Of a DNA stretch of 64,000 bases, positions 1 through 64,000 are shown one piece after another. Origin of the DNA: Cupriavidus sp. MP-37. Lineage in GTDB: Bacteria > Pseudomonadota > Gammaproteobacteria > Burkholderiales > Burkholderiaceae. The translations under genes were made by a program, and so were the position numbers. Every line of letters starts with the position of its first letter. The first letter of the stretch is position 1. The stretch covers positions 1,116,001 to 1,180,000 of the forward strand of contig NZ_CP085345.1 of assembly GCF_020618415.1 (NCBI RefSeq). Reading direction: 5' to 3'. The notes under the pieces were generated by a model, which saw only the letters and a program-made list of their open reading frames with translations, did no database searches and was not told where the DNA came from.

Positions 1-687
1 CGTTGCGGTCGAGCCGGTGAAGGCAATCTTGCCGACCCCCGGATGTTCGGCCAGCCGCTGGCCGGCCGTGTGGCCGTAGCCCGGCACCACGTTGACCACG
101 CCCGCCGGAAAGCCCACCTCGGCCATCAGCTCGGCAATGCGCAGCGACGACAGCGGCGTCAGCTCGGACGGTTTGATCACCACCGTATTGCCAGCCGCCA
201 GCGCCGGCCCCATTTTCCAGCTCGTGAACATCAGCGGGAAATTCCACGGCACGATCTGGCCGACCACGCCGATGGGGGCGCGCTGCACATAGTTCAGGAA
301 GCCGGTCTCCACCGGAATCACCGAGCCCTGCAGCTTGTCGGCCATGCCGCCGAAGTAGCGGAAGCACGCGGCGGTGCGCGGCACATCCAGCGCGCGCGAA
401 TCGCGGATCGGGTGGCCGGTGTCGAGTGATTCGAGCTGCGCCAGTTCCTCGGCGTTGGCTTCGATGGCGTCGGCGAGCTTCAGCAGCAGCCGTCCGCGCT
501 CGGCGGCGGCCATGCGGGACCAGGCGGGGAAAGCCCGGGCGGCGGCCTCGACGGCGAGATCCACGTCAGCCGCCTCGGCCGCGGCGATGGCGGTGATGAG
601 GCTGCCGTCGTGCGGATTCAGTACGTCGATGGTGCCGCCGGCGAGCGCATCGACGAAGCGGCCGTTGATGAAGAGTTGGTTCAGCAT
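1..687 (-). CDS. hapE: 4-hydroxymuconic semialdehyde dehydrogenase (ALDH family), N-terminal part
   Basis: NAD(P)-dependent aldehyde dehydrogenase. The 229 residues in the window begin MLNQLFINGRFVDAL and show ALDH family marks: the IVPWNFPLMFTSWKMGPALA segment, the KPSELTPLS cofactor-binding stretch and the GKIAFTGST motif just before the left edge. The catalytic Cys and C-terminal half lie outside. The gene follows the two hydroquinone dioxygenase subunits by 46 bp on the same strand, so the expected job is oxidation of 4-hydroxymuconic semialdehyde to maleylacetate, the HapE role in the 4-hydroxyacetophenone/hydroquinone pathway. Family is certain; substrate is inferred from context. No strong Shine-Dalgarno precedes this ATG, but the N-terminus fits the family. 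Confidence 0.8.
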   Translation of the reverse strand, partial: MLNQLFINGRFVDALAGGTIDVLNPHDGSLITAIAAAEAADVDLAVEAAARAFPAWSRMAAAERGRLLLKLADAIEANAEELAQLESLDTGHPIRDSRALDVPRTAACFRYFGGMADKLQGSVIPVETGFLNYVQRAPIGVVGQIVPWNFPLMFTSWKMGPALAAGNTVVIKPSELTPLSSLRIAELMAEVGFPAGVVNVVPGYGHTAGQRLAEHPGVGKIAFTGSTAT

Positions 688-733
688 GACGAGGTTCCAG
701 GAGTAATTGAGGCGCAAGGCATGGAGCGGACGG

Positions 734-1759
734 TCAGAACTCCACCGGATACGGCTTCAGTTCCCCGCTCTCGTACCGCCTGGGCAGGTTCGGCGTGGCG
801 TTCTCCCACACCAGCAGCATCGAACGCTTGGTCGAATAGCCCTGGTGGCGGATATCGGCCGGCATCGCGCAGATGTCGCCGGCGCGCATGGTGACGCGGG
901 CGCGGGGCGCGCCGGTGTTCTTGTCGCCGATGTCCCAGATGATTTCGTCGGACAGCTGCAGGAACCACTCGACGCGGTCGTTGCCGTGGAAGACCGGCAG
1001 GATGAACTCCTCGGTGGTCGGGCAAAACAGGCTCTGGCCGCAGACCGACGTGACCGACGGATTCCACGTCACGTCGGACCGGGACAGGTACTTGAACAGG
1101 TTGAATGCGTGGAGCTGGCCTTCAAACCCGGGCTCGGCGTGGACCTCGGGCTCATCCTGCGCCACGTCGAGGAAGGCACGGTTGACGGGCAGGTCATCGC
1201 GCAGCGGCGAGTCGTCGGGCAGGCCTGGCATGCGGCGCGTGGCGATGCGGGTGCGCTCGATCGCGGCAACGTTGTTGCCGTGCTTGTGGCCGAAGGCCGT
1301 GCCGGTTTCCTCGGGAGCGGCGAAAGGATCGAAGCCTTCGTTGGTCCAGTCGTGCAGGATGGCCTTGAAGGTTGCCATGATCACCGGCGTATCGAAGGTC
1401 TCGGTATAGTCCACGCCGGCTTCCTTCATCACGCCGTTGAAGGCGCCTGCATAGACATCGACCTTGCCGTAGTGGTTGCGCGTGCCGAATACGTGGTCGA
1501 AGTTGACCCAGCCGTAGAAAAAGCCCCAGGCTACGTCTCGCATCATGGCGCGCAGGAAGGCGTCGGCAGGAATGGCGTGAGTACGCAGCTGACCGCGTGC
1601 GGGCCACTGGACCGTAGCGAAGTAGGCGTCGCGCGAGAAGCGGAAGGCGCCCAGGGTGAAGTCGCGGTAGCCGCTGACCGGATCGGGCGCGCCGGACTGT
1701 ACCTTGTCTGCGGCGAAGGTGGCGGCTTGCGGCTTGCCGGCAAGGTCGAGCATGGCCAT
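734..1759 (-). CDS. hapD: Hydroquinone 1,2-dioxygenase large subunit
   Basis: Fe(II)-dependent ring-cleaving dioxygenase subunit (341 aa) that with the small subunit opens hydroquinone to 4-hydroxymuconic semialdehyde. The length matches HapD-type large subunits (about 38 kDa) and the sequence has the cupin-like, His- and Trp-rich character of that family (WGFFYGWVNFDHVFGTRNHY region near the middle). Start chosen at MAMLDLAGKPQ because AGGAG lies 7 nt upstream; the frame stays open further upstream but that extension overlaps the small-subunit gene and looks non-coding. It sits 46 bp after hapC and 46 bp before hapE, which indicates one transcript. Assignment is from remembered family features and from the two-subunit plus dehydrogenase gene order. 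Confidence 0.8.
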   Translation of the reverse strand: MAMLDLAGKPQAATFAADKVQSGAPDPVSGYRDFTLGAFRFSRDAYFATVQWPARGQLRTHAIPADAFLRAMMRDVAWGFFYGWVNFDHVFGTRNHYGKVDVYAGAFNGVMKEAGVDYTETFDTPVIMATFKAILHDWTNEGFDPFAAPEETGTAFGHKHGNNVAAIERTRIATRRMPGLPDDSPLRDDLPVNRAFLDVAQDEPEVHAEPGFEGQLHAFNLFKYLSRSDVTWNPSVTSVCGQSLFCPTTEEFILPVFHGNDRVEWFLQLSDEIIWDIGDKNTGAPRARVTMRAGDICAMPADIRHQGYSTKRSMLLVWENATPNLPRRYESGELKPYPVEF

Positions 1760-1805
1760 GGTGAGTCTCCTGATTGATTTGGGGAAGGTGGGATCGCTGC
1801 CTGCG

Positions 1806-2294
1806 TCAGTGGAGGCAGATGTCCGCCCACTTCTCCACGGACAGCGCGCCGAGCTTGGATTGCAATAGCAGTGCGCAGGGCCGCGGCGCGCTGAAGCGAT
1901 AGGCGCAGCCTGCCGGCAGCAGGCTCTGGTGGCCCTTGCCCAGCACCACGTGGCCCATCTTGCGGCCCGTGGGCTCGGCCAGCACGGCTCCATCCGCGGC
2001 GGCGGGAGGCGCGTCCAGCTTGACGAAGTCCACGCGTACCTCCCCGTCCATCGAAATCACGAATTCGTCGTGCGAGCAGGTGAACCATGCCGATTGCCCT
2101 TCGGCACGCGCGGCTTCCACCACGTACTCCAGGTTCTTGCCGACCACCACGCGTTCGTACGATGCCGAGCCGGCGGCGACTTCAAAGATGTTGGAGAACA
2201 CATAGTGACGGGCGTCACCCTGGGTCACTTCGATGCCGCCCTTGCGGTAGTTGTCAAGGGAACCGAAAACGGTTCGGGGCGTGGAGGTTGTCAT
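1806..2294 (-). CDS. hapC: Hydroquinone 1,2-dioxygenase small subunit
   Basis: Small (162 aa) cupin-fold partner of the hydroquinone dioxygenase. It starts MTTSTPRTVFGSLDNYRKGG, with AGGAG 6 nt before the ATG; a longer start 27 bp upstream is possible but lacks that site. The size agrees with HapC-type subunits (17-19 kDa). Motifs such as WFTCSHDEFVISMDGEVRV and LLPAGCAYRF fit a beta-barrel cupin. In the family the two subunits form a heterotetramer. The pairing of a 162-aa and a 341-aa cupin followed by an aldehyde dehydrogenase is the main support for the call. Confidence 0.78.
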   Translation of the reverse strand: MTTSTPRTVFGSLDNYRKGGIEVTQGDARHYVFSNIFEVAAGSASYERVVVGKNLEYVVEAARAEGQSAWFTCSHDEFVISMDGEVRVDFVKLDAPPAAADGAVLAEPTGRKMGHVVLGKGHQSLLPAGCAYRFSAPRPCALLLQSKLGALSVEKWADICLH

Positions 2295-2364
2295 GGATGT
2301 CTCCTGAGTTTGGGCGGACAAGCCGCCAGCGAACTGCGGTTGGTGGTCGGTCGGGATGGGCGGC

Positions 2365-3345
2365 TCAGTCCAGATACACGCCCACGCGGCGGATCACGGC
2401 CTGCCACTTGGCGGTGTCGGTCTCGATCTGCCTGGCCAGGGCGGCGGGCTGGTCTGGGGCGGGTTCGAGGTCGTTAGCGAGGAGTTTCGTACGGACCTCC
2501 GGCAGTTTCACGATGCGGCTGATCTCCTCGTTCATGCGGCGCACGATGGCGTCTGGCGTGCCCTTCGGCGCGAGCAGCAGTTCGCTGAAGGTCGCGTCGT
2601 AGCCGGCCACGCCGGCCTCGGCCATGGTCGGCACCTGCGGCGCCAGCACTGAACGCGTGGAACCGGATACCGCCAGTCCGACAAGCTTGCCGGCCTTGAC
2701 CATCGGCGTGACGACTGGCGATGCCAGGTATCCGCACGGAACCTGTCCGGCCAGCACGTCCTGCATGGCCGGCGACGGCCCCTTGTACGGCACATGCGTC
2801 ATCTTGAGCCCCGCTTGCGTGAGGTACATCTCCATCGCCAGGTGGCCCGGCACACCGGGGCCGCCCGAGGCATAGTTCAGCCCCTCCGGCGCCGACCTGG
2901 CCTTAGTTGCCAGATCGGCAAGGGTCCGGATCCCGGAGGACGGCGCACAGACCAGCATCTGGTTAAAGCGCGCCAGCGTAATCACCGGGGCGAAGTCGCC
3001 CGGCTTGAAGTTGAGCTTGCGGTAGAGCGTCGGATTGACCGTCAGAATCGTGTCCGGGCCTTGCAGGAAGGTGTAGCCGTCGGCGGGCGACTTGGCGACC
3101 ACGTCGGCACCGATATTGCCGCCCGCGCCGGGCCTGTTCTCCACGACCACCGCCTGCCTGAGGGCCTGGCCGAGCTTGTCGGCGACCAGCCGCGATGCGA
3201 TATCTCCGGGGGAACCGGCCGGAAACGCTACGACGATCCGGACCGGCCGGCTGGGCCAATCCGCTTGCGCCGCTGCGGCGGGCGCAACGGCAAACGCACA
3301 GGCGATGGTGCAGGCAAGGGCGGGAGCCAGTCTTGTGGGGTACAT
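2365..3345 (-). CDS. TctC-family (Bug) periplasmic solute-binding protein
   Basis: Secreted substrate-binding protein of the tripartite tricarboxylate transporter (TTT) family, 326 aa. A signal peptide covers residues 1 to about 27 (ending APAAAAQ). The mature part begins WPSRPVRIVVAFPAGSPGD and has the family marks ENRPGAGGNIGADVVAKSPADG compressed over residues 70-95, plus MTHVPYKG and the GYLASPVV loop. AGGAG lies 5 nt before the ATG. It sits 70 bp from genes on either side within the sulfatase-hap operon, so its ligand is probably the aromatic or sulfated precursor the operon consumes. No TctAB membrane proteins are adjacent. Ligand is inference. Confidence 0.85.
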   Translation of the reverse strand: MYPTRLAPALACTIACAFAVAPAAAAQADWPSRPVRIVVAFPAGSPGDIASRLVADKLGQALRQAVVVENRPGAGGNIGADVVAKSPADGYTFLQGPDTILTVNPTLYRKLNFKPGDFAPVITLARFNQMLVCAPSSGIRTLADLATKARSAPEGLNYASGGPGVPGHLAMEMYLTQAGLKMTHVPYKGPSPAMQDVLAGQVPCGYLASPVVTPMVKAGKLVGLAVSGSTRSVLAPQVPTMAEAGVAGYDATFSELLLAPKGTPDAIVRRMNEEISRIVKLPEVRTKLLANDLEPAPDQPAALARQIETDTAKWQAVIRRVGVYLD

Positions 3346-3415
3346 GTTGTCTCCTGATGAGTTTTGTGTTTCCGGACGGCTCTGTTCTGGCCGCTGAGGA
3401 CTTGTGCCGGTGGGG

Positions 3416-4993
3416 CTACCAGCGGCCGATATGGATGCCAACCTCCTCTTCCTTGCGCGTCCATCCGGCCATTGCATCGTGGCTGACGGTCGGGTGGATG
3501 CGGCGGTTGCGCAGCCAGTCGAACAGGCGCGCCTGGAAGCGCTCACGTACCTCCGCATAGGCGGGGTCGGCGCCCAGGTCGACAAACTCGTCGGGGTCGT
3601 TGCGCAGGTCGAACAACTGCGGGCGCAGGCCTTCGAAGTACACATACTTCCAGTCGTGGTCGCGCACCATCGTCATGTGGCAGCCGTGCGGGGGGCGGCC
3701 GATGGGTTCGCGCACGAAATCGCGAAAGGCGTAATCGTTCTCGGAAAACACCGCTTCGCGCCACTCGCCCGGCGTCTCGCCATGCAGCAGCGAGGTGAGC
3801 GGGCGGCCTTCGATGATGTGGTCGGGAATGGGCAGCCCATAGGCATCGAGGATGGTCGGCACGAGGTCGATGGCCTCGACGAGCCGCGACTCCACATGGC
3901 CTCGCAGCGCATTCTGGCGCGGGTCATAGATGATCAGCGGCACCTTGGCCACGCTGTCGTGGAAGAGTTCCTTCTCGCCAAGGTAGTGGTCGCCGAGGTA
4001 GTCGCCATGGTCGCTCGAGAAGATGACCATGGTGTCGGCAAAGCGGCCAGTACGTTCGAGGTAGTCGAACAGCACGCCGAGCTGGTCGTCGATCTGCTTG
4101 ACCAGGCCCATGTACGTTGGGATGACCGTGTCCCGCACCTCCGCCCGGGAAAAGTTGCGGCTGACCTCGCAGTTGCGGAAGCCTTGCAGCACCGGGTGCG
4201 CATGGTCCAGCTCGCTCTGGTGCTGCTTGACCGGCAGGACATCGTCCGGCCCGTACATGGCGTGATATGGCGCCGGGGCAACATAGGGCCAGTGCGGCTT
4301 GATATACGACAGGTGCAGCATCCACGGCCGGTCACTGCTCTGCTCGATGAAGTCGATGGCGCGGCGCGTCATGTACGGCGTTTCCGAGTCGTGCTCGCGC
4401 ACCCGTGCAGGCAAGCGGGCATAGCGCATGTCCCAGCCGGACAGGATCTCCCCGTTGTCACCGGCGGCCGAGTTGGCATGGTCATGCCACGGGTTCGCCC
4501 CGTCGTAGCCGCGCTCGCGCAGATAGGTGGTGTATTGGTGGTTTTCGTCGGCAAAGCCCGGCGGCCAGATGCCATCGTCGCGGTCGAAGGGCTCGAATCC
4601 GCCTTCCGCGACAAGCACGCCCTCGGCACTGCGCGGATCGATACCCAGCCGCCTGAGGCCCATCCGGTCCGCCTCGACATGCGTCTTGCCCGCCACCGCG
4701 ACACGCACGCCATGCGGCCGCAGAAAGTCACCAAGCGTCATCTCGCCAACCGGCATCGGTACGAAGTTCCAGACGGCGCCATGGCTGGTCACGTACCGCC
4801 CCGTGTAGTAAGACATGCGCGACGGCCCGCACACGGGCCCCTGGACAAACGCGTTGGTAAAGCGCACGCCACGGTTCGCAAGGCGGTCGATATTGGGCGT
4901 GTGCAAACGCGGATGGCCATAGCAGGAAAGGTAGTCCCAGCGCAATTGATCACACATGATCCAGAGGACATTGCGTACACCTGGCGCTTCCAT
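3416..4993 (-). CDS. Sulfatase / phosphonate monoester hydrolase family enzyme
   Basis: Alkaline-phosphatase-superfamily hydrolase of 525 aa. The formylglycine signature is clear: Cys55 in VCGPSRMSYYTGR (CxPSR), the residue modified to formylglycine in type I sulfatases. Metal-site elements are CDQLRWD near residues 14-20 and FSSDHGDYLGDH in the middle. The C-terminal HDWKYVYFEG and LFDLRNDPDEFVDLG stretches are typical sulfatase ends. GAGGAG is 8 nt before the ATG; no signal peptide is visible, so it is probably cytoplasmic. It is first in the operon that ends with hydroquinone dioxygenase, and diverges from iclR. A natural reading is release of a phenol from an aryl sulfate (or phosphate/phosphonate ester) before ring cleavage; the actual ester is unknown. 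Confidence 0.85.
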   Translation of the reverse strand: MEAPGVRNVLWIMCDQLRWDYLSCYGHPRLHTPNIDRLANRGVRFTNAFVQGPVCGPSRMSYYTGRYVTSHGAVWNFVPMPVGEMTLGDFLRPHGVRVAVAGKTHVEADRMGLRRLGIDPRSAEGVLVAEGGFEPFDRDDGIWPPGFADENHQYTTYLRERGYDGANPWHDHANSAAGDNGEILSGWDMRYARLPARVREHDSETPYMTRRAIDFIEQSSDRPWMLHLSYIKPHWPYVAPAPYHAMYGPDDVLPVKQHQSELDHAHPVLQGFRNCEVSRNFSRAEVRDTVIPTYMGLVKQIDDQLGVLFDYLERTGRFADTMVIFSSDHGDYLGDHYLGEKELFHDSVAKVPLIIYDPRQNALRGHVESRLVEAIDLVPTILDAYGLPIPDHIIEGRPLTSLLHGETPGEWREAVFSENDYAFRDFVREPIGRPPHGCHMTMVRDHDWKYVYFEGLRPQLFDLRNDPDEFVDLGADPAYAEVRERFQARLFDWLRNRRIHPTVSHDAMAGWTRKEEEVGIHIGRW

Positions 4994-5109
4994 CTCGACG
5001 TCTCCTCTCGTGGCGTTCGTAGTGAAGCGCTCGGACAGGGTGCCGCGTCGCCTCCATGGCCAGAACAATATTTCCTGGGAGTGGGCTGCTCAAGCGGCAT
5101 CTGCTAGAG

Positions 5110-5124
5110 TTTCACCGAGTGAAA
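5110..5124. promoter_or_regulatory. Candidate IclR operator between iclR and the sulfatase-hap operon
   Basis: A perfect inverted repeat, TTTCAC-CGA-GTGAAA, lies in the 166-bp divergent intergenic region, 35 bp before the iclR start codon and about 115 bp before the sulfatase start. IclR-family operators are commonly AT-containing palindromes of this length. Its position fits autoregulation plus control of the catabolic operon. The assignment to IclR is inference. Confidence 0.5.
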
Positions 5125-5159
5125 TCCTGGGGCAACCTGCCCGTTGCGGGAGACGATGC

Positions 5160-5972
5160 ATGTGGGACCCGAAGGTCAAGACCATCGCGGCGCTGGATCG
5201 GGGACTGGCCGTGCTGGACGCGGTGCGCCGGACCGGCGGCGCCAGCCTGCACGCGCTGCATGATGAAACCGGGCTGCCGAAGGCGACGCTGCTGCGCATT
5301 CTGGTGACGCTCGAGCGCCGCACGCTGATCTGGCGACGCATCGCTGACGGGCACTATTGCCCCGGAAGCCCGCCGCCGACAAGCCGGCGGCAATCCGACG
5401 CAACCGACCGCCTGGCACAATTTGCGGCGCCGGAGCTCGACCGGCTTCAGGCCGAGATCCTGTGGCCCTCCGACCTGGCGATCCGGCGCGGCAACGCCAT
5501 GGTGCTCTGTGAAACGAACCGCGCCGAGTCGTACTTCACGATCCGGCGCGACAACATCGGGTTCCAGGTCAACATGCTGCGCTCGGCGGTCGGACAGGCG
5601 TATCTGGCGTTCTGCCCGCAGAAGGAGCGCGAGATGATCCTGGCGGCATTGCGCCGCAGCCGCCGGGACGGGGACGCCCTCGCGCGCGATCCGGCATACG
5701 TATCCAAGTCAATTGAGCGGACCCGGCAGCGCGGCTACGGCGTGCGCGAACAGGGATTCGGTGGCGACTACGACAAACCGCGCACCGAGGCAGACGACCG
5801 CCTGGAGGCGCTCGCGGTGCCGATCATGGGGGACAAGGGGCGCGTGCACGGCTGCGTCAACATTGTCTGGATCCGGGGCGTACGCACGCCGGAGCAAATC
5901 GTGGCGCAATGCCTGGAGCCGCTGCGTCGCACAGCCGACGCCATCGGCCAGGCGATGTCGGCCCGACGGTAG
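5160..5972 (+). CDS. IclR-family transcriptional regulator
   Basis: Predicted DNA-binding regulator of 270 aa. The N-terminal winged helix spans about residues 5-65 (IAALDRGLAVLDAVRRTGG, then LHALHDETGLPKATLLRILV), and the C-terminal effector domain follows, with the typical MLRSAVGQAYLAFCP stretch and the conserved GVREQGFGGDYDKPRTEAD region. Start chosen at MWDPKVKTIAALDRG with GGGAG 7 nt upstream; the frame is open further upstream but overlaps the divergent promoter. It is divergent from the sulfatase-TctC-hapCDE operon and probably controls it in response to a pathway aromatic. Confidence 0.88.
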   Translation: MWDPKVKTIAALDRGLAVLDAVRRTGGASLHALHDETGLPKATLLRILVTLERRTLIWRRIADGHYCPGSPPPTSRRQSDATDRLAQFAAPELDRLQAEILWPSDLAIRRGNAMVLCETNRAESYFTIRRDNIGFQVNMLRSAVGQAYLAFCPQKEREMILAALRRSRRDGDALARDPAYVSKSIERTRQRGYGVREQGFGGDYDKPRTEADDRLEALAVPIMGDKGRVHGCVNIVWIRGVRTPEQIVAQCLEPLRRTADAIGQAMSARR

Positions 5973-5990
5973 CTGGAGCCGAACAAGCCT

Positions 5991-7625
5991 TCAATGCCCG
6001 AATTCGGCAAGGTTACCGGCTTCCGCGAGTTCCCGAAGGCGAAACTTCTGGACCTTGCCTGAGCCGGTCATCGGAAACTCACTGCAGCAGAACCAGCGCG
6101 TGGGGACTTTGTGCGGAGCCAGCTGAAGGCGAAGGAACTGGCGCAGCGCATCCGGCTCAGGCATGCCGCCTTCACGAAACCTGATCGCCACGGCCACGAC
6201 CTCGCCCCATTTCTGGTCCGTCATGCCAAAGACCGCGGCCATCGCGACCGCCGGATGCTCGATCATGCGGGCCTCGACTTCCGCCGGGTAGATGTTCTCC
6301 CCGCCACGGATGATCATGTCCTTCAGTCGTCCGGTGACACGCAGGTAGCCACGTTCATCCATCGTTCCCAGGTCGCCTGTGCGCAACCAGCCGTCGGCCG
6401 TGAATGCCGCCGATGTCGCCTCCGGCATATTGAAATAACCGAGCATGCATTGATAGCCGCGAGCCTGGATTTCTCCTTCGTGGCCGGTCGCGACAATGCC
6501 GGAACCTGCCGGGTCCGCGATCCGCACTTCGACCTGCGGCAGCGGGTAGCCTGCCGTGTTCGCCTTGTCCTCCTGGCTATCGGCGGGCGATGACTGGCAG
6601 ATGATCGGGCTGGCCTCGGTTTGCCCATACACCGTAATGAGGTCGCAGCCGAACTCGCGCTCGATCCGCCGCAGCAGTTCCGGCGGAACCGGCGCGCCGC
6701 CGGAACTCGCCACCTTCAGGCTGCTCAGGTCCACGTCGCCGCGTCCGGGGTGTTCCAGCATGGCAATGAGCATGGTGGGCACGCCGAACAGGAAATCGCA
6801 GCGCTCCCGCTCGATCGCCGTGAGCACGAGTACCGGCTCGAACATCAACGGCAGCACATAGGTCGATCCGGTCGTGATGGCCCCCAGGGAGCTGAGTACA
6901 GCGCCTGCCGTGTGGAAGAGCGGCATCGGGCTCATCAGCACCGACCCGTTCATGCCCGCCCGCGCTGCAACGTAGGCGGCGTTCGTGACCAGGCCGCGAT
7001 GATGCAGCAGTGCGCCCTTCGGCTGGCCGGTCGTTCCCGAGGTGTACTGGATTTGCGCCGGATCCGTCGGCAGGACCGTCGGTAGCTCAGCGTTCGACCT
7101 GCAGGTCAGGACCTCTTCATGCCAGTCAGACAAGCAGAAGCGCTCGCGCACGCAGTCCGCTACCTCGCCGGCGATCGCCGACATGTCTGTGCCCCTGAAT
7201 TCAGCCGTGTGGAGCAGCCCGCTGGCCTGGGACTGCGTCAGCACATAACGAAGCTCGGCGGCACGCAGCCCGGGATTCGCGGTCACGAGCACCAGCCCTG
7301 CAAGCGCCGCGCCGTACTGCAGGATCACCCACTCCGGGACATTCGGCGCCCACAGGCAAACCCTTTCGCCAGGCTCGAAGCGGGTCAGCAGCCAGCGTGC
7401 GCAGTGTTCCGCATCGCGCATGAGGTCGCCGTAGCTCCAGCGTCGCGCGGTGCTGGCCGCGCCAGTGAGGGATTGCTGACCGGGCACTGTCACTTCCACC
7501 AGGGCCGTTCTGTTCGGGTGGCGCATCGCGGCGGCGCGCAGGGCATCGCCGGTCGTCATATCGAGAATCGGCACCGAGGTGTCCGGGGCGACATAGGACA
7601 GGGCGGGGTCAGCAAGTCGGGTCAA
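5991..7625 (-). CDS. Class I adenylate-forming acyl-CoA synthetase
   Basis: AMP-binding enzyme of 544 aa that would activate a carboxylic acid to its CoA thioester. Visible motifs are YTSGTTGQPKG (A3 phosphate-binding loop, residues 194-204), VYGQTEASPI (A5), WLRTGDLG (A7), GRLKDMIIRGGENIYP (A8 hinge) and GSGKVQKF near the C-terminus with the catalytic Lys of motif A10. Its ATG overlaps the stop of the tetR gene by 4 bp, so the two are translationally coupled. Substrate chain type cannot be read from sequence; the neighbouring TetR and divergent crotonase suggest an aryl or branched acyl substrate. Confidence 0.9.
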   Translation of the reverse strand: MTRLADPALSYVAPDTSVPILDMTTGDALRAAAMRHPNRTALVEVTVPGQQSLTGAASTARRWSYGDLMRDAEHCARWLLTRFEPGERVCLWAPNVPEWVILQYGAALAGLVLVTANPGLRAAELRYVLTQSQASGLLHTAEFRGTDMSAIAGEVADCVRERFCLSDWHEEVLTCRSNAELPTVLPTDPAQIQYTSGTTGQPKGALLHHRGLVTNAAYVAARAGMNGSVLMSPMPLFHTAGAVLSSLGAITTGSTYVLPLMFEPVLVLTAIERERCDFLFGVPTMLIAMLEHPGRGDVDLSSLKVASSGGAPVPPELLRRIEREFGCDLITVYGQTEASPIICQSSPADSQEDKANTAGYPLPQVEVRIADPAGSGIVATGHEGEIQARGYQCMLGYFNMPEATSAAFTADGWLRTGDLGTMDERGYLRVTGRLKDMIIRGGENIYPAEVEARMIEHPAVAMAAVFGMTDQKWGEVVAVAIRFREGGMPEPDALRQFLRLQLAPHKVPTRWFCCSEFPMTGSGKVQKFRLRELAEAGNLAEFGH

Positions 7626-8278
7626 GGTTTCGTCTCCAGTAGTAATTTGGTGGCCTGAATCCAGTGGCCAATCAGCTGCTGCCGTCTGACGGGACTGCCG
7701 CGCAACACGCCGGACAGCGCCAGTCCCCTGAGATACTCGGTCGTCATTGCCATCACCGAGGCTTGCATCGGACTGCTGTCCGATGCGCCGAACAGCGTTT
7801 TCATGACGCGCTCACTGTCCTTGCGCGCGCGACGCTCCGCCTCTGCCAGGGTCGCCCTCAGCTCCGGATCCGTACGGGAGACCGCCCATAGTTCGAGCTC
7901 GGCGAGATACGAAGGCTGGACCGAGGCAATCGCCAGCACGCGGATCGCGCGCTCGACCACATCCTTGGTGCCCTCCAGCTTCGCCAGGCTTGCCAGCACC
8001 GCTTCCTCGTTGCGCTTGACCAGCCCCTCCACGGTTGCGGACAGCAGGGACGCATGCGTCGGAAAGTGGTGGAGCAAGGCGCCGCGGCTGACGCCGGCGC
8101 GGCGCTGGACTTCCAGCGTGGTGGCCCGGGCGGTGCCCTGCTCGATCACGATGGTCACGGCTGCTTCGAGGATGCGTTCACGCATGCCCAGTGGCGCTTC
8201 CTTGCCGGCGCCGTCATTGGCATTGGCATTTGCGGACTTGCTGGTGCGTGCCCGGCGCGGGCGGACGGAATCTTTCAT
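7622..8278 (-). CDS. TetR-family transcriptional regulator
   Basis: Regulator of 218 aa. After a basic N-terminal tail the helix-turn-helix occupies about residues 33-80 (RERILEAAVTIVIEQG, VQRRAGVSRGALLHHFPTH), followed by an all-helical ligand domain. It is transcribed with the acyl-CoA synthetase (4-bp overlap) and divergently from the crotonase gene. Three near-identical palindromes in the shared promoter (8297-8374) are likely its binding sites. By analogy with FadR/PaaR-type TetR proteins the inducer may be the CoA thioester made by its operon partner; this is inference. Confidence 0.9.
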   Translation of the reverse strand: MKDSVRPRRARTSKSANANANDGAGKEAPLGMRERILEAAVTIVIEQGTARATTLEVQRRAGVSRGALLHHFPTHASLLSATVEGLVKRNEEAVLASLAKLEGTKDVVERAIRVLAIASVQPSYLAELELWAVSRTDPELRATLAEAERRARKDSERVMKTLFGASDSSPMQASVMAMTTEYLRGLALSGVLRGSPVRRQQLIGHWIQATKLLLETKP

Positions 8279-8296
8279 AGGTCGGGAGGTTACGAA

Positions 8297-8374
8297 CAGT
8301 CAGAATTGACTGTCAACATAGCATAATCCCTGAGCAGTCAATGCTGACTGTCCTGCAACAGTCAGCATTGACTG
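8297..8374. promoter_or_regulatory. Three-copy TetR operator array, CAGTCA-N4-TGACTG
   Basis: Three 16-bp palindromes lie in the divergent tetR/crotonase promoter: 8297-8312 (CAGTCAGAATTGACTG), 8335-8350 (CAGTCAATGCTGACTG) and 8359-8374 (CAGTCAGCATTGACTG). The half-sites are identical in all three and only the 4-bp centre varies. Centre-to-centre spacings are 38 and 24 bp. The array lies between the start codons of the two transcription units, as expected for a regulator that represses both. Confidence 0.8.
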
Positions 8375-8428
8375 CCACGGCTCCGGCTTCCTAGAATGGA
8401 TCCATCCATTTTCAGAAAGGAACCAGCC

Positions 8429-9331
8429 ATGCCCGACTTCGGTACCGTCCAGATTCAGCCGGATCCGCGCAACCCGCGCATTGCGCGGCTCTTGCTGAAC
8501 CGGCCCGAGCGTCTCAATGCCATCACCGAAGGCATGCCGCGGGACATCCGCTGCGCCGTGGAATGGGCGAATGAGAACGATGAGATTCATGTGATCATCG
8601 TCGAGGGCGCGGGCAAGGGATTCTGCGGCGGCTATGACCTGGCCGATTCCGCACAGACCTTGCGCGACCAGCCGTGCCAGCAAGAGCAGTACCCATGGGA
8701 TCCCATGCTCGACTATCGCGTGATGAAGGGCTTTACCGAAGACTTCATGAGTCTCTGGCGCAGCCCCAAGCCGACCATTGCCCAGGTACACGGCGCGGCC
8801 GTGGCCGGCGGCAGCGATATTGCGCTGTGCTGCGATCTGCTTGTCATGGCGGACGACGCACGCATCGGCTATATGCCGACGCGCGTCTGGGGATGCCCGA
8901 CCACGGCCATGTGGACCTATCGCCTGGGCTTTGCCCGCGCCAAGCAGATGATGTTCACCGGCAATGTGCTGGACGGGCGCACCGCCTCGGCCTGGGGACT
9001 CGCCAATGCTTCCGTTCCCCTGGCGGAGCTGGACAGCCACACCTTCGAGCTCGCCGAGCGCATTGCCGGCGTGCCGAGCAACCATCTCGCCATGCACAAG
9101 ATGGTCGTCAACCAGGTCATGCTGACGATGGGCCTCGAGCAAAGCCAGACCATGGCAACCCTCTTTGACGGCATCACGCGCCACAACCCCGAAGGTCTCT
9201 GGTTCCGTCGCTACGCCCAGGAAGCCGGGTTCAAGGCGGCGGTCGCATGGCGGGACAGCGGGCAGCCGATTCCGGAAGGCGACGAGGCACGCGCCCTGAT
9301 CCGGCAGATGGAAGCTCGCCGCAAGGCTTGA
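8429..9331 (+). CDS. Enoyl-CoA hydratase/isomerase (crotonase) family protein with unusual active site
   Basis: Crotonase-fold protein of 300 aa. The CoA-binding and oxyanion elements are present ([39 protein letters not shown]). The two catalytic glutamates of hydratases are not: the usual GGGCEL site reads AGGSDIAL, and the second PE site reads YMPTRVWG. It may therefore be a divergent hydratase, hydrolase, isomerase or lyase rather than a classic enoyl-CoA hydratase. Start [12 protein letters not shown] has AAAGGA 8 nt upstream. It diverges from tetR/acyl-CoA synthetase across the three-operator promoter and probably acts on the CoA ester that enzyme makes. Confidence 0.82.
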
Positions 9332-9343
9332 GCGAGCCTGTCC

Positions 9344-9459
9344 TCAGCGGTCTGCCGTTGGCATCGCGGCGAACCGGCCGGACAGCAAGGCCAGGATGCG
9401 CGCCGGCACCTTCTCCTGGCCGAGCGTCTCGGCGCAGAACATCGGGCCGCCGCGCCGCC
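9344..9459 (-). pseudogene. C-terminal relic of a FadB/FadJ-type 3-hydroxyacyl-CoA dehydrogenase
   Basis: Reading the minus strand just downstream of the ThDP enzyme, a short open stretch gives RGGPMFCAETLGQEKV followed by about 20 residues and a stop. RGGPMF-x-A-x-T-x-G is the hallmark near the C-terminus of multifunctional enoyl-CoA hydratase/3-hydroxyacyl-CoA dehydrogenases (usual form RWRGGPMFWAD). Only about 38 codons remain and there is no upstream body; the ThDP gene stop codon abuts it. It appears to be what is left after deletion of a beta-oxidation gene. Confidence 0.55.
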
Positions 9460-9461
9460 GC

Positions 9462-11024
9462 TCAGATCACCAGTTCGATCACGAACGGTCCCTTGCGCGC
9501 GTTGGCCATGCGGAACAGGTCCGCAAAGCCTTCCATGTCGGTGGCCTGCGCGCCCTCCACGCCCATGCCGCTGGCCAGCTTGACCCAGTCCAGGTCCGGG
9601 TTGCCGATGTCGAGCATGTCGAGCGCGGTCTTGCCGGGATTGGCGCCGACGCCGGCCAGTTCGCCCAGCAGGATGGCGTACTTGCGGTTGGCGAGCAGCA
9701 CCACGGTCACGTCGAGCTGCTCGCGCGCCATGGTCCACAGCGATTGCAGCGTGTACATGGCCGAGCCGTCGGCCTGCAGCGCCACCACGCGCCGGCCGGG
9801 CGCCGCCACCGCTGCGCCGAGCGCCAGCGGCAGGCCGGCGCCGATAGCGCCGCCGGTCAGCTGCAGCCAGTCGTGCGGGGCCGCGTGCACCGTGCCGGGA
9901 TAGAACGCGCGGCCGAAGCTGACGCTCTCTTCCACCACGATGGCCTGCTCGGGCAGCAGCGCGGTCAGCGTGCGCGCCACCGCCTCGGAGGTCACCGCGC
10001 CGCGCGCGGGTTCCACCGGCACGGGGATGGCGGCGGCGGGCAGCTGCGCCTGGCGCGCGCCGAGTTCATCGGCCAGCCGTGCCAGCGCTTCGGCCAGGTC
10101 TTGTTCCGGGCGGGCCAGCACATGCACCGCGGCATCCTCCGGATACGGGCGCGGCGACTTGCCCGGATACGCAAAGAACGTCACCGGCGCCGGCGCACCC
10201 ACCAGGATCACGTTGCGGATGCCGGCCAGCTTGTCGCGCGCGGCATCGCCGGAATATGGCACGCGGTCCACCGCGAGGCGGCCGCGCCCGCGCGCCACGC
10301 GCGCGTTGGACATGGGCGAGATCAGCCGCGCGCCGGTGGCGGCGGCGATGCGGTGCGCGTCGGCCAGCGGCGCCTCGCGCAGCGCGCTGCCGGCCAGCAC
10401 GATCAGCGTGGGCTGGCCCGAGCGCAGCACGCGCGCGGCCTGCCGCACCGCGTCCGGCGAGACCCTGGGCACCGGCAGCGCCGGCAGCGGCGCCGCCACC
10501 ACGCCGCCCGCATCCCAGCACACGTCGGACGGCAGGATCAGGCTGGCGACGCCGCCCGGCGCGGCACAGGCGGCCTGCACCGCGGCCGAGGCATCGGCCC
10601 CGACCGAAGCCGCGCGCGTGGCGGTGCGCGTCCACACCGACACCGGCCGGGCCCAGCCTTCGGTGTCGGCGGTGAGCGGCGCGTCCAGCGGCCGGTGGTA
10701 GGTGGCCTGGTCGCCGATGAGGTTGACCACCGGCGTCTGCGCGCGGCGCGCGTTGTGCAGGTTGGCCAGGCCGTTGGCCAGCCCCGGCCCGCAATGCAGC
10801 AGCGTGGCGGCGGGCTTGCCGGCCATGCGCGCGTAGCCGTCGGCGGCGCCAGTGACCACGCCCTCGAACAGGCCCAGCACGCAGCGCATGCCGGGAATGC
10901 GGTCCAGCGCCGCGACGAAATGCATCTCGCTGGTGCCGGGGTTGGCAAAGCAGGTATCCACGCCATTGGCCAGCAGGGTCTTGACCAGGCTCTCGGCGCC
11001 GTTCATCGGTTGTGCGTTGTCCAT
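9462..11024 (-). CDS. Thiamine-diphosphate-dependent enzyme, acetolactate synthase/benzoylformate decarboxylase-like
   Basis: 520-aa ThDP enzyme with the three POX/ALS domains. The N-terminal Pyr domain carries the cofactor-activating Glu in GLFEGVVTGAADGYAR (about residue 54) and HCGPGLANGLANLHNA. The C-terminal PP domain has QADGSAMYTLQSLWT, where the usual GDG(S) Mg-ThDP motif reads ADGS, and LLANRKYAIL with the metal-ligand Asn. Such proteins are often annotated as acetolactate synthase large subunit but lack the FAD/regulatory-partner context of IlvB, and many are 2-keto-acid decarboxylases or lyases. No ilvH neighbour is present. The substrate cannot be assigned. Confidence 0.82.
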   Translation of the reverse strand: MDNAQPMNGAESLVKTLLANGVDTCFANPGTSEMHFVAALDRIPGMRCVLGLFEGVVTGAADGYARMAGKPAATLLHCGPGLANGLANLHNARRAQTPVVNLIGDQATYHRPLDAPLTADTEGWARPVSVWTRTATRAASVGADASAAVQAACAAPGGVASLILPSDVCWDAGGVVAAPLPALPVPRVSPDAVRQAARVLRSGQPTLIVLAGSALREAPLADAHRIAAATGARLISPMSNARVARGRGRLAVDRVPYSGDAARDKLAGIRNVILVGAPAPVTFFAYPGKSPRPYPEDAAVHVLARPEQDLAEALARLADELGARQAQLPAAAIPVPVEPARGAVTSEAVARTLTALLPEQAIVVEESVSFGRAFYPGTVHAAPHDWLQLTGGAIGAGLPLALGAAVAAPGRRVVALQADGSAMYTLQSLWTMAREQLDVTVVLLANRKYAILLGELAGVGANPGKTALDMLDIGNPDLDWVKLASGMGVEGAQATDMEGFADLFRMANARKGPFVIELVI

Positions 11025-11064
11025 CGGGTTCCGTTGGTTGGGGTTGGCATTGCTTGCCGGTCAG

Positions 11065-11241
11065 TCATGCCGGCTGCGGGCGGGCGGCCAGCAGGTCGAA
11101 ATCGAGGCAGACGAACTCGGTGGGGAATTCAATGCGGGCGAAATAGACGATGCGCCCGGCGCTCGCCGCGGTGGGCGACAGCACGCAGGCAAAGTGGTGC
11201 AGCTCGGCCACCGGCGCGCCGCTGGAGATGGGATCCGGCAT
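11065..11241 (-). CDS. Small hypothetical protein or gene remnant
   Basis: A 58-codon frame beginning MPDPISSGAPVAELHHFACV and ending FDLLAARPQPA, 40 bp upstream of and co-oriented with the ThDP enzyme gene. The segment GRIVYFARIEFPTEFVCLDF reads like a folded domain. There is no clear Shine-Dalgarno, so it may be a translated leader gene or the end of a decayed larger gene. Not recognised. Confidence 0.35.
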   Translation of the reverse strand: MPDPISSGAPVAELHHFACVLSPTAASAGRIVYFARIEFPTEFVCLDFDLLAARPQPA

Positions 11242-11427
11242 GCGAGGGTTGCCCGGCGGGCAGATTCAGGCACACGGGGGCGGGGTGCGGGACAGTATAA
11301 AAAGTCTATATAGGTAGGCCACTAGGGTTTACCTTGGGGAGAGGCTGTTGTACGAGGGGTGTGCGTGGATTTCATCGGTGCTGGTGCGATGCTGTTGGCT
11401 TTTGAGCGGCCTGGTTCCGCCCTGCTG

Positions 11428-11468
11428 GGCGAGTCACTTTTTGGCGCTCGGCCAAAAAGTGACTCGCC
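11428..11468. repeat. Perfect 18-bp inverted repeat (intergenic hairpin element)
   Basis: GGCGAGTCACTTTTTGGC at 11428-11445 and its exact complement at 11451-11468 are separated by the 5-nt loop gctcg. The arm contains a T5 run, so it could act as a terminator on either strand. Together with the flanking 11480-11509 segment it looks like a member of an interspersed hairpin family of the kind common in Cupriavidus/Ralstonia spacers. Confidence 0.75.
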
Positions 11469-11518
11469 GGCTACGCCGGCGAAACAGCCGCGTTCGCCAA
11501 GCACGACCAGCACAACTC

Positions 11519-11543
11519 CAAAAAAAAAGCGCCCGGAGGCGCT
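11519..11543 (-). terminator. Rho-independent terminator of csbD
   Basis: On the minus strand the stem AGCGCC-loop-GGCGCT (11528-11543 in + coordinates) is followed by about ten T residues (the A run at 11519-11528). It lies 24 bp past the csbD stop codon. Confidence 0.85.
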
Positions 11544-11566
11544 CTGCAAAACCGTTGTACGGCGTC

Positions 11567-11770
11567 TTACCACCGCACATCCCGCTCCCATTCCTTCATC
11601 TCTTCCTCGGCGCGCTCCTTGGTGTACCCATAGCGCTCCTGGATGCGGCCGGCGAGCTGGTCGCGCTTGCCGTTGATCTGCGTGATGTCGTCGTCGGTCA
11701 GCTTGCCCCACTTCTCCTTGACCTTGCCCTTGGCTTGCTCCCACTTGCCTTCGATCTGATCCCAGTTCAT
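11567..11770 (-). CDS. CsbD-family stress-response protein
   Basis: 67-aa hydrophilic protein MNWDQIEGKWEQAKGKVKEK..., with the CsbD family pattern of two charged amphipathic helices (GKWEQAKGKVKEKWGKLTDD, then RDQLAGRIQERYGYTKE). AAGGAG lies 6 nt before the ATG. CsbD proteins are abundant general-stress proteins whose molecular role is poorly known. It is 104 bp downstream of the Cys-repeat secreted protein gene on the same strand and is closed by its own terminator. Confidence 0.9.
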   Translation of the reverse strand: MNWDQIEGKWEQAKGKVKEKWGKLTDDDITQINGKRDQLAGRIQERYGYTKERAEEEMKEWERDVRW

Positions 11771-11874
11771 CGCTTGCTCCTTGCTGTCATGGCAAGGGGG
11801 CGCTGGCGGCGTCCCCTTGCGAGTGGTGCGGTGGACGGCCCGCCCCTTGCCGGGCCGGCCGTATCGAAGCGTCT

Positions 11875-12489
11875 TTACTTGCCGTACTTGGCCTTCACGT
11901 CGGCCTGGCACTTGTCCTTGGCATCGCCGGACATCGCGTCGCAGCGTTCCTTGTCAGCCTTGTAGGCAGCGTCGGTGGTGTCCTTCTTCGCATCGGCGCG
12001 GGCTTCGGCCACGTCGCTGCGCGAACCGGTCGCGGCGGCCTTATCGACCTTGGCGGCGGTCAGGGCTTTTTCATGCGCGGCCTTGGCGTCCTTCTTGCAG
12101 ACGTCCTTGTCGTTGCCCTTCTTGTCGTCGCACATTTCCTTGGCGACGTCATAGTCGCGGTCGGCCTTGGTCTTCTCGGCCTTGGCCATCGACTTCTGCG
12201 TGCCGTCGCGGCGGGCTTCGGCCTGGGCCTTGGCTACGTCGCGGTCGCGCTTGGCCTCGGCCTTGCAGACGTCCTTGGCGTTGTCCTTCATGCCATCGCA
12301 CTTGGCAGAGGCAGCCTTGTAGTCCGCGTCGGCCTGCTTCACTGCGGCGTCATAGTCTGCCCTTGCGCCGGTTGCAGCCGTTCCGGCCGTCGTTGCCGGT
12401 GCCGGTGCCGTCGTCTGCGCCAGGGCCATGCCTGCCGGGGCGGCAACCATCATCGAACACACTGCTGCGGTCAGCCATTTCTTCATCAT
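11875..12489 (-). CDS. Secreted Ala/Lys/Asp-rich protein with three C-x10-C repeats
   Basis: 204-aa protein of unknown function. A signal peptide spans residues 1 to about 25 (MMKKWLTAAVCSMM...ALAQ). The mature chain is built from charged helical segments containing three repeats: CDGMKDNAKDVC, CDDKKGNDKDVC and CDAMSGDAKDKC. Each has exactly ten residues between cysteines and is followed by a K/A-rich helix, and each is preceded by a Tyr-Asp/Lys-x-Ala-containing segment. In the oxidising periplasm each pair probably forms a helix-hairpin disulfide. AAGGAG is 6 nt before the first ATG. It is upstream of csbD on the same strand, which suggests an envelope-stress role. No domain family recognised. 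Confidence 0.75.
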   Translation of the reverse strand: MMKKWLTAAVCSMMVAAPAGMALAQTTAPAPATTAGTAATGARADYDAAVKQADADYKAASAKCDGMKDNAKDVCKAEAKRDRDVAKAQAEARRDGTQKSMAKAEKTKADRDYDVAKEMCDDKKGNDKDVCKKDAKAAHEKALTAAKVDKAAATGSRSDVAEARADAKKDTTDAAYKADKERCDAMSGDAKDKCQADVKAKYGK

Positions 12490-12707
12490 GTCGAGCTCCT
12501 TTCCGAGTGATTGCGTAAGGGTACGCATGAGAGGCCGGCGGCTATGCTGCTGGCCACGCCGTATGTACAGAGTAGGCCCGGGGGGATGGGGTCAGCAGGC
12601 GTTGGGCTCCGAAAGGTACGTCAGACTATTCCGACATAGCGAATCGCGCACGGCACATGCATGGCTGCACCGGGTTGCGCAGTGCTTGTGGATTGCGCCG
12701 CGCCATG

Positions 12708-12733
12708 AAAAACGCCGCCCGGCAGCGGGCGGC
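12708..12733 (-). terminator. Terminator of the RND efflux operon
   Basis: Minus-strand stem GCCGCCCG-ctgc-CGGGCGGC (12714-12733) is followed by T5 (A run at 12708-12712). It is about 70 bp past the stop of the RND pump gene, the last gene of the operon. Confidence 0.85.
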
Positions 12734-12801
12734 GCCATGCATCGCCATGTCTGCGATGCCAGACAGGCCGCGCGGTGGCAGGCCATCGCGCGACGCTATC
12801 C

Positions 12802-15800
12802 TCAGCCTGAAATCGACGGCGTGATCCGGCTTTCGTCGGGCGCCGCGGCATCCTCGTCCGGCCAGTTGCGCCCCACCATCCATTCATAGAGCGTCGGCAG
12901 CACGATCAGCGTCAGCACGGTCGCGGTGATCAGCCCGCCGATGATGACGATGGCCAGCGGCCGCTGCGTCTCGGAGCCGATGGCGCGCGAGACCGCCATC
13001 GGGAACAGCCCCAGCATCGCCAGCAGCGCCGTCATCAGCACCGTGCGCAGCCGGTCCATCGAGCCGGTCAGCACGGCCTGGCGCACCGGCATGCCCTCTT
13101 CGCGCAGCTGGTTGAAGTAGGTCACCATCACCACGCCGTTGAGCACCGCCTGGCCGAACAGCGCGATAAAGCCGATCGCCGCCGACACCGACAGCGGGAT
13201 GCCGGTCAGCAGCAGCGCGAACACGCCGCCGATCAATGCGAACGGGATGTTGGAGATGATCAGCGTGGCGCTCTTGAACGACTTGAACGCATTGAACAGC
13301 AGCAGGAAGATCACCAGCACCGACAGCGGCACCACGATCGACAGCCGCGCCATGGCGCGCTCCTGGTTCTCGAACTCGCCCGACCAGCTGATCTTGACGT
13401 CGTCGGCCTTCACGTTTTTCGCCACCAGCTTCTGCATGTCCTTGACCACGCTGCCCATGTCGCGGTCATGGATGAAGATGCCGATCGAGGTGGTGCGCTG
13501 GCCGTTCTCGCGGCTGATGTTCATTGCGCCGGAGGCGGCGCGGAAGGTCACCAGTTGCGACAGCGGCACCTGCGCGCCGTCGGCGGTCTGCATGAAGATA
13601 TTGGGCAGGTTGGGCAGCGCGCGTTCCGACGGCTTCAGCCGCACCGCCACGCTGAAGTGTTTCTCGCCCTCCCACAACTCGGTCGCGGCCTTGCCCGCCA
13701 GCGCGGTTTCCATCAGCTCCTGCACGTCGGCCACGTTGATGCCGTAGCGCGCGGCCTGGGCGCGGTCGAATTCCAGCACGTACTGCGGCAGTTCGCCGTC
13801 GCGGTCGATAAAGGCGCGCATCACGCCCTTGACCGACTGCACGTTGGCCAGGATCTGGTCGGCGACCTTCTTGTTTTGCTCCAGGCTGTCGCTCTGCACC
13901 TTGATCACGATCTGGCCCTTGATCTGCGAGATGCTTTCGAGGATGTTGTCGCGCACCGGCTGCGAGAAATTGGGCTCGATGCCGGGCAGCCGGCGCAGGT
14001 TGCGGTCGATCTCGCCGATGATGGCGCGCTTGTCGAGGCCGCCGCGCCACTGCTTCTCGGGCTTGAGGTCGACCAGGATCTCGACGGTGTTGATCAGCTT
14101 GGGGTCGGTGCCGTCGTCGGGGCGGCCCACCTTGGAGATGGTGGTGTTGACCTCGGGCGTCCGGCGGATCACGCTGCGCAGCAGCCGCGCCTGGTCGCGC
14201 GCCTCGTCGATCGACACCGACGCCGGCAGGTCGAAGCTGACCCACATCGAACCTTCGTCGAGTTCCGGCAGGAACTCGCTGCCGAGGAACTTGCCGGCGC
14301 CCACCGTCACCACCAGCAGGCCCAGCGCCGCGCCCACCACCAGCTTCTTGTGGTCGAGCGCCCAGGCCAGCATCGGCGCGTAGAGCCGCTTGCAGTGGCG
14401 CACCAGGAAGTTGTCGTCGTGCGCGATGTTCTTCTTGAGCAGCAGGTGGCACAGCAGCGGCACCAGCGTCAGCGACAGGATCAGCGAGCCGATCAGCGCG
14501 CCCGTCACGGTGTACGCCATCGGCGCGAAGATCTTGCCCTCGTGCCGTTGCAGCGTAAAGATCGGGATGTGCGCCGCGATGATGATGACCATCGAGAACA
14601 CGGTCGGGCGGCCCACCTCGGTGGTGGCCTGCAGGATCGCATGCAGGCGCGCCCGGCTGTCCTGGATCTGCTGCGCCTTCAGCTCGCCCAGCCGCTTGAA
14701 GATGTTCTCGACCACGATCACCGCGCCGTCGACGATGATGCCGAAGTCCATCGCCCCCAGCGACAGCAGGTTGGCCGGAATCCCAACCCAGGTCAGGCCG
14801 ATGAAGGTGGACAGCAGCGCCAGCGGGATGATCAGCGCGACGATCGCGGCGGCGCGCACGTTGGCCAGGAACAGGTACAGCACCGCCATCACCAGCAGCG
14901 CGCCCTCGACCAGGTTGCCGAACACCGTGTGCAGGGTCTTGTCGATCAGCGTGGAGCGGTCGTAGTACGGCACGATCTTCACGCCCTTGGGCAGGATCTG
15001 GTCGTCCAGCAGCGCGATCTTCTGCTTCAGCGCTTCCAGCACCAGCGACGGGTTTTCGCCCTTGCGCATCACCACGATGCCCGAGACGATGTCGTCTTCA
15101 TCGTCCTGGCCCATCAGGCCTTGCGGCGGCGCGCTGCCGACGCGCACGTCGGCGATGTCCTTGACCAGGATCGGGGTGCCGTTGTTCTCGGCCACCACCA
15201 CGTTGGCGATATCGGCCGAGGTGCGGAAGCTGCCGAGCGAGCGCAGCAGGAACTGCTGGCGCCCGTGCGCCACCGCGCCGCCGCCGGCATTCGAGTTGGC
15301 GCGCTGCAGCGCGGTGAACAGCTGCGACAGCGAGATCCTGGCGTCGCGCATGCGCGCCAGGTTGGGGTTGACCTCATACTGCTTGATGGTGCCGCCGATG
15401 GTGACCAGGTCGGCCACGCCCGGCACCTGGCGCAGGTTCTTCTCGACCACCCAGTCCTGCAGCGTGCGCAGCTCCTGCGGCGTATAGCCCTTGCCGGTCA
15501 GCCGGAAGCGGTAGATCTCGCCGATCGCGGTGGACAGCGGCGCCAGGTCCGGATGCACGCCGTCGGGCAGGTCGACGCTGCGCAGCCGCTCGAGGATCTG
15601 CTGGCGCGCGGCGACGTCGGTGGCGCGGTCGTTGAAGGTCACCATCATGAACGACAGCCCGAACTGCGTGTGCGAGAACACTCGCACCGCGTTGGGCGTG
15701 CCCGCCAGCGCGGTCTCGATCGGGATCGTGACCTGGCGCTCCACTTCTTCGGCGGCGCGGCCCGGGTACAGCGTGATGACGTTGACCTGGATGTCGGACA

Positions 15801-15924
15801 CATCCGGAAAGGCTTCGATCGGCAGGTTCTTGAACGCGGCGATGCCGCCGCCGACGAAGAGGATCAGGCCCAGCCAGACAAAGAGCTTCTGGTGCAGGGC
15901 AAAGCTGACGATGCGCGAAATCAT
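12802..15924 (-). CDS. czcA: Heavy-metal efflux RND transporter, CzcA-type inner-membrane pump
   Basis: 1040-aa proton-driven RND pump of the HME family, central part of a CBA trans-envelope efflux system. The TM4 signature DFGIIVDGAVIVVEN (residues 393-407) has Asp393, Asp399 and Glu406 at the same 6- and 7-residue spacing as D402, D408 and E415 of CzcA. This places it with divalent-cation (Zn/Co/Cd/Ni-like) pumps and not with the CusA type, which lacks this DFG motif. Twelve TM segments and two large periplasmic loops are recognisable. It is the last gene of the outer-membrane factor / membrane fusion / pump operon. The metal specificity is not readable, so the symbol is family-level only. 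Confidence 0.88.
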   Translation of the reverse strand: MISRIVSFALHQKLFVWLGLILFVGGGIAAFKNLPIEAFPDVSDIQVNVITLYPGRAAEEVERQVTIPIETALAGTPNAVRVFSHTQFGLSFMMVTFNDRATDVAARQQILERLRSVDLPDGVHPDLAPLSTAIGEIYRFRLTGKGYTPQELRTLQDWVVEKNLRQVPGVADLVTIGGTIKQYEVNPNLARMRDARISLSQLFTALQRANSNAGGGAVAHGRQQFLLRSLGSFRTSADIANVVVAENNGTPILVKDIADVRVGSAPPQGLMGQDDEDDIVSGIVVMRKGENPSLVLEALKQKIALLDDQILPKGVKIVPYYDRSTLIDKTLHTVFGNLVEGALLVMAVLYLFLANVRAAAIVALIIPLALLSTFIGLTWVGIPANLLSLGAMDFGIIVDGAVIVVENIFKRLGELKAQQIQDSRARLHAILQATTEVGRPTVFSMVIIIAAHIPIFTLQRHEGKIFAPMAYTVTGALIGSLILSLTLVPLLCHLLLKKNIAHDDNFLVRHCKRLYAPMLAWALDHKKLVVGAALGLLVVTVGAGKFLGSEFLPELDEGSMWVSFDLPASVSIDEARDQARLLRSVIRRTPEVNTTISKVGRPDDGTDPKLINTVEILVDLKPEKQWRGGLDKRAIIGEIDRNLRRLPGIEPNFSQPVRDNILESISQIKGQIVIKVQSDSLEQNKKVADQILANVQSVKGVMRAFIDRDGELPQYVLEFDRAQAARYGINVADVQELMETALAGKAATELWEGEKHFSVAVRLKPSERALPNLPNIFMQTADGAQVPLSQLVTFRAASGAMNISRENGQRTTSIGIFIHDRDMGSVVKDMQKLVAKNVKADDVKISWSGEFENQERAMARLSIVVPLSVLVIFLLLFNAFKSFKSATLIISNIPFALIGGVFALLLTGIPLSVSAAIGFIALFGQAVLNGVVMVTYFNQLREEGMPVRQAVLTGSMDRLRTVLMTALLAMLGLFPMAVSRAIGSETQRPLAIVIIGGLITATVLTLIVLPTLYEWMVGRNWPDEDAAAPDESRITPSISG

Positions 15925-15936
15925 GGGCAGCCGTCC

Positions 15937-17160
15937 TCAGCGCTTGTCAGCCGCACGCGCCGCGTTCACCGCGGTGGCATCGCGCAGGATGTCCTGCAGG
16001 TAGAGGTTGCCTTCGCTGACCACGGTCTCGCCGTCCTGCACGCCTTCGAGCAGCTCGGTGGTGCCGGGCAGCGTCACGCCCACGCGCACCAGGCGGCGCT
16101 CGAAGGTATTGGGCGCGGTGCGCACGAACACATAGTTGCGGTTGTCGGCCAGGAACACCGCCTTGGACGGCACCGCGATGCCCTTGAACGAGGCCGCCGG
16201 CAGCTTCGCGGTGACGAACATCTCCGCCTTCAGGCGGCGTTCGGGATTGGGCACGGTCAGCCTCACCTTGATGCTGCGCGCGCTCGGATCGACATAGTCG
16301 GCAATCTTGACCACGGTGCCGGCAAAGGTCTCGCCGGGCCAGGCGGCGGTGGTCAGCTGCACCTCGACGCCGGGCTTGAACAGGCTCAGGTCGGCCTCGC
16401 CCGCATCGACCTGCGCCCACAGCGTGGCCGGGTCGGTCACCAGGAACAGCGGCGCGGCGGGCGGCTGGTCGGGGCGCAGCTCCATGCCGAGATTGATGTT
16501 GCGCTCGACCACCAGGCCGTCGATCGGGCTGCGCAGCGCAAAGCGCTGGTTGACCCCGCCCGTCCCTGCCGCAGCCGCGCCGTATTGGGCGAGCGCCGCC
16601 TGGGTGCGCTGCAGGTCCGCCGCGGCGCGCGCGGCATCGGCCTGCGCCTGCTCCAGTTCCTTCTGCGCGATGATGCCGGCGCCGTACAGCTCGCGCTGGC
16701 GCGCCAGCGCCTTGGCCGCGACCGCGCTGTCGGCGGCGGCCTTGCGCGCATCGGCCTGGGCCACGCCAAATTCGGGCGAGGCCAGCATTGCCAGCGGCTG
16801 GCCGGCCTTGACGGTGGCGCCCGGCTGCACCAGCACCTCGGTCACGCGCCCGGCAAACGGCGTTGCCACGCGCACGGTCTTGTCCTCGTTCCATACCAGC
16901 CGGCCCGGCAGGCTCAGCATGCGCTCGCCGCCCGTTGTGGCGGGCTCGGCGGTGATGCCGGGCAGCGTCTTCACGCTGGCCGGGAACCGGATGGTATTGC
17001 CGCTGACCGTGGGATCGTCATCGGCCTTCGGGGCTTCGGTCTTGCCGCACGCGGCCAGCGCCAGCGCGCACAACGACATGGCGAACAGGACGGATATGCG
17101 TGCCGGCAAGGCAGCGCGGGCGGATGACATGCGACGGGACATGCGTGACAGGAAGGACAT
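15937..17160 (-). CDS. RND efflux membrane fusion protein (CzcB-like) lipoprotein
   Basis: 407-aa periplasmic adaptor linking pump and outer-membrane channel. The N-terminus has a lipoprotein signal with lipobox LAAC (about residue 38). Order of domains: barrel-sandwich halves flanking a helical hairpin rich in Ala/Gln/Arg (about residues 120-185), then a beta-barrel and a membrane-proximal part. Features such as RVATPFAGRVTEVLVQPGAT and SPIDGLVVERNINLG are typical lipoyl-like half-motifs. It ends 12 bp before the pump gene starts. The start codon is uncertain by 18 bp since an internal ATG (MSRRMSS) could also serve. Confidence 0.88.
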   Translation of the reverse strand: MSFLSRMSRRMSSARAALPARISVLFAMSLCALALAACGKTEAPKADDDPTVSGNTIRFPASVKTLPGITAEPATTGGERMLSLPGRLVWNEDKTVRVATPFAGRVTEVLVQPGATVKAGQPLAMLASPEFGVAQADARKAAADSAVAAKALARQRELYGAGIIAQKELEQAQADAARAAADLQRTQAALAQYGAAAAGTGGVNQRFALRSPIDGLVVERNINLGMELRPDQPPAAPLFLVTDPATLWAQVDAGEADLSLFKPGVEVQLTTAAWPGETFAGTVVKIADYVDPSARSIKVRLTVPNPERRLKAEMFVTAKLPAASFKGIAVPSKAVFLADNRNYVFVRTAPNTFERRLVRVGVTLPGTTELLEGVQDGETVVSEGNLYLQDILRDATAVNAARAADKR

Positions 17161-17183
17161 GAGGGGATCGCGGGAACTGCGCT

Positions 17184-18608
17184 TCAGGGGCGCGCGGTGG
17201 CGGCGCCAGTGGCGGCGGTGTGGGCGGGTGTAGCGGTGGTCGAGGTCTGCAACGCGGCGCGATACGCCGACAGCGCCCTGGCGTACTCACCCTGCGCCGC
17301 GACGGCATCGAGCCGGGTCTGGCGCAGCGCGCGCCGCGCATCGAGCAGGTCGAGCACGCCGGTCGCGCCCTTGCTGTAGGCGAACTCGGCGCCGCGGGCC
17401 ACGCTCTCGGCCGCCGGCAGCACCTCGTCGCGCATCTGCCGCAGCGACTGGCGCGCGGTCTCGAGCTGGCTGCGCAGCCGGTCGATCTCGTTGCCGGCCT
17501 CCAGCATCACGCGGTTGCGGTCGTCCAGCGCGGCGTAGTAGTCGACCTCGGCCCGGCGCGCCTCGCCGCCGTTGCTGTGGCGCACCGGCAGCGGCATCGA
17601 CAGGAACACGCCGAAGCTGTTGCCGGAGCCAGAGCTGTTGGTCGGTGAGACCGGATAGTGCTCGGCTTGCGCGCCGATGGTGACGTCGGGCACGCGGCCC
17701 GCACGGGCGAGGTCGCGCGCCGCCGCGGCGGCGGCCAGGCGCGCCTCGGCCGCGGTCACGTCGGGGCGGCGCTGCAGCGTGTCGGGATCCGGCGGCGGCA
17801 CGGCGGCATCGATTGCCGGCCAGTCGGCCACCAGCCGGTTGTCGGCGAGCGTGCCGGGCACGCCCATTGCCTGCGCCAGCATGGCCTTGTCGCGGTAATG
17901 ATCGGTGATGGCCTGGCGCATCTCGTTCTGCGCGCGCAGGGCGTCGAGCTGCAGCTTGGTCACGTCGGCGCGCGCCACGTCGCCGGCCTTGAGGCGGGTC
18001 TCGCTGGCCTGCCGGGTGCGCTCGTACAGCGCCAGCGTTTCGCGCAGCACGGCCACGCGTTCCTGGCTGGCCAGCGCGTCGAAAAACGCCTGCTCCACCG
18101 CGCCGGTCTGTTGCGCCACCACGGCCTGCACCGCTTCGCCGGCGGCGGCGCTGGCCTTGCGCGCGGCATCGACGCGCAGGTTGCCCTTGTTGGCGGTCTC
18201 GATCAGCTGGTCCACCCGCAGCGTGGAATCCACGGTCTTGCTGCGCAAGTTGCCTGAGCCGACGCCGGCATGCGGGTTGATGTTCTCCACACCCAGGCTC
18301 AGCACGGGGTTGGGCCGCTGCGACGCGATCTGCACGTCGGCCTGGCTGGCTTCCACGCCGCGGCGCGCGGCCAGGATGGTCCGGTTGCAGCGCAACGCGT
18401 CAAGGCGCACCTGGGCCAGGGTGAGCGTGGCAGCTGCCGGCGGCGGCGTGCACGGGCCATCGGCCGGTGCGGCCTGCGCGGAATCTGCGGAATCTGATGG
18501 AGGAGGCGGATCGGCCGGGCGTTCGGCCGCGAGGCTCGCCACAGGTCCTGCCACGAGGCCCAGACCCAGCAGGGCTGCCATGGCAACACGGGATAAGACA
18601 AAAGGCAC
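17184..18608 (-). CDS. Outer-membrane efflux protein, TolC/CzcC-like
   Basis: About 474-aa outer-membrane factor with two OEP repeats. Heptad-like helical stretches such as RRGVEASQADVQIASQRPNP and the later ARRALRQTRLDAVAAQGEY are diagnostic of this family. It is first in the CBA efflux operon (24 bp to the fusion protein). The start is uncertain: the GTG chosen gives MPFVLSRVAMAALLGLGLVA, a plausible signal peptide ending at LAAE. An in-frame ATG 27 bp downstream is also possible, and the frame is open upstream without a good ribosome site. Confidence 0.85.
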   Translation of the reverse strand: MPFVLSRVAMAALLGLGLVAGPVASLAAERPADPPPPSDSADSAQAAPADGPCTPPPAAATLTLAQVRLDALRCNRTILAARRGVEASQADVQIASQRPNPVLSLGVENINPHAGVGSGNLRSKTVDSTLRVDQLIETANKGNLRVDAARKASAAAGEAVQAVVAQQTGAVEQAFFDALASQERVAVLRETLALYERTRQASETRLKAGDVARADVTKLQLDALRAQNEMRQAITDHYRDKAMLAQAMGVPGTLADNRLVADWPAIDAAVPPPDPDTLQRRPDVTAAEARLAAAAAARDLARAGRVPDVTIGAQAEHYPVSPTNSSGSGNSFGVFLSMPLPVRHSNGGEARRAEVDYYAALDDRNRVMLEAGNEIDRLRSQLETARQSLRQMRDEVLPAAESVARGAEFAYSKGATGVLDLLDARRALRQTRLDAVAAQGEYARALSAYRAALQTSTTATPAHTAATGAATARP

Positions 18609-18933
18609 GTTCGGTCGGGCTCGGTTGGACAACGATCTGCGGTAAACGACCGTGCCCGCCGAATGGTTCACCGAGGCACGCCAAATTGCCGCGCCCGGCA
18701 CCCCGCGAGGTTGCGCGGCGTGGCTGTCTGGTCGCGCCCTCGCCTGCGGTCCCGATGCTGTCGATGCCATCCGGACACGATCTCCCGCCCGCATTCCAAC
18801 CGAACCGCTTTACAAACGGCTTTCATTCACCTGACAAATGCCTTTAACCCGGTGAATTTCCTTATCCGTCGGAAAAAACGACAAACGGCACGGCCGTTGC
18901 CGGCCGTGCCGTCGGAAACCATCCCAGGCGCGT
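18609..18933. other. Intergenic region upstream of the efflux operon
   Basis: 325 bp between the efflux operon and the acyl-CoA dehydrogenase gene. It should hold the efflux promoter, but no clear -35/-10 pair or metal-regulator palindrome was found by eye, and there is no adjacent two-component or MerR regulator. Its distal end holds the acyl-CoA dehydrogenase terminator. No gene is supported. Confidence 0.5.
18873..18912 (-). terminator. Terminator of the acyl-CoA dehydrogenase gene
   Basis: A perfect 12-bp stem ACGGCACGGCCG / CGGCCGTGCCGT (18885-18896 and 18901-18912) with a 4-nt loop is followed on the minus strand by TTTGTCGTTTTTT. It is 22 bp past the stop of the gene. Confidence 0.9.
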
Positions 18934-20091
18934 TTATGCCTTCACGCGGTCATCCAGTCCCAGCCCGCGGCCGATGATCTCCTTCATGATCTCGCTGCTG
19001 CCGGCATAGATCCGCGAAATGCGCGCGTCGGCATACATGCGGCAGATGCGGTACTCCTCCATATAGCCGGCGCCGCCGTGCAGCTGCACGCCCTCGTCGA
19101 CCATCCGTCCCTGCAGCTCGGAGGTCAGCAGCTTGGCCGACGCCGCGGTCTCGACCGTCAGCGTGCCGGCATTGTGTTGCAGCACGCACTGGTCGACAAA
19201 GGTCTGCAGCGCGTCCAGCTGCGCGCGCAGTTCGGCCAGCTTGAAGCGCGAGTTCTGGAAGGTGCCGATGGCGCGTCCGAACGCCTTGCGCTCGCGCACG
19301 TAGTCCAGCGTGATATCGAATGCCACCTGTGCCGATGCCATGTAGCCGCAGGCCCCGATCAGGCGCTCCTCGGCCAGGTGGCGCGTCAGGTAGCGGAAGG
19401 CCTGGCCGGGCTCGCCCAGCACGTTGGCCTTGGGCACCTTGACGTTGTCGAAGAACAGCTCCGAGGTGTCCTGCGAGTGCAGGCCCAGCTTGCGCAGCTT
19501 GCGCCCGCGCTCGAAGCCGGGCATGCCGCGTTCGACGATGAAGAGCGTCAGGCCGTGGCTGCGCTCCGGGTCGGTGCGGGCCACCACGACCACCACATCG
19601 GCCAGCTGGCCGTTCGAGATATAGGTCTTGGCACCGTTCAGCACCCAGTGGTCGCCATGGTCCTCGGCGCGGGTGCGGATGCCGGCCAGGTCCGAACCGG
19701 TCTGCGGCTCGGTCATGGCAATGGCGAAGATCGACTCGCCGCGCGCGGCCGCCGGCAGCAGGCGCTGGCGCTGCTCTTCATTGCCGATGCGGCCGATATA
19801 GGGCGCCACCAGGCGCGAGTGCAGCGTGCCGAAAAAGCCGGAGTCGCCATGGCGCGCGTTTTCCTCGATCAGGATCTGCTCATAGCGGAAGTCCTGCACG
19901 CCGGCGCCGCCGTATTGCTCGTCGGCCCACATCAGCAGGTAGCCCTGCTCGCCGGCCTTGCGGAACACCTCGCGGTCCACGCAGCCCTGTTCGCGCCAGC
20001 GCTCGCCGTGCGGCCCGACCTCGCGCTGGTAGAAGCGGCGGGCGGATTCGCGGAAGGCGTCGTGTTCGGCTTCGAAGATCAGGCGTTGCAT
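18934..20091 (-). CDS. Acyl-CoA dehydrogenase (long-chain/isovaleryl-type active site)
   Basis: 385-aa FAD flavoprotein that would introduce an alpha-beta double bond into acyl-CoA. FAD/substrate motifs are visible: IAMTEPQTGSDLAGIRT, YISNGQLADVVVVVART and the YVRERKAFGRAIGTFQ helix. At the position of the medium-chain enzyme catalytic Glu (YEGT) this protein reads IYAGSSEIMKEII, so Ala replaces Glu. Long-chain and isovaleryl-CoA dehydrogenases do the same and use a Glu from another helix. GGAG is 6 nt before the ATG. It is monocistronic with its own terminator. Confidence 0.9.
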   Translation of the reverse strand: MQRLIFEAEHDAFRESARRFYQREVGPHGERWREQGCVDREVFRKAGEQGYLLMWADEQYGGAGVQDFRYEQILIEENARHGDSGFFGTLHSRLVAPYIGRIGNEEQRQRLLPAAARGESIFAIAMTEPQTGSDLAGIRTRAEDHGDHWVLNGAKTYISNGQLADVVVVVARTDPERSHGLTLFIVERGMPGFERGRKLRKLGLHSQDTSELFFDNVKVPKANVLGEPGQAFRYLTRHLAEERLIGACGYMASAQVAFDITLDYVRERKAFGRAIGTFQNSRFKLAELRAQLDALQTFVDQCVLQHNAGTLTVETAASAKLLTSELQGRMVDEGVQLHGGAGYMEEYRICRMYADARISRIYAGSSEIMKEIIGRGLGLDDRVKA

Positions 20092-20321
20092 CGGGGTCTC
20101 CAGGTGTTTTGAGGGTGACCAGGCCAGTGTCGGCCGCGCAACGTCTATGAGATTCGTCGGAACGGATGATTTTTCTTACCACCGCGGAACCGCCCGACTA
20201 GCAGCGAAAACCGGGATGAATGCAATTTTATTGATATGAAGTGCCAATAACTTTCATTTACCCGCCGGCATGCTTTGTGCCAATACTGGAACCACAGATA
20301 ACGATTCGATGGAGCGGGAAC

Positions 20322-20567
20322 ATGGAAGCCATCCTCTGGATTGGGCTTGCGCTGGCACTGGTGGCGTTGGGGGGTTGCGTCACCTGGCTGATCGGCACGC
20401 GGGTGCCGGAACCTGTTTTTGCGCGCGCGCAGTTGCATGGGCGCTTTGCCGGCCTGGAACCGCGCCCGCCGCGCCGGGGTGGCGGCGGCCGGGCGCGGCG
20501 CGTGCGGCAGTGGCGCCTGGTGGCCGTGCCCGCGCCTGCGGGTCAACTGGTGCCAGTGCGGATCTGA
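20322..20567 (+). CDS. Small single-pass membrane protein, hypothetical
   Basis: 81 aa. One hydrophobic segment at residues 3-24 (ILWIGLALALVALGGCVTWL) is followed by an Arg/Gly-rich basic tail (RPPRRGGGGRARRVRQWRL). GGAG lies 8 nt before the ATG. It is convergent with the lysR gene and its stop is 10 bp from the lysR stop. Family not recognised; coding character and ribosome site support it moderately. Confidence 0.55.
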   Translation: MEAILWIGLALALVALGGCVTWLIGTRVPEPVFARAQLHGRFAGLEPRPPRRGGGGRARRVRQWRLVAVPAPAGQLVPVRI

Positions 20568-20577
20568 CCGCCGGGCG

Positions 20578-21438
20578 CTATTGCAGGAAGTCCCAGCGCT
20601 GCGACCAGTCTGATTCCTCCCGCACGATCTCGCGCAGGATGTCCACGGCCTCCTGCGCCGACCCTGCGGGCGCCTTGGCGCAGACCAGGAACACGGGATA
20701 TGAAAACTCCGGCGCGCCGGCGACGCGCGCCAGGACCCCGCTGTCCAGGTAGCTCTGCACCACGCGCGCACGGAAATAGCCGCTGCCGCCGTACTGGAGG
20801 ATGTACTGCAGCGCCAGCGGCCCCAGGTTGAAGTACAGCGACGCCCGGGCATGCTCCGGCAACGCGCTGTCATGCTGGCGGCGGAACTCCGGGCCCCAGT
20901 CGACATAGACATAGCCGCCGTCGCGCTGCGTCGAGCGGATCAGGATCAGTTTCTCCTCCATCAGCGCTTCCACGTGCATGCCGGGCGCGTACTCCGGCTG
21001 ATACACCAGGGCCGCGTCCAGCCCGCCCGATTGCAGCCGGCGCTGCAGCTCCGCGCCCTCGCCCACCTCGGCCCGCACCGCCTGCGCCGGCATCCGCTGG
21101 CGCAGGCGCGTCGCCCATAGCAGCACCAGCGGATTGCCCAGGCTGATCTCGGTGCCATAGCGGAACAGGCTGGCCAGCCCCGTCGGCAACGGCAGCTCGC
21201 GGCACGCCGCCTCCCAGGTCTGCACCAGCTGGCCGGCGTAGCCGAGAAAGCGCTGCCCGTCCGGCGTCAGCCGCGCCCCCGCCTTGTTGCGCTCGAACAG
21301 GCGGCAGTTCAGCTGCGCCTCCAGGCTCTTGATGCGCGCGGTCACGGCGGTCTGGGTCACATGCAGCTTGTCGGCGGCAGCCAGCAGGCTGCCGTCGCGC
21401 ACGACTTGGAGGAAGGTGCGGGCGAGTTCGATGTCCAT
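20578..21438 (-). CDS. LysR-family transcriptional regulator
   Basis: 286 aa. The N-terminal winged helix is MDIELARTFLQVVRDGSLLA followed by AADKLHVTQTAVTARIKSLE; a periplasmic-binding-like effector domain follows. Start set at MDIELAR by family convention; the upstream open frame is not family-like. No divergent metabolic operon is obvious: the divergent neighbour is a doubtful 74-codon frame. The target is unknown. Confidence 0.88.
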   Translation of the reverse strand: MDIELARTFLQVVRDGSLLAAADKLHVTQTAVTARIKSLEAQLNCRLFERNKAGARLTPDGQRFLGYAGQLVQTWEAACRELPLPTGLASLFRYGTEISLGNPLVLLWATRLRQRMPAQAVRAEVGEGAELQRRLQSGGLDAALVYQPEYAPGMHVEALMEEKLILIRSTQRDGGYVYVDWGPEFRRQHDSALPEHARASLYFNLGPLALQYILQYGGSGYFRARVVQSYLDSGVLARVAGAPEFSYPVFLVCAKAPAGSAQEAVDILREIVREESDWSQRWDFLQ

Positions 21439-21572
21439 GGTGGGAGCGTTCCGGGGCGGTGTGGCGAATTGTAGGCAATGCGTTGCGGATATTCCGCAAT
21501 CCGGTGCCGCGGCTGGGCGCCAGCCGCTCAAGAAAGTAAGCTGGCATTTCAAGAGCGCGCAAGGGACCCACC

Positions 21573-21797
21573 ATGGCAGCTTTCCACCCCTCCATCATCA
21601 CACGGCACGGCGACACCGCCGGGGCATCTGCAGGCACGGCCGACCCGGAGGCGGCGCACGACGCTGCATGCCGAGACTCCGCTGTCAGCGGATCAGTACG
21701 CCAACGGCTGACGGGATTGCTCGACCTCTTCGCGGCCTTCCCGGATGGCTTCATGGAAGCTGGACGGGGCGAGCAGGAACAGGCGGAACGCCAATAG
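21573..21797 (+). CDS. Doubtful small ORF, hypothetical
   Basis: 74 codons starting MAAFHPSIITRHGDTAG, divergent from lysR, with AAGGGA 6 nt before the ATG. Composition is plausible for a soluble peptide (LTGLLDLFAAFPDGFMEAG near the end). There is no recognisable domain, so it may be a small gene or chance. Confidence 0.3.
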   Translation: MAAFHPSIITRHGDTAGASAGTADPEAAHDAACRDSAVSGSVRQRLTGLLDLFAAFPDGFMEAGRGEQEQAERQ

Positions 21798-21846
21798 GTC
21801 CGCGGGCACATGCGGCGCCGGAATCCGGGGCGACATCGACATTGGC

Positions 21847-22221
21847 TCAGCGCGCCGGCTGTGCCCGCCCACCCGCCGGCATGGCGACCGGCTCCGCCCC
21901 CGCCATCGGCGCCGCCGGCACGCCGCGCGCCGCGCGTGGCGGCCGCAGCGGCACGATGCCTTCCGGCTCCTGCCAGGCCAGGCCATTGTCATAGCCGGTG
22001 GCGGCGGCTTCCAGGTAGCCGGGCGCGAACTTGCGCTCCGGTGTCACCGCCTGCACGGCGGGCGCCGCGGCGGCCTGCGGCGCCTCGGACTGCGCGCAGG
22101 CGACGCTGTTGAGGCACAAGCCCAGCACGCGCAACAGCACCATGGCCTGGCGCGAACGGTGTCGGATGGCGGACGGGCGCGACGCGGCCTGCCCGTTCTG
22201 GCATGGGGATCGGGTGTTCAT
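21847..22221 (-). CDS. Secreted hypothetical protein, Ala/Pro-rich
   Basis: 124 aa. After a basic N-terminal stretch (residues 1-27) a hydrophobic segment AMVLLRVLGLCLNSVACAQS looks like a signal peptide or signal anchor. The mature part is Ala/Pro-rich and contains ERKFAPGYLEAAATGYDNGL. GGAG is 7 nt before the ATG. No family recognised. It is followed by no gene on the same strand before lysR. Confidence 0.5.
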   Translation of the reverse strand: MNTRSPCQNGQAASRPSAIRHRSRQAMVLLRVLGLCLNSVACAQSEAPQAAAAPAVQAVTPERKFAPGYLEAAATGYDNGLAWQEPEGIVPLRPPRAARGVPAAPMAGAEPVAMPAGGRAQPAR

Positions 22222-22420
22222 CGGGGTTCTCCGGGAAGCCATTGCTGGCAGGTGGCACAACGAGCCGCGGCGCCGCGCTCGCTGTTCCTTGCGCAATGAC
22301 CGTGCCACCGGCTGATCCCCGCTACGGCGGGGATTACGGCACTTTCCGGAGGGGAAGTGGTGGGGACGGGCCGACGCTAGCGGCCGCGGTGTCGGCTGGC
22401 GTCCAACATCCCGAACCGCC

Positions 22421-23245
22421 TCAGGGCTTCACCGCCGCCGCCAGCACCGCCGGCATCGGCACCTCGAAGCCACTGCCACGCATATAGCCGGCAACCGTGC
22501 CGCGCAGCACGGCGCGGATTTCGTCGCGGGCCTTTGGGGTCTGCGCGCGCAGCGTGGCGGCGGCGCGCACGGTGCCCTGGGCCAGCGCATCGAACAGCTG
22601 GTCGGGCGTGGAGAAGCGCCAGACCTGCGGCACGCTGCGGCAGGTCGGCATGACAAAACCGGCCTGCTGCAACGCGCTGCGGCAATGGCCGGGATCGCTG
22701 AACAGGAAGAAGTTCGGCCCGACCGGGATATCGACGTCCATCGAGCCATAGGCGCGGATTGCGGCATAGACCGCGCCGAAGCCGACGGCGCGCTCCGGCG
22801 TATCCCATACCGTAAAGGCGATGCGCCCGCCCGGGCGCAGGACGCGGAAGGCCTCGGCCAGCGCCGCGTCCGGGTCGGACATATGGCACAGGCCAAAGCC
22901 ATTGACCACGGCGTCGAAGCTGGCGTCGCCGAACGGCAGTGCCTGCGCGTCGGCCTGCTCGTACTGGACTTCGGGATGCAGCTTGCGCGCCAGTTGCACT
23001 TGCGCCAGCGCGAAATCGATGCCGATCGACTCGGCCCCGCGCTGCACCGCCCCGGCCGCGACGTAGCCGGAGCCGGACGCGACATCGAGCACGCGCTGCC
23101 CGCGGGCCACGTGCGCGGCGTCGAGCAAGGATTCGACCGATTGCCGGGTCACGTGCGACAGATGCTCCTGGTAGCGGCTGACGACCTCCGGGTCTTCCCA
23201 GCCGGCCAGCTCAAAGGCGCGAAACGAATCTGCGGTGCGGTCCAT
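22421..23245 (-). CDS. SAM-dependent methyltransferase (class I)
   Basis: 274 aa with a Rossmann methyltransferase core: motif I VLDVASGSGYVAAGA, acidic motif II SIGIDFALAQV, QADAQALPFGDASFDAVV (motif III/IV) and VLRPGGRIAFTVWDTPERA. The C-terminal third resembles UbiE/Coq5-like small-molecule methyltransferases. GAGGAG lies 5 nt before the ATG MDRTADSFRAF. The substrate is unknown; neighbours give no pathway. Confidence 0.88.
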   Translation of the reverse strand: MDRTADSFRAFELAGWEDPEVVSRYQEHLSHVTRQSVESLLDAAHVARGQRVLDVASGSGYVAAGAVQRGAESIGIDFALAQVQLARKLHPEVQYEQADAQALPFGDASFDAVVNGFGLCHMSDPDAALAEAFRVLRPGGRIAFTVWDTPERAVGFGAVYAAIRAYGSMDVDIPVGPNFFLFSDPGHCRSALQQAGFVMPTCRSVPQVWRFSTPDQLFDALAQGTVRAAATLRAQTPKARDEIRAVLRGTVAGYMRGSGFEVPMPAVLAAAVKP

Positions 23246-23425
23246 GCCTACTCCTCGGCGTCGATGTCCAGGTGGGCGGGCGTGTATTCGTGATGTTGGT
23301 GTGCGGACGCCGCGCTGCGGCATCCTGAGAACCCGGTCAAGCCAAGTATAGACAGCGCCGCGGCCCGGTAGCGGCCAGGCGGCCAGGCATGCACCCGGCC
23401 CGCTTTGCCGCGGCGTTTCACCCGT

Positions 23426-24283
23426 TCAGGCGAAGCGCAGCGTGGCCACGCCGGCGGCGATCAGGCAGGCCGCGCCCAGGCGCGCGGCGCCGACGCGCTC
23501 CTTGAGCAGCAGCGCGGAGATCAGCGCGCCGAACAGGATCGAGGATTCGCGCAACGCGGCCACCGGCGCCACCGGCGCGCGCGTCATCGCCCACAGCGAC
23601 AACCCGTAGGACGCCAGCGTGCCGCCACCGCCCACCAGCGCGAACACCAGGTTGCGCCGCACGTAGCCGGCCAGTTCCGGCCGGCGCGCCGCCAGCGCCC
23701 ACGCCGCCAGCGGCAGCGCGGTCAGCACGAAGATCCAGAATGCATACGCCACCGGCGCGCCCGAGCGCCGAACGCCGGTGCCGTCGATCAGCGTATAGGT
23801 GGCGATCACCAGCGCGTTCAGCAGCGCCAGCCAGACGCCCTCGCGGCTGCCGCGCCCGCCATGGGCGCGACTGGCACCACGGGCGCCGCCCGCCATGGCC
23901 AGGATGCCGAGGCTGATCACGGCGATGCCGGCCCATGCCAGCGCCGACAGGTGCTCCCCCAGCCAGCCCACGCTCGCCAGCGCCACCAGCAATGGCGCGC
24001 AGCCGCGCATCAGCGGGTAGGTCAGGCTCATGTCCGCGCTGCGATAGATGCGCGCCACCAGCGCAAAGTACACCACGTGCACCCCCACCGACGCGGCGAT
24101 GAAGGGCCAGCTGGCGGCCGCCGGCTGCGGCAGCGCCGGCAGCGCCACCGCCGCCATCAGCCCTGCCGTGACCGCTACCATCACGGTGGACAAGAGCTTG
24201 TCGCCGCCGCCCTTGACCACGGCATTCCACGCGGCGTGCAGGAAGGCGGCGAGCAGGACGACGGCGAAGACGGTCAGCGACAT
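23426..24283 (-). CDS. DMT-superfamily (EamA) transporter
   Basis: 285-aa inner-membrane protein with ten predicted hydrophobic segments in two EamA halves. The family mark YPLMRGCAPLLVALASVGWL is in the first half and ALRESSILFGALISALLLKE in the second. It probably exports small metabolites such as amino acids or their relatives. It is separate from its neighbours and no regulator is adjacent. Confidence 0.85.
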   Translation of the reverse strand: MSLTVFAVVLLAAFLHAAWNAVVKGGGDKLLSTVMVAVTAGLMAAVALPALPQPAAASWPFIAASVGVHVVYFALVARIYRSADMSLTYPLMRGCAPLLVALASVGWLGEHLSALAWAGIAVISLGILAMAGGARGASRAHGGRGSREGVWLALLNALVIATYTLIDGTGVRRSGAPVAYAFWIFVLTALPLAAWALAARRPELAGYVRRNLVFALVGGGGTLASYGLSLWAMTRAPVAPVAALRESSILFGALISALLLKERVGAARLGAACLIAAGVATLRFA

Positions 24284-24363
24284 GGGCGGCAGCGGTGTCG
24301 GCGCCGGCAGGCAGCGCGGGATCGCGCCATTCTAGCCGCGCTGGGTGCCGCGCCGCCGCCCCG

Positions 24364-25704
24364 CTATCTGGCGCCGCTCACGCGCCAGACCGTATTGCCG
24401 ACATCGTCGGCCACCAGCAAGCCGCCGCGCTGGTCGACCGCCACGCCTACCGGCCGCCCGCGCGCCTTGCCGTCGTCGTCGACAAACCCGGTCAGCACGT
24501 CGAACGGCGCGCCATTGGGCCGGCCCTGGCTGAACGGTACGAAGATCACCTTGTAGCCCGCCAGCGGGCGCCGGTTCCAGGAACCGTGCAGGCCGACGAA
24601 CATGCCTTCGCTGAAGCGCGCCGGCAGGCTGTTGCCGCCGGCAGCAGCCAGGCCGAGCGCGGCGGTGTGCGCGCCCACGGCATAGTCGGGCACGATCGCC
24701 TTGGCCACCAGGTCTGGTGCCGGCGGCTTCACGCGCTGGTCCACGTGCTGGCCGTAGTAGCTGTAGGGCCAGCCGTAGAAGCCGCCGTCGCGCACCGAGG
24801 TGATGTAGTCCGGCACCAGGTCGCTGCCGATCTCGTCGCGTTCGTTGACGGCGGTCCACAGCATGCCGGTGACCGGCTCCCACGCCATGCCGTTCGGATT
24901 GCGCAGCCCGCTGGCAAAGATGCGGTGCGTGCCGGTGCGGCGGTCGACTTCCCAGATCGCGGCGCGGCCGACCTCCTTGTCCATGCCGTTCTCGCCCACG
25001 TTGCTGTTCGAGCCTACGGTCACGTACAGCTTGCTGCCATCGCGGCTGGCGATCAGGCTCTTGGTCCAGTGATGGTTGAGTGGGCCGCCGGGCAGGTCCA
25101 CCACCTTCTGCGGCGCGGCGGTGATTTCGGTCTGGCCGGGCTGGTACGGGAAGCGCAGCAGCGCGTCGGTGGCGGCCACATAGAAGTCATTGCCGACCAG
25201 CGCCATGCCGAAGGGCGAATTCACGTCCTTCAGGAACACCGAACGCTGGTCGGCGACGCCGTCGCCATTGCTGTCGCGCAGCAGCGTGATGCGGTTGGCG
25301 CTGGGCGTGCCGGCGCCGGCACGCTTCATCACCATCTTCATGATCCAGCCCTTGAGGCCCTTGCCGTCGTCGGGCTTGGGCGGCGCGTTGCTCTCGGCCA
25401 CCAGTACATCCCCATTGGGCAGCACATAAACCCAGCGCGGATGGTCGAGCTTGTCGGCGAAGGCCGTCACCGCCATGCCTTCGGCCGGCACCGGGCGCTG
25501 GCCCGCGGCCCAGCCGATGGCCGGCGCGATCTTGACGGTGGGGATGGCGGTCTGGTTGGGCGGCGGCAGCTGCGGCGTGGGTCCGAAGCCGGCTTCGGAC
25601 GGCAGCTTGGCGGATTCGCCGCAGGCGGCGAGCGTGGCCAGCACAGGCACGGCGCCCGCCAGCATGGCGGTGCGCAACAGGCGCAAGGGGGTGGGCATCG
25701 GCAT
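24364..25704 (-). CDS. Sorbosone dehydrogenase-family (PQQ-type beta-propeller) lipoprotein
   Basis: 446 aa. Lipoprotein signal with LAAC at about residue 28, then a six-bladed beta-propeller of the glucose/sorbosone dehydrogenase family. Typical family stretches are [48 protein letters not shown] and [14 protein letters not shown]. Family members oxidise sugars or aldehydes with PQQ; many close relatives are of untested activity. No PQQ synthesis genes are in the window. Confidence 0.88.
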
Positions 25705-25846
25705 GGTCCGGGCTCCTCAGGCCACGCGGGGCCGCGCGCCTGTGCCTGGACTATAGGACGTAGAGCGACCGGTGCTCTGTAAGCGCCGCGGAAGGCACCG
25801 TGTAGGACGATGCCCGACCCCGGCGCGGTACCCGGCCCCGGCGCGC

Positions 25847-26551
25847 TCAGCCCCGATGCGGCGTATCCAGCCCCTTCACCACCGCCGGACGCTGCACGAA
25901 CGCATCCAGCACGCGCCGCACATTGACGAAGTCCTTGAAGCCGACCAGGTCGCCAGCCTCGTAGAAGCCAACCAGGTTGCGCACCCACGGGAAGGTGGCG
26001 ATGTCGGCAATGGTGTATTCATCGCCCATGATCCAGGCGCGGCCGTCCAGGCGCTGCTCGAGCACGCTGAGCAAGCGACGGCTTTCTGTCACGTAGCGGT
26101 CGCGCGGGCGCTTGTCCTCATAGTCCTTGCCGGCAAACTTGTGGAAGAAGCCCAGCTGGCCAAACATCGGGCCGATGCCGCCCATCTGGAACATCACCCA
26201 CTGGATGGTTTCATAGCGGCGCGCGGGATCGGCAGGGATCAGCTTGCCCGACTTGTCGGCCAGGTACAGCAGGATCGCGCCCGACTCGAACAGCGCCAGC
26301 GGCTTGCCGCCGGGGCCCTGCGGGTCGAGGATCGCCGGGATCTTGTTGTTCGGGTTCAGCGACAGGAATTCCGGCGAGAGCTGGTCGTCGGTGTCGAAGC
26401 GCACCAGGTGCGGCTCGTACGGCAGGCCGCTCTCTTCCAGCATGATCGACACCTTGACGCCATTGGGCGTGGGCAGCGAATAGAGCTGGATGCGGTCGGG
26501 ATGCTGCGCCGGCCATTTGCGGGTGATGGGGAAAGCGGACAGATCGGGCAC
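25847..26551 (-). CDS. Glutathione S-transferase, YghU-like
   Basis: 234 aa. The N-terminal thioredoxin-like domain carries RIQLYSLPTPNGVKVSIMLE and NPNNKIPAILDPQG with the cis-Pro and the ESGAILLYLAD glutathione-binding SNAIL-type site. The helical C-terminal domain is of Nu-class (YghU/YfcG) type, whose members act as disulfide-bond reductases. Start chosen as GTG: AGGAG is 5 nt upstream, and the family N-terminus (PDLSAFPITRKWPAQHPDR) begins there. The longer ATG-started frame would add a non-family stretch. Confidence 0.88.
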   Translation of the reverse strand: MPDLSAFPITRKWPAQHPDRIQLYSLPTPNGVKVSIMLEESGLPYEPHLVRFDTDDQLSPEFLSLNPNNKIPAILDPQGPGGKPLALFESGAILLYLADKSGKLIPADPARRYETIQWVMFQMGGIGPMFGQLGFFHKFAGKDYEDKRPRDRYVTESRRLLSVLEQRLDGRAWIMGDEYTIADIATFPWVRNLVGFYEAGDLVGFKDFVNVRRVLDAFVQRPAVVKGLDTPHRG

Positions 26552-26655
26552 ACGGGCTCCTGGTTCGGGCGCTTCCGCGCCATGGGAAGCTGCCGGACAA
26601 CGAAGAGCCCGATCATAAACCGGCGCTGCCGTGCTTGCAGGCCACGCAAAAACAG

Positions 26656-26677
26656 AAGGGGCCCCGCGGGGCCCCTT
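26656..26677 (-). terminator. Terminator of acnB (perfect 22-bp palindrome)
   Basis: AAGGGGCCCC-GC-GGGGCCCCTT forms a self-complementary hairpin and is followed on the minus strand by CTGTTTTT. It is 25 bp past the acnB stop. Confidence 0.9.
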
Positions 26678-26702
26678 CCTCATGCCATCTGACTGCGGCA
26701 GC

Positions 26703-29294
26703 TTACACCGTCACGCCGTCGGCCACTTCCTTGAAGTCCTCGATCTGGTCGAAGTTCATGTACTTGTAGATCTTGTCGCCATTCTGGTTGATGACGCCAA
26801 TATCGGCCATGTACTCGTCCTTGGTCGGGATGCGGCCCAGGCGCGAGCAGATCGCGGCCAGTTCCGCCGAGCCCAGGTACACGTTGGTGTTCTTGCCCAG
26901 GCGGTTCGGGAAGTTGCGGGTCGAGGTCGACATCACGGTCGCGCCTTCGCGCACCTGGGCCTGGTTGCCCATGCACAGCGAGCAGCCCGGCATTTCGGTG
27001 CGGGCACCGGCGGTGCCGAACACGCCGTAGTGGCCTTCCTCGGTCAGCTGCTTCTGGTCCATCTTGGTCGGCGGGGCGACCCACAGCTTGACCGGGATGT
27101 CGCGCTTGCCTTCCAGCAGCTTGGACGCCGCGCGGAAGTGGCCGATGTTGGTCATGCAGGAACCGATGAAGACTTCGTCGATCTTGGCGCCGGCCACGTC
27201 GGACAGCGTCTTGACGTCGTCCGGGTCGTTCGGGCAGGCCACGATCGGCTCATGCACGTCGGCCAGGTCGATCTCGATCACGGCGGCGTATTCGGCGTCG
27301 GCGTCCGGCTCCAGCAGCTTCGGATCGGCCAGCCATGCTTCCATGGCCTTGATGCGGCGCTGCAGGCTGCGCGGATCCTGGTAGCCCTGGGCGATCATCC
27401 ACTTCAGCAGCGTGATGTTGCTGTTGATGTATTCGATGATCGGGTCCTTGTTCAGGCGCACCGTGCAACCAGCGGCCGAACGTTCGGCGGAGGCGTCCGA
27501 CAGCTCAAACGCTTGCTCGACCTTCAGGTCAGGCAGGCCTTCGATTTCCAGGATGCGGCCCGAGAAGATGTTCTTCTTGCCTTGCTTGGCCACGGTCAGC
27601 AGGCCTTGCTTGATCGCGTACAGCGGAATCGCGTTGACCAGGTCGCGCAGGGTCACGCCCGGCTGCATCTGGCCCTTGAAGCGGACCAGCACCGATTCCG
27701 GCATGTCCAGCGGCATCACGCCGGTGGCGGCGGCAAAGGCGACCAGGCCCGAGCCGGCCGGGAAGCTGATGCCGATCGGGAAGCGGGTGTGCGAGTCGCC
27801 GCCGGTGCCGACGGTGTCGGGCAGCAGCATGCGGTTCAGCCACGAGTGGATCACGCCGTCGCCCGGGCGCAGCGAGATGCCGCCACGGGTGCTGATGAAC
27901 TCGGGCAGGGTGTGGTGGGTCTTGACGTCGACCGGCTTCGGGTAAGCGGCGGTGTGGCAGAACGACTGCATCACCAGGTCGGCCGAGAAGCCCAGGCAGG
28001 CCAGGTCCTTCAGCTCGTCGCGGGTCATCGGGCCGGTGGTGTCCTGCGAGCCCACCGAAGTCATCTTCGGTTCGCAGTAGGTGCCCGGGCGGATGCCCTT
28101 GCCTTCAGGCAGGCCGCAGGCGCGGCCGACCATCTTCTGCGCCAGCGTGAAGCCCTTGCCGGTATCGGCCGGGTTCTGCGGCAGGCGGAACAGCGTCGAC
28201 GGGGCCAGGCCCAGCGCTTCGCGCGCCTTGGCGGTCAGGCCACGGCCGACGATCAGCGGGATGCGGCCGCCGGCGCGGACTTCGTCGAACAGCACGTCGG
28301 ACTTGACCTTGAACTCGGCGATCACTTCGCCGTTCTTCAGCGCCTTGCCTTCGTACGGGCGCAGCTCGACCACATCGCCCATTTCCATCTTCGACACATC
28401 CAGCTCGATCGGCAGCGCGCCGGCGTCTTCCATGGTGTTGTAGAAGATCGGGGCAATCTTGTTGCCCAGGCACACGCCGCCGAAGCGCTTGTTCGGGATG
28501 AAGGGGATGTCTTCGCCGGTGAACCACAGCACGGAGTTGGTGGCCGACTTGCGCGAGGAGCCGGTGCCGACCACGTCGCCGACGTAGGCAACCAGGTGGC
28601 CCTTTTCCTTCAGCGACTCGATGAACTTGACCGGGCCGCGCTTGCCGTCTTCTTCCGGCTGGAACGCCGCGCCTTCGCGCTTGTTCTTCAGCATCGCCAG
28701 CGCGTGCATCGGGATGTCCGGGCGGGTGGTGGCGTCCGGGGCCGGCGAGAGGTCATCGGTGTTGGTTTCGCCGGGGACCTTGAACACGGTGATGGTCAGG
28801 CTTTGCGGCACTTCCGGACGGCTGGTGAACCACTCGGCGTCGGCCCAGCTCTGCAGCACGGCCTTGGCGTTGGCGTTGCCCTTGTCGGCCTTCTCCTTCA
28901 CGTCGTGGAAGGCGTCGAACATCAGCAGGGTCTTCTTCAGCGCGTCGGCGGCGACGGTGCCGACTTCGGCATCGTCCAGCAGCTCGATCAGCGGCGAAAT
29001 GTTGTACCCGCCCAGCATGGTGCCCAGCAGCTCGGTCGCCTTGGCACGCGAGATCAGCGCGCACTGTTCCTTGCCCAGCGCCACCGCGGCCAGGTACGAG
29101 GCCTTGACCTTGGCCGCGTCATCAACGCCGGCGGGAACGCGGTTGGAGATCAGGTCCACCAGGGTCTGTTCTTCGCCGGCGGGCGGGTTCTTCAGCAGTT
29201 CGATCAGCTCGGCCGTCTGCTTGGCGGTCAGGGGCAGAGGGGGGATGCCAAGCGCGGCGCGCTCGGCCACATGTGCGCGATAGTTTTCAAGCAT
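26703..29294 (-). CDS. acnB: Aconitate hydratase B
   Basis: 863-aa [4Fe-4S] enzyme interconverting citrate and isocitrate in the TCA cycle (also 2-methyl-cis-aconitate hydration in some species). The length matches AcnB (about 865 aa), as does the N-terminal HEAT-like helical domain starting [19 protein letters not shown]. Cluster cysteines are visible in [13 protein letters not shown] and [12 protein letters not shown] near the C-terminus, with [12 protein letters not shown] after them. It is a single gene with a strong terminator. A TCTTATATAAGA palindrome lies about 85 bp upstream. Confidence 0.96.
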
Positions 29295-29372
29295 GGGAAC
29301 CTGCTGAGTAATTAGGTTTAGAAAGACTCGGTACGTCGCGATTGTAGTCGGAAGCGGCTCATCGGTCAAATG

Positions 29373-29391
29373 TCTTATATCTTATATAAGA
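29373..29391. promoter_or_regulatory. Palindromic operator candidate upstream of acnB
   Basis: TCTTATATAAGA (29380-29391) is a perfect 12-bp palindrome, preceded directly by another TCTTATAT half-element (29373-29380). It lies about 80 bp before the acnB start in an otherwise GC-rich region. The sequence resembles sites used by GntR-family regulators of TCA and methylcitrate genes in this group; that link is from memory and is not proven. Confidence 0.45.
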
Positions 29392-29541
29392 GTATTTTTT
29401 GAAAAACCCAAGTGAAACAATGACTTGCAGGATGGATGAGTTACGGATTCACATGATTGACTACCCGAGTAGCGTAGTTGGGATTTCAGCTGGCGAGGGT
29501 TGCGGCTGGGTGGCTGAAGGCGCGTGCGTGACTTGGGCTAC

Positions 29542-29654
29542 TGACTTCGTGGATGCGCCGGCCCTCTCCCCCGCCCCTCTCCCGCAAGCGGGCGAGGGGA
29601 GCAAACCAGCGGGGGAGAAAAGCCGTTGGGCTCGCCCGCGACAACGCGTGCGAA
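29542..29654 (-). repeat. Interspersed 113-bp repeat, copy A
   Basis: The reverse complement of this segment matches 54499-54611 over its whole length: the same blocks GTCGCGGGCGAGCCCAA, GTTTGCTCCCCT, CGCTTGCGGGAGAGGGG and CCACGAAGTCA appear in the same order and spacing with few mismatches. It contains a near-perfect 12-bp stem at 29574-29599. Confidence 0.75.
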
Positions 29655-29780
29655 ACCGCCAAGGCCGCCGGGGACGACATCCCACCGCAACACCCAGCCC
29701 GAAATCCCAACTCAAGTTCCCTCCACAAAAAGCGTTAACCAGCCTGCAGGCGCGCAACACAACGGCGCCCGCTCGCTTTA

Positions 29781-29940
29781 GCGCCCTGCTTCGCAGATAG
29801 CTTGTCATGAAATGGCCCGGTTGGCCGCCATGCGTCGTTGCTCGTCGTTGCCATAGCTATGGCTATGGCGCCTCCTCGCGCCTAGCCTGACGACCAACCG
29901 AACCATTTCATTTCGACAACCTATCTACGAAGCAGGACGC
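29781..29940. repeat. 160-bp element with about 46-bp imperfect terminal inverted repeats (MITE-like)
   Basis: Left arm 29781-29826 (GCGCCCTGCTTCGCAGATAG... to GGTTGG) pairs with the complement of the right arm 29894-29940 (...CTATCTACGAAGCAGGACGC) with few mismatches and a small gap. The centre holds further palindromes, for example around GCCATAGCTATGGC. There is no transposase. It could be a miniature mobile element or a large intergenic hairpin family; it ends immediately before the fli promoter region. Confidence 0.65.
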
Positions 29941-30060
29941 TTGCCGTGCCTGCTCCCTTTCCGCTCAAATGGCCAAGCTGAAAGGGTTTCCCCCTTTTTT
30001 TCGGCCCTTTGCTGGCCTGCGATTCCGGAAGAATGGCAGGCATTCCGATACAGGCTTCTC

Positions 30061-30552
30061 ATGGCGAACACGGCTTCCCCTCCCCGGACTGGCAACACAG
30101 GCAAGCGCGGCCGGCTGCTGCTGATCGGCGCCGGCGTGCTGGTTGTGGCACTGGGTGCCGGAGGCTTCGTGCTGGGCAGCGTGCTGAGCAGCCGCCAGCC
30201 GGCGGCACCCGCCGCGCCCGCCGCTCCGGTCATCCCGCCGCCGATCTTCGTGCCGCTGGACGCGTTCACCGTCAACCTGCGCAGCGACGACGGCGACCGC
30301 TTCCTGCACACCGGCCTGTCCCTGAAGGTGGCTGACGCCGAGACCCAGGCGCGCCTGGCGCAGTACCTGCCCGAAGCGCGCAGCCGCATCCTGCTGCTGC
30401 TGTCGGCCAGGCAGCCGGCCGAACTGGCCACCGTCGACGGCAAGCGCAAGCTCGCCGACGACATCCGCGACACCATCAGCAAGCCGTTTGCCAGCGGCCT
30501 GCCGGCGCAACGCGTGCTGGACGTGCTGTTCACCTCGTTCGTGGTGCAGTAA
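30061..30552 (+). CDS. fliL: Flagellar basal-body protein FliL
   Basis: 163-aa single-pass inner-membrane protein. The TM segment is at about residues 18-40 (LLLIGAGVLVVALGAGGFVL), followed by a Pro/Ala linker and the periplasmic FliL domain (FVPLDAFTVNLRSDDGDRFL...). FliL surrounds the stator and helps motor torque and stator stability. Start ATG chosen at MANTASPPRTGN since the upstream extension lies in non-family sequence. First gene of the fliLMNOPQR operon, 58 bp before fliM. Confidence 0.93.
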   Translation: MANTASPPRTGNTGKRGRLLLIGAGVLVVALGAGGFVLGSVLSSRQPAAPAAPAAPVIPPPIFVPLDAFTVNLRSDDGDRFLHTGLSLKVADAETQARLAQYLPEARSRILLLLSARQPAELATVDGKRKLADDIRDTISKPFASGLPAQRVLDVLFTSFVVQ

Positions 30553-30610
30553 GCAAGAAGCCAGGGCAGCACGTTTCATCCATAACGCCGCACAAGGGGC
30601 AGGACACTAG

Positions 30611-31630
30611 ATGGCCTACGACAAGTTCCTCTCGCAAGACGAGGTAGACGAGCTGCTCAAGGGCGTATCCGGCGAGGCCGATACGCCCAAGGCCAGCGAG
30701 ACTGCGCCCGACGAGGGCGGGGTACGCCCCTACAACCTGGCGACGCAGGAACGCATCATCCGCGGCCGCCTGCATACGCTGGAAATCATCAACGAGCGCT
30801 TTGCGCGCTCGCTGCGCACCGCGCTGTTCAACTTCATCCGCCGTGGCGCGGACATCTCCGTGGGCAGCGTCAGGATCGAGAAGTTCGGCGATTTCGCGCG
30901 CAACCTGCCGATGCCGACCAACCTCAACCTGGTCCACCTGAAGCCGCTGCGCGGCACCGCGCTGTTCGTCTACGACCCCAACCTGGTCTTCCTGGTGGTC
31001 GACAACCTGTTCGGCGGCGACGGCCGCTTCCACACCCGCGTGGAAGGGCGCGACTTCACGCAGACCGAGCAGCGCATCATCCAGCGCATGCTGGAGCTGA
31101 CGCTGACCAGCTACGGCAATGCCTGGCGCACCGTGCATCCGATCGAAACCGAGTACATCCGCTCGGAGATGCACCCCAAGTTTGCCAACGTCGCCACGCA
31201 CAACGAGGCCGTGGTGACCACCGCCTTCCACATCGAGCTGGGCGCCGTCGGCGGGCAGCTGCACGTATGCCTGCCATACGCCATGATCGAGCCCCTCAAG
31301 GACCTGCTGATGAATCCGCTGCAGGACGAGAAAGAGGTCGACAAAGGCTGGGTCACGCAGCTGTCCACGCAGCTGCGCGCGGCCGAGGTCGAGCTGGTGG
31401 CCGAATTCGCGCACCTGCAGAGCACTGTCGCCGAAGTGCTGGCGATGCGCGCCGGCGACGTGCTGCCGATCGAGCTGCCCGAGAAGGTGTTCGGCAAGGT
31501 GAACGGCGTGCCCGTGATGCAATGCGGCTTCGGCACCATGAACGGCCAGTACGCGCTGCGGGTAGAACGAATGATCAATCACCAGGACGGCGATTCCCAC
31601 CTGGATACCGAGGACACCGATTATGACTGA
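30611..31630 (+). CDS. fliM: Flagellar motor switch protein FliM
   Basis: 339-aa C-ring switch component. The N-terminal CheY-P-binding peptide is intact (FLSQDEVDELLKGV, residues 6-19). The middle CheC-like domain contains the GGXG-type motif in DNLFGGDGRFHTR, and a C-terminal SpoA/FliN-like domain follows. Its stop overlaps the fliN start by 8 bp, so the two are coupled. Confidence 0.96.
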   Translation: MAYDKFLSQDEVDELLKGVSGEADTPKASETAPDEGGVRPYNLATQERIIRGRLHTLEIINERFARSLRTALFNFIRRGADISVGSVRIEKFGDFARNLPMPTNLNLVHLKPLRGTALFVYDPNLVFLVVDNLFGGDGRFHTRVEGRDFTQTEQRIIQRMLELTLTSYGNAWRTVHPIETEYIRSEMHPKFANVATHNEAVVTTAFHIELGAVGGQLHVCLPYAMIEPLKDLLMNPLQDEKEVDKGWVTQLSTQLRAAEVELVAEFAHLQSTVAEVLAMRAGDVLPIELPEKVFGKVNGVPVMQCGFGTMNGQYALRVERMINHQDGDSHLDTEDTDYD

Positions 31631-32069
31631 CGGCATCGAGGACAAGCCGGTCGACCCGATGGACGACTGGGCCAGCGCGCTGGCCGAGCAGACCAGCGCC
31701 ACTTCCGCCGAAATCCCCGCCGCTGCCGCGCCGGCATCGGCCGCCGCCACCCCGGCCGCCGCCACGGTCTTCCCGCCGCTGGCCAAGGAAGCGCCGAGCG
31801 GCTTCCGCAACGATATCGAGATGATCCTCGATATCCCGGTGCAGCTGACCGTGGAGCTGGGCCGCACCAAGGTGCCGATCAAGAACCTGCTGCAACTGGC
31901 GCAGGGCTCGGTGGTGGAACTCGACGGCCTGGCCGGTGAGCCGATGGACGTGCTGGTCAACGGCTACCTGATCGCGCAAGGCGAAGTGGTGGTGGTCAAC
32001 GACAAGTTCGGCATCCGCCTGACCGACATCATCACGCCGTCCGAACGCATCCGGAAGCTGAACAAATGA
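31623..32069 (+). CDS. fliN: Flagellar motor switch protein FliN
   Basis: 148-aa C-ring protein. A long Ala/Pro-rich N-terminal linker (to about residue 58) precedes the SpoA domain (MILDIPVQLTVELGRTKVP, LLQLAQGSVVELDGLAGEP, VNGYLIAQGEVVVVNDKFGI). It forms the base of the switch ring and docks FliH/export cargo. It overlaps fliM (8 bp) and fliO (4 bp). Confidence 0.95.
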   Translation: MTDGIEDKPVDPMDDWASALAEQTSATSAEIPAAAAPASAAATPAAATVFPPLAKEAPSGFRNDIEMILDIPVQLTVELGRTKVPIKNLLQLAQGSVVELDGLAGEPMDVLVNGYLIAQGEVVVVNDKFGIRLTDIITPSERIRKLNK

Positions 32070-32521
32070 CAGCCGCCACCCGCGCCCTGCCGGCTGCGCT
32101 TGCCGCGCTTCCCTGCGCCGCGATCGCAGCCGAAGGCACGCAGGCGCCCGCCATCGGCGGCGCGGCCAGCCTGGCGCAGGCCGGGCTGGGGCTGTTCGCC
32201 ATCATCGCGCTGATCCTGGGCATGGCCTGGGTGGCACGGCGTGCCGGCCTGGTGCGCCACGCCACCGGCGGCGCGATGAAGGTGGTCGGCAGCACCATGC
32301 TGGGCGCACGCCAGCGCCTGGTGCTGGTTGAGGTGGGCGATACCTGGCTGGTGCTGGGCGTCAGCCCCGGCGAAATCCGGCCGCTGCACACCATGGCGGC
32401 AGGCTCCCCGGCCGCCGGCCAGACCGGCGCGCACATTGCCGCCGCACCATCGCAACCGCCCACCGGCGGCAGCTTTGCCGAAAAGCTGCTGCGCTCCATG
32501 CAGGCTCAGTTCAAGTCATGA
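32066..32521 (+). CDS. fliO: Flagellar biosynthetic protein FliO
   Basis: 151-aa membrane protein that helps assemble the FliP ring of the flagellar export gate. A hydrophobic segment [15 protein letters not shown] at the N-terminus (likely a signal sequence) is followed by a TM segment at about residues 37-55 ([17 protein letters not shown]). The cytoplasmic FliO core follows, with [23 protein letters not shown] overlaps link it to fliN and fliP. Confidence 0.9.
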
Positions 32522-33342
32522 ATGTTCCGCGTGCCACGCCATGGCGCCAGCTGCCGCGCCATGCAGGCGCCGCGCGCCATCTCCCGCAGTGCTTGCCGCT
32601 CTGGTTCCTGCTGGCGCTGATGCTGACGCTGGCCGCGCTGGCGCCCACGCCGGCCTGGGCCCAGGCGGCGCTGCCCGGCGTGATCAGCAAGCCCGCCCCG
32701 GGCGGCGGCCAGATCTGGTCGCTGCCGGTGCAGACGCTGGTGCTGCTGACCTCGCTGTCGTTCCTGCCGGCGGCGATGCTGATGATGACCGGCTTCACCC
32801 GCGTCATCATCGTGCTGGGGCTGCTGCGCAACGCGCTGGGCACGGCCACCTCGCCGCCCAACCAGGTGCTGGTGGGCCTGTCGCTGTTCCTGACCTTCTT
32901 TGTGATGGCGCCGGTGTTCGACCGCGTCTACAACGACGCCTACAAACCGCTGTCCGAGAACAAGATCAGCCTGGAAGCCGCCGCGGCCAAGGCCGCCGAG
33001 CCGCTCAAGGCCTTCATGCTGCGCCAGACCCGCGAGAAGGACCTGGCCATGTTCGCGCAGATGGCCAAGGCGCCGGAAATGCAGGGGCCGGAGGAAGTGC
33101 CGCTCAGCATCCTGGTACCGGCCTTCATCACCAGCGAACTGAAGACCGCGTTCCAGATCGGCTTCACCATCTTCATCCCGTTCCTGATCATCGACCTGGT
33201 CGTGGCCAGCGTGCTGATGGCAATGGGCATGATGATGGTGCCGCCGGCCACCATCTCGCTGCCGTTCAAGCTGATGCTGTTCGTGCTGGTCGACGGCTGG
33301 CAGCTGCTGCTGGGTTCGCTGGCACAGAGCTTCATGAACTGA
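32518..33342 (+). CDS. fliP: Flagellar export gate protein FliP
   Basis: 274-aa export-gate subunit. Cleavable signal at residues 1 to about 44 (ending AWAQ), then the FliP signatures [20 protein letters not shown] and [20 protein letters not shown], and four TM segments. The C-terminal [20 protein letters not shown] and [18 protein letters not shown] are strongly family-like. It starts inside the fliO stop (ATGA). Confidence 0.96.
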
Positions 33343-33380
33343 CGCACCGCGCGCACGCCCATCCTCGCAGAATCCGAGCC

Positions 33381-33650
33381 ATGACCCCAGAGACCGTAAT
33401 GACCATCGCCACCCAGGCGATGAAGATGACCCTGCTGCTGGCCGCCCCGCTGCTGCTGGTGGCGCTGGCCGCCGGCCTGGTGGTCAGCCTGTTCCAGGCC
33501 GCGACCCAGATCAACGAGATGACGCTGAGCTTCATCCCCAAGCTGATCGCGCTGTTCGCCACCATGGTGCTGGCCGGGCCGTGGATGATCAATGCGATGG
33601 TCGACTACATGCGCGAGGTGTTCCAGAGCATCCCCGCACTGGCGCACTGA
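33381..33650 (+). CDS. fliQ: Flagellar export gate protein FliQ
   Basis: 89-aa protein with two TM helices, beginning MTPETVMTIATQAMKMTLLL and containing the conserved LVVSLFQAATQINEMTLSFI and PKLIALF. Length and motifs match FliQ exactly. It lies 38 bp after fliP; the start was set by family alignment since the frame is also open far upstream. Confidence 0.95.
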   Translation: MTPETVMTIATQAMKMTLLLAAPLLLVALAAGLVVSLFQAATQINEMTLSFIPKLIALFATMVLAGPWMINAMVDYMREVFQSIPALAH

Positions 33651-33751
33651 CGGCGGCCGTCGCGGTCGCGACGATGCGCCCGCTGCCCGCCACCGTTGCC
33701 GCCCACCGCCCTGTCCCACCCTCCGCCCTGCCCGCCCGCTGACCCGCCGCC

Positions 33752-34537
33752 GTGATCGAGTTCACCTCAGCCCAGCTCTATGGCTGGCTCGCGGCTTTCC
33801 TGTGGCCGTTCTTCCGAATCCTCGCACTGATCGGCACCGCGCCGCTGTTCGGTGAATCGACCATCCCGCGGCGCGCCAAGATCGCGCTGTCGGCGCTGAT
33901 CGCGATGGTGGTCTCGCCCACCATCGCCCAGCTGCCGGTGGTGCCGGTGTACTCCTTCGACGGGCTGCTGATCATCCTCAATGAAGTCGGCATCGGCCTG
34001 GCCACCGGCTTCGTCATGCGGCTGGTGTTTGCCACCGTGCAGCAGGCCGGCGAGATCATCGGCCTGCAGATGGGCCTGTCGTTCGCGTCCTTCTTCGACC
34101 GCGCCGCCGGCGGCCAGACCATGGTGCTGTCGCGCTTCCTGAACCTGATCGCGGTGCTGCTGTTCCTGGCGCTGGACGGCCACCTGCTGATGCTGGGCGC
34201 GCTGGTCGACAGCTTCAACAGCCTGCCTATCGGTGGCACCCCGCTGTCCGCGGGCGGCGCCATGGCCGTGGCCCGGGCCGGCGGCATGGTATTCGCCTCC
34301 GGCCTGCTGCTGGCGCTGCCGATGATCGCCGCCTTGCTGATCCTGAACCTGGCCATGGGCATCCTGAACCGCGCCTCGCCGCAACTGTCGATCTTTGCGG
34401 TGGGCTTCCCGGTGACGCTGTCGGGCGGGCTATTGGTGCTGATGCTGGTGATGCCGCAGATGGGCAGTTATATGCAGCATATGATCGAGGCGGGGCTGGA
34501 GGCGGTGGGGACGGTGTTGGGGCAGTTCGGGCGGTAG
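33752..34537 (+). CDS. fliR: Flagellar export gate protein FliR
   Basis: 261-aa multi-spanning export-gate subunit with a GTG start (translated MIEFTSAQLYGWLAAFLWPF). Typical features are FRILALIGTAPLFGESTIPR, EIIGLQMGLSFASFFD and FPVTLSGGLLVLMLVMPQM. It is 101 bp after fliQ and is the last flagellar gene here; the next gene is an unrelated nadC homologue. Confidence 0.94.
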   Translation: MIEFTSAQLYGWLAAFLWPFFRILALIGTAPLFGESTIPRRAKIALSALIAMVVSPTIAQLPVVPVYSFDGLLIILNEVGIGLATGFVMRLVFATVQQAGEIIGLQMGLSFASFFDRAAGGQTMVLSRFLNLIAVLLFLALDGHLLMLGALVDSFNSLPIGGTPLSAGGAMAVARAGGMVFASGLLLALPMIAALLILNLAMGILNRASPQLSIFAVGFPVTLSGGLLVLMLVMPQMGSYMQHMIEAGLEAVGTVLGQFGR

Positions 34538-34571
34538 CGCGTCGGCATGCCTGTGCCGGCACGTCATTATC

Positions 34572-34641
34572 TTAGACGTCGAATTTTTCTTGACAGGGCA
34601 GGACAAGGCGTTAGTATTAGGCCATGTACTTCGATCTCTAA
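34572..34641 (+). promoter_or_regulatory. nadC-paralogue promoter with two flanking operator palindromes
   Basis: Operator 1, TTAGACGTCGAA (34572-34583), precedes a -35 TTGACA (34590-34595) and a -10 TAGTAT (34612-34617, 16-bp spacer). Operator 2, TTCGATCTCTAA (34630-34641), lies around or just past the expected start site. The two operators start 58 bp apart. The same arrangement, nearly base for base, occurs before the kinase-phosphorylase fusion gene at 36469-36537. This geometry is typical of repression, most simply by the MarR protein encoded between the two promoters. Confidence 0.8.
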
Positions 34642-34681
34642 GATTAAAGAAGTACCAACATCCCTCGTTCAGGAGCCCTAC

Positions 34682-35515
34682 ATGTACGACCTCTATGCCA
34701 CCGACAAGCTGATCGACCTCTGGTTGACCGAAGACATCGGCATCTGCGATCTGACCGTTCATACCATGATCGAACCAGGTGAGACCGGAACTTTCTGCAT
34801 GAACGCGCGCGAGCCGATGATCATCGCTGGTATCGACGTGGCAGCACGCATCTTCAGCCGCTACGATCCCACCCTGTCCGTCGACGTCCGCGTGGCCGAC
34901 GGCGACAAGGTTGGCAAGGGCGCGGTGCTGCTGAACGTGAGCGGCAATGCACGCAGCGTGCTGACGGCCGAGCGTACCGCGCTGAACATCATGCAGCGGC
35001 TGTGCGGCATCGCCAACCACACCGCCACCTATGCGCAGGCAATCGCGCATACCAAGGCGCGGCTGATCGACAGCCGCAAGACCACGCCCGGCCTGCGCGC
35101 CCTGGAAAAGCATGCAGTGACCTGCGGCGGCGGACTGAATCACAGGCTGAGCCTGGACAACGGCGTGATGATCAAGGACAACCACATCGCCGTTTGCGGC
35201 AGCATCGCCGCCGCAGTGGAGCGCGTGCGCCGCAAGCTGCCGGTCCTGACCAAGCTGGAAGTGGAATGCGACCGGCTGGACCAGGTGCACGAGGCACTGG
35301 CCGCCGGCGTCGACGTGATCATGCTGGACAACATGTCCGTGCCCGACATGAAGGAAGCGGTGCAGATCGTCAATGGCCGCACCAAGGTCGAGGCTTCGGG
35401 TGGCATTCGCCTCGAAACGATCCGGGCCGTGGCGGAAACCGGCGTGGATTACATCTCGACCAGCCGGATCACGCAGTCCGCGCCGGCGGTGGATATCGGG
35501 CTGGACGAAGCCTGA
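34682..35515 (+). CDS. nadC: Nicotinate-nucleotide pyrophosphorylase (quinolinate phosphoribosyltransferase) paralogue
   Basis: 277-aa type II phosphoribosyltransferase: quinolinate + PRPP to nicotinate mononucleotide + CO2 + PPi. All family motifs are present: ERTALNIMQRLCGIA (residues 97-111, substrate Arg98), DSRKTTPGLRALEKHAV (130-146), GGGLNHRLSLDNG (149-161, His154-Arg155), MIKDNHI (Lys165), LEVEC (192-196), IMLDN (213-217) and EASGGI (237-242). AGGAG lies 6 nt before the ATG MYDLYATDKL. There is no nadA/nadB nearby, so it is not in the usual de novo NAD operon; it is paired by promoter identity with a PRPP-forming fusion enzyme. A ModD-type role is less likely because no molybdate transporter genes are near. 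Confidence 0.9.
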   Translation: MYDLYATDKLIDLWLTEDIGICDLTVHTMIEPGETGTFCMNAREPMIIAGIDVAARIFSRYDPTLSVDVRVADGDKVGKGAVLLNVSGNARSVLTAERTALNIMQRLCGIANHTATYAQAIAHTKARLIDSRKTTPGLRALEKHAVTCGGGLNHRLSLDNGVMIKDNHIAVCGSIAAAVERVRRKLPVLTKLEVECDRLDQVHEALAAGVDVIMLDNMSVPDMKEAVQIVNGRTKVEASGGIRLETIRAVAETGVDYISTSRITQSAPAVDIGLDEA

Positions 35516-35592
35516 AACCCAAACCTCGGAAGCTCGGCGCTTGCCCGGGGCGGCGCTGGCACACTGGTTTCACGCCTTCTACCCAAGGCATT

Positions 35593-35626
35593 CCCCCTCG
35601 CCTGCCGCGCCGGCGGGGGCATTTTT
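35593..35626 (+). terminator. Terminator of the nadC paralogue
   Basis: A GC-rich stem (CCCCCTCGCC with GGCGGGGG, one bulged T) is followed by CATTTTTC. It lies about 80 bp past the nadC stop and before the convergent marR stop. Confidence 0.65.
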
Positions 35627-35647
35627 CATTGGCAGCGGCCGCTCGGG

Positions 35648-36193
35648 CTACAGATCGGACAGCAGCCGCCCCACCTCCTGCGTAGATGGCACACGCCTGC
35701 CATGTTCCGCGGAAGCGATCTCATCGGCAACCAAGCGCTTGGCGATGGTGATCAAGACGCGGCGTGTGGTCAGCACATCCTCCTCGCTCACTCCCTCCAC
35801 GCTCAGTTCATTGACCTCGGTGGCCAGCGGTTCGAGCTTGCGGCGCAGCGCGCGTCCGGTCTTGCTGAGGAAGACGTGCACCTTCTTCTTGTTGCCGGGC
35901 AGATGCGTGCGTTCCACGTAGCCAAGCGCCTCCAGCGCCTTCACCGCCGCAAACGTAGTCGGCTCGGTCACGCCGGCGCGCTCGCTCAGTTCGCGTTGCG
36001 ACAGGCCGTCATGGCGCCACAGAATACGCAGGATGGTCCAGTGCCCATATGACACGGAATGTTCCGCCAGGCGCAGTTGCAGTGCCCGGATATACGCGCG
36101 CGCGGCGTCTTTCACCAAGTGGGCAAGCCGCTCTTCATCGGCTTCTTCCGGTGGGGTGATTGCGACCGGGGCGTCCGGCTTTCTTGTGGCCAT
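35648..36193 (-). CDS. MarR-family transcriptional regulator
   Basis: 181-aa winged-helix regulator. Core elements are YGHWTILRILWRHDGLSQRE, LSERAGVTEPTTFAAVKALE (recognition helix region) and the wing GYVERTHLPGNKKKVHVFLS. It lies between nadC and the phosphorylase fusion gene, on the opposite strand, and is divergent from the latter. MarR proteins bind short palindromes and respond to aromatic carboxylates, which fits the duplicated TTmGAyrTCkAA sites at both neighbouring promoters. The start is uncertain: MATRKPDAPV is taken here, and an ATG 30 bp upstream (MDAFHFLLTT) is also possible. Neither has a strong ribosome site. Confidence 0.9.
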   Translation of the reverse strand: MATRKPDAPVAITPPEEADEERLAHLVKDAARAYIRALQLRLAEHSVSYGHWTILRILWRHDGLSQRELSERAGVTEPTTFAAVKALEALGYVERTHLPGNKKKVHVFLSKTGRALRRKLEPLATEVNELSVEGVSEEDVLTTRRVLITIAKRLVADEIASAEHGRRVPSTQEVGRLLSDL

Positions 36194-36546
36194 AGTGGTA
36201 AGCAGGAAGTGAAACGCATCCATGCGGCACCGGCCCAGCTGGTGCCCGCAACAGCGCACATGATAGCGCTTCCGTCGCGCGCGCGGCGCTGCGGTGCGCC
36301 GGCGTTCCCCACGCCGGTGTAGCGTCCACTCCATCGGTGCACCATGCGCGCAATCGAAGCAAAAGGCACTACGACCGCGCACGTCGCTTACCCGTGTTTT
36401 CCCCTACGGAGGCGCAAATCCCGCGTACACGCTGGCTTTGCAGGTGCTGGTCCGTTGCTTGCATAACATTAGACATCGAACTTTCCTTGACAGTGCCACG
36501 GCGGGTGCTAGCATTCTCAAATAACTTCGACATCTAAGGTGTTAGC
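36194..36546. other. Divergent intergenic region marR / kinase-phosphorylase fusion
   Basis: 353 bp. The right end holds the promoter and operators of the fusion gene (36469-36537). The rest probably carries the marR promoter, but no clear hexamers were identified and no gene is supported. Confidence 0.55.
36469..36537 (+). promoter_or_regulatory. Promoter with paired operators before the kinase-phosphorylase fusion gene
   Basis: Operator 1 TTAGACATCGAA (36469-36480), -35 TTGACA (36487-36492), -10 TAGCAT (36509-36514, 16-bp spacer) and operator 2 TTCGACATCTAA (36526-36537). Operator starts are 57 bp apart. Operator 2 abuts the AAGG ribosome site, so a bound regulator could also hinder translation initiation or early transcription. 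The layout copies the nadC promoter at 34572-34641, with identical spacing of -35 and -10. Confidence 0.8.
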
Positions 36547-38352
36547 ATGGGCACGAGCGGCACGTTCTTCTTTGTGGTGGGCCCCAGTGGCGCGGGCAAG
36601 GATTCGTTGATGGACGGCGCACGGGCAGCGCTCGATGACAACTACGTGTTTGCCCGGCGCGTGATCACGCGCCCCGATGGCGCCGCCGGCGAAGCACATG
36701 AAGCTGTCTCGGAGGCAGAGTTCGCCCGGCGCCAGCGCAGCGGGGAATTCCTGGTAACGTGGGATGCGCACGACCTGCGCTATGGCTTGCCACGTTCGCT
36801 GATGTCCGAGCTGGAACGGGGACGCAACGTCGTCGCCAACGGCTCGCGCGCCGTGATCGCGGAACTGGCCGGGCGCCTGCCACGCTTCGTGGTCGTCCTG
36901 GTGACGGCACCACAAGACGTGCTGGCGCGACGCATTGCCGCGCGCGGGCGTGAATCGGGCGAGCAGGTTGCCAGGCGCGTGGCGCGGACCGGTGCGGCGC
37001 TGCCGCCGGATGTCACGTGCATCACCGTGTCGAACGACAGCACGCTGGAGGTGGGCAGGGCCCGTTTCGTCCAGGCGCTGCGGCACGGCACGCGTGTATC
37101 CGGCGCCGGAGCACCGTCCAGCCGCACCAACCTGATGGCGAAGCTCCGCGGCGAGCCGCTCGACGAAGCGGCCTACGTTGCCGTGCTGCGGGACGCCATT
37201 GAGGGACGATACACCGAAGCCGAGCTGACCGAGTTCCTGGTTGCCGCCGCCCGCTCGCTGGGCGACGAGGAAGTGGTGGCACTGGCACGCGCGCGTACCG
37301 CATTCACACCGCGCATCGAATGGGACGAGCCGATCGTCGTCGACAAGCATTCCATCGGCGGCGTGCCCGGCAGCCGCATCACGTTGATCGTCGTACCGAT
37401 CGTCGCTGCGTACGGGCTGGCCATGCCCAAGACGTCGTCGCGCGCCATTACCTCCGCCGCCGGTACCGCTGATGCCATGGAAACCGTGGCGCGCGTGGAC
37501 CTGGCGTATGAAGACGTGCGCCGCTGCGTGGCGCAGGCACGCGCCTGCATCGCATGGAACGGCCGCCTGAACCATTCCGTGGTCGACGACGTGATGAACG
37601 CGATCACGCGTCCACTGCGCCTGGATTCGCGGCGCTGGTCGGTAGCGTCAATCCTGTCCAAGAAGTACACCGCCGGGGCCACGCACGTCATCGTCGACCT
37701 GCCCTATGGCCCGCAGACCAAGCTGACCACGCGCGCCGACGCCGAGGCGCTCGGCGAGATGTTCGAGTACGTCGGCAAGGGGCTCGGCCTGCACGTGCGC
37801 GCGCTGGTAACGGACGGCAGCCGTCCGATCGGCCGCGGCATCGGGCCCGCACTTGAAGTTCGGGATGTTCGCCAGGTGCTAACCAACGATCCGCGCGCCC
37901 CCGCGGACCTGCGCGAGAAGGCCTTGCGCTTCGCCGCCGAAATCATCGCCTTCGATCCGCGCGTGGGTTCGGCTGGCGAGGGCTTGCGCATTGCAACGTC
38001 GCTGCTGAGTGCAGGCGAGGCAAACGCCGCGTTCGACCACATTACCGCCGCGCAGGGCAAGCGCGCCGATCCCGTGGCGCCCGGTGCGCATACGCACATG
38101 GTGAACGCATCCGTTCATGGCCGCGTGGTGGCCATCGATGGACTGCAGATCTCGTGCGTCGCGCGCGCCGCCGGGGCGCCGCGCGACGCTGGAGCGGGCG
38201 TCGACCTGCTATGCGAAATCGGGGCCAGGGTGGCGCAAGGACAACCTCTATACCGCATCCATGCCGGCAGCGAGGCGGCACTTGCGATGGCAGCCGCACT
38301 GGCACGCGCGGACGGCGAGTGCGGCGAGGCCGTTCGTATAGATCCCGATTGA
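36547..38352 (+). CDS. Fusion: PhnN-type ribose 1,5-bisphosphate kinase + AMP-phosphorylase-type nucleotide phosphorylase
   Basis: 601-aa two-domain protein. Residues 1 to about 184 are a PhnN/guanylate-kinase fold with P-loop GPSGAGKDS (12-20), [19 protein letters not shown] (lid/substrate region) and [20 protein letters not shown]; PhnN makes PRPP from ribose 1,5-bisphosphate and ATP. Residues from about 195 to 601 are a thymidine/AMP phosphorylase: [17 protein letters not shown] (264-280), [20 protein letters not shown] (294-313) and the C-terminal PYNP-like domain. The KHSIGGVPG and KTSSRAIT forms match AMP phosphorylases, which release ribose 1,5-bisphosphate from nucleoside monophosphates, more than thymidine phosphorylase. 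The extra N-terminal domain of archaeal AMP phosphorylase appears to be replaced by the kinase. Together the domains could turn an NMP or NaMN into free base plus PRPP. The frame is continuous, with no sign of assembly error. Confidence 0.88.
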
Positions 38353-38395
38353 CCGGCTTTCCCCCATCCCCCGCCCTAACCGACGAGGCATATCA

Positions 38396-39388
38396 ATGAG
38401 ACCCCTATCCGTCGTCAGCAGTCTGGCATCGCTGCTCTTTGTCGCGGGCAGCCTGGCAACCGTGCCAGGGCGCGCCGAGGCAAACATCGCAAGTCCCTTC
38501 CCGCAGAAGCCCATCCGCATGGTGGTGACCTTCCCGGCCGGAGGAGGCACCGATTCGCTGGCGCGACTGATCGGGGCCGACATCAGCAAATCGCTGGGCC
38601 AGCCGGTAGTGGTCGACAACCGCCCTGGCGCCAGTGGCAATATCGGCGCGGAGTTCGTCGCCAAGAGCCCGGCCGACGGCTACACGCTGCTCATCGTCAA
38701 CAGCAGCTTCGCCATCAACCCGAGCGTATTCAAGAAGCTGCAATTCAATCCCAGATCCGATTTCAGCGCCATCATCACCTTCGCTTCGGTGCCGTCGGTG
38801 ATCGCCGTCCCCTCGCATTCGAAACTCCGCACCTTCGGAGACCTGATGGGCGCCGGCAAGAGCGGCTCGCCACCTAGCTATGCGTCGTGCGGAAACGGCA
38901 CCCCGCAGCATCTGGCGGGCGAGTTGCTGAAGGTGTCGGCAAAGATCGACATGCTGCACGTGCCGTACAAAGGGTGCGCCCCCGCCATCGCCGACGTGCT
39001 GGGCAACCAGGCCGACGTCAGCATCAACACACTCACCAACACCATCCCCTACCTGAAAAGCAACAAGCTGCGCGCGCTGGCCGTCACGTCGAAGGCCCGC
39101 TCGCCGTTCCTGCCAGACGTGCCCACTGTCAGCGAGCTAGGCGTGGCCGGCTATGACGTCGACCAGTGGTTCGGCATTCTCGCCCCGGCCAATACGCCCC
39201 CGGAGATCGTGCAGCGGCTGAACGCGGAAATCGCCAGGGCCATTGCCAAGCCGGAGATCAAGGCATCGCTGACACAGCTCGGCTATGCCACGACCACCAG
39301 CACACCCGCTGAATTCCAGAAGCTGGTGAACGCCGACATCGATCGCTGGCAGAAGTTCACAGCCAAGATCAGCCTGCGCGTCGATTGA
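38396..39388 (+). CDS. TctC-family (Bug) periplasmic solute-binding protein
   Basis: 330 aa with a signal peptide (residues 1 to about 29, ending GRAEA). Mature motifs are PIRMVVTFPAGGGTDSLARL, VVVDNRPGASGNIGAEFVAK, MLHVPYKGCAPAIADVLG and PDVPTVSELGVAGYD. It lies 43 bp after the kinase-phosphorylase fusion on the same strand and is probably co-transcribed with it. Bug proteins bind small carboxylates, including pyridine carboxylates in some cases, so a pyridine dicarboxylate such as quinolinate is a reasonable ligand guess. No membrane partner is adjacent; the tctBA pair at 60.5-62.5 kb is far away. Confidence 0.87.
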   Translation: MRPLSVVSSLASLLFVAGSLATVPGRAEANIASPFPQKPIRMVVTFPAGGGTDSLARLIGADISKSLGQPVVVDNRPGASGNIGAEFVAKSPADGYTLLIVNSSFAINPSVFKKLQFNPRSDFSAIITFASVPSVIAVPSHSKLRTFGDLMGAGKSGSPPSYASCGNGTPQHLAGELLKVSAKIDMLHVPYKGCAPAIADVLGNQADVSINTLTNTIPYLKSNKLRALAVTSKARSPFLPDVPTVSELGVAGYDVDQWFGILAPANTPPEIVQRLNAEIARAIAKPEIKASLTQLGYATTTSTPAEFQKLVNADIDRWQKFTAKISLRVD

Positions 39389-39414
39389 CATCCCGGGCAC
39401 CGCCCACGCCTGCG

Positions 39415-40644
39415 CTACCCTTTCACACACACCACCTGCCGCAGCGTATGCACCACCTCCACCAAATCCGCCTGCGCCGCCATCACCGCATCGATGTCCT
39501 TGTACGCCATCGGGATCTCGTCGATCACGGCGGCGTCCTTGCGGCATTCCACGCCTTGCGTGGCCTGCTGCTGGTCGGCCACGGTGAAGCGGCGCTTGGC
39601 CTCGCTGCGGCTCATGGTGCGGCCCGCGCCGTGGCTGCATGAGCAGAATGACTCCGGATTGCCCTTGCCGCGCACGATGAACGAACGTGCGCCCATCGAG
39701 CCCGGGATGATGCCCAGCTCGCCGGCGCGCGCACTGACCGCGCCCTTGCGCGTGACCAGCACGTCGGCGCCGAAGTGGTGTTCCTTCTGCACGTAGTTGT
39801 GGTGGCAGTTCACCGCTTCCAGCTGCGCCTGGAACGGCTTGCGCAGCACCCGCTGCGCCGCGGCGAGCACGGCCTCCATCATCAGCTCGCGGTTGCGGCG
39901 GGCATAGGCCTGCGCCCATGACACCGCGTAGATGTAGTCCTCGTAGTGCGTGGAGCCTTCCACCAGGTAAGCCAGGTCCCGGTCCGGCAGGTTGGCCAGG
40001 TGCTGGCGCATGTCCTGCTGCGCCAGCGTGATAAAGGTGGTGCCGATGGCATTGCCGATGCCGCGCGAGCCGCTGTGCAGCATGAACCAGACTGACTGCG
40101 CCTCGTCCAGGCACACCTCGATGAAGTGGTTGCCGGTGCCCAGCGTGCCGAGGTGGTTGCGATGGTTGGCGCGCGCCAGGTGCGGGTATTTGTCGGTGAT
40201 GCGGCGAAAGCCCGGCGCCATTTCGGCCCAGGCGGCGTCGACATGCGCCGGCGCATTGCCCCAGGCACCCTGGTCGCGCCGCCCGCCCTGCGCGCTGCGG
40301 CCATGCGGCACGGCGTGCTCGATCGCGCTGCGCAACTGGCCCAGGTTGTCGGGCAGGTCGGCGGCGGTCAGCGAGGTCTTCACCGCCATCATGCCGCAGC
40401 CGATATCTACGCCCACTGCCGCGGGAATGACGGCGCCGACCGTCGGAATCACCGAGCCGATGGTCGACCCCTTGCCCAAATGTACGTCCGGCATCACCGC
40501 GAGATGGCGGAAGATAAACGGCATCCGGGCCGTGTTCACCAGCTGCTCGCGCGCGGCGCTCTCCACCGGCACGCCGCGGGTCCACAGCTTGACCGGCTTG
40601 CCGGCGCCGGTGTCGAGTACGTCGTATTGCGTGTTGGCTGCCAT
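39415..40644 (-). CDS. rtcB: RNA-splicing ligase RtcB
   Basis: 409-aa Mn/GTP-dependent RNA ligase joining 2',3'-cyclic phosphate or 3'-phosphate ends to 5'-OH ends. Signatures are MPDVHLGKGSTIGSVIPT, AVGVDIGCGMMAVKT (Cys metal ligand), HSGSRGIGNAIG and HGAGRTMSRSEAKRRF with the His expected to carry GMP. The length fits bacterial RtcB. No rtcA or sigma-54 regulator RtcR is next to it here, unlike E. coli; it is convergent with the tctC gene of the nadC locus. Confidence 0.93.
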   Translation of the reverse strand: MAANTQYDVLDTGAGKPVKLWTRGVPVESAAREQLVNTARMPFIFRHLAVMPDVHLGKGSTIGSVIPTVGAVIPAAVGVDIGCGMMAVKTSLTAADLPDNLGQLRSAIEHAVPHGRSAQGGRRDQGAWGNAPAHVDAAWAEMAPGFRRITDKYPHLARANHRNHLGTLGTGNHFIEVCLDEAQSVWFMLHSGSRGIGNAIGTTFITLAQQDMRQHLANLPDRDLAYLVEGSTHYEDYIYAVSWAQAYARRNRELMMEAVLAAAQRVLRKPFQAQLEAVNCHHNYVQKEHHFGADVLVTRKGAVSARAGELGIIPGSMGARSFIVRGKGNPESFCSCSHGAGRTMSRSEAKRRFTVADQQQATQGVECRKDAAVIDEIPMAYKDIDAVMAAQADLVEVVHTLRQVVCVKG

Positions 40645-40764
40645 GTTTGCCAGGGCTCCTGTGGTAATGCCTGGAGCTTAGAGACCATGGCCCGGCAAGG
40701 ATTCCCTGGCGCGAACTCGCCAGGACCCATCATCCAAAGGCACAGTGCCGCGCCTTGCACATCC

Positions 40765-41727
40765 TCACTCCGGCTTGATCTTTGCCTCCTTCATTCGGGT
40801 CGCCCAGCTTTGAAGCTGAGCGCGCACAAATTGTTGCTGGGCCTCGACCCCATTCGGTGCGACCTCCATCCCCATGCCCATGAAGCGCTCGCGAACTTCA
40901 GGCCTGGCCAGTGCCTTGTTGACCGACGCATTCAGGCGTTGCACGATTTCCGGTGGAATTCCTGCCGGACCGGCAAGCCCGACCCAGAAAACCAGGTCGT
41001 AGGACTTGAAGCCCGCTTCCGCAAACGTGGGGACGTTCTTCCACTCGGGCAGGCGATGTTCCGTGCTGACCGCAAGCGCACGGATCTTTCCGCCCTTCAT
41101 GAGCGCCGTTGCCACCGACAGGTCGCCGACGACATAGTCGATTTGTCCGCCAGCGAGGTCGGTCAGCGCCGGAGGCTGGCTCTTGTAGGAGACGCCAACG
41201 GCCTGAAACCCCGCAATCCGGTTGAACGCTTCCGCCGCAACCTGGCCACCGGGCGAGCCATAGCCAAAATTCAGCTTGCCGCTCTTGCCGCGCTCCACAA
41301 GCTGCGCCACCGTCTTGATTTCGCTGTCATGCCGAACCAGCAGCAATGCCGGCATGGTCGTAAGGCGGGCAATGTGGGTGAAGTCTTGCGTCGCATCGTA
41401 CGGAAGATTCTTGACGAGCCCGGGATTGATCGAATTGATGGAGCTGCTCGAGATGGTCAGGGTATAGCCATCCTTCGGTGACTTGAGCGCGTATTCGGTA
41501 CCGATGACGCCCTGGGCCCCGGGGCGGTTCTCAACGACTACCGTTGTCCCCAGGTCTTTGCGGAGCTCTTCCGCAAGGATGCGGGCGCTGGTGTCGGTGG
41601 CGCTGCCTGCCGAGAACGCCGCGACGATCTTGATGGTCTTGTTGCCCGGGTACGCGTCCGCCGCGAAGACCGCTGCATTGGCCAACAGTGCGGTACCAAA
41701 GAACACAGCTTGAACGATGCGCTTCAT
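40765..41727 (-). CDS. TctC-family (Bug) periplasmic solute-binding protein
   Basis: 320 aa, signal peptide ending NAAVFA-A (about residue 22). Family motifs are IKIVAAFSAGSATDTSARIL, VVVENRPGAQGVIGTEYALK, VSYKSQPPALTDLAG and NVPTFAEAGFKSYDLVFW. AGGAG lies 7 nt before the ATG. It is the last gene of the acyl-CoA dehydrogenase / unknown / CoA-transferase operon (37 bp after the transferase), so its ligand is probably the acid handled by that operon. Confidence 0.88.
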   Translation of the reverse strand: MKRIVQAVFFGTALLANAAVFAADAYPGNKTIKIVAAFSAGSATDTSARILAEELRKDLGTTVVVENRPGAQGVIGTEYALKSPKDGYTLTISSSSINSINPGLVKNLPYDATQDFTHIARLTTMPALLLVRHDSEIKTVAQLVERGKSGKLNFGYGSPGGQVAAEAFNRIAGFQAVGVSYKSQPPALTDLAGGQIDYVVGDLSVATALMKGGKIRALAVSTEHRLPEWKNVPTFAEAGFKSYDLVFWVGLAGPAGIPPEIVQRLNASVNKALARPEVRERFMGMGMEVAPNGVEAQQQFVRAQLQSWATRMKEAKIKPE

Positions 41728-41764
41728 TTCTGTCTCCTGTCATTTTTCTCTGCTTGCTGACGAA

Positions 41765-42931
41765 TCACTTCATCCAGACGGCGGTCGCTTCGTTGCCTGC
41801 TTCCTTCAAGCTGCCCAACGCCGGCGCACCGCTACGAATCGACGCCGGCGTCCCCCTCAGCTTGATCGGAACACCGGGACCGACGTAGTCGCCTTGCCTG
41901 ACCACCATCTGCCGGTGCAGGGTGTGAGGTGCCCCGGCAACATCTGCAATGCTGAGGATTGGCGCGGCCGGCACGTTCCGGGCCAGCAACGCCTTGCCAA
42001 AGGATTCGCCGTCCACAGCGGCGAAGGCCCTGGACAACGCGGCGGTCAGCGCTTCGCGATTGACCACTCTCCGGCGATTGGTGGCAAAGCGCTCGTCCTC
42101 TGCCAGGTGCCGGGCGCCCAATGCCTGGCACAGCTTCCCGAACAGGCGGTCATTGGCTGCCGCGACGAACAACGGACACGTCGCGGTCTGAAAAATGTCG
42201 TACGGAACGATATTGGGATGGCTGTTTCCCGTTGGCTTCGGGGTCACCCCGGAGGCCAGGAAGTTGGTCAGGAACGGATGGGCGACCGACACTGCGGAGT
42301 CGTACAAGCTCACATCGGCAAGCTGACCGCGGCCGGTCTGGTTGCGCGCATTCAAGGCCAGCAATACAGCCATTGCGGCGTTCATGCCCGTCGTCAGGTC
42401 CACCACCGGCACGCCCAGGCGAACAGGTTGGGCCTCCGCCTCGCCGTTGATACTGATCAGGCCCGCCATGGCTTGCACTGCCGCATCGTAGCCGGGTAGT
42501 TGCCCCAGCGGACCATCGTCGCCAAATCCGGTGACGCGGCAGTGTATGAGCCGGGGGAAACGTTCCGTAATGCTGGACGGATTGTCGATGCCCCATGTCT
42601 TCAGCGTGCTCGCCTTGAAGTTTTCGATGAGGACGTCGGCCGTCTCCAGCAGCTGCCAGAAGGTGGCCCTGTCGGCCTCGACGTTCATGTCGAGGATCAT
42701 GCTGCGCTTGTTCCGGTTGACGGCGCGGAAGTAGGCGGATGCGCCGTCTACGAAAGGCGGGCCGAAGCCCCGGCACTCATCGCCCTCGGGCGCCTCGATC
42801 TTGATCACGTCCGCGCCATGGTCGCCAAGAATCTGCCCGCAGAGCGGGCCGGCCAGCACCCGCGATGCATCAACGACACGCAGTCCGGAGAGCGCCCCCT
42901 GAGCGAATTCAGCTTTGCTTGCATCGGCCAT
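41765..42931 (-). CDS. CaiB/BaiF (class III) CoA-transferase
   Basis: 388 aa. The N-terminal LSGLRVVDASRVLAGPLCGQ and GADVIKIEAPEGDECRGFGP are family hallmarks. The VVDLTTGMN motif places Asp at about residue 178, the position of the catalytic Asp that forms the aspartyl-CoA intermediate in formyl-CoA transferase. It moves CoA between acyl donors and a carboxylic acid. AGGGG is 6 nt before the ATG, and the gene begins 1 bp after the stop of the upstream unknown gene. Likely role: activating the acid imported by the adjacent TctC before dehydrogenation. Confidence 0.88.
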   Translation of the reverse strand: MADASKAEFAQGALSGLRVVDASRVLAGPLCGQILGDHGADVIKIEAPEGDECRGFGPPFVDGASAYFRAVNRNKRSMILDMNVEADRATFWQLLETADVLIENFKASTLKTWGIDNPSSITERFPRLIHCRVTGFGDDGPLGQLPGYDAAVQAMAGLISINGEAEAQPVRLGVPVVDLTTGMNAAMAVLLALNARNQTGRGQLADVSLYDSAVSVAHPFLTNFLASGVTPKPTGNSHPNIVPYDIFQTATCPLFVAAANDRLFGKLCQALGARHLAEDERFATNRRRVVNREALTAALSRAFAAVDGESFGKALLARNVPAAPILSIADVAGAPHTLHRQMVVRQGDYVGPGVPIKLRGTPASIRSGAPALGSLKEAGNEATAVWMK

Positions 42932-42932
42932 T

Positions 42933-44018
42933 TCAGTCCCCTTCGATCGCCCACTCAAAGGCATAGCCCTCCTTGCCCTTGTGCCAGGTGGTTTTCAGGG
43001 ACAGGCGGTGGTTGTGCGCCGCGAGGGCCCCTTCGAACAGGCCACACCATGCGTCGGCCACGCACGGATGTGCATCGGACACCGGATCCATCAGCGTCCA
43101 GCCGCGCTGATAGACCTGGCTACCGAAGCCGCCGATCTCGCACGCATCATCCTGGGCGCGAGCCAGTCTCTCCATAAACGTGGCGAAGCTGGCGGCAGAC
43201 TGGTCGACAGGCGTGCGGAGCTGCGCAGCGGTCTCGTGATAGAACTGCATGCCGATCATCCTTGCCGTCAGGCGCAGCAGCCGCTCCGCTTCATGCGGAC
43301 CCCAGAGGTTTGCCGCGACAGGAAGCGCGGTGCGCACGTACTCCATCGCGTAGTTGCGCCTTGCCTTGTCGAGCCGCGCTTGCGGCCATGTATCGGTAGG
43401 CAGCGTCGGTGCCGCGGCAGCATCGAAATCCGGAGCGTCTTCATTGCGTGCGAAGCGCAGCCGTTCATGGGGCGCGAGGTCATGGTCGTACTCGTAGTAG
43501 TAGCCCTCGAGACCGGATTGGCCGTCTGCCGCCTGCTTGGTGCAGACAAAGCCCAAGCGCGGATTGCCAAGGGTCACGCCATTCTGGGCATGCCAGCCCG
43601 CGAGCATCGCCCGCGAGACTTCGGAAGGGATGCCACACAGCGCCGTGCCAGACCAGATCCAGCGCGGGGCGTTGTAGCGGATCCAGGCCTTCCTGTCGCT
43701 CTCATGCATGTACTGCACGGCCACGCCGCCGATATGGTTGGAGAGGTAGTGATACTGGGCCGCTGCCACCGCCGCCGGAAGTCCGTCGATGCCGAGCTTG
43801 CGCAGTCCGGCCAGGAAACGTTCGCGGCGCTGGCGGCAGAAGATCTCATACACCAGCTCGGCTGCCGCCGGCGTGCCCTTGCGGGTCACGGTCGACAGGA
43901 CAATACCGGTGAAGAAAGCGTGGTACAGCCCGGCGACGGCCCGCCAGCCTGCCTGCGGCTGGCATTGGTCCAGACCTGGGTTCGGCATGTCGCCGCGCAT
44001 GGGTTTCGCCTGTGTCAT
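42933..44018 (-). CDS. Conserved-looking protein of unknown function in a CoA-ester catabolic operon
   Basis: 361 aa, no signal peptide or TM segment seen. It is rich in Trp/Tyr/His, with distinctive stretches FFTGIVLSTVTRKGTPAA, QYHYLSNHIGGVAVQYMHES, YNAPRWIWSGTALCGIPSEV and LEGYYYEYDHDLAPHERLRF. Several His/Glu/Asp pairs could bind metal. I do not recognise the family with certainty. Its ATG overlaps the acyl-CoA dehydrogenase stop by 4 bp and its stop is 1 bp from the CoA-transferase ATG, so it is tightly coupled to both and is probably a catalytic or accessory component of that pathway. Confidence 0.75.
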   Translation of the reverse strand: MTQAKPMRGDMPNPGLDQCQPQAGWRAVAGLYHAFFTGIVLSTVTRKGTPAAAELVYEIFCRQRRERFLAGLRKLGIDGLPAAVAAAQYHYLSNHIGGVAVQYMHESDRKAWIRYNAPRWIWSGTALCGIPSEVSRAMLAGWHAQNGVTLGNPRLGFVCTKQAADGQSGLEGYYYEYDHDLAPHERLRFARNEDAPDFDAAAAPTLPTDTWPQARLDKARRNYAMEYVRTALPVAANLWGPHEAERLLRLTARMIGMQFYHETAAQLRTPVDQSAASFATFMERLARAQDDACEIGGFGSQVYQRGWTLMDPVSDAHPCVADAWCGLFEGALAAHNHRLSLKTTWHKGKEGYAFEWAIEGD

Positions 44019-45190
44019 TTGGCAGCCTCGATATCTGCGAGCGCACCCTTCTTGACTGCGCGTGCAAGCACGATGCGCTGGATTTCGGACGTGCCCTCGT
44101 AGATCTCGACGATGCGCTGGTCGCGATAGCAGCGTTCCACGACATTCGGCTTCACGTAGCCCCGGCCGCCAAGAATCTGAACCGCATCGTCCACGACGTC
44201 GTGGGACACTTCGCTGGCATAGAGCTTGGCCATCGCCGCGAGCGTTCCGATGTCCTTGCCCTCGTCATAGCCGCGCGCGGCTTCATACGTGAACATGCGC
44301 GCCGCTGACAGGTTCATGGCCGCATCGGCCAGCTTGAAGCCGACGCCTTGATGGTCAATCAGGGTGTGGCCAAAGGTCTTGCGGATCACCGCGTAGCGCC
44401 GCGCCGAGTCGTACGCACACAGGGCGATGCCATTGGCCTGGGCCGCCACGACCACCCGCCCGACGCTGAGCGTTGCCAGCGCCAGCTTGAGGCCATCGCC
44501 TTCGGCTCCGACCAGGTTGTCCGCCGGCACCCAGACGTCGAGCCTCAGGTTGGTCGTCGTCGTGCCACGGATACCCATCTTGTCTTCATAGAAATCGACG
44601 ACAAGACCCGCGGTATCCCGCGGCACCACGAACGCAGAAATCGCATGGCGCGCCGCCACGCCGCCCGTGCGCGCAAAAACAATGAAATGCTCCGAGTGCC
44701 CGCCGTTGCCCAGCCAGCACTTCTCGCCACGAATACGCCAGCCACCGCCTTCGCGCACGGCCGTCGCCTGGATGGCTGACGGGTCGGAACCCGCTTCGCG
44801 TTCGCTGAGGGCAAAATTCACCGCATCACCGCGCCGGGCCAGGCCCCCGAGCAGCGTCTGCTTCTGGGCTTCGCTGCCTGCCAGCAGAATCGGAAACGCG
44901 CCCAGCGCCAGCGCCGCCAGAATCGCTGACGTCGACGCACAAGCTTGTGCCACGGCTTCGACCACGGCGACCACGGCAGTCAGCGACGCACCTTCGCCGC
45001 CGTATGCCTTCGGCACGAACATGCCCGAAATCTTCGCGTCCAGCAGCTTGGAGAGATGCTCCACGGGATAGCGCTGCTCGCGGTCGATTTCTTCGGCCAA
45101 CGGCGCAAACGCTTGCGCCGCCAACGCTTGCGCCTGCTGTTGCCACCTCGATTCGGACTCGCCCAGTTGCGGGTGCCATAGCTCGTTCAT
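44015..45190 (-). CDS. Acyl-CoA dehydrogenase
   Basis: 391-aa FAD enzyme. Motifs are FALSEREAGSDPSAIQAT, GEKCWLGNGGHSEHFIVFAR, RKTFGHTLIDHQGVGFKLAD and IVEIYEGTSEIQRIVLAR, where Glu365 matches the catalytic base of medium/short-chain dehydrogenases. GGAGG is 6 nt before the ATG MNELWHPQ. It is the first gene of a four-gene operon (dehydrogenase, unknown, CoA-transferase, TctC) divergent from a LysR regulator. Confidence 0.92.
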   Translation of the reverse strand: MNELWHPQLGESESRWQQQAQALAAQAFAPLAEEIDREQRYPVEHLSKLLDAKISGMFVPKAYGGEGASLTAVVAVVEAVAQACASTSAILAALALGAFPILLAGSEAQKQTLLGGLARRGDAVNFALSEREAGSDPSAIQATAVREGGGWRIRGEKCWLGNGGHSEHFIVFARTGGVAARHAISAFVVPRDTAGLVVDFYEDKMGIRGTTTTNLRLDVWVPADNLVGAEGDGLKLALATLSVGRVVVAAQANGIALCAYDSARRYAVIRKTFGHTLIDHQGVGFKLADAAMNLSAARMFTYEAARGYDEGKDIGTLAAMAKLYASEVSHDVVDDAVQILGGRGYVKPNVVERCYRDQRIVEIYEGTSEIQRIVLARAVKKGALADIEAAK

Positions 45191-45237
45191 TGGTTTCCTC
45201 CAGTGATGCCGCTCGGTGTTCGGTTGCGTCATTTGAT

Positions 45238-45260
45238 CTGGAAACTTTGATACGTTCCAG
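45238..45260. promoter_or_regulatory. LysR-type operator, CTGGAA-N11-TTCCAG
   Basis: A perfect interrupted dyad with an 11-nt centre, between divergent lysR (start 45302) and the acyl-CoA dehydrogenase operon (start 45190). The arm spacing is that of LysR recognition sites (T-N11-A class). Confidence 0.65.
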
Positions 45261-45301
45261 CTAGCATGCAGTAATCTTTGTTCTGTATTCGTGATTAAAC
45301 A

Positions 45302-46207
45302 ATGCTCGACGTTCGTCAGCTGCAGTGCTTCCTCGCGGTGGCAGAGGAACTTCACTTTGCGAAGGCCGCGGATCGCCTGGGCATAGCGCAGTCAGGGCTG
45401 AGCACCCAGGTTCAGCGGTTGGAGAAGGACCTGGGCGTCACGCTGCTGAATCGCAACAAGCGCAAGCCGGTCTCGCTCACTGATGCCGGCCGGCTGTTCT
45501 ACTCGGAAGCGGAAGCGGCATTGCGCCACATAGAACGCGCCGACCAGGTCGGCCGGCTGGCTGCCAGAGGATTGGCAGGGGTCATCCGCATTGGCTACGT
45601 CGCCTCCGGCGTCAGCACCGGTCTCTTGTCCAGGATGTTGGGCGACTTCCGCAAGCACCATGAACTGGTTCGCGTCGAAGTCGTACCGATGGAGACGCCA
45701 CGCCAGCTCGAAGCGCTGAACGATGGCCGGATCGACGTGGGTATCGTCCGGCCACGCAGACTCTGTCCGGCAGGCATCGTGACGAAGATTGTGCGAACAG
45801 AGCGGTTGCTGACTGCGATGGCAAGCGACCACCCGCTGGCCAGGCGCGGACCAGTTGCGGCCCGGGAGCTTGCCGATCAGCCGTTCATCATTCCGCAGTT
45901 TGCCGACGAGGAAGGGTTCGGCTTCGCATTGACTGCGCTGGGAAAGGCGGGAGGATTTACGCCACGCCTGGAGTATCGCGTCCAGGATTTCATTTCGGCC
46001 GCCAGCCTCGCCTCAGCGGGGTACGGGGTCGCGATCGTGCCAGAGTCCATGCAGAACTTCTCGCAGCCGGGCGTCTTCTACAAGCCGGTTGCGGATTTCC
46101 GCCTGGCAGTCCATCTCGCGCTGGCCTATCGCCGGCGCGAGATGTCACCCGCGGTAAGGGCCTTCGTGAAGCAAGGTGTTGACGCGAGCACAGAGGCGAA
46201 GGCCTGA
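45302..46207 (+). CDS. LysR-family transcriptional regulator
   Basis: 301 aa. N-terminal winged helix MLDVRQLQCFLAVAEELHFA then KAADRLGIAQSGLSTQVQRL; this LHFxxAAxxLxIxQ form is common in CatR/BenM-like regulators. The effector domain has GVIRIGYVASGVSTGLLSRM. It diverges from the acyl-CoA dehydrogenase operon and a perfect LysR dyad lies in between, so it very likely controls that operon. Confidence 0.92.
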   Translation: MLDVRQLQCFLAVAEELHFAKAADRLGIAQSGLSTQVQRLEKDLGVTLLNRNKRKPVSLTDAGRLFYSEAEAALRHIERADQVGRLAARGLAGVIRIGYVASGVSTGLLSRMLGDFRKHHELVRVEVVPMETPRQLEALNDGRIDVGIVRPRRLCPAGIVTKIVRTERLLTAMASDHPLARRGPVAARELADQPFIIPQFADEEGFGFALTALGKAGGFTPRLEYRVQDFISAASLASAGYGVAIVPESMQNFSQPGVFYKPVADFRLAVHLALAYRRREMSPAVRAFVKQGVDASTEAKA

Positions 46208-46270
46208 GCGCGGGTCAGCGCGTCCGCAGTCCCGAAGCCGACCGTCTCGTGTCAGGGCTCTGCGGCCGCC

Positions 46271-47233
46271 CTACCCGACAAAGCCGGCAAACGCCCTCAG
46301 ATCCACATTCCCGCCCGACACGATGATGCCCACGCGCTTGCCCTTCACATCGAGCTTGCCATGCAGCACCGCGGCCGCGGCGAGGCAACCCGTGGGTTCG
46401 GCGACGATCTTCATGCGGCCGGCGAAGAACTTCATGGTCTCGACCAGTTCGGCGTCGGACACGGTGGCGATGTCCGTCACCAGTTCGCGGATCACGGCAA
46501 AGGTGTGGTTGCCCAGGTATGGCGTCTGCGCGCCGTCAGCAATGGTCCGGGGCGTATCGATGCGGACGATCTCGCCGCTGCGCAGGCTGCGCTGGCCGTC
46601 GTTGCCGGCCTCGGGCTCGACGCCATAGACCGCGCAGCCGGGCGACATCGCCTGCGCCGCGACCGCGCAGCCCGACAGCAGTCCGCCGCCGCCCAGGCAC
46701 ACCACCAGCATGTCCAGCGGGCCGGTTTCCTCGAACAACTCCTTGGCCGCGGTGCCCTGCCCGGCCATCACGTGGGGATGGTCGTAGGGCGGGATCAGCG
46801 TCATGCCCCGTTCGCTCGCAATGCGCCGGCCCAGCGCCTCGCGGTCGTCGCGGTAGCGGTCGTACAGCACCACCTCGGCGCCATAGCCGCGCGTGGCCTC
46901 GATCTTGATGGCGGGGGCGTCCTGCGGCATCACGATCACCGCCTGGACGCCCAGCAGGCGCGCCGACAGCGCGATCGCCTGCGCGTGGTTGCCGGAAGAG
47001 AATGCCAGCACCCCGCCCGCCTTCTGCTGCGGCGTGAACTGGGCAATGGCGTTGTAGGCGCCGCGGAACTTGAAGGCGCCGATGCGCTGGAAGTTCTCGC
47101 ACTTGAAGAACAGCTGCGCCCCGGTGGCGGCGTCGGCGGTGGCGGAGGTCAGCACCGGGGTGCGATGGGCGGCCGCGCGGATGCGCTCGTGCGCGGCGGC
47201 GACGTCGTCGAAGGAGATCGGCAGGGCGGTCAT
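46271..47233 (-). CDS. Threonine/serine dehydratase-like PLP enzyme (possibly threo-3-hydroxyaspartate ammonia-lyase)
   Basis: 320-aa fold-type II PLP enzyme. The cofactor Lys is Lys55 in FQRIGAFKFRGAYNA, and the glycine-rich phosphate loop is CLGGGGLLSG. There is no C-terminal ACT regulatory domain, so it is not biosynthetic IlvA. The KCENFQRxGAFKFRGA form is shared by serine racemases and hydroxyaspartate dehydratases, so the substrate could be threonine, serine or threo-3-hydroxyaspartate. It is monocistronic by position. Confidence 0.85.
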   Translation of the reverse strand: MTALPISFDDVAAAHERIRAAAHRTPVLTSATADAATGAQLFFKCENFQRIGAFKFRGAYNAIAQFTPQQKAGGVLAFSSGNHAQAIALSARLLGVQAVIVMPQDAPAIKIEATRGYGAEVVLYDRYRDDREALGRRIASERGMTLIPPYDHPHVMAGQGTAAKELFEETGPLDMLVVCLGGGGLLSGCAVAAQAMSPGCAVYGVEPEAGNDGQRSLRSGEIVRIDTPRTIADGAQTPYLGNHTFAVIRELVTDIATVSDAELVETMKFFAGRMKIVAEPTGCLAAAAVLHGKLDVKGKRVGIIVSGGNVDLRAFAGFVG

Positions 47234-47315
47234 GGCGGTGGCAAGGGAGGCGGGACCGGCCAGTTTACCCGCCCCGCCGCCAACCTGCAGCGGCGCGGCC
47301 CCCTCGGGCTCGCCG

Positions 47316-48950
47316 CTAGGCAGCGGCCAGCTTGTGCGCAGCGCGCCGGGGCGCGGCCAGGGTACCGGCGCCCGCCGGCATGGTCCCCGCTTCGCCGGGC
47401 AGGCGGAAGAACGCGACCACCTCGCTCAGTTCGCGGCCTTGCTCTTCCAGTGCGCGCGAGGCGTTGGCCGCCTCGCTCACCAGCGACGCGTTCTGCTGCG
47501 TGACCTGGTCGATCTGCACGATGGCCTGGTTGACCTGCTCGATGCCGCGGGTCTGCTCGGCCGACGCCGTCGCGATCTCCTCGACGATGCCGGTCACGCG
47601 CGCTACCGCCTGCGTCACCTCGGCCATGGTCTGGCCCGCCTCGCTGGCCAGCGACGAACCATCCTGCACCTGCCGGCCCGAGGCCTCGATCAGTTCCTTG
47701 ATCTCCTTGGCCGCGCTCGACGAGCGCTGGGCCAGCCCGCGCACCTCGCTCGCCACCACGGCAAAGCCGCGTCCCTGCTCGCCGGCGCGCGCCGCTTCCA
47801 CCGCCGCGTTCAGCGCCAGGATATTGGTCTGGAAGGCAATGCCCTCGATGATGCCGGTGATCTCGGCAATCTTGCTCGAGCTGGCGCTGATATCCTGCAT
47901 CGTGCCGACCACGCGCTGCACCGTGGTGCTGCCGCGCTGCGCCACATCGGCGGCGCTGCGCGCGAGTTCGCTGGCCTGGCGCGCATTCTCGGTGTTCTGG
48001 CGCACGGTCTCGGTCAGCTCTTCCATGCTCGCCGCGGTTTCTTCCAGCGAGGCGGCCTGCTCTTCGGTGCGGCTGCTCAGGTCAGCATTGCCGCGCGCGA
48101 TCTCGCTGGTGCTGATGGCGATATTGCCGCTGCCGGCGCGCACCCGGGTAACGGTGGCGGTCAGGCGCTCGTTCATGTCGCGCAGCGCCGCCAGCAGGCG
48201 GCCGGTCTCGTCATGGCGGTCCACCTCGATACGCGCGCCCAGATCGCCGCCGGCCACGGTGCCGGCCACCTCCACGGCACGCTGGATCGGGCGCGTGATG
48301 GCACGCGTGATCAGCACGCCGCCGGCGAGCGCAATGGCGGCAGATACCAGCGAAATCAGGATCAGCAGATTACGCTGGCGCTCGTAGTCCGTCTCGAGCT
48401 TGCGCTCCATCTCCTTTTGGCGTTGCCTGGTGAACTCGGCGTAGGCATCGGTCGACTTGATCAGCGCCGCCAGCAACGGACGGCATTGCTTGTCGATCCG
48501 GCCGATGGCTTCCTCGATCTTGCGCTCGACCGCCAGCCCGACAATGCCGGTGGCAACCGGACCATACTGCGCCTCGACCTTGGCGAGGTCCTCGACCAGC
48601 TTGCGCGCCTCGTCGCTGACGCCAGGCTGGCGCACCATCTCGTTGAGCCGCGCGAGCCGGGTCTGCACGTCTTCGTGCGCGCGCAGCGCGTCGGCCTTCT
48701 CGCGCTCCAGTTCCGCCGCATCCGTCACCAGCACCAGGTTGCGCGCCGCGATGGCGCGCCGGTCCACCGCGCTGCGCACCTGCGCGGCCATGTCGGCACG
48801 CGCATTCAAGCCGTTCAGATAATCGTTGAAGCCGGCGCTCGCATCGCCGAGCGCATGCAGCGAATACGCCGACACCACCAGCACCATGCCCGCCAGCGTG
48901 CCGAACCCGGCCAGCAGCCGCGTGCGGATAGACAGACTCCTGAAATTCAT
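47316..48950 (-). CDS. Methyl-accepting chemotaxis protein
   Basis: 544-aa chemoreceptor. TM1 is at about residues 10-30, followed by a four-helix-bundle periplasmic ligand domain (to about 185), TM2 ([19 protein letters not shown]), HAMP, and the cytoplasmic signalling hairpin with the invariant tip [20 protein letters not shown]. The tail lacks an NWETF-type CheR-binding pentapeptide. GGGGAG is 5 nt before the [15 protein letters not shown]; a GTG 6 bp upstream is less likely. The ligand is unknown. Confidence 0.93.
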
Positions 48951-49375
48951 GATCACTCCCCTTACCGTTCAAGAAGACGTATGCGCTTCCGTTGTTATGG
49001 TTCTAACCCTGTTGCATGCCCGACTGCGGCATGCCACTGCGCGCCCGTTCCTGCCGGTCGACACGGTATGCGGCATTGCCAGGGCGCATGGCCCTGGCTG
49101 GCATCCGTGCTCTTTGTTGCGGGGGCTAACGGTAGGGATGTGGGGAACTGTTCCCTACTGGAGTGGGGGGATGGGAGAAAGACGGCATCTGTGCCGCGCC
49201 GTCGGTGCGCGGCGATGCACCTGCGGATGATCAGATCGATCCGTCGCGCGGATACCCCGCTGCCGGATCCATGCGCTCCACTTGTTCGGTTCCTGCGCCA
49301 GGTGCTCGCGCAAACCGTGGCCAGGGTGATGCAGCAGCGGCGCCAGTCCCCGCCGCCGCATCACGCCTGACCGTC
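48951..49375. other. Gene-free spacer upstream of the chemoreceptor
   Basis: 425 bp with no convincing gene. A 13-bp palindrome GGGAAC-T-GTTCCC (49143-49155) is nested inside a second dyad GTAGGGA (49132-49138) / TCCCTAC (49152-49158). It may be a regulator site for the chemoreceptor, but it lies about 190 bp from the start codon. Confidence 0.5.
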
Positions 49376-50134
49376 TCAGGTCCCGGTAAACCGCGGCTGG
49401 CGCTTTTCCTGCCAGGCCAGCGCGCCTTCGCGGATATCCTGCGAGCCGTTGGCCGCGCCGATGTCGGCGGCCAGCGCCGCGGCATCCAGCCGGCCGTGGC
49501 TGATCGCGTTCAGGTGCCGCTTCATGCCTTGCACTGCCAAGGGCGCGAGCCCGGCCACGGTGTCACTGAGTTGCTCCGCGCGCTCGCGCAGGCGTTCGGC
49601 GGGCAGCAATTCGGTCAGGAAACCACAGCGGAACATCTCGTCGGCATCGATGCGCTCGGCGGTCAGGAACAGGCGCTTGGCGTGGTTCAGCCCCAGCCGG
49701 CTGACATAGCGTTCCATGCCGCGCTGGTAGAAATGCAGGCCCAGCCGCGCCGCGGGCATGAACATGTCGACCGCCGCGGTGCCGAGCCGGAAGTCGCACG
49801 CCAGCGCGAGGTCGGTGCCGCCACCGTAGACGCCGCCGTGGATCTCGGCAATGGTGACGGCGCGGCAGTCTTCCAGCGCGTTGACCAGGTTTTCAAAACC
49901 TGCGCCGCGCTGTCCGGCCGCCAACCGGCCGATGTCGAAACCGCTGCAGAAGTATTTGCCGGTGCTGCGCAGCCGCAGCACCCGCACATCGCTGGCATTG
50001 ACCGCCTCGACATGGCGCTGCAGCTCGGCGAGGTCGTCCGGCCCAAGCCGGTTGGCCACCTCGGGGCGGCGCAAGGTGATGGTGGCGACATGGCCGGCAA
50101 GATCGAGCGAAGGAAGGGAACCATCAGTCTGCAT
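49376..50134 (-). CDS. Enoyl-CoA hydratase/isomerase (crotonase) family protein
   Basis: 252 aa. Crotonase features are VATITLRRPEVANRL, RSTGKYFCSGFDIGRL and IHGGVYGGGTDLALACDFRL. The first catalytic Glu of hydratases is Asp here (GGTDL) and the second is absent (FMPAARLGL), so isomerase, hydrolase or another crotonase activity is as likely as hydration. GGAG lies 8 nt before the ATG. It is the last of three co-directional genes (quinone oxidoreductase, GST, crotonase) with 16-20 bp gaps. Confidence 0.85.
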   Translation of the reverse strand: MQTDGSLPSLDLAGHVATITLRRPEVANRLGPDDLAELQRHVEAVNASDVRVLRLRSTGKYFCSGFDIGRLAAGQRGAGFENLVNALEDCRAVTIAEIHGGVYGGGTDLALACDFRLGTAAVDMFMPAARLGLHFYQRGMERYVSRLGLNHAKRLFLTAERIDADEMFRCGFLTELLPAERLRERAEQLSDTVAGLAPLAVQGMKRHLNAISHGRLDAAALAADIGAANGSQDIREGALAWQEKRQPRFTGT

Positions 50135-50154
50135 GGGCAATACTCCAGTGGGAA

Positions 50155-50910
50155 TCAATGGGCTTCGGCGGGGGGCGCGCCACGCCGTGCGAGGGCGATG
50201 TCGAAACGTTCCAGCCGCGCCTGCGCGAACGCGGGCCGGTCCTGGGCGCGCTGCCACCAGCCGGCCACCGCGGGGGCCGACGACAGCGCGGCGGGCGCCA
50301 GCTCGGCAATGCGCGCGACAAAGGGCGTCGCGGCGATATCGGCCAAGGTATAGCGGGCGCCGCAGAGCCAGTTGCCCTGCGCCAGCATGGCTTCCATCTT
50401 CGGCACCAGCATCAGCAGCGCGTCGAGCGCGCCGCGTTTTTCCGCGTCCGTGTAGGGCTGGCGCGCAATGCGCAGCCACGCGTCGCGGCGCTCGGCGGTC
50501 GGTATGCGGGCCAGCCGCTCGGCCAGCATGGCATCGCTCCAGCGCGCGGCAACCGGCTGCAAGGCGAGGCTCCAGTTCAGCACCAGCAGGTTCGGCAGCG
50601 CTTTCTCGTCGGTCCAGCGCACGAAATTGCGCATGACCGCGCGCTGGTAGGGGTCGTCGGGCCGCAATGGCGGCAACGGGCAGATCTCGTCGAGGTATTC
50701 GCAAATGGTGCCGCTCTCATAAAGGAAGCGGCCGTCGTCCAGCACCAGCGCCGGCACCACGCCGTTGGGATTCATCGCCAGGAACGCGGGCGTATGCTGC
50801 TCCTGCGCGGCCAGGTCGACCGGCACGCTGTCATAGGCGATGCCTTTCTCGGCCAGGCACAGCCGTACCCGGCGCGACGCGCTCGACAACCAGCCATGGA
50901 ACAGTTTCAT
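50155..50910 (-). CDS. Glutathione S-transferase family protein
   Basis: 251 aa. Thioredoxin-like N-terminal domain (MKLFHGWLSSASRRVRLCLA, then NPNGVVPALVLDDGRFLYES with cis-Pro and the Glu-Ser glutathione site) and an all-helical C-terminal domain. It is in the middle of the quinone oxidoreductase-GST-crotonase operon. The setting suggests catabolic glutathione chemistry rather than general detoxification; inference only. Confidence 0.88.
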   Translation of the reverse strand: MKLFHGWLSSASRRVRLCLAEKGIAYDSVPVDLAAQEQHTPAFLAMNPNGVVPALVLDDGRFLYESGTICEYLDEICPLPPLRPDDPYQRAVMRNFVRWTDEKALPNLLVLNWSLALQPVAARWSDAMLAERLARIPTAERRDAWLRIARQPYTDAEKRGALDALLMLVPKMEAMLAQGNWLCGARYTLADIAATPFVARIAELAPAALSSAPAVAGWWQRAQDRPAFAQARLERFDIALARRGAPPAEAH

Positions 50911-50926
50911 GGTGCGCTCGCGGGGC

Positions 50927-51907
50927 TCAGGGGATCAGCACGGCCGAACCCGTGGTGGCACGGCCCTCCAGGTCGCGGTGCGCGTCGCGCACGGCGGCCA
51001 GCGGGTACCGGTGGTTGACTTCCAGCCGCAGCTGCCCTGCCGCGACCGCTGCGAACAGCGTGGCCGCGGCACCGGCCAGCGCCTGCGGGGTGGCAATGTA
51101 AGTGCGCAAGGTGGGCCGCGACACGATCAGCGAGCGCGCGTGCAGCAGCTGCAGGTCGAACGCCTCGACGTCGCCCGACGCGGTGCCGTAGTTGATCGCC
51201 ATGCCGCAGGGGCGCAGGCATTGCAGCGACGGCACGAACACGTCCTTGCCGACGGCATCGTAGACCACGGCCACGCCCTCGCCGCCGGTCAGCGCCAGCA
51301 CCGCGTCGACGAAGCTGCCCTCCCGGTAGTTGACGACATGGTGGCAGCCATGTGCCAGCGCTACCACCCGCTTGGCTTCGCTGCCCACCGTGCCGATCAC
51401 GGTCGCGCCCAGCGCGCGCGCCCATTGCGACAGCAGCACGCCCATGCCGCCCGCCGCCGCGTGCACCAGCACCACGTCGCCGGGCTGGACGGCGTAGAGC
51501 CGGCGCAGCAGGTATTCGGCGGTCAGGCCGCGCAGCAGCGTGGCGCCGGCCACTTCTTCGGAAATCGTCTCCGGCAACGGCACCAGCCGGCCCGCCGGCA
51601 CGTTGCGGGTCACCTGGTAGGCACCCGGGTGCATGCAGGCAACACGCTGGCCGGCCATGAATCCCTCGACGCCCGGACCGATGGCGGTGACCGTGCCCGC
51701 GCCGACCGAGCCCAGCGTGATGGGAAACGGCGTCGCCGCATGGGGGCCATGCGCGCCTTTGCGCTGATAGATGTCCGCGAAGTTCAGGCCGATCGCGGAT
51801 TGGCGCAACTGGACTTCGCCCGGCCCGGGCGGCGGCACCGGAACCTGGCAGGCCTCCAGCACGTCGGGCCCGCCGGTGCTGTAAATACAGAAAGATTCTG
51901 AGAGCAT
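50927..51907 (-). CDS. Quinone oxidoreductase (zinc-free MDR family)
   Basis: 326-aa NADPH-dependent reductase of the QOR type. Features are GLNFADIYQRKGAHG, the cofactor-binding HAAAGGMGVLLSQWARALGA with an AxxGxxG-like turn, and GEGVAVVYDAVGKD; there is no structural-zinc Cys cluster. First gene of a three-gene operon, divergent from a CoA-transferase gene across a promoter with two GTATAC sites. Confidence 0.9.
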   Translation of the reverse strand: MLSESFCIYSTGGPDVLEACQVPVPPPGPGEVQLRQSAIGLNFADIYQRKGAHGPHAATPFPITLGSVGAGTVTAIGPGVEGFMAGQRVACMHPGAYQVTRNVPAGRLVPLPETISEEVAGATLLRGLTAEYLLRRLYAVQPGDVVLVHAAAGGMGVLLSQWARALGATVIGTVGSEAKRVVALAHGCHHVVNYREGSFVDAVLALTGGEGVAVVYDAVGKDVFVPSLQCLRPCGMAINYGTASGDVEAFDLQLLHARSLIVSRPTLRTYIATPQALAGAAATLFAAVAAGQLRLEVNHRYPLAAVRDAHRDLEGRATTGSAVLIP

Positions 51908-52054
51908 ACAAACCCTAGTAAGGTGGAAGGCGGGGGGTCAGACAGCGCATTTCCGCAGCGGCTGGGGGAAAAGTCGCTTCATTATGCCGAGCCCGCGAAG
52001 CAAGGACCTCGGCAGCGTACGCCGTTTCAGCGCACAGCGCATCGTGGAAAGTCC

Positions 52055-52087
52055 GTATACGTATTTTTATACTATCTATTTGTATAC
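52055..52087. promoter_or_regulatory. Divergent promoter with two GTATAC palindromes
   Basis: GTATAC occurs at 52055-52060 and 52082-52087, 27 bp apart, in an AT-rich patch (TACGTATTTTTATACTATC) between the quinone oxidoreductase (start 51907) and CoA-transferase (start 52120) genes. Such T(G)TATAC elements resemble FCD-type GntR operators. A GntR gene closes the next gene group at 54698. The link is inference. Confidence 0.55.
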
Positions 52088-52119
52088 TGAAAGCCGACAT
52101 ACATCGCCAAGGACTTGCC

Positions 52120-53355
52120 ATGACATCTTTGCCGCCCGCCCCCCAAGCCGGCGGGTCTGCCGCACCGGGCGCAGACCTGCCGCTGTCGGGCATCACCGTG
52201 CTGGACCTGTCGATCGCGCGCGCCGGCCCCGCCGCCGTGCGCCTGCTGTCCGATTGGGGGGCCGACGTAATCCGCGTGGAGCCGCCGCCGCCGCAGGATC
52301 GCGGCTCGGTGACCGGGCGGCGGCGCGGTTCGGACGAGCAGAACCTGCACCGCAACAAGCGCAGCCTGTGCCTGGACCTTAAGACCCCGCAGGGTGCCGA
52401 GGTGCTGGCGCGCCTGGTGTCGCGCGCCGACGTGGTGGTCGAGAACTTCCGCTCGGTGGTCAAGGAGCGCCTCGGACTGAGCTACGAGCGGCTGAGCGCC
52501 ATCAATCCGCGCGTGATCCTGGCCAGCATCTCGGGATTCGGCCAGGACGGGCCGTACTGCGAGCGCCCGGGCCTCGACCAGATCGTGCAGGGCATGTCGG
52601 GACTGAGTTCGGTCACCGGCGAGCCTGGCCAGGGGCCGCTGCGCGTGGGCATCGCCATATCCGACACCACCGCCGGCATGTTCCTCGGCCAGGGCATCCT
52701 GCTGGCGCTGCTGCACCGCGCGCGTACCGGCCGCGGGCAATGGGTGCATACCTCGCTGATCGAAGGCATGCTCAACAAGCTGGATTTCCAGGCCACCCGC
52801 TACACCGTGGACGGCGAAGTGCCGACGCAGCAGGGCAATGCGCACCCGACGCTGGTGCCGATGGGCACCTACCGTTGCCGCGACGGCGTGGTCAATATCG
52901 CCGCCAGCACCGACCGCATGTGGGCCAACTTCTGCCGCACCGTCGAGGCCGGCTGGCTGCTGGACGATCCCGCCTTCCAGACCGCCGCCGGCCGCGCCGC
53001 AGAGCGCCATCGCCTGGACGCGGCCATCAACCGGTGCACCGCCGCCTTCACCGCCGCCGAACTGACCGCGCGCCTGAATGCGGCCGGCGTGCCCTGCGGT
53101 CCGGTGTTCGATATCGGCCAGGCCTTCGAGGACGCGCAGGTGCGCCACCTGCGCATGACCCGGACCGCCGAGCACCCCGTGCTGGGGCCGCTGGCGCTGC
53201 TGCGCTCGCCGATCAACCTGTCGGCCGCGCCGCACCCGGAACGATTCGCCCGCGCCGCGCCCGATCCCGGCGAACACACCGACGAGATCCTGCGCGCGCT
53301 GGGCTACGACGAAGCCGGCATCGCGGACTTGCGCGCAGCCAGCGTGGCGTCCTGA
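52120..53355 (+). CDS. CaiB/BaiF (class III) CoA-transferase
   Basis: 411 aa. Family marks are PLSGITVLDLSIARAGPAAV, WGADVIRVEPPPPQDRGSV, NLHRNKRSLCLDLKTPQGAE and AISDTTAGMFLGQGI, with Asp182 at the catalytic-Asp position. It begins 212 bp from the divergent quinone oxidoreductase and is followed 47 bp later by a TctC gene, a common pairing in which the acid captured by the binding protein is activated by the transferase. Confidence 0.9.
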   Translation: MTSLPPAPQAGGSAAPGADLPLSGITVLDLSIARAGPAAVRLLSDWGADVIRVEPPPPQDRGSVTGRRRGSDEQNLHRNKRSLCLDLKTPQGAEVLARLVSRADVVVENFRSVVKERLGLSYERLSAINPRVILASISGFGQDGPYCERPGLDQIVQGMSGLSSVTGEPGQGPLRVGIAISDTTAGMFLGQGILLALLHRARTGRGQWVHTSLIEGMLNKLDFQATRYTVDGEVPTQQGNAHPTLVPMGTYRCRDGVVNIAASTDRMWANFCRTVEAGWLLDDPAFQTAAGRAAERHRLDAAINRCTAAFTAAELTARLNAAGVPCGPVFDIGQAFEDAQVRHLRMTRTAEHPVLGPLALLRSPINLSAAPHPERFARAAPDPGEHTDEILRALGYDEAGIADLRAASVAS

Positions 53356-53402
53356 AACTCGCAAAAAACAACCGCGACAGCGAACACACCAAGGAGACAA
53401 CC

Positions 53403-54380
53403 ATGACCCATGCTCTCGGGCGCACCGCCATCGGCGCGGCCCTTGCCGCCCTGGCGGCGTTGCCCGCCACGGCCGGTGCGCAGGAATATCCGTCCCGGCC
53501 CATCCGCCTGCTGGTGGGCTACACGCCGGCGGGTGCGGCGGACTACGTCGCGCGCGTGTTCGGCGAAGCGCTCTCCAAAGAACTGGGCCAGACCGTGGTG
53601 GTGGACAACAAGCCCGGCGCGGGCAGCACGCTGGCCTCCGCCGCGCTGGCACAGGCCGCCCCGGACGGCTACACGCTGGGACTGGCCACGGCGACGCTGT
53701 ACGGCATCGACCAGCAGTTGTACAAGGCCCGCTACAAGGCGACGGACTTCACCCCGGTGACGCGGCTGACGGTGTCGCCGCTGATCCTGGCCGTCAACAA
53801 GAACCTGAACGTCAGCGACGTCAAGACGCTGGTGGCCAAGGCGCGGGCGCAGCAAGGCAAGTTCAACTACTCGTCGTCCGGCATCGGCGGCTCGCCGCAC
53901 ATCGCCGCACTGCAGTTCGAAAAGGCCACCGGGGCAAAAATGACCCACGTCCCCTACAAGGGCGGCGCCCCGGCACTGCAGGCGGTGGCCGCGGGCGAGG
54001 TGGAACTGTCGTTCGGCACGGCCTCGTCGGTGCTGCCGCTGGGCACGCAAGGCGTGGTGAAGATGATTGGCGTGACCACGCCCAAGCCTTCGGCGGTCGC
54101 GCCTGGCCTGCCCGCGCTGGCAGAGATGGGCCTGCCGGGCTTCGACTTTACCTTCTGGTTCGGCTTGTACGGGCCGGCCGGACTCCCCGACGGCATCCGC
54201 GACAAGCTCTTCGCCGCCGCGACCAAGGTGATGGCCGACCCGCAACTGCGCGCGAAGCTGGCCTCCAGCGGCAGTGAGGTCGCCACCTCGGCGTCGCCCG
54301 CGGCGTTTGCGCAGTGGGCCGCCGCAGACGGCAAATCGGCCGTGATGCGGATCGAGCAGGCGGGGGTCAGGGTGGAATAA
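53403..54380 (+). CDS. TctC-family (Bug) periplasmic solute-binding protein
   Basis: 325 aa with a signal peptide ending TAGA-QE (about residue 26). Mature motifs are PIRLLVGYTPAGAADYVARV, VVVDNKPGAGSTLASAALAQ, MTHVPYKGGAPALQAVAAGE and LPGFDFTFWFGLYGPAGLP. AAGGAG lies before the ATG. Co-directional with the CoA-transferase, so its ligand is probably that enzyme's acid substrate. The start was set by the signal peptide since the frame is open upstream into the transferase gene. Confidence 0.9.
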   Translation: MTHALGRTAIGAALAALAALPATAGAQEYPSRPIRLLVGYTPAGAADYVARVFGEALSKELGQTVVVDNKPGAGSTLASAALAQAAPDGYTLGLATATLYGIDQQLYKARYKATDFTPVTRLTVSPLILAVNKNLNVSDVKTLVAKARAQQGKFNYSSSGIGGSPHIAALQFEKATGAKMTHVPYKGGAPALQAVAAGEVELSFGTASSVLPLGTQGVVKMIGVTTPKPSAVAPGLPALAEMGLPGFDFTFWFGLYGPAGLPDGIRDKLFAAATKVMADPQLRAKLASSGSEVATSASPAAFAQWAAADGKSAVMRIEQAGVRVE

Positions 54381-54697
54381 GGCAGGACCGAGGTTGGTTT
54401 GTTGGTCGTGCTTGGCAGGCGTGGCTGTTTCGATCGGCTGCGCTGCGCGCGCTCCCAATCTCAGGTCTTGGGCTCGGGCACGGAGTGCGTCGCTGCGCTC
54501 GCACACGCTGTCGCGGGCGAGCCCAAAGGCATTTCCCTCCCCCCTTGTTTGCTCCCCTCTCCCGCTTGCGGGAGAGGGGCGGGGGTGAGGGCCGGCGCAA
54601 CCACGAAGTCAACCGCATCAATCCGCGCGCACCTGCATCGCCCCCCCGACTTCAGCGATGACCCTGGAATAACCCCGCCCGGTCGCCGCCGCGCCGC
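54381..54697. other. Gene-free spacer made largely of interspersed repeat
   Basis: 317 bp between convergent tctC and gntR. A 30-bp block (54403-54432) matches the complement of 11480-11509, and a 113-bp block (54499-54611) matches the complement of 29542-29654. No gene is supported. Confidence 0.65.
54403..54611 (+). repeat. Interspersed repeat, composite copy B
   Basis: It holds two repeat modules found elsewhere in the window: TGGTCGTGCTTGGC...GGCTGTTTCG (54403-54432; other copy 11480-11509, inverted, about 26 of 30 identical) and the 113-bp module 54499-54611 (other copy 29542-29654, inverted). The second module carries a perfect 12-bp stem, CCCCTCTCCCGC and GCGGGAGAGGGG, with a 2-nt loop at 54554-54579. 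Confidence 0.75.
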
Positions 54698-55384
54698 CTA
54701 GCGCCGGCCGCGCCGGCCGCCGGCCTCGTCGTCGGGCATGGCGGCGATCATGTCCGCATAGACATCGCCGCCGGTGGCGATATGCCGGACCATGGCGGCC
54801 GCGGCATCGTCTTCGTTGCCGCGCACGATCGCGTCCATCACCGCCTCATGCTCGGCCAGCGACGCCAGGATGCGGGCCGGCTTCTCGAAGCGCAGGTCGC
54901 GCATGCCGCGCATGCGCGCGCGCATGGTGCGGATCTGCCGCGACAGGATGTCATTGCAGCAGGCCGCGTAGATGACCTCATGGAAGGCGTCGTTGGCTTC
55001 GCGGTAGCGCTCGGAATCGGCGCGTTGCGCGGCCGCGCGGCACGCCTCGAACGCCTGCTGCAGCGCCGTGCGCTGTGCCGCGGAGATGCGCCGCGCCGCC
55101 AGCCGGGCCGCCAGCGCCTCGAGCTGGACCAGGATCTCGTTCATGGCGACGTATTCGCGCAGCGTGATCGATGAAACGATCGCGCCCTGGCGCGGCACCA
55201 GGTCGACCAGGCCGGCCGACTCCAGCTGGATCAGCGCCTCGCGCACCGGCGTGCGCGACACGCCGAAACGCGCCAGCAACTGCTGTTCTTCCAGTTGCGT
55301 GCCGCTGGGAAGTTTTCCGGAAAGAATCTCCTGCTCGATCGCGGCGCGGATGGTTTCGGACAGGCTCTTCTTTTCTTCGGACAT
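54698..55384 (-). CDS. GntR-family (FCD-type) transcriptional regulator
   Basis: 228 aa. N-terminal winged helix (IRAAIEQEILSGKLPSGTQL, then ARFGVSRTPVREALIQLESA) and a C-terminal all-helical FCD ligand domain (EALAARLAARRISAAQRTAL...; NDAFHEVIYAACCND). FCD domains bind carboxylates, often through a metal. It is convergent with the CoA-transferase-TctC operon and probably regulates it through the GTATAC sites. The start at MSEEKKSLSET is by family alignment; a GTG 57 bp upstream is open too. Confidence 0.9.
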   Translation of the reverse strand: MSEEKKSLSETIRAAIEQEILSGKLPSGTQLEEQQLLARFGVSRTPVREALIQLESAGLVDLVPRQGAIVSSITLREYVAMNEILVQLEALAARLAARRISAAQRTALQQAFEACRAAAQRADSERYREANDAFHEVIYAACCNDILSRQIRTMRARMRGMRDLRFEKPARILASLAEHEAVMDAIVRGNEDDAAAAMVRHIATGGDVYADMIAAMPDDEAGGRRGRR

Positions 55385-55461
55385 GGACTGCGGCACGCGG
55401 GGAACAGGGATGGGGGATTCTAACCTGCCCTGCGTATTCACAGGCTTGCGTTGTGTGCACA

Positions 55462-55491
55462 GGGCCGGTGCCTCCGCGTGGTCACCGGCCC
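55462..55491. terminator. Hairpin between gntR and katE
   Basis: A perfect 9-bp stem GGGCCGGTG / CACCGGCCC with a 12-nt loop, followed on the + strand by CCTTTTTCCCC. It is 17 bp past the katE stop but its T-run is on the + strand side, so for katE it is only a 3'-end hairpin. Confidence 0.5.
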
Positions 55492-55507
55492 CTTTTTCCC
55501 CTATCCC

Positions 55508-57640
55508 CTAGGCCAGCATCCGCACCTGCGGCTCGCGATCCCATTGCCGGGTCTTGGCGGCGGCGATGAACCGCGCGGGGTCGCTGGCCGGCACGATGCC
55601 GTTGTCCGGCTTCAGGTTGGCGTGCATGAGCAGTACCTCGCCGCCGGCATCGAACGCAATCGCCTTCAGGTGCGCATAGGCAAAGCAGACAAAGTCCAGC
55701 GCCGCGCTCTCCTGCGTCAGCATGGCGGCACCGTCGGCCGACAGCACCACGGCCACGGCATCGAACATCACCGACGGCGTCCCGGCCAACTGTCCGTCGG
55801 CCGGCAGCTTGGCGCCGTCGGCCAGCACCGCGCCGCCCACCTTGGGCGCGACGATCTTCACCGTGGCGCCGGCGGCCATGGCCGCCTGCCGGATCGCCTC
55901 GATCGTGGCGCCATCCGAGCCGTCGGCGACCAGGATGCCGATCTCGCGCCCCTGCAGCGTGTCTTTCATCTTGCCGATGATCTGCAGCGCCGGCGACGGC
56001 GGCAGGTCCTGCACCGGCGCGGCGGTGGGCAGCGGCTCGGGCACCTGGTCCAGCGCCAGGCCATCGGCCACGCGGCGGCCCAGGTCGGGGTCGATATTGA
56101 GCAGGTGGGCCACCATGCGCTCGCGCACATGGACGTGCTCGACCTTCGACAGCTCGAATACCAGCGCCGAGGCGATATGCGCCTGCTCGGCGCGGGTCTG
56201 GCTGCGGAAGAACAGGCGCGCCTGGCTGTAGTGGTCGGAGAAGGTCTCGGGGCGGATGCGGCCCTTGTCGCCCTGCTCGGGCACCTGCGCGTGGCGGAAG
56301 CCCAGGTCCGGCGCCTCGCGCGGGGAATCGTCGGACAGTGAGTTGGGCTCATAGGCGACGCGTCCCTTGGGCCGCTGCATCTGCATATGGCCGTCGCGCT
56401 GGTGGTTGGCAAACGGGCACTTGGGCGCGTTCACCGGAATCTGGTTGAAGTTGGGGCCGCCGAGGCGCAGCAGTTGCGTGTCGAGGTAAGAGAACAGCCG
56501 GCCCAGCAGCAAGGGATCGTTGGAGAAATCGATGCCGCGCACGATATTGGCGGGGCAGAACGCCACCTGCTCGGTCTCGGCAAAGAAGTTGTCGGGCCAG
56601 CGGTCCAGCACCATGCGGCCGATGATCTTCAGCGGCACGGTCTCTTCCGGGATGATCTTGGTGGCATCGAGATGGTCGAAGGGAAACTTCGCGGCATCGG
56701 CTTCGGTGAACAGCTGCACGCCCAGCTCCCATTCCGGGAAGTTGCCGGACTGGATTGCATTGAACATGTCGCGGCGATGGAAATCCGGATCCGCGCCGGC
56801 GATCTTGACAGCCTCGTCCCACACCGTGGACTGCAGCCCCAGCTTCGGGCGCCAGTGGAACTTGACGAAGGTGGACCGGCCCTGGTCGTCGAGCAGGCGG
56901 AAGCTGTGCACGCCGAAGCCTTCGATCATGCGCAGCGAGCGCGGGATGGTGCGGTCCGACATGATCCACATGATCATGTGCATCGACTCCGGCGTGAGCG
57001 AGATGAAGTCCCAGAAGGTGTCGTGCGCGGTGGCCGCCTGCGGGAACGCGCGGTCGGGTTCCATCTTGACCGCGTGGACCACGTCGGGGAACTTGATCGC
57101 GTCCTGGATGAAGAACACCGGGATGTTGTTGCCGACCAGGTCCCAGTTGCCTTCCTTGGTATAGAACTTGACCGCGAAGCCGCGCACGTCGCGCGGCGTG
57201 TCGATCGAACCCGCGCCGCCGGCCACGGTGGAAAAGCGCGCAAACACCGGTGTCTTGACGCCGACCTCGGTCAGGATGCTGGCGGTGGTGAATTGCGCCA
57301 GCGAATCGGTCAGCTCGAAATAGCCGTGCGCCGCGGTGCCGCGTGCATGGACGATCCGCTCGGGGATGCGCTCATGGTCGAAGTGTGTAATTTTTTCACG
57401 CAGGATGAAATCTTCCAGCAAGGTCGGGCCGCGCGGATTGGCCTTGAGCGAGTTCTGGTTGTCCGGGATGGGCGCGCCCTGGTTGGTGGTCAACGGGGGG
57501 TGCGTGCCGCCGGCAAGCTGGTGCAGCTCTCCGCCCGCGCCGCGCTGGGCATCGCCATAAGCGGCCGGAGCGCCCTGGGCAGTGGTGGCGGATGTGTTGT
57601 TTGACGTGGGCTTGACCTTGGCGTCAGGCGTGTCGGGCAT
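55508..57640 (-). CDS. katE: Large-subunit monofunctional catalase (HPII type)
   Basis: 710-aa heme catalase decomposing hydrogen peroxide. Catalytic regions are [20 protein letters not shown] (essential His), [20 protein letters not shown] (Asn) and [19 protein letters not shown] (heme-ligand Tyr). Beyond the catalase core, the C-terminal 150 residues form the flavodoxin/GATase-like domain of large-subunit catalases ([19 protein letters not shown]). AGGAG is 6 nt before the ATG. Likely stationary-phase or stress regulated by analogy. Confidence 0.95.
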
Positions 57641-57914
57641 AGCGGTCTCCTGGGTCGGGTTGAACGGTTGAACGGCTGCAACCCGGCAGTGCCTGCAATT
57701 GCCACGCCCACGGGCTGACACTTTTGGTTACAAAGGCAAAGTGCCGAAAGTGCGCGCTGTCAAACATCTGACACTTGATCCATCAACAATCGCCCGCTGT
57801 CGCGACAAGCCATGGCCCTCCGCGCAACCACCGGCCGGATCCGCCTGTCGGCGCAAGGGTGCATGGGCGCGGCCACCGTTCTCTCCCTCAACCAAAAGAA
57901 AAGGCCCTGCACCC

Positions 57915-58127
57915 ATGAGGCCCACCTTGCTGTCGCATTCCGCCCGGCCGTGGCTGGCCGCCGGCACCCTCACCCTGGCATTGATGCTTGCCGCCTGCGG
58001 CGGCGACGACTCGCCCGGCGCCGGCACCCTGCAGCCCAGCGCCGCCAACGGCAACGCGCCGGACGCAGCCGGCAAGCCCGGCCACACCGGCAAGCCCGGC
58101 CACTGCGCCACGCGCTGCGCCCCGTAA
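57915..58127 (+). CDS. Tiny lipoprotein upstream of phospholipase C
   Basis: 70 aa: basic N-terminus, hydrophobic stretch GTLTLALMLAACGG with lipobox LAAC (Cys about residue 28), then a short Gly/Pro/His-rich tail containing GKPGHTGKPGHC and a final Cys pair region (HCATRCAP). It is 46 bp before the phospholipase gene on the same strand. No family recognised; it may be a chaperone or anchor for the exported phospholipase, or simply a small envelope lipoprotein. Confidence 0.6.
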   Translation: MRPTLLSHSARPWLAAGTLTLALMLAACGGDDSPGAGTLQPSAANGNAPDAAGKPGHTGKPGHCATRCAP

Positions 58128-58173
58128 TGCGGGCCGCTTTCCGATCCAGCGACAGAACCACCCAATCCACGCC

Positions 58174-60378
58174 ATGACCTTCAATCCGTCCAAGCGACAG
58201 TTCCTCAAGACCAGCCTCGGCACCGGCGCCGCCGCCGCGGTGCTGGCCAGCTTTCCGCCCAGCATCCGCCGCGCGCTGGCGATCGAGGCCAACAACGCCA
58301 CCGGCACCATCCAGGACGTCAAGCACGTCGTGATGGTGATGCTGGAAAACCGCTCGTTCGACAACTACTTCGGCACCTTCAAGGGCGTGCGGGGCTACGG
58401 CGACCGCTTTGCGATCCCGCTGCCGAACGGCAAGAACGCGTTCTACCAGACCGATGCCAACGGCAATACGCTGACGCCCTACCACCTCGATGAAACCCAG
58501 GGCAACGCGCAGCGCGCCGGCGGCACGCCGCACACCTGGCCCGATGCGCAGGCCGCGTGGGACCACGGCCGCATGGACCGCTGGCCGGTGGCCAAGAAGG
58601 CGCTGTCGATGGGCTACTACGACAACGCCGAGATCCCGTTCCAGCGCGCGCTGGCCGAGGCCTTCACGCTGTGCGACGCGTACCACTGCGCGATGCACAC
58701 CGGCACCATCCCCAACCGCCTGTTCTACTGGACCGGCAGCAACGGTCCCACCGGCGACAACGTCGCGGTGATGATCAATGAATTCAACGCGGGTGCGGAC
58801 GTGGGCCCGTCCACCGAGGGCTGGACCTGGAAGACCTACGCCGACCGCCTGCAAGGCGCGGGCGTGAGCTGGAAGGTCTACCAGAACGTGCCGGACAACT
58901 ACGGCTGCAACCAGATGATGAGCTTCCGCCACTGGCGCGCCGAGATGGAAAAGATGCCGGAAGGGCGCAAGCTGTCCAACACCGCCGGCGCCGGCGTCAA
59001 CCCGCCCTACAATCCGGATATCGACGACCAGTACAGCGCGTTCGCCAAGGGCTTCTGCAACACCATGCCCGACGGCGGCTTCCTGCAGTCGCTGCGCGAC
59101 GACGTGCAGAACGGCCGGCTGCCCGAAGTGTCGTGGATCATCCCGCCGGCGGAGTTCAGCGAGCACCCCGGCCCGTCCAGCCCGGCCAAGGGTGGCTGGT
59201 ACGTGCAGGCCATCCTCGATGCGCTGACCGCATCGCCGGAGGTGTGGAGCAAGACCGTGCTGCTGATCAACTTCGACGAGAACGACGGCTTCTTCGACCA
59301 CAGCCCGCCGCCGACCGCGCCGTCGCGCAACCCGGACGGCACGCTGGCCGGCAAGTCGACCCTCGACGACGCGCAGATGGCCTACGAGTACTTCAACTTC
59401 CCGCCCGCCACGGCCAAACAGCCGCCGCAGGACGGCAAGCCGTTCGGGCCGGGGCCGCGCGTGCCGCTGTGGGTGGTGTCGCCGTGGAGCCGCGGCGGCT
59501 GGGTCAACTCCGAGGTGTTCGACCACACCTCGGTGCTGCGCTTCCTGGAAGCGCGCTTCGGCGTGATGGAGCCGCAGATCAGCGCCTACCGCCGTGCGGT
59601 GTGCGGCGACCTGACCAGCGCCTTCAACTTCGCCACGCCCAACACCGAGACCCTGCCCGTGCTGACGGGCCGCACCACGCGCGCCGACGCCACCAGCCTG
59701 ACCGCCTGGCAGCAGACGCAGCCGGCGATCCCGGTGCCGGCCACGCCCGCGCTGCCGGCGCAGGCCACCGGCTCGCGCCCGTCGCGCAAGCTGCCGTATG
59801 AGCTGCATACCAGTGCGCGCGTCGATGCCGCCGCCCGCACCGTGCGGCTGCTGTTCGCCAACGGCAGCGCGCACCAGGCGGGCGCGGTGTTCCATGTCTA
59901 CGACAAGCTGCACCTGGACCGCATTCCCCGCCGCTATGTGGTCGAGGCCGGCAAGGCGCTGGACGATGCGTGGGACGTCAATGCCGACGGCGGCAAGTAC
60001 GACCTGTGGGTGCTAGGGCCCAACGGCTACCACCGCGCCTTCACCGGCGATCTCAGCGAGACGGCCACCACGTCCGCCGAAATCCAGGTCTGCTACAACC
60101 CCTGCAAGAAGCCGACGATCCAGGTCAAGCTGCATAACGACAGCGATGCCGACGTGACCTTCACGGTCAAGGCACTGGCCTATCGCGACGACGGCCCTTG
60201 GACGCAGCGGGTCAAGCGCGGCAAGGTGGAAACGCTGGAATGGCCGGTGGCCGAAAGCGGCAACTGGTACGACTTCGTCGTCACCTGCGAGGCCAGCCCG
60301 GCGTTCACGCGCCGCTTTGCCGGGCGCATGGAGACCGGCGAGGATACCGTCAGCGATCCGGCGATGGGCGTGATCTGA
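58174..60378 (+). CDS. Phosphocholine-type phospholipase C (acid phosphatase superfamily), Tat-exported
   Basis: 734-aa enzyme that cleaves the phosphodiester of phosphatidylcholine or related lipids. The core signature HVVMVMLENRSFDNYFGTF is present, along with INFDENDGFFDHSPPPTAP (metal/active-site region) and two C-terminal DUF756 repeats. The leader SKRQFLKTSLGTGAAAAVLA fits a Tat signal, with Lys-Arg in place of the usual Arg-Arg pair. Start ATG at MTFNPSKRQF was chosen since it gives the leader; the frame is open upstream. It is related to the PlcH/PlcN family. Confidence 0.92.
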   Translation: MTFNPSKRQFLKTSLGTGAAAAVLASFPPSIRRALAIEANNATGTIQDVKHVVMVMLENRSFDNYFGTFKGVRGYGDRFAIPLPNGKNAFYQTDANGNTLTPYHLDETQGNAQRAGGTPHTWPDAQAAWDHGRMDRWPVAKKALSMGYYDNAEIPFQRALAEAFTLCDAYHCAMHTGTIPNRLFYWTGSNGPTGDNVAVMINEFNAGADVGPSTEGWTWKTYADRLQGAGVSWKVYQNVPDNYGCNQMMSFRHWRAEMEKMPEGRKLSNTAGAGVNPPYNPDIDDQYSAFAKGFCNTMPDGGFLQSLRDDVQNGRLPEVSWIIPPAEFSEHPGPSSPAKGGWYVQAILDALTASPEVWSKTVLLINFDENDGFFDHSPPPTAPSRNPDGTLAGKSTLDDAQMAYEYFNFPPATAKQPPQDGKPFGPGPRVPLWVVSPWSRGGWVNSEVFDHTSVLRFLEARFGVMEPQISAYRRAVCGDLTSAFNFATPNTETLPVLTGRTTRADATSLTAWQQTQPAIPVPATPALPAQATGSRPSRKLPYELHTSARVDAAARTVRLLFANGSAHQAGAVFHVYDKLHLDRIPRRYVVEAGKALDDAWDVNADGGKYDLWVLGPNGYHRAFTGDLSETATTSAEIQVCYNPCKKPTIQVKLHNDSDADVTFTVKALAYRDDGPWTQRVKRGKVETLEWPVAESGNWYDFVVTCEASPAFTRRFAGRMETGEDTVSDPAMGVI

Positions 60379-60431
60379 CGCTCCGACCGTAAGGGCCGCG
60401 GGCCGCCAGACGCACGACCCGCGCAAGGCCA

Positions 60432-60464
60432 GGGCTGTTTCGTCCGCAAGGAACGAAACAGCCC
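60432..60464. terminator. Hairpin terminator between convergent phospholipase C and tctA
   Basis: A perfect 12-bp stem GGGCTGTTTCGT / ACGAAACAGCCC with a 9-nt loop, about 50 bp from each stop codon. It is not followed by a long T tract, so it may act with Rho or simply as a bidirectional stabilising hairpin. Confidence 0.6.
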
Positions 60465-60510
60465 GTCGTTCTCGTTGATGCGAGACTGCCTTGCCCCCCG
60501 CTCCCCCTCG

Positions 60511-62013
60511 TTATTCCTCCTGGAACGCCTCTTCGCGCTTGGCCTTGATCGACGGCAACGCCACCACGGCCACCAGCGCCGCGGCAGCAACCAGCAGGCC
60601 CAGCGACAGCGGGCGCGTGGTAAAGACCGAGAAATCGCCGCGCGACAGCAGCAGCGTGCGGCGGAAGTTTTCTTCCATCATCGGCCCCAGCACGAAGCCC
60701 AGCAGCAGCGGCGCCGGCTCGCAGCGCAGCTTGTGGAAGACATAGCCGATCAGGCCGCAGCTGGCCGCGGCAAAGACGTCGAACACCGTGTTGTTGACCG
60801 AGTAGACGCCGATGCTGCAGAACACCAGGATCGCCGGGTACAGGAAGCGGTAAGGCACGGTCAGCAGCTTCACCCATACGCCGATCAGCGGCAGGTTCAG
60901 CACCACCAGCATCAGGTTGCCGATCCACATCGACGCGATCAGGCCCCAGAACAGCGCCGGATTGCTGCTCATCACCTGCGGGCCGGGCTGGATGTTGTGG
61001 ATGGTCATGGCCCCCACCATCAGCGCCATCACCGCATTGGGCGGAATGCCCAGCGTCAGCAGCGGGATGAATGAGGTCTGCGCCGCGGCGTTGTTGGCCG
61101 ATTCCGGACCGGCCACGCCTTCGATCGCGCCCTTGCCGAATTCTTCCGGGTATTTCGACGCCTTCTTCTCCAGCGAGTAAGCCGCGAACGAAGCCAGCGA
61201 GGCGCCGCCGCCCGGCAGGATGCCCAGCGACGAACCCAGTGCGGTGCCGCGCAGCACCGCCGGGATCATGCGCCTGAAATCTTCCCGCGTCGGGAACAAG
61301 TTGGTGACGCGGTCGGTGAAGGTCTCGCGATGCTCCTTCTGCTCCAGGTTGGCAATGATCTCGGCAAAGCCGAACAGACCCATCGCCAGCGCGGTAATGC
61401 TGATGCCGTCGGTCAGCTCCGGCACGTCGAACGAGAAGCGCGCGGCGCCGGAGTTCACATCGGTGCCGACCAGGCCCAGCAACAGCCCCAGCACGATCAT
61501 CGCCACGGCCTTGACCAGCGAACCGGAGGCCAGCACCACGGCGCCGATCAGGCCCAGCACCATCAGCGAGAAGTATTCGGCCGGGCCGAACTTGAACGCC
61601 AGCTCCGACAGCGGCGTGGCAAACGCGGCCAGGATCAGCGTGGCCACGCTGCCGGCGAAGAACGAGCCCAGGCCCGCGGTGGCCAGCGCCACGCCGGCCC
61701 GTCCGCGCCGCGCCATCTGGTAGCCGTCCAGCGTGGTCACCACCGCCGACGATTCACCCGGCAGGTTCACCAGGATCGCGGTGGTGGAGCCACCGTACTG
61801 CGCACCGTAGTAGATGCCGGCCAGCATGATCAGCGCGGCCACCGGCGGCAGCGTGTAGGTGATCGGCAGCAGCATGGCGATGGTGGCCAGCGGACCCAGG
61901 CCCGGCAGCACGCCGATCAGCGTGCCCAGCACGCAGCCCAGGAAGGCGTAGGCCAGGTTCTGCAGCGAAAGCGCGGTGGAAAACCCCAGCGCGAGATGAC
62001 TCAGCAACTCCAT
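60511..62013 (-). CDS. tctA: Tripartite tricarboxylate transporter large membrane subunit TctA
   Basis: 500-aa inner-membrane permease with about 11-12 TM helices. TctA signatures are LGTLIGVLPGLGPLATIAML, YYGAQYGGSTTAILVNLPGE and GVAGPESANNAAAQTSFIPL. It forms the cation-coupled transport unit with TctB. It lies 10 bp after tctB. No tctC gene is adjacent, so it could serve distant binding proteins, including those in this window. Confidence 0.94.
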   Translation of the reverse strand: MELLSHLALGFSTALSLQNLAYAFLGCVLGTLIGVLPGLGPLATIAMLLPITYTLPPVAALIMLAGIYYGAQYGGSTTAILVNLPGESSAVVTTLDGYQMARRGRAGVALATAGLGSFFAGSVATLILAAFATPLSELAFKFGPAEYFSLMVLGLIGAVVLASGSLVKAVAMIVLGLLLGLVGTDVNSGAARFSFDVPELTDGISITALAMGLFGFAEIIANLEQKEHRETFTDRVTNLFPTREDFRRMIPAVLRGTALGSSLGILPGGGASLASFAAYSLEKKASKYPEEFGKGAIEGVAGPESANNAAAQTSFIPLLTLGIPPNAVMALMVGAMTIHNIQPGPQVMSSNPALFWGLIASMWIGNLMLVVLNLPLIGVWVKLLTVPYRFLYPAILVFCSIGVYSVNNTVFDVFAAASCGLIGYVFHKLRCEPAPLLLGFVLGPMMEENFRRTLLLSRGDFSVFTTRPLSLGLLVAAAALVAVVALPSIKAKREEAFQEE

Positions 62014-62023
62014 CCGATATCCC

Positions 62024-62485
62024 CTAGTTGACGAAAGCGGCAGGCCATACCGGCATCTGCAGGTTGATGCCATAGACGAAGGCCACGGTGCTGATCAGCA
62101 CCAGGATCGCGGCATTCAGGATGGCGCCCTTCCAGGTGAATTCATGGCTGGCCATCGACGACACCAGCACCAGCGCCAGCACCGACAGCACCATGCCCAG
62201 CGGCTTGAGCACCAGCCCGAACAGCACCACCGAGCCCAGGATCCACAGCAGCGTCTTGATGTCCCAGCGCGCCATTCGGTCCGCTTCGCTCTTGTGCGAC
62301 AACGATCCGGCGGCGACCACGGCGCCCAGCAGCGCCAGCACGATGCCAAGCCAGAACGGGAAATAGCCCGGTCCCATCCTGGCGGCGGTGCCCATGGAAT
62401 AACCGCGGGCAACGAAGGAAAAGCTGAGACCCAGGATGATGAACATCAGGCCGGAAAGAAAGTCGGTTTGCTTGCGTATGCGCAT
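62024..62485 (-). CDS. tctB: Tripartite tricarboxylate transporter small membrane subunit TctB
   Basis: 153-aa membrane protein with four TM segments (for example LSGLMFIILGLSFSFVARGY and TLLWILGSVVLFGLVLKPLG) and the family loop MGPGYFPFWLGIVLALLGA. AAGGAG lies 5 nt before the ATG MRIRKQTDFL. First gene of the tctBA pair. Confidence 0.92.
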   Translation of the reverse strand: MRIRKQTDFLSGLMFIILGLSFSFVARGYSMGTAARMGPGYFPFWLGIVLALLGAVVAAGSLSHKSEADRMARWDIKTLLWILGSVVLFGLVLKPLGMVLSVLALVLVSSMASHEFTWKGAILNAAILVLISTVAFVYGINLQMPVWPAAFVN

Positions 62486-62851
62486 GCAGGCTCCTTGAAG
62501 CGGGGGGCGACGCGACGACACCAAGGGGTGGCATCGGCTTCGGGAGTTCCGAACAATACATCATGTCGTGATATATTTTTCGGCCGACAAGGGTTATTCC
62601 CTACGAATTTGCCGCAGGTTCGCCATGGCGGCTGGCTTGCCGCCGGCGCCAGCGCGGCATGGTGGCGGTGTGGAGGGTTTCTGCGGCGCGCCGGGCGCCC
62701 CTCAGGGCACCGGCAGGGCACCGGCAATGCGTGCGGCCTCGGCCTGCGGCCGGGCGCTGGGATGGGTTCAGGAATGACAGGGCGTTAGCTCCGCCCCACT
62801 GGCAAGGCGCAGCCGATGCCCCGCCGCGCGGGCAAGCCGCGCCTTACGGCC
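62486..62851. other. Intergenic region between tctB and the SsuA-like gene
   Basis: 366 bp. The part near tctB is AT-rich around 62557-62580 and includes the dyad ATCA-TGTCG-TGAT, a possible regulator site for tctBA. The rest is GC-rich with only unconvincing frames. No terminator is evident. Confidence 0.5.
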
Positions 62852-63820
62852 TTATGCCTTGCGCCAGACCGGCGAGGCCGACACCGCCACCTTGCGCGGC
62901 AGGATGCCCTGCGCGGCAAAGGCATCGGCAATGCGCTGCTGCTCGGCCAGCGCGGCCGCGTCGACGGTGCGCACGGCATAACTGCGGCGCGCATTCGCGG
63001 CTTCCACCGTGGCGGCATCCAGGCCGATCAGCGGTGCGTGCCAGCGCGCGGCCTCGGCGGGGTTGCGCTTGACCCAGTCGCCCGCTTCGCGCAGCGCGTC
63101 GAACACCACCTCCAGCACCTCCGCATGTGCGCGCGCGAACGGCGTCGCCGCCAGGTAGAAGCGGCGATAGCTCGACAGCCCCTCGCCATCGCGCAGCACG
63201 CGTGCATTGGACTGGCGCTGCACCGCCGCCAGGAACGGATCCCAGATCACCCACGCCGCCACGCTGCCGCGCTCGAACGCCGCGCGCGCATCGGCGGGAC
63301 TCAGATAGGCCGGCTCGATATCGCGGATCGACAGTCCCGCGCGCGCCAGCGCTTCCAGCACCAGGTAGTGCGCGCCGGCCCCCTTGGCAAACGCCACGCG
63401 CTGGCCCTTGAGTTGGGCTACCTCGCGGATCGGCGAATCGGCGCGCACCACGATCGCCTGCGCCTGCGGCGACGGGGTCTCGGTGGCGTAATACGTCAGC
63501 GACGCGCCCGCGGCCAGCGCGAAAGGTGGCACGGCATCGGCGACGTCGGCACTGAGGTCGACGTTGCCGAGGTTCAGCGCCTCCAGCAGCGGCAGGCCGG
63601 AGGTGAACTCATACCACTGCACCGCCACGCCCCTGGGCGCCAGGGCCTTTTCCAGCGTCTGCCGCGATTTCAGCAGGATCATCAGCGTGGAGGACTTCTG
63701 GTAGCCGATGCGCAGCGCCGTCGGGCCCTGGCCCAGGCTGACGCCGGGCAGCGCACTTGCCGCGGCCGCGCCCGCCGCGGCCATAAGCCAGCGGCGACGG
63801 GAATTGAGGGTCGGGGTCAT
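62852..63820 (-). CDS. ABC-type aliphatic sulfonate/nitrate-like substrate-binding protein (SsuA family)
   Basis: 322-aa periplasmic binding protein. The leader SRRRWLMAAAGAAAASALPG is a Tat signal. Mature motifs are RIGYQKSSTLMILLKSR, QWYEFTSGLPLLEALNLGNV, VAFAKGAGAHYLVLEALARA and VAAWVIWDPFLAAV. This family delivers sulfonates, taurine, nitrate or thiamine precursors to ABC permeases. The permease and ATPase are not in the window and would lie to the left on the minus strand if adjacent, but tctBA is there instead, so it may be an orphan. GGAG is 7 nt before the ATG. Confidence 0.88.
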   Translation of the reverse strand: MTPTLNSRRRWLMAAAGAAAASALPGVSLGQGPTALRIGYQKSSTLMILLKSRQTLEKALAPRGVAVQWYEFTSGLPLLEALNLGNVDLSADVADAVPPFALAAGASLTYYATETPSPQAQAIVVRADSPIREVAQLKGQRVAFAKGAGAHYLVLEALARAGLSIRDIEPAYLSPADARAAFERGSVAAWVIWDPFLAAVQRQSNARVLRDGEGLSSYRRFYLAATPFARAHAEVLEVVFDALREAGDWVKRNPAEAARWHAPLIGLDAATVEAANARRSYAVRTVDAAALAEQQRIADAFAAQGILPRKVAVSASPVWRKA

Positions 63821-63952
63821 GGCAAGGCTCCAGATGCAGATCGGAGCGCCAGCTTAGTCACGGCATCGCGCAAAGCCAACGAAGATTGTCGCGAATGCTT
63901 ATGCGGCGGCGCTATCATCCAGACTTCCCGCGCCCCTCCCGCACCAAACACC

Positions 63953-64000
63953 ATGAACTTGTCCGCCGGCATCCCCATCCTCCGAATCTTCGCGGTCGAC
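63953..64000 (+). CDS. N-terminus of a probable glyoxalase/VOC-fold protein
   Basis: Sixteen codons before the right edge read MNLSAGIPILRIFAVD, which resembles the first beta strand of glyoxalase/bleomycin-resistance superfamily proteins (usual form IPILRIFDVDKAREFY). Divergent from the SsuA-like gene. Too short for more than a tentative call. Confidence 0.45.
   Translation, partial: MNLSAGIPILRIFAVD

Follow-up and report, generated by a model that had tools for sequence, protein, structure and literature searches.

Why should a bacterium keep a second gene for quinolinate phosphoribosyltransferase in the company of a fused kinase and phosphorylase and a periplasmic binding protein? This question is raised by a locus of Cupriavidus sp. 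MP-37 (assembly GCF_020618415.1, contig NZ_CP085345.1, positions 1,116,001-1,180,000 of the forward strand) that occupies 34572..39388 of the 64,000-nt stretch of DNA analyzed here (the window, whose positions are used throughout). The locus contains a second nadC (nadC2), a gene for a MarR-family regulator, a gene that fuses PhnN to an NMP-phosphorylase-like domain, and a TctC gene of the Bug27 type. Every part of it, including the complete nadC paralogue, the MarR gene and the TctC binding protein named in the original prediction, is backed by family models in profile searches and by conservation in related loci, which rules out an artefact of the ORF list as its origin. The answer favored here, with good confidence, is that the locus would convert quinolinate to nicotinate, with PRPP serving as a recycled carrier.

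The first gene, nadC2 (34682..35515, + strand), belongs to an ORF readable from 34547 to 35515 that scores 316.7 bits against the nadC equivalog model TIGR00078, well within its cut-off of 198.4. Because homology mostly begins near residue 46 of the ORF, the start of nadC2 is probably 34682. The fusion gene (36547..38352, + strand) encodes a PhnN-type ribose 1,5-bisphosphokinase (residues 5-179), placed in the PhnN equivalog TIGR02322 by 186.5 bits (cut-off 156), followed by an NMP-phosphorylase-like domain (residues 183-588). The latter resembles solved members of the nucleoside/NMP phosphorylase fold and scores 413.5 bits against TIGR02645 (cut-off 434.6) and 362.1 bits against the AMP_phos equivalog TIGR03327 (cut-off 535). 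Since the fold is the same and the TIGR03327 score falls below the cut-off, the domain is classed as a relative of AMP phosphorylase and not as AMP phosphorylase. The fusion with its PhnN half is as first proposed. The sole other full-length PhnN-like match in the host genome (C2:351968, 38%) sits elsewhere, and phosphonate breakdown is not favored as a role for the locus.

The phosphorylase domains linked to PhnN and NadC form a single clade in the tree (56 leaves, support 1.0), within which the signature R250, N338, H343 and N351 is present in all 56 locus rows and in 120 of 120 database matches. The same positions hold M, G, L and I in 31/31 other bacterial phosphorylases. In the alignment with human thymidine phosphorylase, N351 falls on Tyr199 and T354 on Arg202, and the location of the signature residues in the base pocket is judged from sequence alignment; the base-pocket-aligned residues of the clade are also unlike those of an archaeal phosphorylase. 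The catalytic residues are conserved: S368 and K372, equivalent to human Ser217 and Lys221, are kept in 56/56 clade rows, and H268 aligns with His116, the roles of these three human residues having been described (PMC2719695). Tree distances of NadC2 and of the phosphorylase, uncorrected for species history, are correlated across 53 leaves (r 0.87). NaMN is the inferred substrate of the phosphorylase.

In the proposed pathway, uptake of quinolinate would be aided by the Bug27-type protein, or elsewhere by TRAP-TAXI or ABC systems, and NadC2 would join quinolinate to PRPP, yielding NaMN, CO2 and PPi with loss of the 2-carboxyl group. The phosphorylase half of the fusion would then split NaMN with Pi into nicotinate and ribose 1,5-bisphosphate, and the PhnN half would use ATP to turn the latter into PRPP, with release of ADP. 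The NadC and PhnN reactions are those of the known families and are predicted for the proteins of this locus by analogy. The net conversion would run from quinolinate, ATP and Pi to nicotinate, CO2, ADP and PPi, so that the cost first claimed is right by stoichiometry: per quinolinate, one ATP becomes ADP, one Pi is used, and one PPi and one CO2 come out. Nicotinate would enter the cell's own breakdown route, of the nicC/nicX type in Cupriavidus and in the Pseudomonas module genomes reached through their loci, and of the type involving 6-hydroxynicotinate reductase (Hnr) in many alphaproteobacteria. PRPP would thereby activate quinolinate catalytically and without trace: its phosphoribosyl group, once on the pyridine nitrogen, would make decarboxylation possible, phosphorolysis would remove it again, and the polypeptide that removes it would also recharge the sugar. 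It is advanced with reasonable confidence that this constitutes a quinolinate breakdown route across alpha-, beta- and gammaproteobacteria, in which importers are interchangeable and the NadC-linked phosphorylases have a new activity, that of a NaMN phosphorylase. The chain of NadC, NaMN phosphorolysis and PhnN had been put forward in the original prediction; it draws support from gene adjacency, linkage to Hnr, the presence of NicX or Hnr in module genomes, a nicotinate cluster in the host, the Bug27 kind of TctC, a private set of operators and the clade-specific base-pocket-aligned changes, the phosphorolysis of NaMN being its putative step.

The conserved linkage is established by sequence. 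A search for co-occurrence across genomes found nadC2 adjoining phnN-phosphorylase in 50/55 related loci, the latter two being fused in 46. The gap between nadC2 and phnN-phosphorylase is 13-56 bases in 42 loci outside Cupriavidus, and a MarR gene lies between nadC2 and the fusion in 8 Cupriavidus loci. The module is common to many soil and marine bacteria among the alpha-, beta- and gammaproteobacteria, and an importer or a nicotinate-breakdown cluster is usually found in the fetched flank of its loci. Sixteen loci have Hnr at most 13 kb away (11 of them within the first flanks, the others in 5 of the 6 stretches taken further out), and there the module stands within or beside Hnr-type clusters; Bosea is the source of most of this linkage (12/16 loci). 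Hnr is rare on plasmids (26 of 72,556 records), the sole background in which its frequency was measured. Among the 50 module genomes searched, 23 carry NicX, 25 carry Hnr and 45 carry either; five have neither, and two more have NicX matches of only 35%.

The host itself possesses a nicotinate-breakdown cluster with NicC- and NicX-like proteins. Its NicX-like protein scores 408.8 bits against a solved 2,5-dihydroxypyridine 5,6-dioxygenase, yet a search of the host with PF02073 gave no match for NicX, which makes PF02073 a poor probe. No Hnr was found in the host genome, where the NicX/NicC type is present instead. Other members of the cluster, which are presumably NicF, NicD, NicE and NicA as judged by position, have NCBIfam matches under the cut-offs, and a nicB-like match at C1:2931160 contains one TGA within its aligned stretch.

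A different reading would have the locus serve NAD salvage with a supply of PRPP: AMP, CMP or UMP would be split by the phosphorylase, PhnN would make PRPP from the sugar, and NadC2 would use this PRPP to produce NaMN for NAD from quinolinate taken up by the cell. It is unlikely, though several published observations speak for it. An archaeal relative from Thermococcus kodakarensis is described as acting on AMP, CMP and UMP (PMC9700705), and the title of a cited paper ties E. coli phnN to NAD biosynthesis. A 2024 paper reports the adjacency of bug27, nadC and phnN in Variovorax and Jezberella, the same genes as here (a Bug27-kind TctC, nadC and an annotated phnN), and interprets it as NAD metabolism or synthesis with PhnN supplying PRPP, whereas the present reading is quinolinate breakdown; the word phosphorylase occurs 0 times in its main text (PMC11452294). 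In Variovorax sp. SRS16, the gene annotated phnN also spans the phosphorylase match. Against NAD salvage stand the base-pocket-aligned residues, which differ from those of other bacterial phosphorylases and of an archaeal one, and the many genomes that link the module to nicotinate breakdown. Moreover, the host owns a separate nadA, nadC and nadB: nadA (374.8 bits) and nadB (668.8 bits) lie beside the other nadC on contig C1, so that their absence, first noted for this locus, is true of the locus but not of the genome. The host does not lack nadA and nadB as a cell relying on a salvage set in place of de novo synthesis would, and de novo NAD synthesis is likewise rejected as the main reason for nadC2. 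Between the two fates first offered for nicotinate, breakdown is favored over NAD salvage.

The TctC periplasmic binding protein (38396..39388, + strand, PF03401) has Bug27 (2qpq) as its nearest solved relative (367.1 bits; next best 200.6), and Bug27 is reported to bind quinolinate with sub-micromolar affinity (PMC11452294); quinolinate is the presumed ligand. No membrane partner for TctC was found in the region examined, and B. bronchiseptica without Bug69 is reported to grow on quinolinate with no defect (PMC11452294); both points count against the favored pathway. The variation of importers by lineage in related loci (TctC, TRAP-TAXI or ABC), and the fact that NadC2 is a distinct family sharing 43% identity with the other NadC of the host over the region matched, would accord with the same cycle running on a different pyridine-2-carboxylate (a substituted quinolinate, for instance), with a nicotinate derivative as the base freed. 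Such a cycle is improbable given the Bug27-like TctC and the basic-pocket and ribose-binding residues R177, K178, H199, R200, K210, E240 and D261, which are kept in 53/53 aligned NadC2 rows and, mapped by motif, match the basic-pocket residues reported for the pig enzyme (PMC3633916).

In two genomes of the Pseudomonas group (G277 and G481), the fusion shows the same signature but occurs without nadC2 and without NicX, which counts against the favored pathway. It would suit a safety valve that merely drains excess NaMN or nucleotides to base and PRPP without growth on quinolinate, a very remote prospect that does not account for the importers and nicotinate clusters found next to the module. 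Within Pseudomonas, NicX occurs in 3/5 genomes with the fusion and in 58/293 others, a weak link drawn from too few genomes for proof.

The matching promoters originally claimed are present, by consensus match, as TTGACA-16-TAGTAT before nadC2 (34590..34617, + strand; hexamers at 34590 and 34612) and TTGACA-16-TAGCAT before the fusion gene (36487..36514, + strand; hexamers at 36487 and 36509), each between sites of the motif TTAGAYRTCGAA. The nadC2 promoter is preceded by a perfect site, TTAGACGTCGAA (34572..34583, + strand), and followed by one with 1 mismatch, TTAGAGATCGAA (34630..34641, - strand), both supported by the alignment of Cupriavidus loci; the fusion promoter lies between two perfect sites, TTAGACATCGAA (36469..36480, + strand) and TTAGATGTCGAA (36526..36537, - strand). 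In the 8 other Cupriavidus loci, both perfect sites precede the fusion in 8/8 and at least one perfect site precedes nadC in 7/8. With at most 1 mismatch allowed, the window holds 4 sites, compared with a mean of 0.14 in shuffles. Across the 6.1 Mb genome, sites at this tolerance number 33, not above the control (37), and perfect ones number 3, all at the locus, with no further perfect operator that would extend the MarR regulon beyond it. The MarR-family gene (35648..36382, - strand, PF01047) probably has an internal start, since the alignment with related proteins mostly begins around residue 51. Its product likely regulates both promoters in Cupriavidus; it would bind the predicted operators, with quinolinate as the putative inducer.

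No described pathway of this form emerged from the open-licence full-text literature covered, in agreement with the original prediction. The NMP (AMP) phosphorylase pathway of T. kodakarensis passes the sugar to an isomerase and Rubisco and acts on the bases A, C and U (PMC9700705), whereas here a kinase would regenerate PRPP, and the residues aligned with the base pocket are different. The nicC/nicX and Hnr breakdown sets examined begin at nicotinate, upstream of which the present locus would add steps from quinolinate. If correct, the pathway would provide a genetic basis for the use of quinolinate, a neuroactive product of the kynurenine pathway, as food, and would feed it into the breakdown of vitamin B3 (nicotinate). 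It would also assign NaMN phosphorylase as a new activity to proteins that carry PhnN or thymidine phosphorylase annotations, explain nadC paralogues outside NAD synthesis, give a function to one group of orphan TctC/Bug proteins, and make PRPP a recycled carrier instead of a consumed one. Hydroxylation routes for quinolinate exist as well. CobT, like the proposed phosphorylase, frees nicotinate from NaMN, in this case during cobalamin synthesis, but it uses a cobalamin base in place of phosphate as the acceptor and does not lead back to PRPP. A plasmid NadC with 58% identity, which stands without the module near cobalamin genes, also counts against the favored pathway.

Genome comparison lends good support to the original prediction, in which quinolinate and PRPP would be converted to NaMN by the paralogue NadC2 (34682..35515, + strand) and NaMN would be phosphorolysed to nicotinate and ribose 1,5-bisphosphate, from which PRPP would be remade by the PhnN half of the PhnN-phosphorylase fusion (36547..38352, + strand). 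The underlying gene set was confirmed. Conservation was assessed in 55 loci from a scan of named genomes, a set that leans to close relatives because the loci were found via the fusion. The phosphorylase adjoins NadC2 in 50 of the 55; the exceptions are a locus with NadC2 missing from its contig (L044), two matches at contig ends (L047 and L051), an archaeon (L055) and a locus with PhnN only (L057). In 46 of these 50 loci a fused gene encodes PhnN and the phosphorylase; in the other four the two are separate or frame-changed. Between nadC2 and phnN lie 13-56 bases in lineages other than Cupriavidus, whereas in Cupriavidus the gap widens to about 1 kb and contains the MarR gene (35648..36382, - strand, in the window). 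When NadC2 was searched against plasmids, three of the four records at least 58% identical to it carried the module (nadC2 plus fusion) and one did not. In the latter, a Paracoccus plasmid, a solitary nadC (L119:9998-10834; 58% identity) adjoins cobalamin genes, perhaps as a source of NaMN for the lower ligand.

The quinolinate phosphoribosyltransferase motif residues, with roles as described in PMC3633916, are retained in all 53 NadC2 rows. The phosphorylases linked to PhnN/NadC form a single clade (56 leaves, support 1.0), to which the remaining bacterial phosphorylases are paraphyletic in a tree rooted on the archaeon. R250, N338, H343 and N351 are present in 56/56 locus rows and 120/120 database hits, whereas the 31 other bacterial phosphorylases carry M, G, L and I at these positions; position 354 is T (45), N (10) or V (1) in the clade and E in 31/31 of the others. 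In a sequence alignment possibly one residue off at 354-365, N351 and T354 lie opposite Tyr199 and Arg202 of human thymidine phosphorylase, to which PMC2719695 ascribes a part in activity or in binding the base; Ser217 and Lys221, by contrast, remain as S368 and K372. Since the former positions are altered and the latter kept, the clade is read from its residues as applying unchanged chemistry to another base. A paper on E. coli xapA (PMC3923242) suggests that there is precedent for a pyridine base as substrate of a nucleoside phosphorylase.

The promoters of nadC2 and the fusion do match, as had been claimed, both having TTGACA placed 16 bases ahead of a TAG-AT -10 box, and both are flanked on either side by inverted copies of TTAGAYRTCGAA. 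Four such sites with at most one mismatch occur in the window (shuffle mean 0.14), and all three perfect matches genome-wide are at the nadC2/fusion locus; the genome-wide count at one mismatch is not above control (33 vs 37). Among eight other Cupriavidus loci, both fusion-promoter sites are perfect in all eight and at least one nadC-promoter site in seven. MarR, encoded between the two promoters, would be the obvious candidate to bind these sites.

Host contig C1 carries a nicotinate-breakdown cluster, in which neighbouring genes are putatively NicF/D/E/A. It encodes NicX-like (408.8 bits to 7cn3) and NicC-like (557.8 bits to 5eow) proteins and a nicB-like match (58% identity, one TGA within the aligned stretch), and the host also has nadA, nadB and another nadC grouped together. 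All that the host therefore appears to lack is a way to get from quinolinate to nicotinate, a gap that the module would fill.

Among 50 module genomes searched (from the 55 loci, omitting L044, L049, L051, L055 and L057), NicX matched in 23, 6-hydroxynicotinate reductase (Hnr) in 25 and one or other in 45, or 43 once two NicX matches at 35% identity are excluded; both are missing in five (G201, G212, G222, G224 and G231). Across 298 Pseudomonas genomes the fusion (at least 60% identity) occurs in five and NicX in 61, NicX accompanying 3/5 genomes with the fusion vs 58/293 without it. This co-occurrence, uncorrected for kinship, is supportive and not decisive, because in two Pseudomonas-group genomes with the fusion (G277 and G481; L117 and L118) neither NicX nor nadC2 was found, yet their fusions have the signature residues.

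The fetched flanks of the 50 loci in which NadC2 adjoins the phosphorylase contain a TRAP-type transporter (20), an ABC system (9), TctC (8) or Hnr (11), and none of these in two loci. Hnr was recognised through annotated relatives on plasmids; in three annotated clusters it adjoins molybdenum hydroxylase or nicAB genes and a ferredoxin reductase, two of them also having UPF0280 and two amino-acid-synthesis-family genes. Additional stretches from six genomes placed Hnr on one stretch with the module in five (L111-L115; not L116), for 16 Hnr-linked module loci in total. In L041, a single strand carries, in this order, genes for molybdenum hydroxylase, Hnr, UPF0280 and NadC2 and then the fusion gene; in Roseovarius nubinhibens (L115), one strand bears hydroxylase, hnr, UPF0280, two amino-acid-synthesis genes, ferredoxin reductase, TAXI, TRAP, nadC2 and fusion, with an FRG-domain gene interspersed on the opposite strand (L048).

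In PMC11452294, quinolinate is shown to be bound by Bug27 and Bug69, and bug27 adjoins nadC and phnN, an arrangement for which a role in NAD metabolism is proposed there, the word phosphorylase being absent from the main text. Among the matches listed in searches of an open-licence library, none described a PRPP-recycling pathway from quinolinate to nicotinate.

Among 185 class genomes, no other genome gave a single match covering both fusion halves. PhnN-less phosphorylases of the same family and class (L068-L096) have an adjacent PRPP-synthase homologue in 27/29 loci and NadC2 in 0/29, these loci being only 3-4.3 kb long; this undescribed-looking pair might represent a further ribose 1,5-bisphosphate or PRPP route. 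Five genera have an FRG-domain gene or tblastn relative close to the module (L063:12478-13287, L064:13915-14679, L018:6003-6917, L023:2891-3610 and L048:3063-3824). Two Bosea loci (L020 and L021) have ferredoxin and ferredoxin reductase genes upstream of nadC2, L021 additionally two electron-transfer flavoprotein genes, and all of these could serve Hnr. The window also holds, after RtcB, another TctC gene and one for a CoA-transferase of family III (40765-42964, - strand), this TctC being 37% identical to the first (38396..39388, + strand) across 283 residues.
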